From: SAR202 cluster bacterium
GTDB lineage: Bacteria; Chloroflexota; Dehalococcoidia; Lucifugimonadales; GCA-2712585
Direction: 5' to 3'
DNA: 43,433 nucleotides
NCBI GenBank assembly: GCA_016872285.1
Contig: VGZZ01000021.1
Location: 1 to 43,433 of the forward strand
A program made the translations under genes and the position numbers. The notes beneath the pieces are model-generated. The model searched no databases, was not told the DNA's origin, and was given only the letters and a program-made list of their open reading frames with translations. Of the stretch, positions 1-43,433 are shown piece after piece. Positions within the stretch are counted from its first letter, which is position 1, and every line of letters starts with the position of its first letter.

Positions 1-780
1 GAGATGTTGTTCCAGCCTGACCTGGTGCTCATGGAGCAGCTAGAGTCCCTTGAGCAGACCGAGCGAGAGGCGGCCGCGGGGACGTTGAAGGACGCCTCGA
101 GGAGCATTCGTGGTCTCAGGGTTGAGCATCTGGTAAAGACCGGAAAGGTTGTTGATGTCATCCTGAAAGAGGCTAAATCTCAGAACGGCGACACCCTGGT
201 AGCCATGTCTACCCATGGACGCCGTGGCATCCAGCACTGGCTCCTGGGCAGCGTCGCCGATAGGGTGGTGCGCAGCGGCATCGCCTCCGTCATGTTAGTG
301 CGCCCGTCCAAAAAGAAAAGTTCCGCAAGGACGACCCCGATCAAAAACGTCATTGTCGCCCTGGATGGCTCGGCGGTCTCGGAAGCAGCCCTGCCTGTGG
401 CTAGCCAGTTAGCCAAAAGCCTTAAGGCAAGACTTCAACTATTGCGAGTAATACCTGTCCATGATCTCGCCTACTCCGTCGAGTGGATACGCGTATATGA
501 GAAGGCCCGAGCGAGCATGGAAAGGGAAGTCACCGATTATCTGGAGGCCAAGAAGCGCACCCTTAGGGACTTGGACCCGAAGCGTATCAGCACAGTCAAG
601 CGCCTCGGCGACCCCTCTGAAGCAATATTAAACCTTGCAGGCAAAGCGGCCAGCCCCCTCATTGTCATGACTAGCCGTGGTCGGGGCGGCGCGAGCAGGA
701 CGCTTCTGGGCAGCGTGGCCGACCGCGTCATTAGCCATTCCGCAGCGCCAGTCCTGCTGGTCCGCTCCTCTGAACGTTAG
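1..780 (+). CDS. Universal stress protein, tandem UspA domains (5' partial)
   Basis: The reading frame is open to the first base of the window, so the start is cut off. Two UspA domains are visible. The first lacks its N-terminal beta strand but keeps the ATP-site signature (GRRG then LLGSVADRVV, ending in VMLVRP). The second is complete, from VIVALDGSAVSEAAL to GRGGASRTLLGSVADRV and VLLVRS. Tandem Usp proteins are cytosolic, usually bind ATP, and are linked to stress or dormancy; no catalytic role can be read here. The GxxG...GS signature suggests both halves are of the nucleotide-binding type. The ATG at position 4 falls inside the domain and is unlikely to be the real start. The gene converges on the ThDP enzyme downstream with a 9-base gap. 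Confidence 0.9.
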   Translation, partial: EMLFQPDLVLMEQLESLEQTEREAAAGTLKDASRSIRGLRVEHLVKTGKVVDVILKEAKSQNGDTLVAMSTHGRRGIQHWLLGSVADRVVRSGIASVMLVRPSKKKSSARTTPIKNVIVALDGSAVSEAALPVASQLAKSLKARLQLLRVIPVHDLAYSVEWIRVYEKARASMEREVTDYLEAKKRTLRDLDPKRISTVKRLGDPSEAILNLAGKAASPLIVMTSRGRGGASRTLLGSVADRVISHSAAPVLLVRSSER

Positions 781-789
781 CTTTAACAC

Positions 790-2463
790 TTACTTCCTGA
801 ACACATCCTCGGCGCGGGCCGGGTAGGGCAGCTCGTCGGGATCGATGGCGACTTCGATGACGCTGGGCCGCTGCAACGACATCGCCTTTTTAAACACAGC
901 GGGCAGATCCTTAACGTTGGACACGTAGAAGCCCGCCGCGCCGCAAAGCTCCGCCAGCTTGTCGAATCGCGGGTTGCCGATATCCGCCTCCATGTATCGC
1001 TCGCCGTAGAGGTGCTTCTGGTAGGCTTTCTCGGACCCCCACGAGTTGTTGTTCAGCACAAAGTTGACGGTAGGTATCTTCCATCGTACCGCCGTCTCCA
1101 GGTCGTGGGCGTTCATGAAGAAGCCGCCGTCGCCGCTGATGCTGATGACGGCGCGATGGGGCTGGGCCATCTTCACGCCCAGGGCGATGGGGAAGGCCGC
1201 GCCGATGCATCCCAGCTCCCCTGAGGTGAAAAGGCTCCGCGGCGATTCGAAAGCGATGCGGTCGTAGCCGTAGGCGGCCCCCGCGCCCGCGTCGAGGACG
1301 ATGGCCTCGTCGCCCTTCAGCAGCTTCCGCATGGCGTGATAGAAAAGCTGGGGCTTCATAGGGCTGGATATAACACCTTCTTGCTCCAACCGCGACAGCC
1401 GCTGGCGTCGCAGCCCCGCCACCTCTTGTCCCCACTCTTCCTTTTTGTATGTCTCCTTTGCCGACAGTCCGGCCAGCCATGCCTGCGCCACCGATTTAGC
1501 GTCGCCCCAGATACCCACCGTTATCGGGAATTGCCGCCCTAGCTCCTCTGGATTCAGTTCCACCTGAATGATTTTCGCGCCTTCTGGTATATAGCGATTG
1601 TTGTAAAAGGTAGTGAAGTGCCCCAGCCGCGTGCCGATGGCAATGACCAGGTCCGCGCGCTGGGCCGCCTCTCGCGCCTCCGCCGCGCCTGCCCGACCCA
1701 GCCCGCCGACGTAGCATGGATGGCTGTTCCTGACCGCGTCGTTTCGCTCATAGGAGGTCACGATGCCAGCATTGAGCACCGACGCCAGCTCCTCCACCTC
1801 CTCGCCTGCGCCGCTCCACATTACCCCCCACCCCGCGACGATGATGGGCCGCTGGGACCGCTTCATTAGCGCCAGGGCTTCGTCTATCAATGCGGGGTCG
1901 CCTTGAATACGCTGGGGCTTAGTGGCGATGGGCGGCGGCGGCGCGATGTCCAGGCCGCGCTCGTTCAGCAGGTCGCGGGGCAGGTCCACCAGCACCGGCC
2001 CTTTTCGTCCCGACGCGGCGATTCGGAAGGCGTGGCTGAGGATTTCCGGAATGCGATGGGCGTGGGTTACATGCATCACGGACTTGCACACAGGCGCGAA
2101 GATGGCCTTCTGGTCGAGTTCCTGGAATGAGTCTTTGTAAAGCTGGCTGGACATGGGCGCGCCGGCCAGCACTACCAGGGGCGCGTGGGTGAACTTGGCC
2201 GCCGCCACGGGGGTCAGGAGGTTGGTGACGCCGGGGCCGTTCTGGGCCATGCACACGCCAGCCTCACCGGTGGCCAGGGCTTGCCCCAGGGCCATGAACC
2301 CCGCCGCCTGCTCATGCCGCGCGCCGACAAACTTTATATCCTCGGCGCCCCACATAGCGTCCATAACTTCGATGAAGGACGAGCCGACGAGTCCGTAGAT
2401 ATACCGGACGCCGTGGGCGCGGAGAGTATCGACGACGGTCTGTCCGGCGGTGAGTTTTGCCAT
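790..2463 (-). CDS. Thiamine-diphosphate-dependent enzyme (acetolactate synthase / sulfoacetaldehyde acetyltransferase-like)
   Basis: A 557-aa protein with the full three-domain ThDP architecture: an N-terminal PYR domain with the cofactor-activating Glu51 in ARHEQAAG, a central domain around residues 190-320, and a C-terminal PP domain whose Mg-ThDP motif starts with GDG at about 444 and ends in NNN at about 471-473. The N-terminal stretches GLVGSSFIEVMDA and AQNGPGVTNLLTPVAAA recall Xsc and oxalyl-CoA decarboxylase/acetolactate synthase relatives. The substrate cannot be assigned, and no acetolactate synthase small subunit is nearby. The start is supported by an AAGGAG ribosome-binding site about 9 bases upstream. 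The enzyme is cytosolic. Confidence is high for the family and low for the reaction. Confidence 0.9.
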   Translation of the reverse strand: MAKLTAGQTVVDTLRAHGVRYIYGLVGSSFIEVMDAMWGAEDIKFVGARHEQAAGFMALGQALATGEAGVCMAQNGPGVTNLLTPVAAAKFTHAPLVVLAGAPMSSQLYKDSFQELDQKAIFAPVCKSVMHVTHAHRIPEILSHAFRIAASGRKGPVLVDLPRDLLNERGLDIAPPPPIATKPQRIQGDPALIDEALALMKRSQRPIIVAGWGVMWSGAGEEVEELASVLNAGIVTSYERNDAVRNSHPCYVGGLGRAGAAEAREAAQRADLVIAIGTRLGHFTTFYNNRYIPEGAKIIQVELNPEELGRQFPITVGIWGDAKSVAQAWLAGLSAKETYKKEEWGQEVAGLRRQRLSRLEQEGVISSPMKPQLFYHAMRKLLKGDEAIVLDAGAGAAYGYDRIAFESPRSLFTSGELGCIGAAFPIALGVKMAQPHRAVISISGDGGFFMNAHDLETAVRWKIPTVNFVLNNNSWGSEKAYQKHLYGERYMEADIGNPRFDKLAELCGAAGFYVSNVKDLPAVFKKAMSLQRPSVIEVAIDPDELPYPARAEDVFRK

Positions 2464-2613
2464 GGGTGTGGACGCTCCTTGGAGTGGGGTTCGCCGCGCT
2501 TAGTATGCCACAGCCGCATCGACTATGAGGGGCTGCATTCTGCTATCCACCAGCCTTGCCTTATATGCTCTCGAATGTTAGGATTCGCTAACATTGCTGC
2601 CGAGGAGATAGTA

Positions 2614-3063
2614 ATGCCTGTCGATGTTACTGTAGAGACCGTTATCAACAAGCCCCGCGAGCATGTGGCCGGCTTTGTCATGGACCCGTCCAACGACATG
2701 AAGTGGATCAACGCGCTGAAATCGGTGCGGCTGCTGACACCGCCGCCTGTGGGCACGGGGGCCAGGGTGGAACGCATCGCCGCCTTTATGGGACGGAAAG
2801 TCGAGTATGTGCTGGAGATCACTGACTATCGACTAGGCCAGCTTCTGGATATGAAGTCGGTCAAAGGCCCCTTCCCCATGCGCGTCATGTATCAGTTTGA
2901 GGACAAGGAATCGGGCACGCTGGTGCGGGTCAAGGCCCACGGCGAGGCCGGCGGCTTCTACAAGTTCGCCTCGCCTATGCTGGCTCAGTCCGTCAAGCGT
3001 TACATGGCTCAAGACCTGGAGAAACTGAAACAAGTCCTGGAAAGCAACGCCAGCCAAAGCTGA
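2614..3063 (+). CDS. SRPBCC-family protein (polyketide cyclase/dehydrase-like)
   Basis: 149 aa starting MPVDVTVETVINKPREHVAGF, the usual opening strand and helix of the START/SRPBCC lipid-binding fold. The middle has alternating strands (VGTGARVERIAAFMGRKVEYV), and a long C-terminal helix includes LAQSVKRYMAQDLEKLKQVL. The open frame runs upstream to 2185, but that part is antisense to the ThDP gene and has shadow-frame composition. I chose the ATG at 2614 because GAGGAG lies 6 bases upstream and the domain begins there. Such proteins bind hydrophobic ligands or act in co-regulation or detoxification; the ligand is unknown. The TfoX-N gene follows after 18 bases, so the two probably share a transcript. 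Confidence 0.85.
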   Translation: MPVDVTVETVINKPREHVAGFVMDPSNDMKWINALKSVRLLTPPPVGTGARVERIAAFMGRKVEYVLEITDYRLGQLLDMKSVKGPFPMRVMYQFEDKESGTLVRVKAHGEAGGFYKFASPMLAQSVKRYMAQDLEKLKQVLESNASQS

Positions 3064-3081
3064 TAAAAGGAGTCGGTTTCC

Positions 3082-3462
3082 ATGCCCATGCCAAGACCCA
3101 GCGACAAGGCCAAGGCGTATTTCGAGTCGGTGCTGCCCGAGGACCCGCGAGTTTCCACCCGGCCCATGTTCGGCCAGGTGGCGGCCTTCGTCAATGGCAA
3201 CATGTTCATGGGCCTCTTCGGCGATGACCTCTTCGTCCGCCTTTCTGATGCCGACCAGTCGGCGCTGATGAGGGAGAAGGGCGCGTCGCCCTTCACGCCC
3301 ATGGAGGGCCGGCCGATGAAGGGTTACGTGGTAGTACCTTCTAGCTGGCTCGGGCAGGCAGGGAAGGTTAAGCCGTGGGTGGAGCGTTCGTTGGCCTTCA
3401 CGGCGTCGATGCCGCCGAAGGAGAAGAAGGCGAAGAAAGGGAAGAAGCAGCCTAAAAAATAA
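3082..3462 (+). CDS. TfoX N-terminal domain protein
   Basis: 126 aa. The core from residue 9 to about 105 matches the TfoX-N domain: FESVLPEDPRVSTRPMFGQVAAFVNGN, then GLFGDDLFVRLSD and a C-terminal PSSWLGQAGKVKPWVERSL. There is no TfoX C-terminal domain, so this is the short single-domain form common outside Gammaproteobacteria; a competence role should not be assumed. The tail is an extremely basic Lys-rich extension (KEKKAKKGKKQPKK) that could contact nucleic acid. An AAAGGAG site precedes the ATG. Its stop codon lies within the A-tract of a hairpin shared with the convergent gene. Confidence 0.85.
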   Translation: MPMPRPSDKAKAYFESVLPEDPRVSTRPMFGQVAAFVNGNMFMGLFGDDLFVRLSDADQSALMREKGASPFTPMEGRPMKGYVVVPSSWLGQAGKVKPWVERSLAFTASMPPKEKKAKKGKKQPKK

Positions 3463-3487
3463 AGAGCGGCGGCACAGCCGCCGCTCT
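3452..3487 (-). terminator. Intrinsic terminator for the leftward 109-aa gene
   Basis: A perfect 11-bp stem (3463-3473 with 3477-3487) has a 3-base loop. Read on the minus strand it is followed by a T-rich run (complement of 3452-3462), as a rho-independent terminator should be. On the plus strand the run after the stem is not T-rich, so termination of the TfoX-N transcript would be weaker. Confidence 0.8.
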
Positions 3488-3508
3488 GAGTGATTCGCGA
3501 AGCTAGAC

Positions 3509-3838
3509 CTAAAGGAAGTTCCGCGCCTTTAGCTTTTCCTCGGTGGCCAGCTCATAGAATTCGATGGTGTACTCGTCCATGCACTCGGCCATCTTGGCGT
3601 GGTTGGTGCGGACGGCCTCGGGGACGCCGCCCTGCTTAATGGGCTCGATGCGCTCCTGCTTCCATTCGGCATAGACGGTGTTCGCCTCGCCCGGCAGCCC
3701 CGCACCGCCGATGTACACTACCGCCTTGTCGCGGCCCTGGGGCATCGACTCGTAAGCGCGGCAGATTCGCGTAAGATACCCGGCCACCTCCCAGGCTTTG
3801 CCCGGCTTGCACTTAACTTTGCGCCTGATGAGATACAT
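3509..3838 (-). CDS. Hypothetical protein, possibly dimeric alpha-beta barrel
   Basis: 109 aa, no signal peptide or membrane segment. It begins MYLIRRKVKCKPGKAWEVAGYL, then AVVYIGGAGLPGEANTVYAEW, then a helix with AVRTNHAKMAECMDEYTIEFYEL. The order strand-helix-strand-strand-helix-strand, and the opening with residues typical of ABM/NIPSNAP-like proteins, suggest a ferredoxin-like dimeric barrel, but no motif fixes a family. It stands alone on the minus strand and ends at its own strong terminator. Its upstream region (3839-4118, shared with the divergent secreted protein) shows no convincing promoter hexamers. Confidence 0.7.
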   Translation of the reverse strand: MYLIRRKVKCKPGKAWEVAGYLTRICRAYESMPQGRDKAVVYIGGAGLPGEANTVYAEWKQERIEPIKQGGVPEAVRTNHAKMAECMDEYTIEFYELATEEKLKARNFL

Positions 3839-4118
3839 AGGCGTGACTCCTTAGATGAAAGTGGGAGGGATTATAGAGATGAGGGACTAGGAGGGCAAAC
3901 GGCTCAATCTCACGGAGCAAAGCAGCGATTAGTCCTAAAGAGGGTGGGATTACTGCATGTGGACGCTATCATCGAACACTAGTCAGGACGGCACCCCCAT
4001 TTCTGACGGTGGAACAGTTTGTCGGCTTACTGCACACTGCTCCGGAGGTTTCCTTTCGAAGTTGCTCAAATGAGGGGCAGTGTTGCGGGGGAATTAACAT
4101 TCAATGAGGAGATAAGAG

Positions 4119-4580
4119 ATGGCGCGGAAACTTCTGGTAGCACTGGCGGCTGCTGCTTTGTTTGCGTTCGCGGCGGTGGGCGTGGCGAGCGCCCAGCCCC
4201 CGACAACCACCACGACCCATAGTCCCTTCTCGGAGACATTTGTCGATGAGGTATGCAATGGCGAGTTCGCGGAAATAACGCTTGAAGGGAAGATTGTCTT
4301 CCATGAGACCGTGTTTGATGATGGGCGTTACCACCTCACTGGCACCATTGTCGCCGACTTTACCTGGACGCAGAGCGGCGTTACTTACACCGGCCATGTC
4401 ACCCAGTGGTTCGGCGAGAATTCTAACAAGAAGAACTTCAACGGCACCTTCACTGTTAACGGCCAGGGCAAAGGCAGTGACGGCTCCAAGGTCTCGGTCA
4501 AGGGCGTCGCCCACTTCACTGTCAACGCGAACGGAGAAGTTACAGCGGCGTTTGAGAGGTTCTCCATCGAGTGCAGGTAG
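4119..4580 (+). CDS. Small secreted protein of unknown function
   Basis: 153 aa with a clear Sec signal peptide: basic MARK, a hydrophobic alanine-rich core and a cleavage site near ASA/QPP at about residue 25. The mature part starts with a Thr-rich linker, then a beta-rich domain with two cysteines at its ends (DEVCNGEF and FSIECR), which could form one disulfide. Repeated short strand patterns (HLTGTIVADFTW, YTGHVTQWFGEN, FNGTFTVNGQGKG) suggest a beta-barrel or sandwich fold. No known family is recognised. A GAGGAG site precedes the ATG. It is a single-gene unit ending in a GC-rich hairpin. Confidence 0.8.
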   Translation: MARKLLVALAAAALFAFAAVGVASAQPPTTTTTHSPFSETFVDEVCNGEFAEITLEGKIVFHETVFDDGRYHLTGTIVADFTWTQSGVTYTGHVTQWFGENSNKKNFNGTFTVNGQGKGSDGSKVSVKGVAHFTVNANGEVTAAFERFSIECR

Positions 4581-4598
4581 GAATACCGCGCTGTAATT

Positions 4599-4637
4599 AG
4601 AGGGGGGGCGGAGGTCTTTATCTCCGCCCCCCCCTCT
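4599..4637. terminator. GC-block hairpin between convergent genes
   Basis: An arm with seven consecutive G (4602-4608) pairs with a run of eight C (4627-4634), extended by AGAG/CTCT outside and CGGAG/CTCCG inside around a T-rich loop. It lies between the secreted-protein gene and the end of the leftward NHL gene, so it can serve both strands. Only weak T-runs follow. Confidence 0.7.
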
Positions 4638-4662
4638 TGCTGGTTAGCCGCCATGCGAACGG

Positions 4663-5670
4663 TTACAGATTAAACTGCGGGTCTGAGTAGCCGTCCTCTT
4701 TCTGGTAGAACTGGATGCGCCCGCTGATGGACTCAATGACCAGCAGCCTGTTCTGCCCGTCCACCAGCACCGCCGAGGGCCGCCGGAAGCCCCACTCCAC
4801 CGACGTGTCCGCCCTTCTCCTGGCCTTGGCTATATCAGGGTTGGCGTCGATGAACGCCTTCCCGGACTTGGACAGCTCTCGCGCGTCGCCATAAAGCGAC
4901 ATGATGAACTCGCCGTCCTTGGCGTAGATGTTGACGCGGTTGTTGCCCCAGTCGGCCACGTACACGTCGCCGTCTTTGTCAGTGGCGACACTGGTGGGCC
5001 GCTGTAACTGTCCGGGCCCAGTCCCCGGGTGGCCGAAATGCATAATAAACGTGCCGTCGGGCGAGAGCTTCTGCACCCGGTCATTACCCCAATCCGCCAC
5101 AAAAATGTTGCCATCGTCGTCGATATGGAGGCCGTAAGGCATGTTCAGCTCGCCGGGGCCACCGCCATATCGGCCCCACTGACCCAGAGGCTTCCCGTCC
5201 TTGGAGAACTTCTGCACCCGATGGTTGCCGCTCTCAGAGACGTACAGGTTGCCGTCCCTATGGAAACGCATCCCCACAGGCCCGGCTAGTTGTCCTGGGC
5301 CTTCGCCCGCTGTACCCCACTTGCCCACGAACTGGCCCTCAGTAGTAAAAACCGATATGCGGTTTAGGTACTCGTCCGCCACATACACGCTCCCTTGGGC
5401 ATCTAAGGCAATGGAAGAAGGCCATAAAAACTCGCCGTCGCCCGTGCCCGGCGAGCCAGCATCGAAGATGCGGGTGTCGTCAATCAGATCCCACTTGGTC
5501 CATCTCTGGGGTGGGCCGAAGGGGCCGCCGGGGTCGTAGGAGCGGCTAGCGACGTAAATCGTGTCCTTCTCCCCCAGGGCCATGTCCGTGGGCGCTGACC
5601 AGGCGAAAAGCGTGCCGACGCAGTGGCTGAAGCTGTACGTTCTGCCTTTGGAGGTCTGTAGCAACGCCAT
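4663..5670 (-). CDS. NHL-repeat beta-propeller protein
   Basis: 335 aa made largely of NHL repeats. The clearest blades are at residues 77-120, 125-167, 172-213 and 219-258, each with the pattern GxGPGQL...P.G/S...D..GN.YVAD.GN.RVQ, plus degenerate blades at both ends; this suggests a six-bladed propeller. No signal peptide is visible, which is odd because many NHL proteins are extracellular. Known NHL domains mediate protein or ligand binding, and some are lyases; no catalytic residues are evident. It starts 10 bases after the stop of the DUF1800 gene, so the two form one operon. Confidence 0.88.
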   Translation of the reverse strand: MALLQTSKGRTYSFSHCVGTLFAWSAPTDMALGEKDTIYVASRSYDPGGPFGPPQRWTKWDLIDDTRIFDAGSPGTGDGEFLWPSSIALDAQGSVYVADEYLNRISVFTTEGQFVGKWGTAGEGPGQLAGPVGMRFHRDGNLYVSESGNHRVQKFSKDGKPLGQWGRYGGGPGELNMPYGLHIDDDGNIFVADWGNDRVQKLSPDGTFIMHFGHPGTGPGQLQRPTSVATDKDGDVYVADWGNNRVNIYAKDGEFIMSLYGDARELSKSGKAFIDANPDIAKARRRADTSVEWGFRRPSAVLVDGQNRLLVIESISGRIQFYQKEDGYSDPQFNL

Positions 5671-5680
5671 GATGTACCTC

Positions 5681-7072
5681 CTAACAGAACTGGAACTCGC
5701 GAGTGGCCGCTATCAGGCCCAACAACTCTGCCACGCCCTTTTCTTCCCGTATGCGCCTGTTACCCTCAACATGCTGTACTAGCTCTTTTTTAGTGCCTGG
5801 TTCTACCAGCAAATTACCTAGGTATTGAAGGCATCTATCCACTAGCGCGTCAGGCGTAAGGCTGGGCTCGCTGGCCAGGCGCTGAACAATCGATTGCACA
5901 CCTGGCATCGAGGCATCGCTGAGGCGGTCCACCATAAAATTGACCCGGCGCACCAGGGAACCGGTGTCGATCCATTCGCTGCCGGTGTGCCACCCTTCGA
6001 CACTCGGCGGGTCTAGTAAGGCCTGGCCCTGAAAACCCGTCTCCATGGCCAGGGACATGACGCCGGTCTTCGGCTTCTTGTAGTCGCCCACCAGCCGTAT
6101 GGTGCCGACCACCACCTCGGCGGGGCTTTTCACCTTGCCGAACCACACCTTTTCAGTTTTGAAGAAGTCCGAGTTGAATATAAACCGCAGTGTTGCCGTT
6201 AAGTCGTAGTCTGATCTCACCAGCACATCGGCGATGGCCTGGACGGCCTCGGGATCACGCGGCGGCTCTTCTTTCCAGGATGGCACCTGAACTTCATCGG
6301 CCACGAAGAAGTTGTACAGGTGGCGGGCGATAAACTGGGCGGTGGCGGGCTGGCGGACTATGATGTCGATAATATCCTCGCCGTTGAAGCGCCCTTTGTG
6401 GCCCAGGAACGCCTTCTCGCTGTCGTCATGGTCCTGGGGCACGTACTCGAAGTCCCACAGGAACCTGCCAAAAGGCGTCCTCGGCAGCTTGGGCTTTACG
6501 GTCCAGCCGGTGAAGGCGCGCGCCGCCACTTTCACGTCGTCCTCGGTATAGTTGCCCTGGCCCATGGAGAACAGCTCCAACAACTCGCGGCCCCAGTTTT
6601 CGTTAGGCGCGTGCTTGTGGTTCTGGTTGTTATCCAGCCAATAAATCATCGCCGGGTCTTTGGACAACGCTACCAGCAAGTCGCGATAGTTCCCGCGCCC
6701 CATACGCCTAAACGTATCCATCTGCCGCAGCATCTCGTTGGCGTTGTCGACTTTGGAATCGCCCGTAGCAAAGACCATGTGCCAGAACAGCGCCATCTTG
6801 CTTTCCAGGGGCCGCTGCGAGGCCAGCAGCTGGTACATAAGTCCCATCTGGGCCTGGGCGCCGTTGCGAGGCACCTCGGTCATAGGGTGGTAGCGGTACT
6901 GGAGGAAGGCGTCGACAGCGGGAACGCTGTGGGCGTCGGGGTCCAAAAGCTCCTCCACCGCGGCCTCGTAGCCCTTGGCGGCTCTGGCTTCCAGCTCTTC
7001 GTACGGCGCGCCAAAGCCAGCGCGTCGCATCAGGTGGGCCATCAGGGCTGTGTCGGTGGTCATACGAGTCAC
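5681..7072 (-). CDS. DUF1800 family protein
   Basis: 463 aa matching the DUF1800 pattern: HLMRRAGFGAPYEELEARA near the N-terminus, FWHMVFATGDSKV, the strongly conserved APNENWGRELLELFSMG with following YTEDDVKVAARAFTGW, then FIARHLYNFFV and a C-terminal REFQFC. The family is of unknown function and is usually paired with DUF1501. Here the partner is the NHL propeller gene just downstream, and no DUF1501 gene is present. No signal peptide is visible. Two possible Met starts lie three codons apart (7072 and 7063). Confidence 0.9.
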   Translation of the reverse strand: MTRMTTDTALMAHLMRRAGFGAPYEELEARAAKGYEAAVEELLDPDAHSVPAVDAFLQYRYHPMTEVPRNGAQAQMGLMYQLLASQRPLESKMALFWHMVFATGDSKVDNANEMLRQMDTFRRMGRGNYRDLLVALSKDPAMIYWLDNNQNHKHAPNENWGRELLELFSMGQGNYTEDDVKVAARAFTGWTVKPKLPRTPFGRFLWDFEYVPQDHDDSEKAFLGHKGRFNGEDIIDIIVRQPATAQFIARHLYNFFVADEVQVPSWKEEPPRDPEAVQAIADVLVRSDYDLTATLRFIFNSDFFKTEKVWFGKVKSPAEVVVGTIRLVGDYKKPKTGVMSLAMETGFQGQALLDPPSVEGWHTGSEWIDTGSLVRRVNFMVDRLSDASMPGVQSIVQRLASEPSLTPDALVDRCLQYLGNLLVEPGTKKELVQHVEGNRRIREEKGVAELLGLIAATREFQFC

Positions 7073-7157
7073 CTAGAGAGGACGAGATAGGAGACAGTTG
7101 GTAGCAACCTAGCACTGCGACCTGGGGGTGTCAACTCGTGCGGCAACCGTCCCATCC

Positions 7158-7187
7158 TTGACCCCCTCCTTCCCCCACCCCTACAAT
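7158..7187 (+). promoter_or_regulatory. Sigma70-type promoter for the 7220 ThDP gene
   Basis: TTGACC at 7158-7163 and TACAAT at 7182-7187 are separated by 18 bases. The expected transcription start is about 7194, leaving a leader of about 26 bases that contains a GGAG site before the ATG at 7220. Confidence 0.6.
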
Positions 7188-7219
7188 CGCCGCATCATAC
7201 ATACCATCGGAGACCAACT

Positions 7220-8956
7220 ATGCCCCGAATGACCGGCAAACGCGCCCTGGTGGAGATGCTTCGAGCTGAAGGCGTCAAGTACGTCTTCGGCAACCCGGGC
7301 ACCACCGAGCTTCCCTTCATCGACGCCATTCAGGACGCCAAGGACATCAAGTACATCAACACGCTGTTTGAGGGCGTGGGAGCAGGTATGGCCGATGGAT
7401 TGGCCCGCGTCACCCAGAAACCGTCCTATATGAGCTTTCACATATCCGTTGGCGTGACCAACAGCATCGCCGTCATGTACAACTCGTGGCGAGGCGGCAC
7501 GCCCATGGTCATTACTGCCGGCCAGGCCTCCGCTCAGCTCCTCAACCACAGCCCCACGTTGTGGTCCAACATGGTCAACGTCATGAAGGAGTACACCAAG
7601 TGGGCGGGCGAGGTAACGACGCCCCAGGACGTGGCGCCGATTATTCGACGCGCCTTCAAAGTCGCCAGCACGCCGCCGACGGGGCCTGTCTTCGTCGATT
7701 TTGCCTGGGAGTCGCTGAACGGCGAGGCCGACGTGGACATCAACCCGTCGATAGGCGGCTACTATCGCGTGCGCCCTGACAAGGACGCCCTCCAGGCTGC
7801 CGCGCGAAAGCTGGCTGGGGCCAAGAAGCCCCTCATGCTCATCGGCGACCGCGTGTCGCAATCGCCCGGCGCGCCCTATGAGGTCGCGAAAATCGCTGCC
7901 CGTCTAGGCGCGCCCATCTTCGCCACCAGCTTCTCGGAGGTCCACGTCCCCGCCTCCGACCCCCACTACCTGGGCGCCTTCGACACCTCCTGGCTGCCGC
8001 TGTCGCTAAAGCGCCGCTTCGACGAGGCCGATGCCATCCTCGCCATCGGCACCGACGTGCTTATTACCACCATGATCACCCCCGAGCCGCCCTTCAGCGG
8101 CAAGCCTAAAATCATCCACCTGGACTGCGACGACTGGGCTATCCAGCGCTCCTATCCCGTGGCTGGCGCCGTCCTGGGCGATATCAAGACGTCGCTGGAG
8201 GAACTGGGCCTGGCCCTCGATGACATCATGACCGGCGCGGCTAAGTCGGCGGCTGGCGAGCGGAACAAGGCCGTGGCCGAGGAGAAGCGCCGCCGCAAGG
8301 AGGCCTTCCAGGCACGAGTCAAGGCTAGCTGGAACAACCGCCCCATGTCGCCGGAGCGGTGGGCCCACGAGATGAGCAAGGTTATCGCCCCCGACGTCCT
8401 GGTCTGCGACGACTCGATTACCAACCGCGGCCCCCTGCTCCAGGCCGTCGATTTCGACAAGCCGGGCACCCTGGTGGGTGGCCGGGGCGGCAGCCTTGGC
8501 TTCGGCATGGGCGCCACCATGGGGATGAAGCTGGCGGCGCCGGACAAGGCCGTCCTGGGCGTCATCGGCGACGGCACCGCCATGTTCGCCATTCAGGCCC
8601 TATGGACCGGCGTGGAGTACAACATCCCCGTCACCTGGGTCTTCTGCAACAACCGGAGCTATAAGGTGCTGCGCGAGAACATGGTCAAGTATCTTGTAGG
8701 CACCGAGCGACAGAGCGAGTTCATCGGCATGAACTTTTACGAGAACCCGCTGGACTTTGTGAAGCTGGGCAACGCCTTTGGGGTGGAGGGGATACGGGTG
8801 GAGGACCCGGAGAAGCTGGCGCCGGCGGTCCGCAAGGCCCTGGACAGCGGCAAGCCCTACGTGGTGGACGCCATCATTGACGACAAGTTTGACGAGCGCA
8901 AGTACGCCGAGGACTGGGGCCAGTGGTGGGTGGGGAGGAGTAAAGCGGGGGGTTAG
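7220..8956 (+). CDS. Thiamine-diphosphate-dependent enzyme (benzoylformate decarboxylase-like)
   Basis: 578 aa. The N-terminus YVFGNPGTTELPFIDAI closely recalls benzoylformate decarboxylase (FGNPGxTELP). The activating glutamate is Glu51 in LFEGVGAGMADG, and the Mg-ThDP motif runs from GDG at about 450 to NN at about 478. The catalytic His normally next to the Glu is replaced by Phe, and TAGQASAQLLNHSP takes the place of the usual substrate loop, so benzoylformate itself should not be assumed. It could be a 2-oxoacid decarboxylase or carboligase. It is a separate unit from the other ThDP enzyme (790-2463) and too different from it to be a recent duplicate. A promoter with good hexamers precedes it. 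Confidence 0.9.
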   Translation: MPRMTGKRALVEMLRAEGVKYVFGNPGTTELPFIDAIQDAKDIKYINTLFEGVGAGMADGLARVTQKPSYMSFHISVGVTNSIAVMYNSWRGGTPMVITAGQASAQLLNHSPTLWSNMVNVMKEYTKWAGEVTTPQDVAPIIRRAFKVASTPPTGPVFVDFAWESLNGEADVDINPSIGGYYRVRPDKDALQAAARKLAGAKKPLMLIGDRVSQSPGAPYEVAKIAARLGAPIFATSFSEVHVPASDPHYLGAFDTSWLPLSLKRRFDEADAILAIGTDVLITTMITPEPPFSGKPKIIHLDCDDWAIQRSYPVAGAVLGDIKTSLEELGLALDDIMTGAAKSAAGERNKAVAEEKRRRKEAFQARVKASWNNRPMSPERWAHEMSKVIAPDVLVCDDSITNRGPLLQAVDFDKPGTLVGGRGGSLGFGMGATMGMKLAAPDKAVLGVIGDGTAMFAIQALWTGVEYNIPVTWVFCNNRSYKVLRENMVKYLVGTERQSEFIGMNFYENPLDFVKLGNAFGVEGIRVEDPEKLAPAVRKALDSGKPYVVDAIIDDKFDERKYAEDWGQWWVGRSKAGG

Positions 8957-9079
8957 GAACAGAATGACTAAAAGGCCGAACTAGGTGATCACGCAACAGG
9001 AATTGACATTTCAGGCATGGTAAGATGACTCGAGTTAACGAAAATAGGTAGTAATAACTGAGGATTTTGAGGGAGGGGA

Positions 9080-9196
9080 ATGAACTTCATCCTTCCGAAG
9101 ATTGTAGTTAGTCCACTTGCACGAGGGCTTAAGGTAAATCCAGGCGTACAAATAGAACAAACGTACGCTGATGGAGGTATTTCTGCAAGCCTTTAG
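9080..9196 (+). CDS. Putative 38-aa small protein upstream of the XRE-ImmA gene
   Basis: An ATG at 9080 opens 38 codons and a TAG, directly preceded by an unusually strong ribosome-binding site (AGGGAGGGG, 9070-9078). The peptide begins MNFILPKIVVSPLARGLKV and ends in GGISASL; it has no membrane segment or cysteine. It ends 20 bases before the XRE-ImmA start, which itself has only a poor ribosome-binding site, so translation may be coupled. It could be a leader peptide, a third module component or a chance ORF. The evidence is the ribosome site and position only. Confidence 0.4.
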   Translation: MNFILPKIVVSPLARGLKVNPGVQIEQTYADGGISASL

Positions 9197-9216
9197 GGGC
9201 TTACAAGAGACAGGTT

Positions 9217-10353
9217 ATGGACCGCATTCAGACGGTTAATATTGAACGGATAGAGTGGGCATGCCAACAGTATGGCATAACCCACGCTCAGCTAGCGGCG
9301 AGCGTGGGTGTGCCTGAATCCACAATCAACCGCTTATTCGCTGGCAACGGCATTACCTTCAATAATCTTCAGAAGATAGCTGAGTTTTTTGGACATGGGG
9401 TGCTGTTCTTTGTCGAGCAAGGATCAGTCGACGCAACCGCTGTATACACGCCACAGTTCCGAACGATTTTGAATAGGAAGCCAAACCTGAGTGCAAAGTT
9501 GCGAAGATTTGTTCGTGGGGTCGAGAAGCAGCGTGAAGCCTACCTTGCCTTGCAAGAAGCAATTTCCGAACCCGGCGCTGCGTTTACCCCCCCTGACATA
9601 GCCGGTCTGCCAAACGGCCCCCAAATTGTCCGTGACTGGTTGAACCTCTCGACAGACAACAACTTTAGCACCACTCGCACAAAGATTGAGGAGAAAGGGG
9701 TTCTAGTCTTCCTGAGTAACGGTTACAACGGGAAGTGGCAGATACCAAAGGATGAACCTATTTTGGGATTCTCTATATACCACAACTATTACCCAGTAAT
9801 TGTTGTAAAAAAGGAATCCGAACAGCGGCAACTATTTACTCTGATGCATGAGTTGGCACATCTCTTAATCCATAAGACGAGCTGGGTAGACGACAGGTTT
9901 GATTTGGAGTCTTACACAGGGCAAGAGCAGGTCGCCAATGCTCTTGCGGGGCGCGTGCTTGTACCAGACGCGGTACTAGGTCGCATAAATGACCAGGAAA
10001 GACCTACAAATGTCGCTGAATACGACGAATGGCTGGCTGATATACGCCAAGAGCGTGGTGTAAGTGGCGAGGTAATCCTCCGTAGGTTGCTTGATAGCGG
10101 TCGGCTATTACAGGAGAACTACACCGCATATCGGCAATGGAAATCGGCCGTTGCTTGGGAGCAAAAGGAAGGCGGAAACCGGTCGTACCGCTACCGTGAA
10201 CCTATCCATATGTTCGGGGATGGATTTGTCCGCACCGTTTTTGAGGCATTGCAGGCTAAAGAGATTACGCTGACGAAGGCAAGCGGTTATCTCGACAATC
10301 TTCGGATTCAAGATGTCCATGAACTAGAGAGATACTGCTGTGCACATGTTTGA
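9217..10353 (+). CDS. XRE-family HTH / ImmA-IrrE metallopeptidase fusion
   Basis: 378 aa. Residues 8-60 form an XRE helix-turn-helix (ITHAQLAASVGVPESTINRLF). The C-terminal half is an ImmA/IrrE zinc peptidase with HELAH at 211-215 (LFTLMHELAHLLIH) and a downstream glutamate in GQEQVANALAGRVLVPD as the likely third zinc ligand. In ImmA of ICEBs1 and in Deinococcus IrrE such enzymes cleave a repressor. In fused XRE form next to a PIN-like gene they act as, or are predicted to act as, the antitoxin/regulator. The following DUF4411 gene overlaps it by 8 bases (ATGTTTGA), which signals translational coupling. Base composition is visibly AT-richer than the flanking genes, consistent with acquisition by transfer. 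Confidence 0.9.
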   Translation: MDRIQTVNIERIEWACQQYGITHAQLAASVGVPESTINRLFAGNGITFNNLQKIAEFFGHGVLFFVEQGSVDATAVYTPQFRTILNRKPNLSAKLRRFVRGVEKQREAYLALQEAISEPGAAFTPPDIAGLPNGPQIVRDWLNLSTDNNFSTTRTKIEEKGVLVFLSNGYNGKWQIPKDEPILGFSIYHNYYPVIVVKKESEQRQLFTLMHELAHLLIHKTSWVDDRFDLESYTGQEQVANALAGRVLVPDAVLGRINDQERPTNVAEYDEWLADIRQERGVSGEVILRRLLDSGRLLQENYTAYRQWKSAVAWEQKEGGNRSYRYREPIHMFGDGFVRTVFEALQAKEITLTKASGYLDNLRIQDVHELERYCCAHV

Positions 10354-10819
10354 CGCTTCATCCGCCATCCATGGATGGGATAACTATCCATTGGCCCAAT
10401 TTCCGCGCCTCTGGGATTGGCTAGGAAACCAAATTGGTGCTCAACAAGTCCAACTTTCTGAAACCGCATATAAGGAAGTTTGCGCTAAGCAACCAGTGTG
10501 TAGGAATTGGCTAAGAGATCAGAATGTGACTACTGTAGGGAATACTCCAGCGATTGTCCAAGAAGCGTTAAACATAAAACCCCTGCTTTGTATCGTTGGA
10601 GACAACTACCACCAAGATGGTGTTGGCGAAAACGACCTTCTCATCATCGCCTCTGCAAAAATCAACGGAGCGACTCTTGTCTCCGATGAAAAGAAGCAAC
10701 CGTTTCTGCCAGGCGACCTTAGGCGATACAAGATTCCCGCAGTTTGCGCTCGCCTTAATGCGCCAGTACCCTGCCAAAGTTTCCTTGAGTACATCGTATC
10801 CTCGCGACAGGTATTCTAG
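10346..10819 (+). CDS. DUF4411 PIN-like protein (probable toxin)
   Basis: 157 aa from the ATG at 10346; a GTG at 10340 would add two residues. It begins MFDASSAIHGWDNYP, which fits the DUF4411 opening with the first acidic PIN residue (Asp3), and later has GENDLLIIASAKINGATLVSDE, supplying further acidic residues of a PIN-like nuclease site. PIN-like folds are usually metal-dependent RNases, and toxin activity follows from that. It overlaps the XRE-ImmA gene and nothing else follows closely, so the pair forms a self-contained module. The toxin role is inferred from family and arrangement. Confidence 0.8.
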   Translation: MFDASSAIHGWDNYPLAQFPRLWDWLGNQIGAQQVQLSETAYKEVCAKQPVCRNWLRDQNVTTVGNTPAIVQEALNIKPLLCIVGDNYHQDGVGENDLLIIASAKINGATLVSDEKKQPFLPGDLRRYKIPAVCARLNAPVPCQSFLEYIVSSRQVF

Positions 10820-10863
10820 CTGGTTTTCGTTTACTAGAACTTACGGGACATTTGCCAAGAGCT

Positions 10864-12414
10864 ATGCCCACCTCCCTCATTCGCGCCAAATACGTCATCA
10901 CCCGCGTCACCGGTCCCGACTCCGCCCGCGTCATCACCGACGGCGCGGTGTATCAGGAGGACGGCGTTATCCGCGAGGTAGGTGACTACCGCGACCTCCG
11001 CGCCCGGCACCCCGACTCCGAGGTCCTCGGCTCCACACGGCACCTCCTCATGCCCGGCCTGGTCAACGACCACGACCACGTCGGCTTTTCCGCGGTGCAG
11101 TTGGGCGTGCCGCACCTGCCCCTAGAGCTGTCCGGCCTGGCGCGATTCGGCGCGCGGGAGCTGGACCCGTATCTCGAACACCTGTGGGGCGCTGTGCAAA
11201 TGATCGAAAGCGGCACCACCGCCGTCCAGATCATGTACACCCCCGGCCGCGGCGCCGCGCCCATCGACCCCGTCACCACAGACAAGGTTATCCGCGCTTA
11301 CCAGGACGCCGGCCTCCGCCTGGCCTACGCCCCCAACCTCCAGGACCAGAACTCGCTGGTGGCGAGCCCCAAGGGCGGCGAGAAGGAGTTCGCTGCGTCG
11401 CTGCCGCCTGACGTAGGCAAGCGCTTTTCCGATTTCATGGCCCGCAGCTACGTGCCGCTGGATGAAGTACTGTCTCTATCTGAAGGCCTCTTCAAGAAGT
11501 ACAACGGCGCCTCTGGCGGACGAGTCATCGTCAACACCGCTCCCACCAACGTGCAGCGCTGCTCCGACGATATGATCGTGGGCCTTAAGCGCCTCTCCCA
11601 TAAATACAAGACCACCAGCCACATCCACCTCCTGGAGACCGTCTATCAAAAGCGGTTCGGCCATCGAATCTACGGTACTTCGGCGGTAAAGCACCTCCAG
11701 GACATCGGCTTCCTGGGGCCCGACGCCGTCTGCGGCCACACCGTCTGGGCGACGGACGACGACATCGCCATTTTGAAATCGACGGGCGCCAGCGTGTGCC
11801 ACAACGCCAGCTCCAACTTCCGCCTGCGCTCGGGCATCGCGCCGGTGCATCGATTTGTCCAGGAGGGCGTACGCGTCGCCATCGGCACCGACGACATGGG
11901 CCTCAATGACGACAAGGACATGTTCCAGGAGATGCGGCTGGTGCTGAAGCTGCATCGACTGCCCGGTGTGGACTTCACGCCTTTGACCACCTTCCAGGTC
12001 CTCGAGATGGCCACCACCAACGGCGCCTATTGCAGCGGCTTCGGCGGCAAAATCGGCGCCTTGGAGCCGGGTATGCGGGCCGACATGACGCTGGTGGATC
12101 TGTCGCGCCTTGACCAGCCCTACCTCAACCCCGACACCCCCATCGTCGAGGCCCTGGTGCAGCGGGCGCGGGGCGTGGACGTGGATACGGTAATAGTCGA
12201 CGGGGAGGTGCTGATGAAGGGCCGCCGCCTCACGACTATCGACAAAAAGGCGCTTTTGAAGGACATCCACCAGGCCTTAGACCGGCCTCTGACCGAGCGG
12301 GAGTTGGAGCGCAAGGCGTTGGGCCATGCGGTGTCGCCGCATCTCAAGGCGTTCTACAGCAAGGCCATGGGGGACCTGGGCGCGCCCCACTCGCAATACA
12401 ACTCGCGAGGCTAA
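10864..12414 (+). CDS. Amidohydrolase (cytosine deaminase / atrazine chlorohydrolase-like)
   Basis: 516 aa from the ATG at 10864; a TTG four codons earlier is also open. Metal and catalytic residues of the amidohydrolase superfamily are in order: HxH in NDHDHVG, His in TSHIHLLET, His in CGHTVWAT, and Asp in AIGTDDMG. The C-terminus carries the usual beta-sandwich return (LEPGMRADMTLVDLS and VIVDGEVLMKGRR). The HxH, H, H, D set with HLLE fits mononuclear deaminases or chlorohydrolases acting on heterocycles; the natural substrate cannot be fixed. GC-rich codon use returns here, marking the right edge of the XRE-ImmA/DUF4411 module. Confidence 0.88.
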   Translation: MPTSLIRAKYVITRVTGPDSARVITDGAVYQEDGVIREVGDYRDLRARHPDSEVLGSTRHLLMPGLVNDHDHVGFSAVQLGVPHLPLELSGLARFGARELDPYLEHLWGAVQMIESGTTAVQIMYTPGRGAAPIDPVTTDKVIRAYQDAGLRLAYAPNLQDQNSLVASPKGGEKEFAASLPPDVGKRFSDFMARSYVPLDEVLSLSEGLFKKYNGASGGRVIVNTAPTNVQRCSDDMIVGLKRLSHKYKTTSHIHLLETVYQKRFGHRIYGTSAVKHLQDIGFLGPDAVCGHTVWATDDDIAILKSTGASVCHNASSNFRLRSGIAPVHRFVQEGVRVAIGTDDMGLNDDKDMFQEMRLVLKLHRLPGVDFTPLTTFQVLEMATTNGAYCSGFGGKIGALEPGMRADMTLVDLSRLDQPYLNPDTPIVEALVQRARGVDVDTVIVDGEVLMKGRRLTTIDKKALLKDIHQALDRPLTERELERKALGHAVSPHLKAFYSKAMGDLGAPHSQYNSRG

Positions 12415-12509
12415 CTCCATCCACCCCAACGCGTAACCTGCCGCCCGTAGGCCCTTCCGCGCGTAATGGCACGAAAGGCCAGGTGGCGCTAGGGCTGCAG
12501 CCGTCTTAT

Positions 12510-12515
12510 TATAAT
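12510..12515 (+). promoter_or_regulatory. -10 element upstream of the cyclic-nucleotide-binding gene
   Basis: A perfect TATAAT places the transcription start near 12522. The -35 region 17 bases upstream is weak. If real, this excludes the in-frame TTG/GTG starts at or before 12483 and supports the ATG at 12588. Confidence 0.4.
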
Positions 12516-12570
12516 ATGCCGCCAGGGCTCACATCCCCATTATGTCAGACCTTGGCGGCGACTTCGCCAC

Positions 12571-12583
12571 GGGGGGGGGGGGG
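12571..12583 (+). repeat. 13-base G homopolymer before a start codon
   Basis: Thirteen consecutive G end 4 bases before the ATG at 12588, where a ribosome-binding site is expected. G tracts of this length are prone to slippage in replication and also in sequencing, so the exact count is uncertain. Confidence 0.85.
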
Positions 12584-12587
12584 ATTC

Positions 12588-13064
12588 ATGGCCTTCATCG
12601 ACTATCTGGCCAAATCTAGTTTGTTCCACGGGCTTCCTGAGGAATATCTGAATTGGCTAACCCCCTGCTGTCGGGAAAAATTCTTTCAGCAGCACCACCA
12701 GCTTTTTAAGGAAGGCGACGTAGCTGATACGCTGTATGTGATAACGTCCGGCCAGGTGGTGCTGGAAATGACGGTTACGAGTTCCCTGCGGCATTTCAAG
12801 GAGACTATCGCCATTACTTCTGTGGGCCCGCCGCATCCCATAGCCGAAAGGGCGTTAGTAGCCCCGTATCGATATGCCTTCTCCGCCAGGGCGGTATTGG
12901 ACACCTCCTGCGTGGCGATCGACTGCGTTGGTTTGCGAGAAAGGATGGACTCGGACCATTATTTAGGCAGCGTGATTAGAAAAAATCTACTGCAGATCCT
13001 GTCGGAGAGGCTCCAGCAGACCAGAGAAGTCCTGGCGTATGAAAGAGCCACGCGGCTGATCTGA
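12588..13064 (+). CDS. Cyclic nucleotide-binding domain protein
   Basis: 158 aa from ATG 12588. The cNMP-binding fold is seen from residue 5: FHGLPEEYLNWLTPCCREKFF, then the phosphate-cassette-like region HHQLFKEGDVADTLYVITSGQVVLEM, and further strands ending CVAIDCVGLRERM. The last helices (SVIRKNLLQILSERLQQTREV) resemble the CAP dimerisation helix, but there is no DNA-binding HTH, so it is not a complete CRP regulator. The phosphate-binding cassette is degenerate (ISSVGPPHPIAERALVAPYRYA-like, without the classical GE...R-A pattern intact), so nucleotide binding is uncertain. The only candidate ribosome site is the poly-G tract. Confidence 0.75.
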   Translation: MAFIDYLAKSSLFHGLPEEYLNWLTPCCREKFFQQHHQLFKEGDVADTLYVITSGQVVLEMTVTSSLRHFKETIAITSVGPPHPIAERALVAPYRYAFSARAVLDTSCVAIDCVGLRERMDSDHYLGSVIRKNLLQILSERLQQTREVLAYERATRLI

Positions 13065-13159
13065 CAAATCGTCTTCAGCATCGGCCAAACGCCAGCCCCG
13101 TGGCCGCCGGTGATTCCGGCTCTCAGGCGTGAGGTTTTACCCAGGCCCTATCACCCGCT

Positions 13160-13190
13160 TTGACAGCCGCCGCAGGCGTTGGGTTACGAT
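13160..13190 (+). promoter_or_regulatory. Promoter candidate for the 13226 gene
   Basis: TTGACA at 13160-13165 and TACGAT at 13185-13190 are separated by 19 bases, slightly longer than ideal. A strong GAGGAGGTG ribosome site follows before the ATG. Confidence 0.45.
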
Positions 13191-13225
13191 GATAGAGCAG
13201 CAATTAGAGGTGAGGAGGTGGTGAT

Positions 13226-13636
13226 ATGACGAATCCTATGCCCAGCGAACAAAAAGAGCAGTGGATTATCGGCGATTTGCTGGCCGCCGTCATGGATGAC
13301 CACAGCCACGCAGACGACGTTATAAATGCTCTGGAAGCGGAAGGGTTTGCTAGGGACACCATTCGCGTGTTCCACGGCCAGGCCGGCAGCGAGGAGATGG
13401 GACATGCCGGCGGAAAGGGGTTGATAGGACACGTCCTTCGCGGCATTGAAGATTGGGTGGGCAACTCCAAGAACATGACCGACCACCTAAAAGACGAGGT
13501 TGACCGCGGACGGTACGTACTGGTGGTGCCATTGCCGGACCCGGACTCCGAAGACCACGTGCGGCGTGTCCTCCAGAGCCACGGCGGCCATGACATGACC
13601 GCGCGTATTAACGACAACTGGAAGACCTACGCTTAG
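13226..13636 (+). CDS. Small soluble protein of unknown function (stress-protein-like)
   Basis: 136 aa. It has an N-terminal alpha/beta segment (DDHSHADDVINALEAEGFARDTIRVFHG), a glycine-rich middle (GHAGGKGLIGHVLRGIEDWVG), then DRGRYVLVVPLPDPDSEDHVRRVLQSHGGHDM. The first and third segments resemble the paired ferredoxin-like halves of general-stress proteins of the YflT/17M type, which carry a glycine-rich middle, but I cannot confirm the family. The protein is His- and Asp-rich with no membrane segment. A strong ribosome site and dedicated promoter and terminator mark it as a well-expressed single-gene unit. Confidence 0.75.
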   Translation: MTNPMPSEQKEQWIIGDLLAAVMDDHSHADDVINALEAEGFARDTIRVFHGQAGSEEMGHAGGKGLIGHVLRGIEDWVGNSKNMTDHLKDEVDRGRYVLVVPLPDPDSEDHVRRVLQSHGGHDMTARINDNWKTYA

Positions 13637-13657
13637 CCGGCGCTGCGTTTCGAGCGC

Positions 13658-13693
13658 TAAAGAGAGGGGGCGGATTCCTGCCCCCTCTCTTTA
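13658..13693. terminator. Bidirectional intrinsic terminator
   Basis: A perfect 14-bp stem (13658-13671 with 13680-13693) around an 8-base loop, with A-rich and T-rich outer arms (AAAGAGAGGGGGC and its complement). It separates the convergent small-protein gene and the beta-lactamase-like gene, so it can act on both strands. Confidence 0.8.
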
Positions 13694-13722
13694 CGTACCG
13701 TATGCGCTGGGCTGGCAGAATC

Positions 13723-16065
13723 CTAAGGCTTGACCTCCACAGCGTCGCAGCCGAAGAAGGTGTGCCAGTTGTTGTCGGATCCCAGATAAGACCCGACGAC
13801 ACAGACCTTGGTGGTGTTCTTATGGACTCCTGAGCTGGACACGCCGAAGTGCAGGACCATGTCCAGGTCGCCGTCCTTCTTCTTATCGTCCAGCTCGTGA
13901 GTGTCCTTTACGAAGTCCTTAGCGGGAGATGGCGATGAGCCGCCGCCGTTGTTCAGGGTTTCCTGGGTGCCAAACCGCGTGGTGGCAAAGTCCACCTTGG
14001 TTGCATTAAAGGCTATGGGTAGGCCGTATTCCCCGGCTGACGTTGTCAGGATAGCTACTGGGAACTTCTGATTGCTGTTGGGATTGATGAAGTTCTTATC
14101 GTTGCCGGGGCGGAAGTTGATGGCGACGGGGGTTACGCATTCGATAACACGGACGACCTCTACGCTGTTGTTGGAAGCGTTCGGGTCTTCGACGTGCTGG
14201 TCCACCGCCGCGATGCTATTGGTAAACTTGAGCTCGTGCTGGCTGGGCTCCAGGCACTCGAAATCGAAGACCTCGGCGATCTCCCTATCGACACTTACCG
14301 CCAGGTCCAGGGCTTTGAACTGTACCGTAATGGTGGCGGGCCCTTCCGCTTCCACTACAGTCCCGGCGGGCTGGTTGTTCAGCACCACTTGCGGCTCGCC
14401 TGTCTTGTCTATAACGATTGTCGCGGGGGCCTCTTGAGCGCCGACGTGGATGGAGCCTTTTATTCCTTCGGGGATGACCATGCTGCGCTCAACGTTTGCG
14501 TCCACGGGGTCAGAATAGAGGTCGTTTACGGTGTCGCCGAAGTTGTGCAGGGTCTTGGTGGTGGAGAAGACGAAGGGCTGGCCCACCAGGATTTCGCCCA
14601 GCTCAGCGCTGTCCAGTTCCGAGAAGTCCCACCCGACGACGGCCAGGTCAGCCTGGGCGATGACGGCCAGGTCCAGGGAAGCGACGCCGTCGTTGTTGCT
14701 GAGGTTGGGCTCTACAACGTTGGGGTTGGCGGAGTTAATTTCGCTTGCAATCTCGAAGCCGTGGAAGCTGGGCTGCGAGCATTCGATGATTAGGTTTCTC
14801 TCGACCACCACCAGGTTGCCCTGGGCCATAGCGGGCACAATCTCGCTTGCGTCCTCAGGGGCGATCTGGCAATCAGGGGAGGCTGAGGCTACGCGCACCA
14901 GCTTGCCGTCGATGACGTCGGCGGGGCCGTTGTTGCGCATAGCGACCCGTACCGTGACCTGTACAGGCGTGTTCACTGGGATCTCGTCCGGAGCATCCAC
15001 CATGGTGGTGCTGGTGATCTGAAGGTCGGCCTCGCAGGCGGCCCAGGACTCCAAGGCGGCGCGAATCTCCTCTCGGAAAAGCTCTACGCCTGCGGGGCGG
15101 ATTCCCATGAAGCCGCCGTCAATGCTGTCGGCTTTGTGAATGAAGGCGCCGTAGACGTACTCCTGAATTTCGGTCTCGCAGGTGACAGTATCCTTCCACG
15201 GCACCTGCGCCCAGCCCGCGACCGTGCGGTTCTCACCGTCACTGAGAGTGTAGCTGCCGGCCTTGTTCGCCGACTGCCTTTGCGACTTGAAACTGGCTAT
15301 CGACGCGGCGCTGAGGCTCATGCCGGCGGCCTCGGTGTCGATGATCCCGTTGAAAGTGCCGTTGTCCTGGGTCATGAGCGAGAAGGCCGATGCCCTATTG
15401 GCGTTGTCCAGGAACCCGGTGGCGACCGACTCGTACATCTTGCCACCGTCCACCAGGGTTAACTGGTTGGGGTTAGCCAGGGCGTTGGCACCGCAGCCGA
15501 TGAGGTGGTTGAGGGCGGTGTCGTCCATATCGAAAGTGTCGCGGGTGTTATTAATGCTGGCGTCGCCGAAGAAGTCCCGCATGGCCTGGGTCCATCGGTT
15601 GTCGGAGGGACCCATCATTTGCTGGAGGCCGTTCTGAAGGGTGTCGGTCCCCGGCAACGTCGAAACGTCCGGGCAGCTGGTCCCTGGCGGCGGGCTGTTG
15701 TTGTAGTTGGCAGGGCCGGCAAACCAGGGAACCTGGGTAGCCAGGGTTACCACATCGCCGTCAATGACGGCCCCATCCTGGACCTGCCGCATAGCGTGGA
15801 AGTGAATCAGCGCTTTGATGGTGCTGGCAGGCTCAAAGATGAAGGACTCGTTATTAGCGGCAATAACTGACCCATTTACCTCTTTCAGATATACGCCCAC
15901 CGTTCCATTGGTTGCGGCATCATCCAAAATCTGGCGCACCCGGTCCTCTGGGTCGGCGGCGGATGCTGTGGGAGCGGCCAGCGCCACCCCCAGCAGGGCC
16001 GCCAGCAAAGGGAGCCAGGAAATTGGCGCGAGTTTGCGGCCACGCAGAGTTCTTAACGTTTTCAT
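13723..16065 (-). CDS. Secreted multidomain protein: class A beta-lactamase-like domain plus CARDB-like repeats
   Basis: 780 aa from the ATG at 16065, chosen because an AGGAG site precedes it and a signal peptide starts there; the open frame to 16233 looks non-coding. The signal peptide ends near ASA/ADP at about 37. Residues 39-345 resemble a class A serine beta-lactamase or DD-peptidase: STIK (Ser81, Lys84), SDN (154-156), an omega-loop-like DTALN (182-186) and KAGS (268-271). In class A enzymes the residue four before that Asn is the deacylating Glu166; here it is Asp182. Residues about 345-640 hold CARDB-like Ig modules (MRNNGPADVIDGKLVRV, DPNASNNSVEVV). The C-terminus (INFRPGNDKNFINPNSN, FPVAILTT, GDLDMVLHF) matches a module common in extracellular proteins. 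It is the second gene of an operon with the VWA gene. Confidence 0.85.
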   Translation of the reverse strand: MKTLRTLRGRKLAPISWLPLLAALLGVALAAPTASAADPEDRVRQILDDAATNGTVGVYLKEVNGSVIAANNESFIFEPASTIKALIHFHAMRQVQDGAVIDGDVVTLATQVPWFAGPANYNNSPPPGTSCPDVSTLPGTDTLQNGLQQMMGPSDNRWTQAMRDFFGDASINNTRDTFDMDDTALNHLIGCGANALANPNQLTLVDGGKMYESVATGFLDNANRASAFSLMTQDNGTFNGIIDTEAAGMSLSAASIASFKSQRQSANKAGSYTLSDGENRTVAGWAQVPWKDTVTCETEIQEYVYGAFIHKADSIDGGFMGIRPAGVELFREEIRAALESWAACEADLQITSTTMVDAPDEIPVNTPVQVTVRVAMRNNGPADVIDGKLVRVASASPDCQIAPEDASEIVPAMAQGNLVVVERNLIIECSQPSFHGFEIASEINSANPNVVEPNLSNNDGVASLDLAVIAQADLAVVGWDFSELDSAELGEILVGQPFVFSTTKTLHNFGDTVNDLYSDPVDANVERSMVIPEGIKGSIHVGAQEAPATIVIDKTGEPQVVLNNQPAGTVVEAEGPATITVQFKALDLAVSVDREIAEVFDFECLEPSQHELKFTNSIAAVDQHVEDPNASNNSVEVVRVIECVTPVAINFRPGNDKNFINPNSNQKFPVAILTTSAGEYGLPIAFNATKVDFATTRFGTQETLNNGGGSSPSPAKDFVKDTHELDDKKKDGDLDMVLHFGVSSSGVHKNTTKVCVVGSYLGSDNNWHTFFGCDAVEVKP

Positions 16066-16187
16066 TATCTTCACTCCTGACAATTTTGTCCTGACATAAA
16101 ATTTTTCGTCTAGGCCGTCCGGGACCTTCAGTTGAGTCCCGGCAAGATATAGTCCAATCCCCTGCTGTGTCCGCTGCGTCACTATGT

Positions 16188-16216
16188 AGAGGGGGGCAGA
16201 TGCCTGCCCCCCCTCT
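16188..16216 (-). terminator. GC-block hairpin between the VWA and beta-lactamase-like genes
   Basis: AGAGGGGGGCAG (16188-16199) pairs with a CTGCC...CTCT arm (16204-16216) around a 4-base loop. It lies in the 173-base gap downstream of the VWA stop. No T-run follows, so it may be a partial terminator or an mRNA-stability element separating the two genes. Confidence 0.55.
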
Positions 16217-16238
16217 TGAGTCTTACAAAGCAAGTCCC

Positions 16239-17654
16239 TTATTTAGGAGGAGGGGGAACCTTGCAGCTAACAACCGTGGACTTATTGCCGGAAGCGTCCA
16301 CCGCGTAAACGCCGGCGTCGCCCTTGCCTTTGATGTGGTATTCCACTTCGCCGGCCATGGGGGAAGCGCTGGGTGTGACGCCAGGAGCCTGGGTGTATTT
16401 GATGTCGGTGTCGCTGGGATAGGGCCCGAATACCGTGCCCGTGCCCATATCTACGACGAACACCTGTGGACTAGCGTCTACGTTGTCTTTAGCTGAGATG
16501 CGGTAGAAGCCGTCAGGGTTCTGGCCGCTCTTGGGGTTGTTGCCGGCGTTAGGAATGTGCTTGCCGCTGGGGTTATGGGTGGGAGTGCAGGCAACGGCGG
16601 GAGGCGTAACGTCCGCAATGTGGATGGTCTTGGTCTCCATGATGACCGCGCCGCTGGCGTCAGTCATAGGCTCGCCATTGATGGTGGCCCAGTCGTTGCA
16701 GGTATAGGTTTTGCCCTGTTCGGCATCGGCGGCTGCGGTAATTGTCTCGGTGAAGACTGCATGATCGCCGCTCTGGACCGTCTGGCTGGCGGGATTGAAG
16801 GTGGTGCTGATGGGGGCCGCGCAGTCGCTGACCATGGCGACCTCGACATCGATGGCCTGGAGGGCATCAATGATGGCATCCGCCACCTCGGCCTCGTTGA
16901 CGCCTGAGCGGAATATGCCGCCGGTGGCGTCGGCGATAGCCTGGGCCTGCCCGCTGGAGTTTAGCTGGTTAGCGCCGACTGATAGCGCAATCACAATGAT
17001 GGGGGCGTTGGACCCATCAGTAGTGAGGTCGGCGATGGTGGAAGCCAGGGTATGGCCGCCGCTGGGGTCATGGCCCGGCGCGTCGCCAAACCATACAATG
17101 ACGCGGGTGGAGCCGGGGCGGAATGCTGGATCATTGGTGACGACAGACGGGTCCGCCATTTCCGACAAAGCATTCAGCTGGGCTTCGGGAAAGTCGCCGC
17201 CGCCTGAGGCGACCCATGCGTTGATGCCGGCCTGTACCAAAAGCTCGTCGCCGGTCACGGTCTGGTTTAGCTTATAGGCAAAGGCGTCTGTGAAGTCCTT
17301 GTATTCTGCAACGCAGAATTGGGCGTCTGGAGACTCCGCCTGAACAGCATCTATTATGTTCTGTGCGTTGGCCTTGACGTTGTTTATGGCCCCGCCCATG
17401 CTTCCGGTGGTGTCTGCCAGGAAGCAGATGTCGGCAAGAGGCGCTATTTCCGGCGTGTGTACCGTCTTTTCGATGTCAACGCTTTCGCCGGGCTTGAGCG
17501 TTACCTCTACGGAGGCGGGTGTCAGCTCGGGGCCACTGTGGGCCGCCACGGGCAGCACCATCAAGAGCATCGCCACCAGGGCTGCCATAACGACAAAGCC
17601 ACTGGAGATGCCCCACCTTATTCTTTTTTTGGAGACACTTGAAAAGCTATTCAT
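16239..17654 (-). CDS. Secreted von Willebrand factor A domain protein
   Basis: 471 aa. An N-terminal signal peptide or anchor (about residues 12-38) ends near AAHS. The VWA domain spans about 74-265 with the metal-site motif DTTGSMG (Asp81, Thr83, Ser85), a Thr variant of DxSxS. Also present are the integrin-beta-like GGGDFPEAQLNAL and a distal WFGDAPGHD. After the VWA come a beta-sandwich (about 265-350), a linker, and a C-terminal domain (FYRISAKDNVDASPQVFVVD) with Ig-like character ending in a proline stretch. Such proteins usually bind ligands in a metal-dependent way at the cell surface. There is no sortase motif or C-terminal membrane helix. An AGGAG site precedes the start; the beta-lactamase-like gene follows on the same strand. 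Confidence 0.88.
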   Translation of the reverse strand: MNSFSSVSKKRIRWGISSGFVVMAALVAMLLMVLPVAAHSGPELTPASVEVTLKPGESVDIEKTVHTPEIAPLADICFLADTTGSMGGAINNVKANAQNIIDAVQAESPDAQFCVAEYKDFTDAFAYKLNQTVTGDELLVQAGINAWVASGGGDFPEAQLNALSEMADPSVVTNDPAFRPGSTRVIVWFGDAPGHDPSGGHTLASTIADLTTDGSNAPIIVIALSVGANQLNSSGQAQAIADATGGIFRSGVNEAEVADAIIDALQAIDVEVAMVSDCAAPISTTFNPASQTVQSGDHAVFTETITAAADAEQGKTYTCNDWATINGEPMTDASGAVIMETKTIHIADVTPPAVACTPTHNPSGKHIPNAGNNPKSGQNPDGFYRISAKDNVDASPQVFVVDMGTGTVFGPYPSDTDIKYTQAPGVTPSASPMAGEVEYHIKGKGDAGVYAVDASGNKSTVVSCKVPPPPK

Positions 17655-17849
17655 TCTACCTAGCTCCTATTGGTTTTTGACCGTTGTTACGGATGAGGCT
17701 ATTCGGTTGTAAGTACCCTCAAAGTAATTTAAGCATTGCGACATGTCCCAAGGGATAGTCGCTGTTTGGCTTCGATTTTGTTCTCCAGTCACCTCCTTTA
17801 GCAGCAGGAAGAGGATTGACGCGCTCAATTGGCAACTAGGTTTAGAAAA

Positions 17850-17998
17850 GGTTGGCTAGGAAGACTCTGGGGCAAGCGGATGTCCCTTACAGAGCAAACG
17901 CTAAACCCTGTAAAATGCAAGAAGCAAAGAGCCGTGGCTAGACATGCCTTCGCTTTTTGCACGAGCCCTGACGGTGCCAGCCGTCTAGGGCTCCTTTT
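17850..17998 (+). ncRNA. Candidate small RNA with three hairpins and intrinsic terminator
   Basis: Three consecutive stem-loops are readable on the plus strand. The first is TTACAG/CTGTAA (17887-17892 with 17908-17913). The second is a 14-position stem (17916-17929 with 17948-17961; 12 Watson-Crick pairs, one G-U, one mismatch) with an 18-base loop. The third is a 12-pair stem (17963-17974 with 17981-17993, one bulged T) followed by TTTT. A weak promoter (TTGACG 17816-17821, 16-base spacer, TAGGTT 17838-17843) would start the RNA near 17850. No known RNA family is recognised. Confidence 0.4.
17963..17998 (+). terminator. Intrinsic terminator of the candidate small RNA
   Basis: A GAGCCCT-GACGG stem pairs with CCGTC-T-AGGGCTC (one bulge) around a 6-base loop and is followed by a short T-run. 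The nearest upstream plus-strand gene ends at 13636, so the terminator needs its own transcript to make sense. Confidence 0.55.
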
Positions 17999-18232
17999 AG
18001 ATTGACTTGCCTGTTCCCCGCATGCCCCCGCCTTCCCTGACCCCCTTCCGCCTAGTCCTGCACGCCTGGCTACCGATCTAACAGGATGTATAGAATTGAG
18101 ACTTAGGGAATATTACTTTTGCAGCTTGGGCTAACAAGACACATTTGGACAAATCATTTACTTTGGCATAACTTTTGGACTGGTCTAAAAAAGTAGGGCA
18201 GTTACAGTCTGTTTGGATATTAGCGAGATCCA

Positions 18233-19528
18233 CTACCCTTTCTTCCTCGCCTGCCACACTGCCACGCCTATGCCGATTCCCATTATCCCAAGCCCCCACA
18301 GGGCCGGCGCCAACCTCACGTTCACTAGCAGCAGGGCCGAGACTACTACTCCCAGCACCGGCGTTACCGGCACGCCCAGCGCCTTTAACCCCACTCGGAA
18401 AGGCCATTCCTGGCTGTCCAGTCGGCGTCTCAGTACGATGTGCGACAGGTTCACCCCTATGAATACTAACAGGATGGTGAAGTTGGTGATCTCGGCCACA
18501 AAGCCCACATCCTGGCTCAGCACCCCCAATGTAGCCACGGCGGCCACGGCTAGTGTTGCCGCCCAGGGAGTCGCGTATTTGCGATGCACCTTCGCCAGGA
18601 CCATTGGCAGTGAGCCGCCCTTAGCCATGCCATAGACCGTCCGTACTGTCGCCGTCAGACTGATAAGTACAGTGCTGGCCGTGGCTATCAGGGCGATGAC
18701 CGACAGCGCGTAGTACCCGCCCTCACCCATAGCCTCCTGCGCCACCGCCGCCAGCGGCGCCTCACTTTCGCTTAACTCCTTCCAACCGATGATGCTGACC
18801 GACGCCAGCGCCGTTATGATATAGAGCACCGCCGCTATCCCGCCCGACGCCATGACTGCAATTGGCAGGTTGCGGCCCGGGTTCTTTATCTCGCCCGCCA
18901 GGTCTGCCACCTGCTCGAAGCCCAGGAAGGCGAAGAACAGTAGGAACGCCCCGCCAAAGATTCCCCAGGCTCCTTCTGGTGACTCTAGGTAGTCCACGTT
19001 GCCTAGAAAGCTGACTCCCACCCCTATGATGACCGCCAGCCCCAGCACCTCCAACATCGATAACGCCGCGCCGACTGTGGTGGACTCCTTGACTCCTCGC
19101 AGGCTAAACAGCGTGCTGGCCGCCAGCAGGGACAGCCCTCCCGCCAGGACCGGAAATCCAGCCTGGTCTCTCAAGTATCCAGCAAACCCCAAAGCTACCG
19201 TCGCCACCGACACTACCTGCGAGAAGAAGGTTAGCCAGCCCACCACAAAGGCCGCGCCGTCGCCAAAGGCTTCACGGGCATAGTTGTAGCCTGAGGCTGC
19301 GCGAGGGAACTTGGCGGAAAGCTCGGCGTAGGAAAGGGCGGTGAAGAAGGCCGCTCCGGCTGCCAGCAGGAAGGAGGCCCAAATGGCGTTTCCCGACTTG
19401 GCCGCGGCCTCGCCCATCAGCACGTACACTCCCGCGCCGATAATCACGGCCAAGCCTGAGCCGGTGGCTGCTATAACGCCGATGCTACGCTTTAGCTCGG
19501 GCCGCTCTTGGTTAGACGTTGCGGCCAT
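18233..19528 (-). CDS. APC-superfamily amino acid permease
   Basis: 431 aa, an integral membrane protein with about 12 hydrophobic segments. The first transmembrane helix carries the unwound glycine motif of APC transporters (GSGLAVIIGAGVYVLMG), followed by FPRAASGYNYAREAFGDGAAFVVGW and the conserved FFAFLGFEQVADLAGEIKNPGRNLP. It is expected to import amino acids or related amines by proton or sodium coupling; the substrate is unknown. Its start lies 9 bases after the YqeK-like gene stop, so it is the last gene of a six-gene leftward operon. Confidence 0.92.
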   Translation of the reverse strand: MAATSNQERPELKRSIGVIAATGSGLAVIIGAGVYVLMGEAAAKSGNAIWASFLLAAGAAFFTALSYAELSAKFPRAASGYNYAREAFGDGAAFVVGWLTFFSQVVSVATVALGFAGYLRDQAGFPVLAGGLSLLAASTLFSLRGVKESTTVGAALSMLEVLGLAVIIGVGVSFLGNVDYLESPEGAWGIFGGAFLLFFAFLGFEQVADLAGEIKNPGRNLPIAVMASGGIAAVLYIITALASVSIIGWKELSESEAPLAAVAQEAMGEGGYYALSVIALIATASTVLISLTATVRTVYGMAKGGSLPMVLAKVHRKYATPWAATLAVAAVATLGVLSQDVGFVAEITNFTILLVFIGVNLSHIVLRRRLDSQEWPFRVGLKALGVPVTPVLGVVVSALLLVNVRLAPALWGLGIMGIGIGVAVWQARKKG

Positions 19529-19537
19529 GGCCCGCCG

Positions 19538-20128
19538 TTAGGGCTTCCCGCCGCCTAGCAGCAAGTGGTTCCGCGCTTCTATCGATAGCGGATGGACCAG
19601 CCCACCCTCTTGCAAGTAGCCGATGGTCTCGCGAGTCAAGAACTCAAGCATCGCCCTGTTTAGGTCGGACATAGCGAGCGTCTTAAGCTCGGGTATATAG
19701 GGGTAGCGGTGTATCTTCTGGGGGTCCAGCTTGTCGGCGATGAACACCACCTTGGCCACCGGCTCCAGTCGAGGCGCCGCTGTGCTGTGGTAGTAGACGC
19801 CCTGGTATATGCCCTCGTCGTCCAGGCCCTCCAGCCGCAGCAGTTCCGCCGCCACAGGCCCATGGAGAAGCACCGGCATGGCCTCCTCGACAGGGTGGAT
19901 AGGGAGGCCCAGGTCTCGCGCCCTCGATAGCAGCTCCTCGCCTTTCATGGCGCGGCATAGGTCGTGGGCCTGGGCGCAGAGGCGGGAACGCGCCTCATCG
20001 ACGGCGTGGGCGTGGGCCAGCTCTACCGCGATGCCTTCGACGCGATGGACGTGTTCCCGCAGCCCTCTGGGCAGCTCTAACAGCCGACGCCGAACCGCCG
20101 CGTGTATGCCGGCGTCGATGGGCGCCAT
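19538..20128 (-). CDS. HD-domain phosphohydrolase, YqeK-like
   Basis: 196 aa. The HD-domain metal ligands are in order: REHVHRVEG (His26/His28), AHDLC (His55-Asp56), LLHG (His89), YYHST (His114) and ADKLDP (Asp132). This set and spacing match the YqeK family, symmetrical diadenosine tetraphosphatases that degrade the alarmone Ap4A to ADP. YqeK normally sits with nadD and rsfS; here it is instead beside a HIT protein, another nucleotide-phosphate hydrolase family, separated by 9 bases. The HIT-YqeK pairing fits a shared role in dinucleoside polyphosphate turnover, which is an inference. Confidence 0.8.
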   Translation of the reverse strand: MAPIDAGIHAAVRRRLLELPRGLREHVHRVEGIAVELAHAHAVDEARSRLCAQAHDLCRAMKGEELLSRARDLGLPIHPVEEAMPVLLHGPVAAELLRLEGLDDEGIYQGVYYHSTAAPRLEPVAKVVFIADKLDPQKIHRYPYIPELKTLAMSDLNRAMLEFLTRETIGYLQEGGLVHPLSIEARNHLLLGGGKP

Positions 20129-20137
20129 CGACGGTCT

Positions 20138-20485
20138 CTAGGCCATAGCCTTCAATTGCCGGCCGGCCAGCAGGTGCATGTGCAGGTGTTCGACTTGCTG
20201 GCCCGAGTCCGGACCCTGGTTCACTACCAGCCGGTAGCCGCTCACCGTCATTGCCTGCCGCCTCGCCATCTCCTCCGCCATGGCGAACATTTTGCCCAAA
20301 GTGTTGGACACGCTGCCGCTGGCGTAGGTCAGGCCCGCCACGTGGCGTCGCGGTATCAGCAGCAGATGGACCGGCGCTACGGGCTTAATATCCTTGACAA
20401 CCATCAATTCATCGTCGCGGTACAGGATTTCTGATTCCTGCTTGCCGCTGGATATATCGCAGAAAACGCACTTCTTTGGGGGCAT
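20138..20485 (-). CDS. HIT family protein (HINT-type nucleotide hydrolase)
   Basis: 115 aa, the usual HINT length. The histidine triad is QVEHLHMHLLAGR with His100, His102 and His104. N-terminal Cys6 and Cys9 (CVFCDI), with a mid-protein His, form the zinc site of many bacterial HIT proteins. Known members hydrolyse adenosine phosphoramidates or dinucleoside polyphosphates. A GAGGAG site lies 12 bases upstream of the ATG. It is the fourth gene in the acyl-CoA dehydrogenase operon. Confidence 0.92.
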   Translation of the reverse strand: MPPKKCVFCDISSGKQESEILYRDDELMVVKDIKPVAPVHLLLIPRRHVAGLTYASGSVSNTLGKMFAMAEEMARRQAMTVSGYRLVVNQGPDSGQQVEHLHMHLLAGRQLKAMA

Positions 20486-20509
20486 CTAAGATTGGTCTCC
20501 TCTTTCATT

Positions 20510-21658
20510 TCACAAGCCGCTTAGGGCTTGGGACAGCATTGTACGATGGTATGCCGCGTCGCCGAAAGCCTGCTCCTGCACCTTGGCGCGGCGGGTGTAA
20601 AGCTGCAAGTCGTACTCCCAGGTGAAGCCCATGCCGCCATGGCATTGGTGCGCCAGGGCGCATATACGATTGTATGCCTCGTTACACCACATCTTCGCCA
20701 TCGATATGTCCGACGACCACAGTTCGCCCTGCGCCACGCGCCACGCCGCCTGGTAAGCCATGGACTGGCAGCCTTCCACGTCCATAGCCATATTGGCCAG
20801 GTGGTGCTGCAGGGCCTGGAAGGTAGCCACTGGTCTGCCGAACTGTACACGACGCTTGAGGTAGTCCAGCGTCATCTCCAGCACCGCCTGGGCCCCGCCC
20901 GCCATCTCTACCGACTTCCCCGCTGCACCTCTGTCCAGAGTCTCCATAACAATTTTCCAACCCCGATCTACCTCGCCGAGTATCCAGTCTCTGGAAGCCT
21001 TCACGCCGTCAAACTCGACCCGGCCCAGCCTATCACCCGAGAAGGTGTGGTGAGGCGTCACCTTCACCCCTGGCGCGCTCCTCGGAACAAGAAAGACGCT
21101 TATGCCACGATTCTTTTCCCATGGGTCAGGCCCAGTATCCGAGGTCAGCGCAGAGACCAGGAAGTAGTCAGTGACGTAGGCGTCAGGCACAAAATACTTG
21201 GCGCCGTTGAGAACAAAGCCGTTACCATCGCGGTTGGCTCTTGAGTTCAGGTAGGTGTACCAGTAATCATCGGTCGACTCTAGCGTCGCCAGCGTCATGA
21301 AAAGCTGCCCCTGAGCAATTTTGGGCAGCAGTTCCGCCTTTTGCGCCTCGCTCCCCGACGCCAGCACCGCCAGTCCGCCCACTACCACCGTCGAGAAGAA
21401 GGGGCTGGGTGTCAGCATCCGGCCCATCTCCTCCAGCAGCGCCGCCAGGTCCAGGAAGTTGCCCCCAGCGCCGCCGTACTTCTCCGGAAAGGCTAGCCCC
21501 AGCCATCCCGCCTCGGCCATGCGACGCCACACTTGAGGACTGTACCCCTTCTCGTCCTTTTCCATTGCCAGCACCATCGACAGCGGGCACTCCTTAGCCA
21601 GGAGCGACCGCGCGCTGCTCTTCAGCATCTGCTGGGTCTCGTTCCACGCCAGGTCCAC
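20510..21658 (-). CDS. Acyl-CoA dehydrogenase, possible non-catalytic partner subunit
   Basis: 382 aa with N-terminal, middle and C-terminal acyl-CoA dehydrogenase domains (WLGLAFPEKYGGAGG; TLESTDDY for the FAD loop; DYLKRRVQFGRPVATFQALQHHLA; HQCHGGMGFTWEYDLQLYTRR). The usual C-terminal catalytic Glu motif (YEGTSxIQR) is absent; the protein ends with AFGDAAYHRTML. The helix-G position used by isovaleryl- and long-chain enzymes is TLDRGAAG, also without Glu. This suggests a structural or FAD-binding subunit of a heteromer with the upstream paralog, as in the ChsE1-ChsE2-type alpha2beta2 enzymes of actinobacterial steroid catabolism. The two genes are 3 bases apart. The substrate is unknown. 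Confidence 0.9.
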   Translation of the reverse strand: MDLAWNETQQMLKSSARSLLAKECPLSMVLAMEKDEKGYSPQVWRRMAEAGWLGLAFPEKYGGAGGNFLDLAALLEEMGRMLTPSPFFSTVVVGGLAVLASGSEAQKAELLPKIAQGQLFMTLATLESTDDYWYTYLNSRANRDGNGFVLNGAKYFVPDAYVTDYFLVSALTSDTGPDPWEKNRGISVFLVPRSAPGVKVTPHHTFSGDRLGRVEFDGVKASRDWILGEVDRGWKIVMETLDRGAAGKSVEMAGGAQAVLEMTLDYLKRRVQFGRPVATFQALQHHLANMAMDVEGCQSMAYQAAWRVAQGELWSSDISMAKMWCNEAYNRICALAHQCHGGMGFTWEYDLQLYTRRAKVQEQAFGDAAYHRTMLSQALSGL

Positions 21659-21661
21659 GCC

Positions 21662-22846
21662 TTACCCTCGAGGCATCCCCAGCCCTCGGCTGGCGATGAT
21701 GTTGCGCTGTATTTCCGATGTCCCCGCCGCAATGGTGCCCGATATGCTGTACCGCCACGCCTTTTCAATGATGCCCCTCAGGGGTACCCACTTGTCCTCG
21801 TCGGTCAGCACGCCGTAATGGCCCAGGATTTTCAGCCCCGCGGCGGCGCACTTTTGCAGGTTTTCACTGCCGAAGACCTTGCTCATGGACGCCTCTTTGG
21901 TCGGCACCTGGCCCTGGCTCTGAAGCCACGTCACCTTGTAGGCCATAAGCCGCGCCACTTCTGTTTCAACATACCGTTCGACCATGAGGTCTCTAGCCCA
22001 GCCCTCATCGGCGCGGGGGATATCCGTGCCGTGGTCGCCATGGACGTCGTCCATGTACTGATTGATGTCATCCAGAATCCGTTTAGCGGAGGCGGCGTAG
22101 TCAATGCCGGAACGCTCGAAGTCCAGCAGCGTCACCGCCACGTACCAGCCCCGGCCCTTCTCGCCCACCAGGTTCTCCTTGGGCACCTCCACGTTATCGA
22201 AGAAGACCTGGTTGAATTCGTGCTCGCCGGCCATGCTGATGATAGGCCGCACCTCTACACCCCTGGACTTCATGTCCAGCAGCAGGAAGCTGATGCCGCG
22301 ATGCTTGGGCGCGTCAGGGTCGGTGCGGGCCATGAGCATCATCCAGTCGGCACGATGGGCCAGGGATGTCCAGATCTTGCTGCCGTTGACCAAGAAGTAG
22401 TCGCCCTTGTCTTCCGCCCGCGTTCTAAGCGAGGCCAGGTCGGAGCCGGCCTCAGGCTCGCTGTAGCCCTGGCACCACTGCACCTCGCCCCGCGCCACCG
22501 GCGGCAGGAAACGCTCCTTCTGCTCCCTGGTGCCGTAGATCATGAGCGTCGGCCCCAACATGCGCGCGCCGAACACGTCGCGGCCAGGGGCGCGATGGTA
22601 GGACATCTCTTCGTTGAGAATAAGGCTCAGCATGGGGGATGCGCCCATGCCGCCGTACTCTTTGGGCCAGTGCATGGTCAGCCAGCCGCGCTGGGCCAGC
22701 TTGCGGCGCATCGAAAGCGTCAGCTCCCAGTCCCCCGATTCGGTGGCGCGGCCTACGCCTCGCAGGTCAGGAGGAAGCTCCCGCGCCAGGAACTCCAAAA
22801 GCTCCTCACGAAAGGCCTCTTCCGCGGGCGAAAAGCGGAAGTCCAT
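21662..22846 (-). CDS. Acyl-CoA dehydrogenase
   Basis: 394 aa. Typical elements are WLTMHWPKEYGGMGASPM, the FAD/substrate loop QGYSEPEAGSDLASLRTRA, KIWTSLAHRADWMMLMART and a C-terminal TIAAGTSEIQRNIIASRGLG. In the medium-chain enzyme the catalytic Glu376 lies in YEGTSxIQR; here that position is Ala. A Glu is kept in helix G (TLLDFERSG), near the base used by isovaleryl-CoA and long-chain dehydrogenases, so this is probably the catalytic subunit of the pair. It oxidises an acyl-CoA to the 2-enoyl-CoA and passes electrons to ETF. The Lrp-type protein lies 24 bases upstream. Confidence 0.92.
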   Translation of the reverse strand: MDFRFSPAEEAFREELLEFLARELPPDLRGVGRATESGDWELTLSMRRKLAQRGWLTMHWPKEYGGMGASPMLSLILNEEMSYHRAPGRDVFGARMLGPTLMIYGTREQKERFLPPVARGEVQWCQGYSEPEAGSDLASLRTRAEDKGDYFLVNGSKIWTSLAHRADWMMLMARTDPDAPKHRGISFLLLDMKSRGVEVRPIISMAGEHEFNQVFFDNVEVPKENLVGEKGRGWYVAVTLLDFERSGIDYAASAKRILDDINQYMDDVHGDHGTDIPRADEGWARDLMVERYVETEVARLMAYKVTWLQSQGQVPTKEASMSKVFGSENLQKCAAAGLKILGHYGVLTDEDKWVPLRGIIEKAWRYSISGTIAAGTSEIQRNIIASRGLGMPRG

Positions 22847-22870
22847 GAGACGCCGTTCAGGACGCCTGGA

Positions 22871-23107
22871 CTAGGCGCCGCTGACGGATATGCAGGTGAC
22901 GGTGCGGTTCACCCCGCCGAAGTGTACATGCTCGGTCACCATCTCACCGATGGAGGCAATGTCCTTGGCTTCGATGAGGGCGATGACGTCGTAGGGGCCC
23001 GTGACCACGTCCACGGACTTCATACCCGGGACCTTGCGTAGCTGCTGTGCGACTTCCCGGGTCTTCCCTACCGCTGTTTCGATGAGGATATAGGCCTTGG
23101 TAGCCAT
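22871..23107 (-). CDS. Stand-alone Lrp/AsnC ligand-binding (RAM) domain protein
   Basis: 78 aa from the ATG at 23107, preceded by AGGGAGG; the longer open frame to 23206 adds non-domain residues. The sequence is a complete RAM domain: AYILIETAVGKTREVAQQL, VPGMKSVDVVTGPYDVIALIEAKD, and NRTVTCISVS. There is no helix-turn-helix, so it cannot regulate as a classical Lrp repressor by itself. Stand-alone RAM proteins form oligomers, bind amino acids or other small molecules, and may modulate full-length regulators. It is the first gene of the leftward operon that ends in the amino-acid permease. Confidence 0.9.
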   Translation of the reverse strand: MATKAYILIETAVGKTREVAQQLRKVPGMKSVDVVTGPYDVIALIEAKDIASIGEMVTEHVHFGGVNRTVTCISVSGA

Positions 23108-23296
23108 GGCGCGCCTCCCTGTGGGCATAGGTGTTCCAACAATGTGTGGTTGGAATAAGAGCCCTGATGGTAACCCAATTCTAGGGTTGAGGGTTGGGGG
23201 TGTCAATTTTGGCAGCTTTCAGGTTCGGTGCCTTAAGGGCGTTTGACCGGCAGCTCCACAAGTCCAAGCCTAGATAGTAGACTGCAACACCTCTAA

Positions 23297-23316
23297 AGAA
23301 CAACGCAGAACAACGC
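23297..23316 (+). repeat. Tandem 10-base direct repeat
   Basis: AGAACAACGC occurs twice head to tail without a spacer, ending 7 bases upstream of the -35 element at 23323. Two binding sites on the same DNA face, one helical turn apart, are typical of activator or repressor sites. Confidence 0.6.
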
Positions 23317-23322
23317 CCACCC

Positions 23323-23351
23323 TTTCCATTGGGTGCAGCAATGCCTATAAT
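23323..23351 (+). promoter_or_regulatory. Sigma70-type promoter for the small membrane protein
   Basis: TTTCCA (23323-23328) and a perfect TATAAT (23346-23351) are 17 bases apart. The expected start is about 23358, giving a leader of roughly 54 bases to the ATG at 23412. Confidence 0.6.
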
Positions 23352-23411
23352 TGATTCGTATGTTAATTGACCGGATTTGATTCAGCCGTCCGCATCGGCG
23401 AGGGGGTCCAG

Positions 23412-23693
23412 ATGAATCTAGCTGTGGTTGGTGGGGCTGCAGGTACTCATGGGGCTGCAGGGGTCTTCACGCTTTTCCGTGTGTTGTGGCCGCTGCTGTT
23501 ATTTCTGGGCATGGCATTGACTTGGTTGGGGCAACGGTCCCACAGACTTCGGGGTGGTGATCATACATCATCACGGCAGCGTACCAACGGCCATTCTGAA
23601 CCGGAGGAGTCGCCGATTAGTCCTGAGGAGTTGGCGAAGGTTCACGAGGAACTCCGGCGCATGCGGGATGGCGAGTCCGACAGACCTCTATGA
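23412..23693 (+). CDS. Small single-pass membrane protein
   Basis: 93 aa from ATG 23412, with a GAGGGGG-like site upstream; a TTG at 23367 is also open but lies too close to the predicted transcription start. A Gly/Ala-rich N-terminus is followed by one hydrophobic helix (FRVLWPLLLFLGMALTWLG, about residues 22-40). The rest is a charged, probably cytosolic tail of about 50 residues ending in a predicted helix (SPEELAKVHEELRRMRDG). No family is recognised. The promoter and tandem repeat upstream suggest regulated expression. Confidence 0.6.
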   Translation: MNLAVVGGAAGTHGAAGVFTLFRVLWPLLLFLGMALTWLGQRSHRLRGGDHTSSRQRTNGHSEPEESPISPEELAKVHEELRRMRDGESDRPL

Positions 23694-23876
23694 GCCCTTA
23701 GGCCGGGCTAGTCGGAAGCTGCTTGGGTCTGCACAAGCTTTGGGACTGGAATAGCAATTACAGCGCATCCTCTCTTTTGCCTTCCAGTGGTTTGGACATG
23801 GTGGCCTGGGCACGAATGTTATGCCTGAGTAACAAACTTTCACTACGCCTGACGATTTTTCCACTATCATATCCCC

Positions 23877-24590
23877 ATGGACCTCCTCCGCCGGCACGCC
23901 ACCGCCCTTGGCATTACCCTCAACGACGCCCAGCTAGACCAGTTCCAGCGCTTCTACCAGGAGCTGACCAACTGGAACCAGCGATTTAACCTCACCCGCA
24001 TCACGGGCTATGATGACGTGCAGATAAAGCACTTCCTGGACTCCCTGACCGCGGCCTCTGTCATTCCACAGGTCGCGAAGGATGGCGGGCGGTTTGTGGA
24101 CATAGGCGCGGGCGCAGGACTGCCAGGCCTCGCGCTGAAAATCGCCTTCCCCGCCATTCGCCTCACCCTCATCGAGGCCACGGGCAAAAAGGCCAACTTC
24201 CTGCGGCATGTTGTCCAGGCCCTGGGGTTGGATAGTGTAGAGGTGGAGGCGGAGCGGTCCGAGGTACTAGCGCAAGACCCTAGATTCCGCCAGCAGTTCG
24301 ACGTCGCTCTGGCCCGCGCCCTGGCCCCCATGGCCCCCTTAGCCGAGATGGCGCTGCCCTTCTGCAAGACCGGCGGCATCGTTGTCGCGTACAAGAAGGG
24401 GGATATAGACGCAGAGCTGGCTGCCGCACGCCGCGCCATCGCCACCGTGGGTGGGGAGATGCTGCGTCGACACGAGGTCGATGTGGAGGGGCTGCGGGAC
24501 GGACGCTGCCTGGTGGTGCTGCGGAAGGCCAGGCCCACGCCATCCGAATACCCGCGGCGGCCGGGCACGCCCCAGAAATCGCCCTTGTAG
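23877..24590 (+). CDS. rsmG: 16S rRNA (guanine-N7)-methyltransferase RsmG
   Basis: 237 aa, normal length. Family hallmarks are NLTRITGYDDVQIKHFLDSL, the SAM-binding FVDIGAGAGLPGLALKI, LIEATGKKANFLRHV, ALARALAPMAPL, and the terminal YPRRPGTPQKSPL typical of RsmG/GidB. It methylates N7 of G527 in the 530 loop of 16S rRNA; loss gives low-level streptomycin resistance in other bacteria. There is no ribosome-binding site, and a TATCAT lies 6 bases before the ATG, so a leaderless or very short leader mRNA is possible. It is not next to mnmG or parA as in many genomes. Confidence 0.96.
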   Translation: MDLLRRHATALGITLNDAQLDQFQRFYQELTNWNQRFNLTRITGYDDVQIKHFLDSLTAASVIPQVAKDGGRFVDIGAGAGLPGLALKIAFPAIRLTLIEATGKKANFLRHVVQALGLDSVEVEAERSEVLAQDPRFRQQFDVALARALAPMAPLAEMALPFCKTGGIVVAYKKGDIDAELAAARRAIATVGGEMLRRHEVDVEGLRDGRCLVVLRKARPTPSEYPRRPGTPQKSPL

Positions 24591-24622
24591 CACGCGCGGG
24601 CCAAGCGTGAGCAATCCTCTGA

Positions 24623-24628
24623 TATAAT
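24623..24628 (+). promoter_or_regulatory. -10 element for the flippase-like gene
   Basis: A perfect TATAAT places the start near 24635, about 30 bases before the ATG at 24665. No good -35 element is seen. Confidence 0.4.
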
Positions 24629-24664
24629 GCCACAGTTTTCCGCAAGACCAATCGTGGACGGTTC

Positions 24665-25678
24665 ATGACCTCTCCGCCCGGCCAGGGTTCCCCCTCCAGA
24701 CCCTTTTTCAGGGGCAAGTTCGCGTCCCTGTCCACACTTTTCTTCCTCGCCATCGGCGGCGCTTTTCTCTTCTTCCTGGTGGTCCGCTTCGACATCAGCC
24801 CCAGGCAGATATGGGACAGCCTGCGGGATAGCAACCCCTGGTTCTTCCTTCTAGCCTTTTTTCTCTATTACACCAACTTTGTCTTTCGAGGCATCAAGTG
24901 GCGCATCTTGCTGGGCAACGCCCGACAGCATGGCGAGCCATCACCCAGCGTACCTCACACCACCAGCCTTATGCTCATCAGCGGCTTCGTAAATCTGGTC
25001 ACCGCCTTTCGTCTGGGCGACGCGTATCGCGCCTACCTCTACAGCAGCGAGTCCAAGACCAGCTTCTCGCGGGCTGTGGGCACCCTGGTGGCGGAGCGGG
25101 CCGTAGAGGTGGTGATTATGTTCTCGCTGCTTATGCTGGCCGCCGTCCTGCTGGCCACCCACGGCGACGAGACCTCCTGGATATACGTGGCGCTGGCGTC
25201 CATTCTGCCCGGGGTGCTGATTGTAGGGCTGCTGGCGATGCGTCTCTTTCGGGGACGCATTCAGCGATTTGTCCCCGGCCCGCTAAAAGCCGCCTACGAC
25301 CTCTTCCACCACGGCGCCCTAGGGTCCTACGCCAACCTTCCCCTGCTCGTCGGCCTGGCTGTGCTGGGGTGGCTGGCGGAGGTGGGGCGGGTCTTCTTCG
25401 TGGCCCAGGCCCTAGGCGTGGACCTGAGCTTCGCCTGGGTGCTATTCGCCGCCCTGGCCAACGCCCTGCTGACCCTGCTGCCCGTGGGCGGCCTGGGCAT
25501 CACTGAGGTCAGCCTTGCGAGCCTGCTCTCGGATACCCTCACTCGCAGCGAGGCGGGTGCGGTGGTGGTGCTGGACCGCGTCATCAGCTATCTCAGCGTC
25601 ATCATCTTCGGCGGGCTGCTGTTCCTGGTACACAACGCGGTGTTCAGGAAACGGGCTACGGTCTCGCCGCCAGGGTAG
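24665..25678 (+). CDS. Flippase-like / lysylphosphatidylglycerol synthase transmembrane family protein
   Basis: 337 aa with seven to eight hydrophobic helices. Family signatures are FRGIKWRILL in the second segment, NLVTAFRLGDAYRAYLYSS, VGTLVAERAVEVVIMF, and the late LLTLLPVGGLGITEVSLASLL with ALDRVISYLSVIIFGGLLF-like ending. This is the UPF0104/AglD-like membrane family related to the MprF flippase domain; members move lipid-linked substrates or modify lipids. No synthase domain is attached. The DUF488-like gene follows after 5 bases. Confidence 0.88.
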   Translation: MTSPPGQGSPSRPFFRGKFASLSTLFFLAIGGAFLFFLVVRFDISPRQIWDSLRDSNPWFFLLAFFLYYTNFVFRGIKWRILLGNARQHGEPSPSVPHTTSLMLISGFVNLVTAFRLGDAYRAYLYSSESKTSFSRAVGTLVAERAVEVVIMFSLLMLAAVLLATHGDETSWIYVALASILPGVLIVGLLAMRLFRGRIQRFVPGPLKAAYDLFHHGALGSYANLPLLVGLAVLGWLAEVGRVFFVAQALGVDLSFAWVLFAALANALLTLLPVGGLGITEVSLASLLSDTLTRSEAGAVVVLDRVISYLSVIIFGGLLFLVHNAVFRKRATVSPPG

Positions 25679-25683
25679 CCGCC

Positions 25684-26055
25684 GTGCTTCACACCGCCAG
25701 CTTCTATCAGCCCCAGGACTGGCATGGCCGGCTGTTCCGCGTCTCCCGCCAGCACCCTCGAGGACGCCGTGTCCAGTGGGAGAGCCTGCCCTTCTTCTAT
25801 CCCACCTACGACATCATCAAGGCCTACCGGAAGGGCGAAATCGATTTCGAGCGTTATACGCGCGACTACCTGGGCCAGCTTGAGGAAAGATGGGATTCGG
25901 ATAGCGACATGCGGTCGGGGGTGCGGGCGTCGCCGGGCCTGGGCGACTTCACGCTTCTATGCTTCGAGCGCGTCGGTGAGCCCTGCCATCGCTTAATCCT
26001 GGCGCGGTGGCTCAAAGACCAGCAGCCGGACTTGCTAATCGGCCCTCTGAATTAG
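25684..26055 (+). CDS. DUF488-like protein
   Basis: 123 aa from a GTG start 5 bases after the previous stop. The C-terminal half GDFTLLCFERVGEPCHRLILARWL matches the DUF488 signature (LLCxE...CHR..LA..L), including the conserved Cys-His. The N-terminus HTASFYQPQDWHGRLFRVSRQHP lacks the usual IGHS opening, so it is a divergent or short member. The function of DUF488 is unknown; the CHR motif suggests a catalytic or metal site. The coupling to the flippase-like gene suggests co-expression. Confidence 0.7.
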   Translation: MLHTASFYQPQDWHGRLFRVSRQHPRGRRVQWESLPFFYPTYDIIKAYRKGEIDFERYTRDYLGQLEERWDSDSDMRSGVRASPGLGDFTLLCFERVGEPCHRLILARWLKDQQPDLLIGPLN

Positions 26056-26133
26056 GAAGGGTCGTCCCAAAATAGCCCTTTTGAGGCCTCTCCGGTGCTA
26101 CAATGGACTCATAGCCCAAAGCTGAGGTGCGGC

Positions 26134-27648
26134 ATGGCTATCGCAGGCAAGAACTACATCAACGGCCAGTGGACTCCCGCCTCTAGCGAAGAGACCTTCC
26201 CCAGCGCCAGCCCGGCGGACACCCGCGATGTGCTGGGCCACTTCCCGCGCTCCAACTCCGCTGATGTCGACGCCGCCGTGAAAGCCGCCCGCGAGGCCTT
26301 CCCCGTATGGCGGCGCGAGTCCCGCATCCGCCGCGGCGAGGTCCTGGACAGGTTTGTCCAGATCGTCAAGGCGGAGCAGGAGGACATAGCCCGCATTATG
26401 TCCCGCGAGTGCGGCAAGTCGATTACCGAGTCCCGCGCCGACGTCGTCGAGGGCATACACACCGCCCAGTACTGGTTCGGCGTGGCCCGTAATCCCTCCG
26501 GCGATGTAATCGCCTCCGAGATACCGGATAAAGACAGCTACGTCTATCGCAAGCCCAAGGGCGTCGTCGCCTGCATCAGCCCCTGGAACTTCCCTTTCGC
26601 CATCCCATTGTGGCTCACCTGCCCGTCGCTGGTGGAGGGCAACACGGTGGTGCTGAAACCCGCCGAGGAGACCCCCCTGGTGGCCCAGCGGCTGGTGGAG
26701 TGCATGGAGAAGGCCGGCGCTCCTCGCGGCGTCTTCAATCTGGTGCAGGGCATGGGTGAGGAGGCGGGCTGGCCCCTGGTGAACCACCCGGAGGTGGATG
26801 TAGTCCTCTTCACCGGCTCCGCGCAGGTGGGGTCGATGATTAAGGAGGCCTGCGCCAAGGACTACAGGAAGTTCTGCGTGGCCGAAATGGGCGGCAAGAA
26901 CGCCATCGTTGTTTTTGACGACGCTGACTTTGACCTGGCCGTCGACGCCGCCATGATTTCCGCCTACCGCACTACGGGCCAGCGATGCGTCTCCGCCGGC
27001 CGCGCTATTGTCCATGAAAGCATCGTCGATCGGTTCGCCGACGCGCTGAAGAAAAAGACGCAGCTCATACGCATTGGCAACCCCCTGCAGGAAGACGTGT
27101 TCATGGGGCCGCTGGTCAGCCAGGCGGCCCTCAAGAAGGTGGAAGGCTACAACAAGCTGGCCGTCCAGGAAGGCGCCAATGTCTTGCTCAACGGCGGGCG
27201 GCTCTCCGGTGACAAGTACGACCACGGCTATTTCATTCGTCCTTTTCTGTACACTATGAAGCATAACGCCACGTCTAGGGTGTTGCGGGAAGAGGTCTTT
27301 GGGCCGCATTTAGCCATTATCCCCTTCAAGACCCTAGAGGAGGCGGCGGAGATTTACAACGACACCGAATACGGCTTCTCTATGGCCCTTTGCACCAACG
27401 ACTATCGAAAGGTGCGGGCCATGCGGGAGTTGTGCGACTTTGGCGTGGGGTATGTCAACCTTCCGACTATTGGGGCGGAGGTGCATCTCCCCTTCGGCGG
27501 TGTAAAGCGTAGCGGGACGGGAATACCTTCGGCGGCGGGTCTGCTGGACGCCGTGAGCCATCGTGTAACCGTCACCGTCAACCACGACCGAAAGATTACT
27601 ATGGCCCAAGGCATGAGGAATAATTTTGACGAGTTGAAACCCGGGTAG
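26134..27648 (+). CDS. Aldehyde dehydrogenase family protein
   Basis: 504 aa from ATG 26134 (GAGGTG site; the extension to 26095 lies over a TACAAT -10 element). All ALDH signatures are present: ISPWNFPFAIP, LKPAEETPL, FTGSAQVGS, the general-base Glu251 in AEMGGKNA, the catalytic Cys285 in GQRCVSAG, and the late EVFGPHLAII. The NAD(P)-dependent oxidation of an aldehyde to the acid is certain as a class. The substrate is open; similarity in EMGGKNA and QRCVSAG suggests a semialdehyde or pyrroline-5-carboxylate-like dehydrogenase. It precedes otsA-otsB by 86 bases. Confidence 0.93.
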   Translation: MAIAGKNYINGQWTPASSEETFPSASPADTRDVLGHFPRSNSADVDAAVKAAREAFPVWRRESRIRRGEVLDRFVQIVKAEQEDIARIMSRECGKSITESRADVVEGIHTAQYWFGVARNPSGDVIASEIPDKDSYVYRKPKGVVACISPWNFPFAIPLWLTCPSLVEGNTVVLKPAEETPLVAQRLVECMEKAGAPRGVFNLVQGMGEEAGWPLVNHPEVDVVLFTGSAQVGSMIKEACAKDYRKFCVAEMGGKNAIVVFDDADFDLAVDAAMISAYRTTGQRCVSAGRAIVHESIVDRFADALKKKTQLIRIGNPLQEDVFMGPLVSQAALKKVEGYNKLAVQEGANVLLNGGRLSGDKYDHGYFIRPFLYTMKHNATSRVLREEVFGPHLAIIPFKTLEEAAEIYNDTEYGFSMALCTNDYRKVRAMRELCDFGVGYVNLPTIGAEVHLPFGGVKRSGTGIPSAAGLLDAVSHRVTVTVNHDRKITMAQGMRNNFDELKPG

Positions 27649-27734
27649 GCCTTTGACTTTGGCATTGAAAAAATCAATCGAGGTTTGAGGAGTTGTCGGG
27701 GCGTGTAGGAGTCTCGCGACTGGGGAGGTGAGGT

Positions 27735-30113
27735 ATGAGCGGGTGGAGCAAGGCCGGATTAGAGGCTTCGACCGCGTACTTTCTTAAGTCCCGGCTGAAC
27801 GTTGACGGCGCCGGCAAGAATCCTCGGAAGGAGGACCGTTTGATCATTGTCGCCAACCGTCTGCCGGTAACGGTGGAGGAAGATGGCCCGGAAATCACCT
27901 ACAAGGCCTCCGCGGGAGGCCTGGCCACGGGCCTGGGGGCCTTCTACAAAGAGCGGAAAGCTATCTGGGCAGGCTGGCCGGGGTCTGTCTCCAGGGCCAG
28001 CCGCTTGGAGGTAGCCAACGCCCTCTCCGGGTGTCATAACTGCTATCCCGTGTTCCTTTCAGAGCGCCTTGTGCATGAATACTACGACGGCTTTTCCAAC
28101 CGAAGCCTCTGGCCTCTGTTCCACTCCATGCCCTCCCACGCCCGGTTCTCCGCCGCCGAGTGGGACGCCTACCAGGAGGCCAACGAGGTCTTCAGCAGCG
28201 TCGTCGCTCAAATGGCTAAGCCTGACGATGTCATATGGGTCCACGACTACCAGTTAATGCTGCTGCCCAAGCTCCTCAGACAGCGCCTGCCCAAGACCCG
28301 CATAGGTTTCTTCCTACATATCCCCTTTCCCCAGTACGACATCCTCAGGATGCTCCCGTGGCACAAGGAGATCATAGAAAGTCTTCTGGCCGCCGACCTT
28401 GTAGGCTTTCACACCTACGACTACACCCAGCCCTTCCTCGCCACTGTGCGCCGCCTCTTCGGTTACGAAAGCAACATCGGCCAGATCATCGCCGGCGACA
28501 GGGTTATTCAGGTGGACGCCTTCCCTATGGGCATCGAATTCGACCGGTTCTCGGAGGGTGTGAAGAAGGAGGAGGCGCGGCGGGAGGTCGAAAAGATTAA
28601 GGACACCTTCCTGCATCGGAAGGTGGTTATTTCTATCTCGCGGCTGGATTACACCAAGGGCATTCCCGAGCAGTTGGAGGCCATACGAGAGTTTTTACAG
28701 CGCTATCCTGAGCAGCACAAGAAAGTCATGTTCGTTCTGGTGGTGGTGCCGTCGCGGGAGCGTGTGGAGCGTTACGCCCATCTGCGCCGCGAAATCAACG
28801 AGCTGGTCAGCCATATCAACAGCATCTACGGCGACCTGGACTGGATGCCGATTCGATATGTGTACCGTTCCCTCAGCTTCCCCGAGCTTCTGGCTCTCTA
28901 CGACTGCGCCTCCGTGGCCCTTATCACGCCCCTTAGGGACGGCCTGAATCTGATTGCCAAGGAGTTTGTGGCGGCCAAGAACTCGGAGCGGGGCGTCCTC
29001 ATCCTGAGCGAGACCGCGGGCGCCGCCAAGGAGATGCTGGAAGCCATTGTTGTTAACCCAAACGGCAGCCAGGAGATTGCCGACGCGCTCCAGCAGGCCC
29101 TCACCATGCCGGCCCAGGAGCAGAGCGAGCGTATGGCCGCCATGCGGCGGCGCTTGAAGGAGAGCGACGTGCAGCGCTGGGCCAGCCGCTTCCTGGACAG
29201 CCTGGACCAGGCCGTGAGCCTGTCGGAGGAGCTTGCCGTCAAGTTCATGGATTCCAAGGACGTGGACAAGCTCAAGAACGCTTACCAGACCTCCAGCAAG
29301 AGGCTTATCTTGCTGGACTACGACGGCACTCTGGTGCCCTTCGCTGACGAGCCGCAAAAAGCCGCGCCATCTAAAGACCTTTTATCGCTGCTTGATACCC
29401 TTTCGGAGGACCAGGGGAATGAAGTGGTGATCACCAGCGGTCAGATAAAGAACGGCCTGCAGAGATGGTTCAAATCCCTGCCCGTCACCATCGTTGCCGA
29501 GCATGGCGCCTGGGTGCGCAACAAGACGAACAATAAATGGCACCTGGCCCTCTCGTCGGACAACAAGTGGAAGGACTCCGTCCGTCCTATGCTGGTCTTG
29601 TTTACCGAGCGCGTGCCTGGCAGCTGGATTGAGGAAAAGGTCTTCTCGCTGGCGTGGCACTATCGTAAGGCCGATGTGCAGATGGGGATGGACGCCGCCC
29701 GCGAGCTTACAGACATGCTGACCAATCTGACGGCCAACCTGGAGATTCAGGTTCTACACGGACATAAGGTTGTGGAGGTCAAGTCTACGGGCGCCAGCAA
29801 GGCGGAGTTCTTCTTACGCTACCTGTCTAAGAAGCCCTGGGACTTTATCCTGGCCGCCGGGGATGATGTGACCGATGAGGCCCTCTTCCGCGTCCTCCCC
29901 CAGGGGGCCGCCACTGTCAGTGTCGGCTTCGCCGCCTCCACGGCCGTCTACAACCTCCAGTCGCCGGCGGAAGTCACAGTGGTGCTGAAGAAGCTGACAG
30001 ATGGCTTTGAGGCCGATAAGACCGCGCGGCAGGTCCTGGACAGTAGGCCTTCTAAGCGCAGGCAGGAGTTGAAGGAGTCGGAGGAGGAGAAACACCCCGC
30101 GCCTGCGGGCTGA
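27735..30113 (+). CDS. otsA-otsB: Bifunctional trehalose-6-phosphate synthase / trehalose-6-phosphatase
   Basis: 792 aa, a fusion of both steps of trehalose synthesis. Residues about 35-500 are GT20 (RLIIVANRLPV, SAGGLATGL, HDYQLMLLP, HIPFPQYDILRMLP, SRLDYTKGIPEQLEA, TPLRDGLNLIAKEF). Residues about 520-770 are a HAD phosphatase with DYDGTL (Asp528, Asp530), VITSGQ, and GDDVTDEALF for the metal. The first domain joins UDP- or ADP-glucose and glucose-6-phosphate; the second removes the phosphate. The roughly 30-residue N-terminal extension before the first strand and the Lys/Glu-rich tail are unassigned. A GGAGGTGAGG site precedes the ATG. The product is a stress protectant. Confidence 0.95.
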   Translation: MSGWSKAGLEASTAYFLKSRLNVDGAGKNPRKEDRLIIVANRLPVTVEEDGPEITYKASAGGLATGLGAFYKERKAIWAGWPGSVSRASRLEVANALSGCHNCYPVFLSERLVHEYYDGFSNRSLWPLFHSMPSHARFSAAEWDAYQEANEVFSSVVAQMAKPDDVIWVHDYQLMLLPKLLRQRLPKTRIGFFLHIPFPQYDILRMLPWHKEIIESLLAADLVGFHTYDYTQPFLATVRRLFGYESNIGQIIAGDRVIQVDAFPMGIEFDRFSEGVKKEEARREVEKIKDTFLHRKVVISISRLDYTKGIPEQLEAIREFLQRYPEQHKKVMFVLVVVPSRERVERYAHLRREINELVSHINSIYGDLDWMPIRYVYRSLSFPELLALYDCASVALITPLRDGLNLIAKEFVAAKNSERGVLILSETAGAAKEMLEAIVVNPNGSQEIADALQQALTMPAQEQSERMAAMRRRLKESDVQRWASRFLDSLDQAVSLSEELAVKFMDSKDVDKLKNAYQTSSKRLILLDYDGTLVPFADEPQKAAPSKDLLSLLDTLSEDQGNEVVITSGQIKNGLQRWFKSLPVTIVAEHGAWVRNKTNNKWHLALSSDNKWKDSVRPMLVLFTERVPGSWIEEKVFSLAWHYRKADVQMGMDAARELTDMLTNLTANLEIQVLHGHKVVEVKSTGASKAEFFLRYLSKKPWDFILAAGDDVTDEALFRVLPQGAATVSVGFAASTAVYNLQSPAEVTVVLKKLTDGFEADKTARQVLDSRPSKRRQELKESEEEKHPAPAG

Positions 30114-30119
30114 AGCGTA

Positions 30120-30149
30120 TTGACACTCCACGCCTGCCGAACGTAATAT
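30120..30149 (+). promoter_or_regulatory. Strong promoter for rplU-rpmA-rpmE
   Basis: A perfect TTGACA (30120-30125) and TAATAT (30144-30149) with an 18-base spacer. The start would fall near 30156, only about 3 bases before the rplU ATG at 30159, and no ribosome site is present, so the message is predicted to be leaderless or nearly so. Confidence 0.6.
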
Positions 30150-30158
30150 ATATGGGTT

Positions 30159-30485
30159 ATGGAATACGCAATAATCAAGACTGGCGGAAAGCAGTACCGA
30201 GTCTCCGTGGGAGACATGGTGGACGTGGAGAAGCTGGCCGTGGAGCCTGGCTCGGAAATTGAGCTGAGCGACGTGGTGGCCGTATCCAAGGATGGCAAGG
30301 TGAGCCTGGGCCAGCCCGTGGTGGAAGGCGCCAAGGTCATTGCCCAAGTCCACGAGCATAATAAGGACAAGAAGATTCGGGTCTTCAAGTACAAGCGCAA
30401 GACCCGCTATCGCAAGACCACCGGCCACAGGCAGTCGCATACGCGCCTTCAGGTCGTGGAGATCCAGAACGGAGGCACAGCCTAA
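30159..30485 (+). CDS. rplU: 50S ribosomal protein L21
   Basis: 108 aa, normal length. It starts [15 protein letters not shown] and contains the conserved [27 protein letters not shown]-type region and the [11 protein letters not shown] end, which binds 23S rRNA. It is the first gene of a ribosomal-protein operon with rpmA and rpmE; its stop overlaps the rpmA start (TAATG). No canonical ribosome site or autoregulatory leader precedes it. Confidence 0.98.
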
Positions 30486-30748
30486 TGGCCCAAAAGAAAG
30501 CTGGCGGCAGCAGCCGCAACGGTCGAGACAGCCAGGGGCAGCGCCGCGGCATTAAAAAGTACGGCGGCGAGATTGTCCTTGCCGGCCATATCCTAGTCCG
30601 ACAGCAAGGCGAGCGCATAGCCCCCGGCAACAACGTGGGCATGGGCAAGGACTTCACCCTTTTTGCCCTGGCCCCCGGCCGCGTAGAGTACGGCTGGGCT
30701 AGGGGCGGCAAGCGCCGCGCCAGCGTCCAGCCCATCGAATCCAAGTAA
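30485..30748 (+). CDS. rpmA: 50S ribosomal protein L27
   Basis: 87 aa. The hallmark N-terminus is present as [22 protein letters not shown], slightly different from the usual MAHKKGGGSS, and there is no N-terminal cleavable extension as found in Firmicutes. [21 protein letters not shown] is the conserved core. The L27 N-terminal tail reaches the peptidyl-transferase centre and helps position tRNA. Its start overlaps the rplU stop by one base. Confidence 0.97.
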
Positions 30749-30769
30749 CCTTTTTCCAAAGTAGGAACC

Positions 30770-30976
30770 ATGAAGAAAGATATCCATCCTCAGTACCATT
30801 ACAACGCCGTGGTCACCTGTTCTTGCGGCAACGTCATCACCACGGGCGCCACCAAAGCCACCCTTCGTGTCGAGCTGTGCAGCAAGTGCCATCCCTTCTA
30901 CACCGGCGAGCAGCGCATTGTGGACACTGAAGGCCGCGTGGAGCGCCTGCGCCGCCGCTACGGCCTCAAGACCTAG
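30770..30976 (+). CDS. rpmE: 50S ribosomal protein L31 (zinc-binding type)
   Basis: 68 aa with [46 protein letters not shown]; the four cysteines (CSC and CSKC) mark the zinc-containing C+ form. It follows rpmA after 21 bases with a GTAGGAACC site. L31 bridges the subunits. It normally follows prfA or rho in other bacteria; here it completes the L21-L27-L31 cluster and lies before a very strong terminator. Confidence 0.97.
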
Positions 30977-30995
30977 CGTTTTAATCGACGACATC

Positions 30996-31028
30996 AAAGG
31001 GGTGAGTTTTACTCACCCCTTTTCTTTT
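30996..31028 (+). terminator. Intrinsic terminator of the rplU-rpmA-rpmE operon
   Basis: A perfect 12-bp stem (30996-31007 with 31011-31022) has a TTT loop and is followed by a T-rich run (TTTCTTTT). It is the clearest rho-independent terminator in the window. Confidence 0.92.
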
Positions 31029-31081
31029 GGTCCTTACGGCCCTAAATTTGTTGGTAGCCTTTTCATAACTATGAGGTAGAT

Positions 31082-32122
31082 TTGTCTAGACCACCCTTTT
31101 TTTACGGCGGCCAGGCGGTCATTGAGGGAGTGATGATCCGCGGCCAGAAGTTCTTTAGCCTGGCGGTGCGGCGCTCCAACGGCTCTATTTACCACTCCGC
31201 CGAGCCCCTCAGCACCATCTACACCGGCGCCCTCCGCCGCCTGCCCTTCCTACGAGGCATCCTGATCCTCGTTGAGACCCTGGGGCTGGGCTACAAGGCC
31301 CTGACCCGCTCCGCCAACATCGCCCTGGAGGACCAGAGCAACGGCGAGGCCAAGGAGATGTCCACCGCGGTCATGACCATGACCATGCTCGTCGCCCTAG
31401 CCTTTGCCATCGGCCTCTTCTTCCTTCTGCCCCTCTTCGCTGCTCGCTCCCTGGACGGCGTCCTGGACGACTGGCTGGGCGCCGGCAGCCGCGCCGACTT
31501 CCTGAGCAACCTTATCGAAGGCGTCATACGGCTGGGGCTTCTAGTAGGCTATATCGCAGTCATTGGCCTGATGAAGGACATCAAGCGCGTCTTTGCCTAT
31601 CACGGCGCTGAGCATATGACCATCCACGCGCACGAGCACAAGCTGCCGCTGGACGTGGAGCACATTCGTCCCTTCCCCACGGCCCACCCCCGATGCGGCA
31701 CCGCCTTCCTGCTGACGGTGGCGGTGGTCGCCATTCTGGTCTTCGCCCTCCTGGGCCGCCCCGACCTCCACTGGGCCATACTCTCTCGAATCCTTCTGGT
31801 GCCGGTCATCGCTGCCATCAGCTACGAGTTCCTTCGGTTCACCGGCGCGCATAGCGGGTCCAAACTCGGCCAGGTCATGGCTACCCCTGGCCTGCTGCTG
31901 CAGCGACTCACCACCCGCCGTCCCGACGACCAGCAAATCGAAGTCGCTATTTACGCTATGAAGTCGGCCCTGGCGGCGGATAAGGGGGAGGAATGGGCGC
32001 CGGAGGGGGCAAAGGCCGACAGTCCCGCTTCAGACCCTGTCGCAAATGGTGAGACCCCTACTGTTACGCAGGGGCCTCCAAACGCTGAATCGAAAGAGCC
32101 TGGCGCCGCTCCGACGACCTAA
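31082..32122 (+). CDS. DUF1385 family membrane protein (YqhQ-like)
   Basis: 346 aa from a TTG start with a TGAGGTAG site. Family signatures are YGGQAVIEGVMIRGQKFFSLAVR, RRLPFLRGILILVETLGLG, KRVFAYHGAEHMTIHAHEH, HPRCGTAFLL and FLRFTGAHSG. Four to five transmembrane helices lie between. DUF1385 proteins commonly neighbour rpmE and prfA; their biochemical role is unclear. The C-terminal 60 residues are a low-complexity Glu/Pro/Ala tail peculiar to this protein. It ends 3 bases from the convergent hisIE gene with no terminator between. Confidence 0.93.
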   Translation: MSRPPFFYGGQAVIEGVMIRGQKFFSLAVRRSNGSIYHSAEPLSTIYTGALRRLPFLRGILILVETLGLGYKALTRSANIALEDQSNGEAKEMSTAVMTMTMLVALAFAIGLFFLLPLFAARSLDGVLDDWLGAGSRADFLSNLIEGVIRLGLLVGYIAVIGLMKDIKRVFAYHGAEHMTIHAHEHKLPLDVEHIRPFPTAHPRCGTAFLLTVAVVAILVFALLGRPDLHWAILSRILLVPVIAAISYEFLRFTGAHSGSKLGQVMATPGLLLQRLTTRRPDDQQIEVAIYAMKSALAADKGEEWAPEGAKADSPASDPVANGETPTVTQGPPNAESKEPGAAPTT

Positions 32123-32125
32123 AGC

Positions 32126-32761
32126 CTACCTCCTCCGCCCCTTCAGCACCTCCCACACCTGCTGGGGTTTCACGTCGCTGGCGGCCATCAGCACCAGGGT
32201 GTGGTACAACAGGTCCGCTACTTCTTGCGGCAGGTTCTTGGTATCGCCCATAGCGGCTGATATAGCTGTCTCGCCCGCCTCCTCCGTCACCTTTTGGGCT
32301 ACACGCCCTACACCGCCCTTCAACAGTTCGGTGGTGTAGCTGCCCTCCGGCATCTTCTGTTTCCGGTCCTGGATGGTGGCATATAGCTCGTCCAGTATCC
32401 CCGACCCGGGGTCTGAGTGGACGTAGTCCTCGTTGGCCGGTGTCGATTCGACATGATTAAAGAAACATGAGACCTGGCCGGTGTGGCAGGCCGGGCCGTC
32501 AGGGATGACTTTTAGAAGCAGGGTGTCGCCGTCGCAGTCAGCCCAGACCTCCTTAACGTTCAGATAGTGGCCGGATACTTCGCCCTTGTGCCACAGGTCC
32601 TCGCGGCTGCGGCTGTAAAACCAGACCTGGCCGCCTTCCATGGTGCGCTTCAGCGAGCCTGGATTCATGTAACCCACCATCAGCACCTGGCCCGTGTTGA
32701 TGTCCTGGGCCACGGCGGGAACCAGGCCCTGCTTGTCCATCTTCAGCTTCATTGCTTCCAC
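32126..32761 (-). CDS. hisIE: Bifunctional phosphoribosyl-AMP cyclohydrolase / phosphoribosyl-ATP pyrophosphatase (HisIE)
   Basis: 211 aa, fusion of HisI and HisE, giving steps 2 and 3 of histidine synthesis. HisI zinc and magnesium ligands are visible in WADCDGD (Asp75, Cys76, Asp77) and in Cys92 and Cys99 (GPACHTGQVSCFF). HisE starts near residue 122 (LDELYATIQDRK) with the EEAGE motif. A start three codons later (32752) is possible and would reduce the overlap with the HAD gene from 13 to 4 bases. It is the last gene of the leftward his operon. Confidence 0.95.
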   Translation of the reverse strand: MEAMKLKMDKQGLVPAVAQDINTGQVLMVGYMNPGSLKRTMEGGQVWFYSRSREDLWHKGEVSGHYLNVKEVWADCDGDTLLLKVIPDGPACHTGQVSCFFNHVESTPANEDYVHSDPGSGILDELYATIQDRKQKMPEGSYTTELLKGGVGRVAQKVTEEAGETAISAAMGDTKNLPQEVADLLYHTLVLMAASDVKPQQVWEVLKGRRR

Positions 32762-33467
32762 CTCTCGATGACCTGCGGCAATTCCAGCAGGCTCTTTATC
32801 TCATAGTCCGGCGTCGGGTACTTGGCGTCCCGCGCGCGGCCGTTTCGATTTATCCATACCGCGCCCATGCCCGCCCGCTTGGCCCCCAGCACGTCGTCGA
32901 AGGGGTTGTCGCCCACGTACGCCGACTCCTGGGGTTTCACCTCCATCTTCTTCAGCGCCTCCTGGAAGGTCCTGGGGTGGGGTTTGTATGCCTTCACCAT
33001 CTCCGACGACAGGACGGCGTGGAACTTCAGGCCCAGCTTTTTTATCTGCGGCAGCAGGTAGTCGTCGTCGGCGTTGGAGAAGACCCCCGTCCTCCACCGG
33101 CGCTGGATCTGGCCCATAGCCTGGTGGGTCTCGGGGAAGGCGTTCTGCTCCCCCATAATGCCGACGGCGGCTTTGGCGGCGGCAGCGGCGTCTCCCTTGA
33201 GCTTCAATTCTTTGAACGTATCTACGAAGCAGTCCCGCCATGCCTCCTCGTAGCTCTTGAAAGGGGGGCTTTTCTCAGGCTCCTCCAGGTTTAGGCGCCA
33301 TTTCCTGAACCCCATCTCGCGGCCCTTCCACTCTTTGTAGAGCGTCATCGAATCGACCTTTAGGACCTGGTCGCGGCAAATGTCGGCGAATAGCTGGTGC
33401 CACCTCGACTCCGGGTTGGGCGCCAGGGTGTCGTACATGTCGAATATTACAGCCTTGATCTGGGCCA

Positions 33468-33468
<1 letters not shown>
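32749..33468 (-). CDS. HAD-superfamily protein with altered DxD motif
   Basis: 239 aa. Motif I is FDMYDTL: the nucleophile Asp10 is present but the second Asp of DxD is Tyr12, as in haloacid-dehalogenase-type members. Motif II is VFSNAD, motif III is the Lys in AYKPHP, motif IV is GDNPFDDVLGAKRAG. The roughly 90-residue helical insert after motif I is a C1 cap. Position between hisF (1-base overlap) and hisIE (13-base overlap) invites assignment as histidinol-phosphate phosphatase, but loss of the acid/base Asp argues against an ordinary phosphatase. I leave the function open. Confidence 0.88.
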
Positions 33469-34295
<827 letters not shown>

Positions 34296-34299
34296 AAGA

Positions 34300-34881
34300 C
34301 TACTTGGTGAACAGCAGGAAATACTGGTTGGGATTCAGCTCCCGGCGGCGGTGGAGCTTAACGCCCGCCTGGGTAGCAAGGTCTATCATGTCCTCAGGCG
34401 AGACCCGCATCTCCGTGGGAGGGCCGTCGTCGCTATCCTTCTTGTGCCATTCCAGCACTGCGCACCAGCCCCCGTTCTTTAACAGCCTGGTGGCCGCCGA
34501 CATGAAGGCCTGTTTGTCGGAATTGTGATGGGCCACATAGGCCAGCATTATTCCGTCCATGGCCCCGTCCTCTATCGGGAAATCCGACTCGCCGCACTTT
34601 TGGACCTCAATGTTGGACAGCTTGGCCTCGGCCACCCGCGCTTTCATGGCCTCCAGCATCTCATCCTCAATGTCCAGGGCGTAAATTTTGCCGTGGGGCA
34701 CCAGCTTGGCCATAGGTATGGCAAGATGCCCCGGCCCGCAGCCAATGTCGGCGATTCGATGGTAGGGGTCCAGGGGCAGCTGCAATAGCAGCTCGTAGGG
34801 GTCTAACTCCCGCCTCCGCTCGGGCGAAAGCATGGCTTCAATATGTTCCTTGTTGTGCGCGGGTTTAGATGTCATGTCCAT
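34300..34881 (-). CDS. Class I SAM-dependent methyltransferase
   Basis: 193 aa with the SAM-binding motif [18 protein letters not shown], acidic motif II ([10 protein letters not shown]), motif IV-like [13 protein letters not shown] and a C-terminal VEWHKK-like strand ([12 protein letters not shown]). It is of the UbiE/MenG-like type, about 60 residues shorter than those enzymes. It lies inside the his operon between hisA and hisF, 4 bases from hisF, so it is co-transcribed. No histidine-pathway step needs a methyltransferase, so its role there is unknown. Confidence 0.88.
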
Positions 34882-34967
34882 GGCCTGAGAAGAGATTTAT
34901 CGGGACGTGTAGTTCTATATTACCAGCCGTGATAACTAGGCACTAGCATAGCGCCTCGACATCCCTG

Positions 34968-35690
34968 CTACGATTCTCCCGCCGCCTTTATCGCCTCTCC
35001 TAGCTCCATCATTCCCCGGTACAGAGCGCTGCCCACCACCACCCCTTCGGCCCCTGTCGGCCCCAGCAGGCGAATGTCCTCGACAGTGCTTACGCCTCCT
35101 GACGCTAGCACGGCCTTGCCGGTGCGCCTCACCAGGTCTGATACACCCTCAAAGTTAGGTGACATGAGAGTGCCGTCCCGCGCGATGTCCGTGTATAGGA
35201 ACCGCTCCGCCCCCCGCTTTATCATCTCCATCGCCAAGTCCACGGTGTTCACGTCCGTGCGCTCTTGCCATCCCTTGATCGCCACCTTGCCGCCCTTGGC
35301 ATCCACCGCCACCACCACTCTGCCGCTGCCCAGACTCTTGCATAATATCTCCACCAGTCCCGGGTTCTCCACAGCCGCCGTGCCTACCACCACCCTGTTA
35401 ACGCCCGATGCCACAAGGCTTTGGGCGGACTCCAGGCTGCGAATGCCGCCGCCCACCTGCACAGGGATATTTACGCTGGCGACAATCGCTTTCACGGCTT
35501 CCAGGTTGACCATGTAACCGTCCCGGGAGCCATTCAGGTCCACGACATGTAGGCGCTTAGCGCCCTCCGACTCCCATCGCTTTGCCATCTCCGAGGGCTC
35601 GCGTGAGAACACCGTCTGTCGCTGGAAATCGCCCTGGTAGAGCCGGACGCAGGCGCCGTCCTTGAGGTCGATGGCCGGGATGACTTCCAT
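34968..35690 (-). CDS. hisA: Phosphoribosylformimino-AICAR ribotide isomerase HisA
   Basis: 240 aa, the usual length. Barrel signatures are VIPAIDLKDG with Asp8, GDFQRQTVFSREPSEMA, VQVGGGIRSLESA, VVAVDAKGG (Asp130), YTDIARDGTL and VLASGGVSTVEDI. It isomerises ProFAR to PRFAR, the substrate of HisF-HisH. It starts 3 bases after hisH and is followed by an 86-base gap before the methyltransferase. It is distinct from TrpF and from the bifunctional PriA by context only. Confidence 0.96.
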   Translation of the reverse strand: MEVIPAIDLKDGACVRLYQGDFQRQTVFSREPSEMAKRWESEGAKRLHVVDLNGSRDGYMVNLEAVKAIVASVNIPVQVGGGIRSLESAQSLVASGVNRVVVGTAAVENPGLVEILCKSLGSGRVVVAVDAKGGKVAIKGWQERTDVNTVDLAMEMIKRGAERFLYTDIARDGTLMSPNFEGVSDLVRRTGKAVLASGGVSTVEDIRLLGPTGAEGVVVGSALYRGMMELGEAIKAAGES

Positions 35691-35693
35691 GGC

Positions 35694-36347
35694 CTACCGC
35701 CGCGACGACACCAGGGCGGCGTGCTCCACAAAATTTCGATAGAGCTTCAACCCCAACGGCCCGCTTTTCTCAGGATGGAACTGGGTGGCGATGAGGTTGT
35801 CGCGAGCCAACAGACTGCAAAACCCCACACCGTAATCGGTGGAGCCTATGGTCACGCTGTTGTCGGCGGGCTGAACATAATAGCTGTGGACGAAATAGAA
35901 GTAGGACTTCGATGGGACGTCTTTAAGAACTGGGTGCGCGGTCGATAATTCCACCGAGTTCCAGCCCATGTGCGGCACCTTTTGTCCCAGCGGCAGCAGA
36001 CGCACTCGCCCCGGCACAATGCCCAGACACTCGGCGTTGCCCTCGTCGGTGCTGTCCATGAGGAGTTGCAGGCCCAGGCATACCCCCATGAACGGCCGGC
36101 CCGACGCCGCGAATTCGCGAAGGGGATCCACCAGGCCGCGCTTTCGCAGCGCCTTCATGGCGGCATCGCCGGCGCCTACGCCGGGCAGGATGGCCGCGTC
36201 TGCCGACAGCAGCTCCCCGGGGTCTTGCGATATGACAGGCCGTGCCCCGGTCTGCTCTAGCGCCTTGGCGACGCTCCGCAAGTTGCCGGACTCGTAGTCC
36301 ACCACTACCAGCTTCAGGTCGGCGACGGCTCGCTGTGCGTCAGCCAT
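35694..36347 (-). CDS. hisH: Imidazole glycerol phosphate synthase glutamine amidotransferase HisH
   Basis: 217 aa from the ATG at 36347; the open frame extends 17 codons further into the adenosyltransferase gene. Class I amidotransferase signatures are the oxyanion PGVGAGDAAM, the nucleophile Cys90 in GVCLGLQLLM, and His191/Glu193 in TQFHPEKSG. It supplies ammonia to HisF. The chosen start overlaps the upstream gene stop by 8 bases, which fits operon coupling. Confidence 0.96.
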   Translation of the reverse strand: MADAQRAVADLKLVVVDYESGNLRSVAKALEQTGARPVISQDPGELLSADAAILPGVGAGDAAMKALRKRGLVDPLREFAASGRPFMGVCLGLQLLMDSTDEGNAECLGIVPGRVRLLPLGQKVPHMGWNSVELSTAHPVLKDVPSKSYFYFVHSYYVQPADNSVTIGSTDYGVGFCSLLARDNLIATQFHPEKSGPLGLKLYRNFVEHAALVSSRR

Positions 36348-36906
36348 CGGATGCCTTTTCCAGCGGCAGATGGCGGTCCTCATAACGCGCCAGGACAAAC
36401 AGCAAGTCGCCCAGGCGGTTGAGGTATCGCAGCACTTCCAGGTTTGTCAGGCTGCCCGCCTCCTTCAGCCGCACTACCTCCCGCTCGGCGCGGCGCACTA
36501 CCGTCCGCGCCAGGTCGATGGCCGCGGACCCCGGCGACCCGCCAGGCAGGATAAAAGAACGAGGCAGCGGCGCCTCCTGGGTCAGCGCGTCGATAATGCC
36601 CTCCAGCCTGGATGTCATCTCGGGCGTCACCGGCTTGAAGTGTTGCTTGAAAAGGTCGTACTTGGATGGCTCCGTAGCCAGCTCAGCGCTGATAGTGACC
36701 AGTTCCCGCTCGGCGTCTTTCAGGATAGCCTTTACCCTGGCGTCGCTGGACAGAGCGCGGGCCAGCCCCAGGGCGGACGAGCCTTCGTCCGTCGCGCCGT
36801 AGGCCTCGCAGTGCTGGTCGGACTTGGACACGCGGCCGCCGTAGAGGAGGCTGGTCTGCCCCTCGTCGCCGTACTTGGTATAGATTTTCTTGCTGGAAGT
36901 GCTCAT
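36340..36906 (-). CDS. pduO: Cob(I)yrinic acid a,c-diamide adenosyltransferase, PduO type
   Basis: 188 aa. PduO/MMAB signatures are IYTKYGDEGQTSLLYGGRVSK at the N-terminus, the cofactor-binding SAAIDLARTVVRRAEREVV, and NLEVLRYLNRLGDLLFVLARYE. The enzyme transfers adenosyl from ATP to cob(I)alamin to make coenzyme B12. It is the first gene of the his operon, a curious pairing. A perfect TATAAT ends about 15 bases before the ATG and there is no ribosome site, so a very short leader is predicted. Confidence 0.95.
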   Translation of the reverse strand: MSTSSKKIYTKYGDEGQTSLLYGGRVSKSDQHCEAYGATDEGSSALGLARALSSDARVKAILKDAERELVTISAELATEPSKYDLFKQHFKPVTPEMTSRLEGIIDALTQEAPLPRSFILPGGSPGSAAIDLARTVVRRAEREVVRLKEAGSLTNLEVLRYLNRLGDLLFVLARYEDRHLPLEKASDG

Positions 36907-36920
36907 AGGACAATAGAGGC

Positions 36921-36926
36921 ATTATA
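36921..36926 (-). promoter_or_regulatory. -10 element for the pduO-his operon
   Basis: Minus-strand TATAAT; the start would fall near 36914, leaving about 7 bases before the ATG at 36906. No clear -35 is seen. It lies in a 54-base divergent gap with cofE. Confidence 0.5.
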
Positions 36927-36960
36927 CTACTCACCACAGCTTTAGATTGGGTGATGCCTC

Positions 36961-37716
36961 ATGCCCTCCCCCGTGCAGATAATACCTATCGCCGGCCTGC
37001 CTGAGATTCGGCAGGACGACAACCTGGGCGCTCTCATCATCGACGCCGTCCACCGTCAGGGCGAGGCCCTGGAGGATGGCGACGTGCTGGTGGTGACTCA
37101 GAAGGCGGTCTCCAAGGCCGAAGGACGTCTGGTGGACCTGGCGTCGGTGACGCCTTCGCCCCTGGCGATACAGATAGCATCGGAGCACCAGCGCGACCCT
37201 CGCCATACCGAGGTTGTCCTGCGCGAGTCCAAACGAATTGTGCGCATGGACCGGGGCGTGATCATCGCCGAGACGCGCCACGGCTTTCGATGCGCCAACG
37301 CCGGCGTCGATGCTTCCAACGTGGGGGGGAAGGAATGCGTGGCCCTGCTGCCCGAGGACTCGGACGCCTCGGCGCGGCGAATTCGTGCCCACATCCTCAA
37401 ATCGTTGAGCATAGACCTGGCCGTGATCATTTCAGACACCTTCGGCCGGCCCTGGCGGGAGGGTGCCGCCAACGCGGCCATCGGCGCGGCGGGCATAAAC
37501 CCACTGCTAGACTATCGAGGCCAGGAGGACCCCAACGGCTACGAATTGCGCACTACCACCATTGCCATTGCCGACGAGTTGGCGTCGGCGGCGGAGCTGG
37601 TCATGGGCAAACTGGACCGGGTGCCTGTGGCCCTTATAAAAGGATACCCGTATCCCAGGGGGGATACGGGTATCGGCGTTCTAATTCGACCGCCGGAGCG
37701 AGACCTGTTCCGCTAG
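36961..37716 (+). CDS. cofE: Coenzyme F420-0:L-glutamate ligase CofE
   Basis: 251 aa, typical for stand-alone CofE (no FbiB flavin domain). Signatures are DDNLGALIIDAV, DGDVLVVTQKAVSKAEGRLVDL, ETRHGFRCANAGVDASNV, VIISDTFGRPWREG, NAAIGAAGINPLLDYRG and the terminal GYPYPRGDTGIGVLIRP. It adds the first and second glutamate to F420-0 with GTP. Its presence implies the cell makes the deazaflavin F420. No other F420 gene is in the window. A nested inverted repeat lies within its last codons. Confidence 0.96.
   Translation: MPSPVQIIPIAGLPEIRQDDNLGALIIDAVHRQGEALEDGDVLVVTQKAVSKAEGRLVDLASVTPSPLAIQIASEHQRDPRHTEVVLRESKRIVRMDRGVIIAETRHGFRCANAGVDASNVGGKECVALLPEDSDASARRIRAHILKSLSIDLAVIISDTFGRPWREGAANAAIGAAGINPLLDYRGQEDPNGYELRTTTIAIADELASAAELVMGKLDRVPVALIKGYPYPRGDTGIGVLIRPPERDLFR
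37643..37674 (+). repeat. Nested inverted repeat inside the cofE 3' end
   Basis: A perfect 14-bp inverted repeat (37643-37656 and 37661-37674) has a 4-base centre. Each arm is itself an interrupted palindrome (GATAC-CC-GTATC and GATAC-GG-GTATC), so GATAC/GTATC occurs four times in 32 bases. It encodes the conserved GYPYPRGDTGIG motif. Confidence 0.8.
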
Positions 37717-37728
37717 AAGGCGGCGGGG

Positions 37729-37998
37729 CTACTCCTCCGGCTCGTCCGCGTCGGCGGGGACGGAGACTCGCAGGTTCTCCTTGGCGTCGGAGGAACGGGA
37801 ATCGACGCCCCAGGGGGAGGTCTCCAGGTAGTTTCGGAACTCCTTCACTTCGCCACAGGTCTTGCACTTGCCTTTGCTTACGGGCCCGTCCGGCGCGGCA
37901 ATAACCCAGTAGTGCCGGCAGGTCTCTTCCTTTTTCTCTGCGGGACTCTCAGTTATTGGATTGTTTTGATGCTTAGCGGCCACGTTTTCCTCCTCCAC
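37729..37998 (-). CDS. Small zinc-ribbon-like protein
   Basis: 89 aa. The central region CRHYWVIAAPDGPVSKGKC KTCGEVKEFRNYL has Cys-x-His and CxxC pairs about 17 residues apart, consistent with one zinc site, flanked by aromatic residues. Both ends are Glu/Asp-rich and probably disordered. Small proteins of this pattern are common as hypothetical genes in Chloroflexota and Actinobacteria; the function is unknown. It is divergent from the cysteine-rich HTH regulator (132 bases apart) and may be its target. A GAGGAGG-type site lies just before the ATG. Confidence 0.75.
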   Translation of the reverse strand: MEEENVAAKHQNNPITESPAEKKEETCRHYWVIAAPDGPVSKGKCKTCGEVKEFRNYLETSPWGVDSRSSDAKENLRVSVPADADEPEE

Positions 37999-38084
37999 CT
38001 ACCCTCTGCGGGCGTATAAATTATCACGAAATTCGTCTTTTGTAAATATATTTGCGAAAAAGTATTTTTAGTCCGCCCCTCAGT

Positions 38085-38113
38085 TTGACACGTTATAAGG
38101 GGTTTTATATCCT
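38085..38113 (+). promoter_or_regulatory. Promoter candidate for the HTH regulator
   Basis: A perfect TTGACA (38085-38090) is followed after 17 bases by TATCCT (38108-38113); the overlapping TATATC at 38106 would give 15 bases. The AT-rich upstream DNA has an interrupted palindrome ACGAA-A-TTCGT (38026-38036) that could be an operator between the divergent genes. Confidence 0.5.
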
Positions 38114-38130
38114 TTCAACATTAAGAAGTT

Positions 38131-38778
38131 ATGAAGCCCACGGCAGCTCCTACCACCGGCACCAGACTTCAGATCCTTAACCTCCTCCAGGAAAAGGGCG
38201 AGGCCTCCGTGGGACAGCTCGCCGAAGATCTGGCCCTGGCTTCCGCCACCGTCCGCCGTCACTTGGACGTCCTCCTGCGGGACCGGTTGGTGGAATACCA
38301 CCAGGTTCGTAAAAGTTTAGGCCGTCCCGAATACGCTTACACTCTCACAGAGGACGGTCAGGAGGTACTACCTAAGCACTACCAAGACCTCCTTTCGGAC
38401 GTGCTGCTGGAGATGAGCAAGCTAACTCCCGAGGACACCATGGGCCGAGACGGCAGGGCCCTGGCCTCCCTGGTCTTCTCCCGCCTGGCCGAAAAGATTA
38501 CCCAGCCCTACCAGGAGCAGGACCTGGAGCCGCGCCTCGCGGCGCTTCTAGACATCCTCGCCAAGGGAGACTTCTCGCCGGACGTGGAGCGGCTGAACGG
38601 CGGCGTCCGCATCCTACTTCACAATTGCCCCTACCGCTCCGTGGCCCAGTCCCAGGAGTCGGTCTGCTTCTTCGACGAAAGTCTCATATCCAATCTGCTC
38701 AAGGCGCCTGTCGAGAAAGAGCAGTGTATTCGAATCGGCCACAAGAGCTGCTGCTACATAGCCTCCCTGGGTAAGTAG
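38131..38778 (+). CDS. HTH transcriptional regulator with C-terminal cysteine cluster (SufR-like)
   Basis: 215 aa. Residues 10-75 form a winged HTH (RLQILNLLQEKGEASVGQLAEDL, then SATVRRHLDVLLRDRLVEY and the wing LGRPEYAYTLTEDG). The C-terminal domain has five cysteines: Cys166, Cys179, Cys199 and Cys207-Cys208, a CX12CX19CX7CC pattern. Cyanobacterial SufR binds a 4Fe-4S cluster through cysteines that also begin CX12C, so this is probably an iron-sulfur or redox sensor, but the later spacing differs. It is divergent from the zinc-ribbon gene and precedes pheA by 120 bases. No suf or isc genes are in the window. Confidence 0.85.
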   Translation: MKPTAAPTTGTRLQILNLLQEKGEASVGQLAEDLALASATVRRHLDVLLRDRLVEYHQVRKSLGRPEYAYTLTEDGQEVLPKHYQDLLSDVLLEMSKLTPEDTMGRDGRALASLVFSRLAEKITQPYQEQDLEPRLAALLDILAKGDFSPDVERLNGGVRILLHNCPYRSVAQSQESVCFFDESLISNLLKAPVEKEQCIRIGHKSCCYIASLGK

Positions 38779-38823
38779 TCCCTATTCGATTTTTAATCGG
38801 CCCGGCTTGACTATACCCACGTC

Positions 38824-38839
38824 GGCTGTTACAACAGCC
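38824..38839 (+). promoter_or_regulatory. 16-base dyad upstream of pheA
   Basis: GGCTGTT and AACAGCC are perfectly complementary around a 2-base centre. The centre is too small for a good RNA hairpin, so it is more likely an operator. A second pairing, GAGACG (38850-38855) with CGTCTC (38880-38885), follows just before the pheA ribosome site. Confidence 0.45.
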
Positions 38840-38898
38840 CTACGCCAATGAGACGCTGAATCGCGGCAAAAGGATCCAACGTCTCCCGAGGAGTCCCC

Positions 38899-39735
38899 AT
38901 GGTAGCAAAGCGAATAGCCTATTTTGGCCCCGCCGGCACCTTCACCGAGGAGGCGGCGCGACAGCACGACCCAGGCGCTCAGTTCCAGCCCCTCCCCAGC
39001 ATCTCGGGCGTGGCCCTGGCCGTGGCCTCAGGCATCGCGGACGAGGGCGTGGTGCCCATCGAAAACAGCCTGGAAGGCTCCGTCAACGACACCCTGGACA
39101 TCCTCATCCGCCAGCCCAAGCTCTCCATCCGCCGCGAGCTAGTGCTGCCCATCGAGCACTGCCTGCTGGTCAAGGCCGGCGTCGTAGCTTCTGACATTCA
39201 GGTGGTCTACTCCCACCCCCAGGCCCTGGCCCAGTGCCGCGAGTTCCTGGAGCGGTGCTTCCCCAAGGCCCAGCTTGTGGCTTCCCTTAGCACCGCCGCC
39301 GGCGTGGGCGATGTGAAGGCCAGCAAGGTCCCCGCCGCCGCCATCGCGCCCTTCCGCTCCGCCGCCCTCTATGGCGTGGAGGTGCTGGCGCGCGGCATCC
39401 AGGACAACAACAGCAACCGCACCCGGTTCGCCGTGCTGGCGGACTCGGACCACGCGCCCACCGGCCGGGACAAGACCTCTCTATGCTTCTCTTTTTCCGA
39501 CGACAAGCCCGGCCTGCTGCACACCGTCCTCGGTGAATTCGCCCAGCGCGGCATCAACCTGGCGAAAGTGGAGTCGCGGCCCACCAAGCAGTCGTTGGGC
39601 GAGTACATTTTTCTCATCGACATTCACGGCCACCGCCAGGACGCCGCCGTGAAGCCAGCCCTCGACGCCCTGGGTCGGCACGCTTCTATGCTGAAAATCT
39701 TCGGCTCCTACCCTAGATGGGAACAGGGCAAGTAG
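38899..39735 (+). CDS. pheA: Prephenate dehydratase
   Basis: 278 aa, monofunctional form without a chorismate mutase domain. The catalytic domain (1-180) has YFGPAGTFTEEAA, VPIENSLEGSVNDTLD, and the hallmark NNSNRTRFAVL with Thr175-Arg176-Phe177. Residues 193-272 are an ACT domain with PGLLHTVL and KVESRPTK, which bind phenylalanine for feedback inhibition. It converts prephenate to phenylpyruvate. A GAGGAG site precedes the ATG. No aromatic pathway neighbours are present. Confidence 0.96.
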   Translation: MVAKRIAYFGPAGTFTEEAARQHDPGAQFQPLPSISGVALAVASGIADEGVVPIENSLEGSVNDTLDILIRQPKLSIRRELVLPIEHCLLVKAGVVASDIQVVYSHPQALAQCREFLERCFPKAQLVASLSTAAGVGDVKASKVPAAAIAPFRSAALYGVEVLARGIQDNNSNRTRFAVLADSDHAPTGRDKTSLCFSFSDDKPGLLHTVLGEFAQRGINLAKVESRPTKQSLGEYIFLIDIHGHRQDAAVKPALDALGRHASMLKIFGSYPRWEQGK

Positions 39736-39822
39736 AAACCTAGCCGCGCCCTGTTCCTGACTCTCAGGCGCATGTGAGCCCCGAAAAGCTGTGGCATAAT
39801 AAATGTTGCCGCGTTATGGCCT

Positions 39823-39896
39823 TGCCCCGTTGTGTAGCGGTAGCACAGAGGACTTTGGATCCTTTAGCCCAGGTTCGAATCCTGGCGGGGCAGCCA
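39823..39896 (+). tRNA. tRNA-Gln (anticodon UUG)
   Basis: The acceptor arms TGCCCCG (39823-39829) and CGGGGCA (39886-39892) pair perfectly, followed by a G discriminator and an encoded CCA (39894-39896). The T arm is intact (GGTTCGAATCC). The anticodon loop CTTTGGA sits between AGGA and TCCT and gives anticodon TTG, for glutamine. A CATAAT element (39795-39800) may be its -10. Confidence 0.95.
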
Positions 39897-39919
39897 TGTT
39901 TTCCCGGGAGGCTTATAAA

Positions 39920-40357
39920 ATGCCTCGTCACTACACCGGACGAAAACCTAGGCGAGACCCTAATGCTACGGTTTTTGTTTTTAAGGTCTCATTAATGGGC
40001 AATAAGGATATATGGCGGCGCATCGCTATCCGTTCAGACCAGACCCTTGACCACCTCCATGCCGTCATATACAGGGCTTTTGACCGTGATGACGAGCACC
40101 TGTACTCGTTCTACACTCTATTTCCAGGCGAAAAGAGGTGGGCGAACCCCCGTAACGGTGTGGAATATACAAGCCCTATTGAAATTAAAGGTGCCATTTC
40201 TTTCAAAAGAGAGCCGGTTAGAAATGCTGGCAAGACAACTATCGGCTCTTTAGGCTTAACACGACGCGCCAAACTGCGCTACCTCTTCGACTTTGGAGAT
40301 GAATGGTGGCATATCCTGGTTGTAGAGGAGACAGATGGCAAGCCTGGACCGGGGTGA
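39920..40357 (+). CDS. pRiA4b ORF-3-like protein, interrupted by an in-frame TGA
   Basis: 145 aa from ATG 39920 (GGGAGG site 8 bases upstream; the ATG at 39896 overlaps the tRNA). Features of the plasmid pRiA4b ORF-3 family are FKVSLMGNKDIWRRIAI, LDHLHAVIYRAF, HLYSFY and LRYLFDFGDEWWHILVVEE. The frame stops at TGA (40355-40357) after DGKPGPG, but continues in the same frame with YPRIIERHGASPP, exactly the kind of tail this family has, ending at a TAA (40433-40435). The gene is either a recent pseudogene, a sequencing error, or read through. It lies directly beside tRNA-Gln. Confidence 0.8.
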   Translation: MPRHYTGRKPRRDPNATVFVFKVSLMGNKDIWRRIAIRSDQTLDHLHAVIYRAFDRDDEHLYSFYTLFPGEKRWANPRNGVEYTSPIEIKGAISFKREPVRNAGKTTIGSLGLTRRAKLRYLFDFGDEWWHILVVEETDGKPGPG

Positions 40358-40435
40358 TACCCGCGCATAATAGAAAGGCACGGTGCTTCGCCCCCGCAGT
40401 ATGTATATCCTGAGGAAGAGGACTTGGAGGAATAA
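40358..40435 (+). other. Conserved-looking C-terminal tail beyond the in-frame stop
   Basis: Twenty-five in-frame codons follow the TGA, starting YPRIIERHGASPPQYVYP and ending in an acidic EEEDLEE before TAA. They continue the pRiA4b ORF-3-like domain. No separate start or ribosome site is present. Confidence 0.75.
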
Positions 40436-40530
40436 GCCATCAGAGCAGGGGCAGGTCTAAAGGCTATATCTGAATCGCCTTGGAGATCGACGCAGGGCCA
40501 TAAATACTCAGAATCTGGGTAGCTAGGCCC

Positions 40531-40962
40531 TTACCGCCGCGCATCCTGACAGCGCAAGTTTCCGTTCCATGACAGAATCCGTTCGTCTGCTGTCATCAGC
40601 GTCGCGCCCCGGATTATAGCTGTGGCAGCAATGATGCGATCAGTAGGGTCTCTATGAAATCCGGTCAGCTCCACTGACTGAATAGCAATATCTCCTGTAA
40701 CTGGTGCTTCAACTATGCCAAGTCGCAGCGCATTTTGGCGCCACTGGTTACTCGGATAAGCTAGGCCCAAGCGACTTCTGCTGATAAGTAAAGCGATTTC
40801 CCAGAAACTTATCGCTGACACTGAGACGTTCTCCTCTCTAAGGGCCACGTCCACTAGGTTGCGGCTATTCACACCCAGTCTTTTATCTCCTTCAACCGCC
40901 CAAATGAACGCATTCGTATCGAGAAGGATAGGATTACTCACGCTCGGCTTCCCATTCTTCAT
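40531..40962 (-). CDS. vapC: VapC-type PIN-domain toxin
   Basis: 143 aa from the ATG at 40962; a GTG at 40941 (giving MSNPILLDTNAF) would better match the family N-terminus and reduce the overlap with the antitoxin gene to 8 bases. PIN acidic residues are in order: Asp in LLDTNAF, Glu in SFWEIALL, Asp in DPTDRIIAATA and Asp in TADERIL. VapC toxins are magnesium-dependent RNases that cleave tRNA or rRNA. It follows the Phd/VapB gene in the same transcript. Confidence 0.9.
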   Translation of the reverse strand: MKNGKPSVSNPILLDTNAFIWAVEGDKRLGVNSRNLVDVALREENVSVSAISFWEIALLISRSRLGLAYPSNQWRQNALRLGIVEAPVTGDIAIQSVELTGFHRDPTDRIIAATAIIRGATLMTADERILSWNGNLRCQDARR

Positions 40963-41164
40963 CAATAGGTGAAATGATATCGCCCATGTAGAGAACGGAC
41001 CCCTTCATGGCCCCAAAAAGGGTCTTTGGCTTCTTTATGGCTGGCCGCAGCTCCGTAACCGGCACGCCGTTCTTAGTGATCAGCACAGGCTCACCCGTCG
41101 CCGCTACCTCGTCCATTATCTTGAGGCATTTCGCCTTGAATTCGGACGCCTTTATTGTTTTCAT
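40934..41164 (-). CDS. vapB: Phd/YefM-family antitoxin (VapB)
   Basis: 76 aa from the ATG at 41164. MKTIKASEFKAKCLKIMDEV followed by GEPVLITKNGVPVTELRP is the Phd/YefM DNA-binding domain. The acidic C-terminal tail (ISPIDEEWEAERE) is the likely toxin-binding segment. The upstream open frame to 41263 spans the operator region and is not part of the gene. Antitoxin and toxin frames overlap, and a perfect palindrome overlaps the promoter, which fits autorepression. Confidence 0.9.
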   Translation of the reverse strand: MKTIKASEFKAKCLKIMDEVAATGEPVLITKNGVPVTELRPAIKKPKTLFGAMKGSVLYMGDIISPIDEEWEAERE

Positions 41165-41189
41165 TTGATATCCATTGCCAAATCTGACT

Positions 41190-41203
41190 ATGGTCATGAC
41201 CAT
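41190..41203 (-). promoter_or_regulatory. Palindromic operator of the vapBC operon
   Basis: ATGGTCATGACCAT is a perfect 14-base palindrome located 26 bases upstream of the antitoxin ATG, overlapping the predicted -10 and start region. Phd-type antitoxins bind such palindromes as repressors. Confidence 0.65.
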
Positions 41204-41230
41204 GGTAACATATATCAGCCTGGGCTTCAA
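41202..41230 (-). promoter_or_regulatory. Promoter candidate of the vapBC operon
   Basis: On the minus strand TTGAAG (41230-41225) and TACCAT (41207-41202) are separated by 17 bases. Each matches four of six consensus positions. The -10 overlaps the palindromic operator. Confidence 0.45.
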
Positions 41231-41253
41231 ACTCTCCAAAGGGGAGCCCAGGC
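41218..41253 (-). terminator. Stem-loop between recQ and vapB
   Basis: GCCTGGG and CCCAGGC (41218-41224 with 41247-41253) form an outer stem, and CTCTCC with GGGGAG (41232-41237 with 41241-41246, one G-T pair) an inner one. It begins 16 bases after the recQ stop. No T-run follows, so it may be only a weak terminator. Confidence 0.45.
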
Positions 41254-41269
41254 ATATAAGCAAGCCTAC

Positions 41270-43426
<2,157 letters not shown>

Positions 43427-43433
43427 CTGAGAT

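Follow-up and report, generated by a model that had tools for sequence, protein, structure and literature searches.

A gene in the genome of a SAR202 cluster bacterium raises the question of what a secreted protein with a class A beta-lactamase fold does in a cell that appears to make no peptidoglycan, and whether its active site uses, as a preliminary description of the locus had claimed, an aspartate in place of the deacylating base Glu166. The window analysed, 43,433 nucleotides long, is contig C21 of a host genome of 2.6 Mb that is 95.6% complete. An uninterrupted open reading frame with an ATG start runs from 16065 to 13723 on the minus strand (as do all P0001 features below) and encodes P0001, a protein of 780 amino acids; an AGGAG Shine-Dalgarno sequence, read directly from the DNA, lies 8 nucleotides upstream of the ATG (16074..16078). 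This frame, a PF13354 match and the dN/dS ratio led us to annotate 13723..16065 as the coding sequence of a putative secreted class A-fold serine hydrolase. Residues 1–36 (15958..16065) read as a Sec-type signal peptide with a basic n-region, a hydrophobic core and an ASA-AD junction, and P0001 is thus probably exported and acts outside the cell.

The gene resembles its surroundings, and a phage or plasmid origin was rejected. Its GC3 of 0.77 resembles that of its neighbours (0.72–0.86), the genes around it are ordinary chromosomal ones, and searches of viral contigs, phages and plasmids gave zero matches. The next gene upstream (16239–17654, minus strand) encodes a secreted protein with a VWA_4 domain, and the two may be co-located surface proteins. 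Elsewhere in the window, a run of about ten Gs (12574–12583) lies in the start region of a cNMP-binding open reading frame (12483–13064) and makes its real start unsure. Compared with its nearest relative, L021, the P0001 gene has a dN/dS of about 0.17–0.22, with synonymous sites near saturation; it is under purifying selection.

Residues 37–343 (15037..15957) form the catalytic domain. They score 34.2 bits with Pfam PF13354 (Beta-lactamase2), whose cut-off is 22, and the AF2 model of this domain has a pLDDT of 94.2. Its structural neighbours share the class A/PBP-A fold with Z scores of 23–25, including PBP-A (24.1), LRA-5 (24.3) and 4EWF (about 24). As neighbours within one Z unit of each other were treated as tied, the fold alone does not pick between PBP-A or LRA-5 and true lactamases. 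A PDB search with the single P0001 sequence returned no match; with the family profile, the closest solved sequence was PBP-A (2e-17), and D-Ala-D-Ala carboxypeptidases were weakly matched as well.

The class A motifs were described as intact and in order, and our reading of the translation agrees. They are Ser81-Thr-Ile-Lys84, which would supply the nucleophile and general base (Ambler 70–73; 15814..15825), Ser154-Asp-Asn156 (Ambler 130–132; 15598..15606) and Lys268-Ala-Gly, the start of Lys268-Ala-Gly-Ser-Tyr272 (Ambler 234–238; 15250..15264). The first two are as in active class A enzymes, S70-x-x-K73 and S130-D-N132; the third departs from K234-[ST]235-G in having alanine at 235. P0001 also scores only 12.1 bits against the 200-bit cut-off of the NCBIfam class A model NF033103.

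The letters DTALN that prompted the aspartate claim are likewise present in the translation, starting at Asp182 (15520..15522). Their position was determined with HMMER alignments to PBP-A, the GNCA ancestral lactamase and TEM-1 and an hhalign alignment to TEM-1, using a family profile of 28 rows that represent 27 proteins, one of them as two pieces. All four alignments set Asp182 at Ambler 159, and those that reach through the loop place Ile189 (15499..15501) at 166. In the TEM-1 pairing, G-M-D-D182-T-A-L-N-H-L-I189 lies on G156-D-H-V159-T160-R-L-D-R164-W165-E166, the first residue of this stretch being Gly in the relatives and Asp179 in P0001. The family consensus G-m-t-s-T-s-l-n-h-k-i falls on G-L-E-N151-T-V-I-N-N-P-L158 of PBP-A, making Leu158 the counterpart of Ile189, and G-m-t-s-T-s-l-n-h falls on G-D-D-V-T-R-L-D-R of GNCA. 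By alignment, Asp182, Thr183, His187 and Ile189 thus correspond to positions 159, 160, 164 and 166.

Spacing and the predicted helices agree with this register. Thr183 lies 29 residues after Ser154, and Thr160 of TEM-1 lies 30 after Ser130; Asp182, by comparison, follows Ser154 by 28 residues, whereas Glu166 follows Ser130 by 36. Helices of the TEM enzyme span residues 132–142 and 145–154. The AF2 helices at 156–166 and 168–177 of P0001 match them, leaving 12 residues to Ile189, the same number as to Glu166.

The variability of the site points the same way. Position 182 is Asp in seven family sequences, Ser in seven, Asn in five, Gly in four, Lys in two and Gln and His in one each; position 189 is Ile in 18, Leu in three, Phe in two and Ser, Pro, Val and Ala in one each, and none of the 27 has an acid at 166. 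The signature E166-x-x-[LIVM]-N170 was found neither in P0001, which has no Asn170, nor in any relative, with TEM as a positive control. That a natural aspartate serves as a weak deacylating base at 166 is consequently extremely unlikely: D-T-A-L-N does look like E-P-E-L-N, and Asp182 is retained in L014, L015 and L021 as in P0001, but the alignments and the exchange of Asp for Ser, Asn, Gly, Lys, Gln or His among relatives argue against it, and for Asp182 to equal Glu166, seven residues would have to be missing between the omega loop and helix 6. Alignment and variability also led us to reject Asp182 as a catalytic base altogether. Another candidate, the almost invariant Glu245, was discarded as a substitute base on finding Val there in three relatives.

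The premise of a naturally occurring Glu166-to-Asp enzyme with slowed deacylation thus falls away, and the literature searched contained no report of a natural E166D class A enzyme. The reader had matched the L-N of DTALN to Leu169-Asn170, when the true motif is T160-x-L162-D163. Reading Ambler 166 by eye is risky, as the conserved T160-x-L-[DN] mimics E166-x-x-L-N. The absence of Glu166 from the predicted protein is nonetheless real at the level of the aligned sequences, although the aspartate claim was a misreading.

Searches of the class, the phylum and genome contigs yielded relatives at 26 genome-contig loci, mostly from metagenome-assembled genomes (MAGs). They come from Chloroflexota, Acidobacteriota, Cyanobacteriota, Actinomycetota, Planctomycetota, Pseudomonadota, Myxococcota and other phyla, and one from an archaeal contig. 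Down to 26% identity, nine residues are invariant in 27 of 27 sequences: Ser81, Lys84, Ser154, Asn156, Lys268, Gly270, Tyr272 and two cysteines, Cys131 (15673..15675) and Cys191 in the omega loop (Ambler about 168; 15493..15495), which are probably disulfide partners. Residue 269 (Ambler 235) is Ala in 15, Gly in 11 and Asp in one, never Ser or Thr, so that K-[AG]-G-x-Y forms a family signature. Arg280 (Ambler 244) is present in P0001 and in 18 of the 27. The invariance of the catalytic residues across such diverse sequences makes it very unlikely that P0001 has lost catalysis and serves only in binding or as a structural component, and together with purifying selection this invariance indicates a likely hydrolase or transacylase.

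Most members carry several WWWYYG repeats upstream of the domain, assigned to BTRD1 (Pfam 'Polyglycine hydrolase-like, structural repeat'); these score over the cut-off in L017 (a Calothrix protein), L025, L028, L033 and L038 and slightly under it in L022, L026 and L031. Some members have dockerin, Ig or Calx-beta modules at the C-terminal end. P0001 gave no Pfam match to BTRD1 and falls in a five-member clade without it (support 100/100 in a tree that is midpoint-rooted only); a search with the full protein gave no close relative in 39 other genomes of the same family and order. Within this clade, L015 (2785–3879) sits on a 3.9-kb contig of a Nitrososphaeraceae MAG, where a binning error is possible, next to a cupredoxin-like gene of similarly low GC3. 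The nearest full-length relative, L021 (3893–6231, also from a MAG), has a frame change near codon 165 that may be a sequencing error or mark a pseudogene. The relatives are a coherent, scattered and uncharacterised family, for which the invariant cysteine pair, the K-[AG]-G-x-Y signature and the BTRD1 link are new here.

The C-terminal half of P0001 (residues 344–780; 13726..15036) is 59% identical to that of L021 and comprises one or more beta-rich regions with no known family or confident fold. It had been described as several CARDB-like modules. No Pfam family matched it, residues 344–640 giving no CARDB match, and the AF2 model is too poor there to judge by (mean pLDDT 41), with only the first 120 or so residues, which are beta-rich, reaching 57–78; the CARDB description is thus unconfirmed. 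Residues 641–780 (13726–14145, minus strand) share with L021 the pattern INxRPGNxxNxINPxSN...PVAILTT...DGDLDMVLxF, again with no Pfam family.

That the host is a peptidoglycan-free member of the Dehalococcoidia, raised conditionally in the preliminary description, is well supported. Its genome was searched for a PBP transpeptidase, MurG and a transglycosylase, and none was found; its sole Mur-ligase-like gene has FolC-like features. Genome G764, which carries L021 and whose completeness is unstated, likewise has no transpeptidase or transglycosylase and one weak Mur-ligase match. The searches themselves work, since the Dehalococcoidia genome G150, from the same gene clade, gave several Mur-ligase, six transglycosylase and eight transpeptidase matches. 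The absences fit the peptidoglycan loss reported within Dehalococcoidia (PMC10284905), and the host appears to have no cell-wall peptidoglycan, which would leave a lactamase with no target to protect. The broader proposal, that this secreted protein is a serine acyl-enzyme with a role outside antibiotic resistance, thus survives on other evidence: residue 166 is not an acid, Ala or Gly replaces Ser/Thr235, the NCBIfam class A model gives no match and the host lacks peptidoglycan genes.

With slightly less than even confidence, we propose that P0001 is an extracellular serine endopeptidase, an analogue of polyglycine hydrolase on a class A fold, whose catalytic domain is a working acyl-enzyme without being a beta-lactamase. 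Lys84, together with Ser154 and Lys268, would activate Ser81 to attack an amide (or ester) carbonyl, and deacylation would proceed without a Glu166 base, as it does in PBP-A and other DD-peptidases. A Cys131–Cys191 disulfide probably ties the omega loop to the far rim of the active site, and separate modules, BTRD1 in most relatives and the beta-rich C-terminal modules in P0001, may position the substrate. A hydroxyl at 235 normally helps to bind the C-terminal carboxylate of the substrate. Its loss throughout the family suggests cleavage of internal bonds, that is, endopeptidase action on extracellular proteins or peptides, and the sharing of BTRD1 with a protease would likewise favour protein cleavage. 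Against this, Arg280 in P0001 and 18 of 27 sequences could still allow carboxylate binding, and many relatives occur in hosts that make peptidoglycan.

Two other activities were considered. A DD-carboxy- or endopeptidase secreted to scavenge or compete by attacking fragments of peptidoglycan from other bacteria would suit the retained Arg280, the weak carboxypeptidase matches and the nearest characterised relative, PBP-A, a DD-carboxy/endopeptidase on muropeptides (PMC11189452); we consider it rather unlikely, as the host makes no peptidoglycan of its own, the family never has Ser or Thr at 235, where the terminal carboxylate is normally bound, and an archaeal contig carries one relative. We also consider unlikely a lipase/esterase or transacylase that applies the same acyl-enzyme chemistry to small esters or surface polymers. 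The motifs are compatible with this, and ester substrates are known for serine hydrolases of the beta-lactamase fold, but no search tied P0001 specifically to esterases by sequence or domain, and BTRD1 points to a protease.

For the family as a whole, it is possible but doubtful that the endopeptidase reading extends to an unnamed secreted class A-fold family, spread over many phyla, peptidoglycan-free Dehalococcoidia and an archaeon, that has an omega loop locked by a disulfide and cleaves proteins outside the cell as the class A counterpart of the fungal polyglycine hydrolases. The latter are secreted proteases with a lactamase fold and no lactamase activity (PMC9912923). Their N-domain, as in Fvan-cmp (PDB 7TPU), consists of the same BTRD1 repeats that most P0001 relatives carry. 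P0001 itself has neither this N-domain nor their class C-type catalytic domain, which has Y-x-N and no third motif, whereas P0001 has S154-D-N and PF13354. The link accordingly runs through relatives, and the shared repeats demonstrate module reuse only; both points count against the analogy.

Other known proteins resemble P0001 in the catalytic domain. The Dehalococcoidia PF13354 'serine hydrolases' (for example L001 and L042–L068) belong to the same Pfam family and have E-x-x-[LIVM]-N in 0 of 25 parsed, a count that speaks to this signature and not to Glu166 itself because their omega loops are mostly truncated; most keep KTG, and those read showed neither the cysteine pair nor the extra modules. 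L001 (C15, 1444–2388), a second PF13354 protein of the host genome, has KTG and lacks both an obvious signal peptide and E-x-x-L-N. LRA-5 (PDB 8EO5, metagenomic) resembles P0001 in its fold and in its hydrophobic residue 166, a valine, with which it has no deacylation water and a biologically insignificant lactam turnover (PMC12777564); it differs in keeping KTG and being acylated by lactams, at 13% identity. PBP-A of Thermosynechococcus elongatus (PDB 2J7V, TLL2115) is a proven DD-peptidase without Glu166 (PMC11189452), so that, with LRA-5, a class A fold lacking this residue is already known. P0001 has the PBP-A-like combination of a class A fold with a hydrophobic residue at 166, as well as its SxxK and SxN motifs, and neither protein has E-x-x-L-N. 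At only 17–19% identity to PBP-A, the P0001 family differs in having K-[AG]-G-x-Y, the cysteine pair, extra modules and members in peptidoglycan-free hosts. It would thus put a penicillin-recognising fold to work without peptidoglycan or a use in lactam resistance, with accessory repeats common to a known protease.
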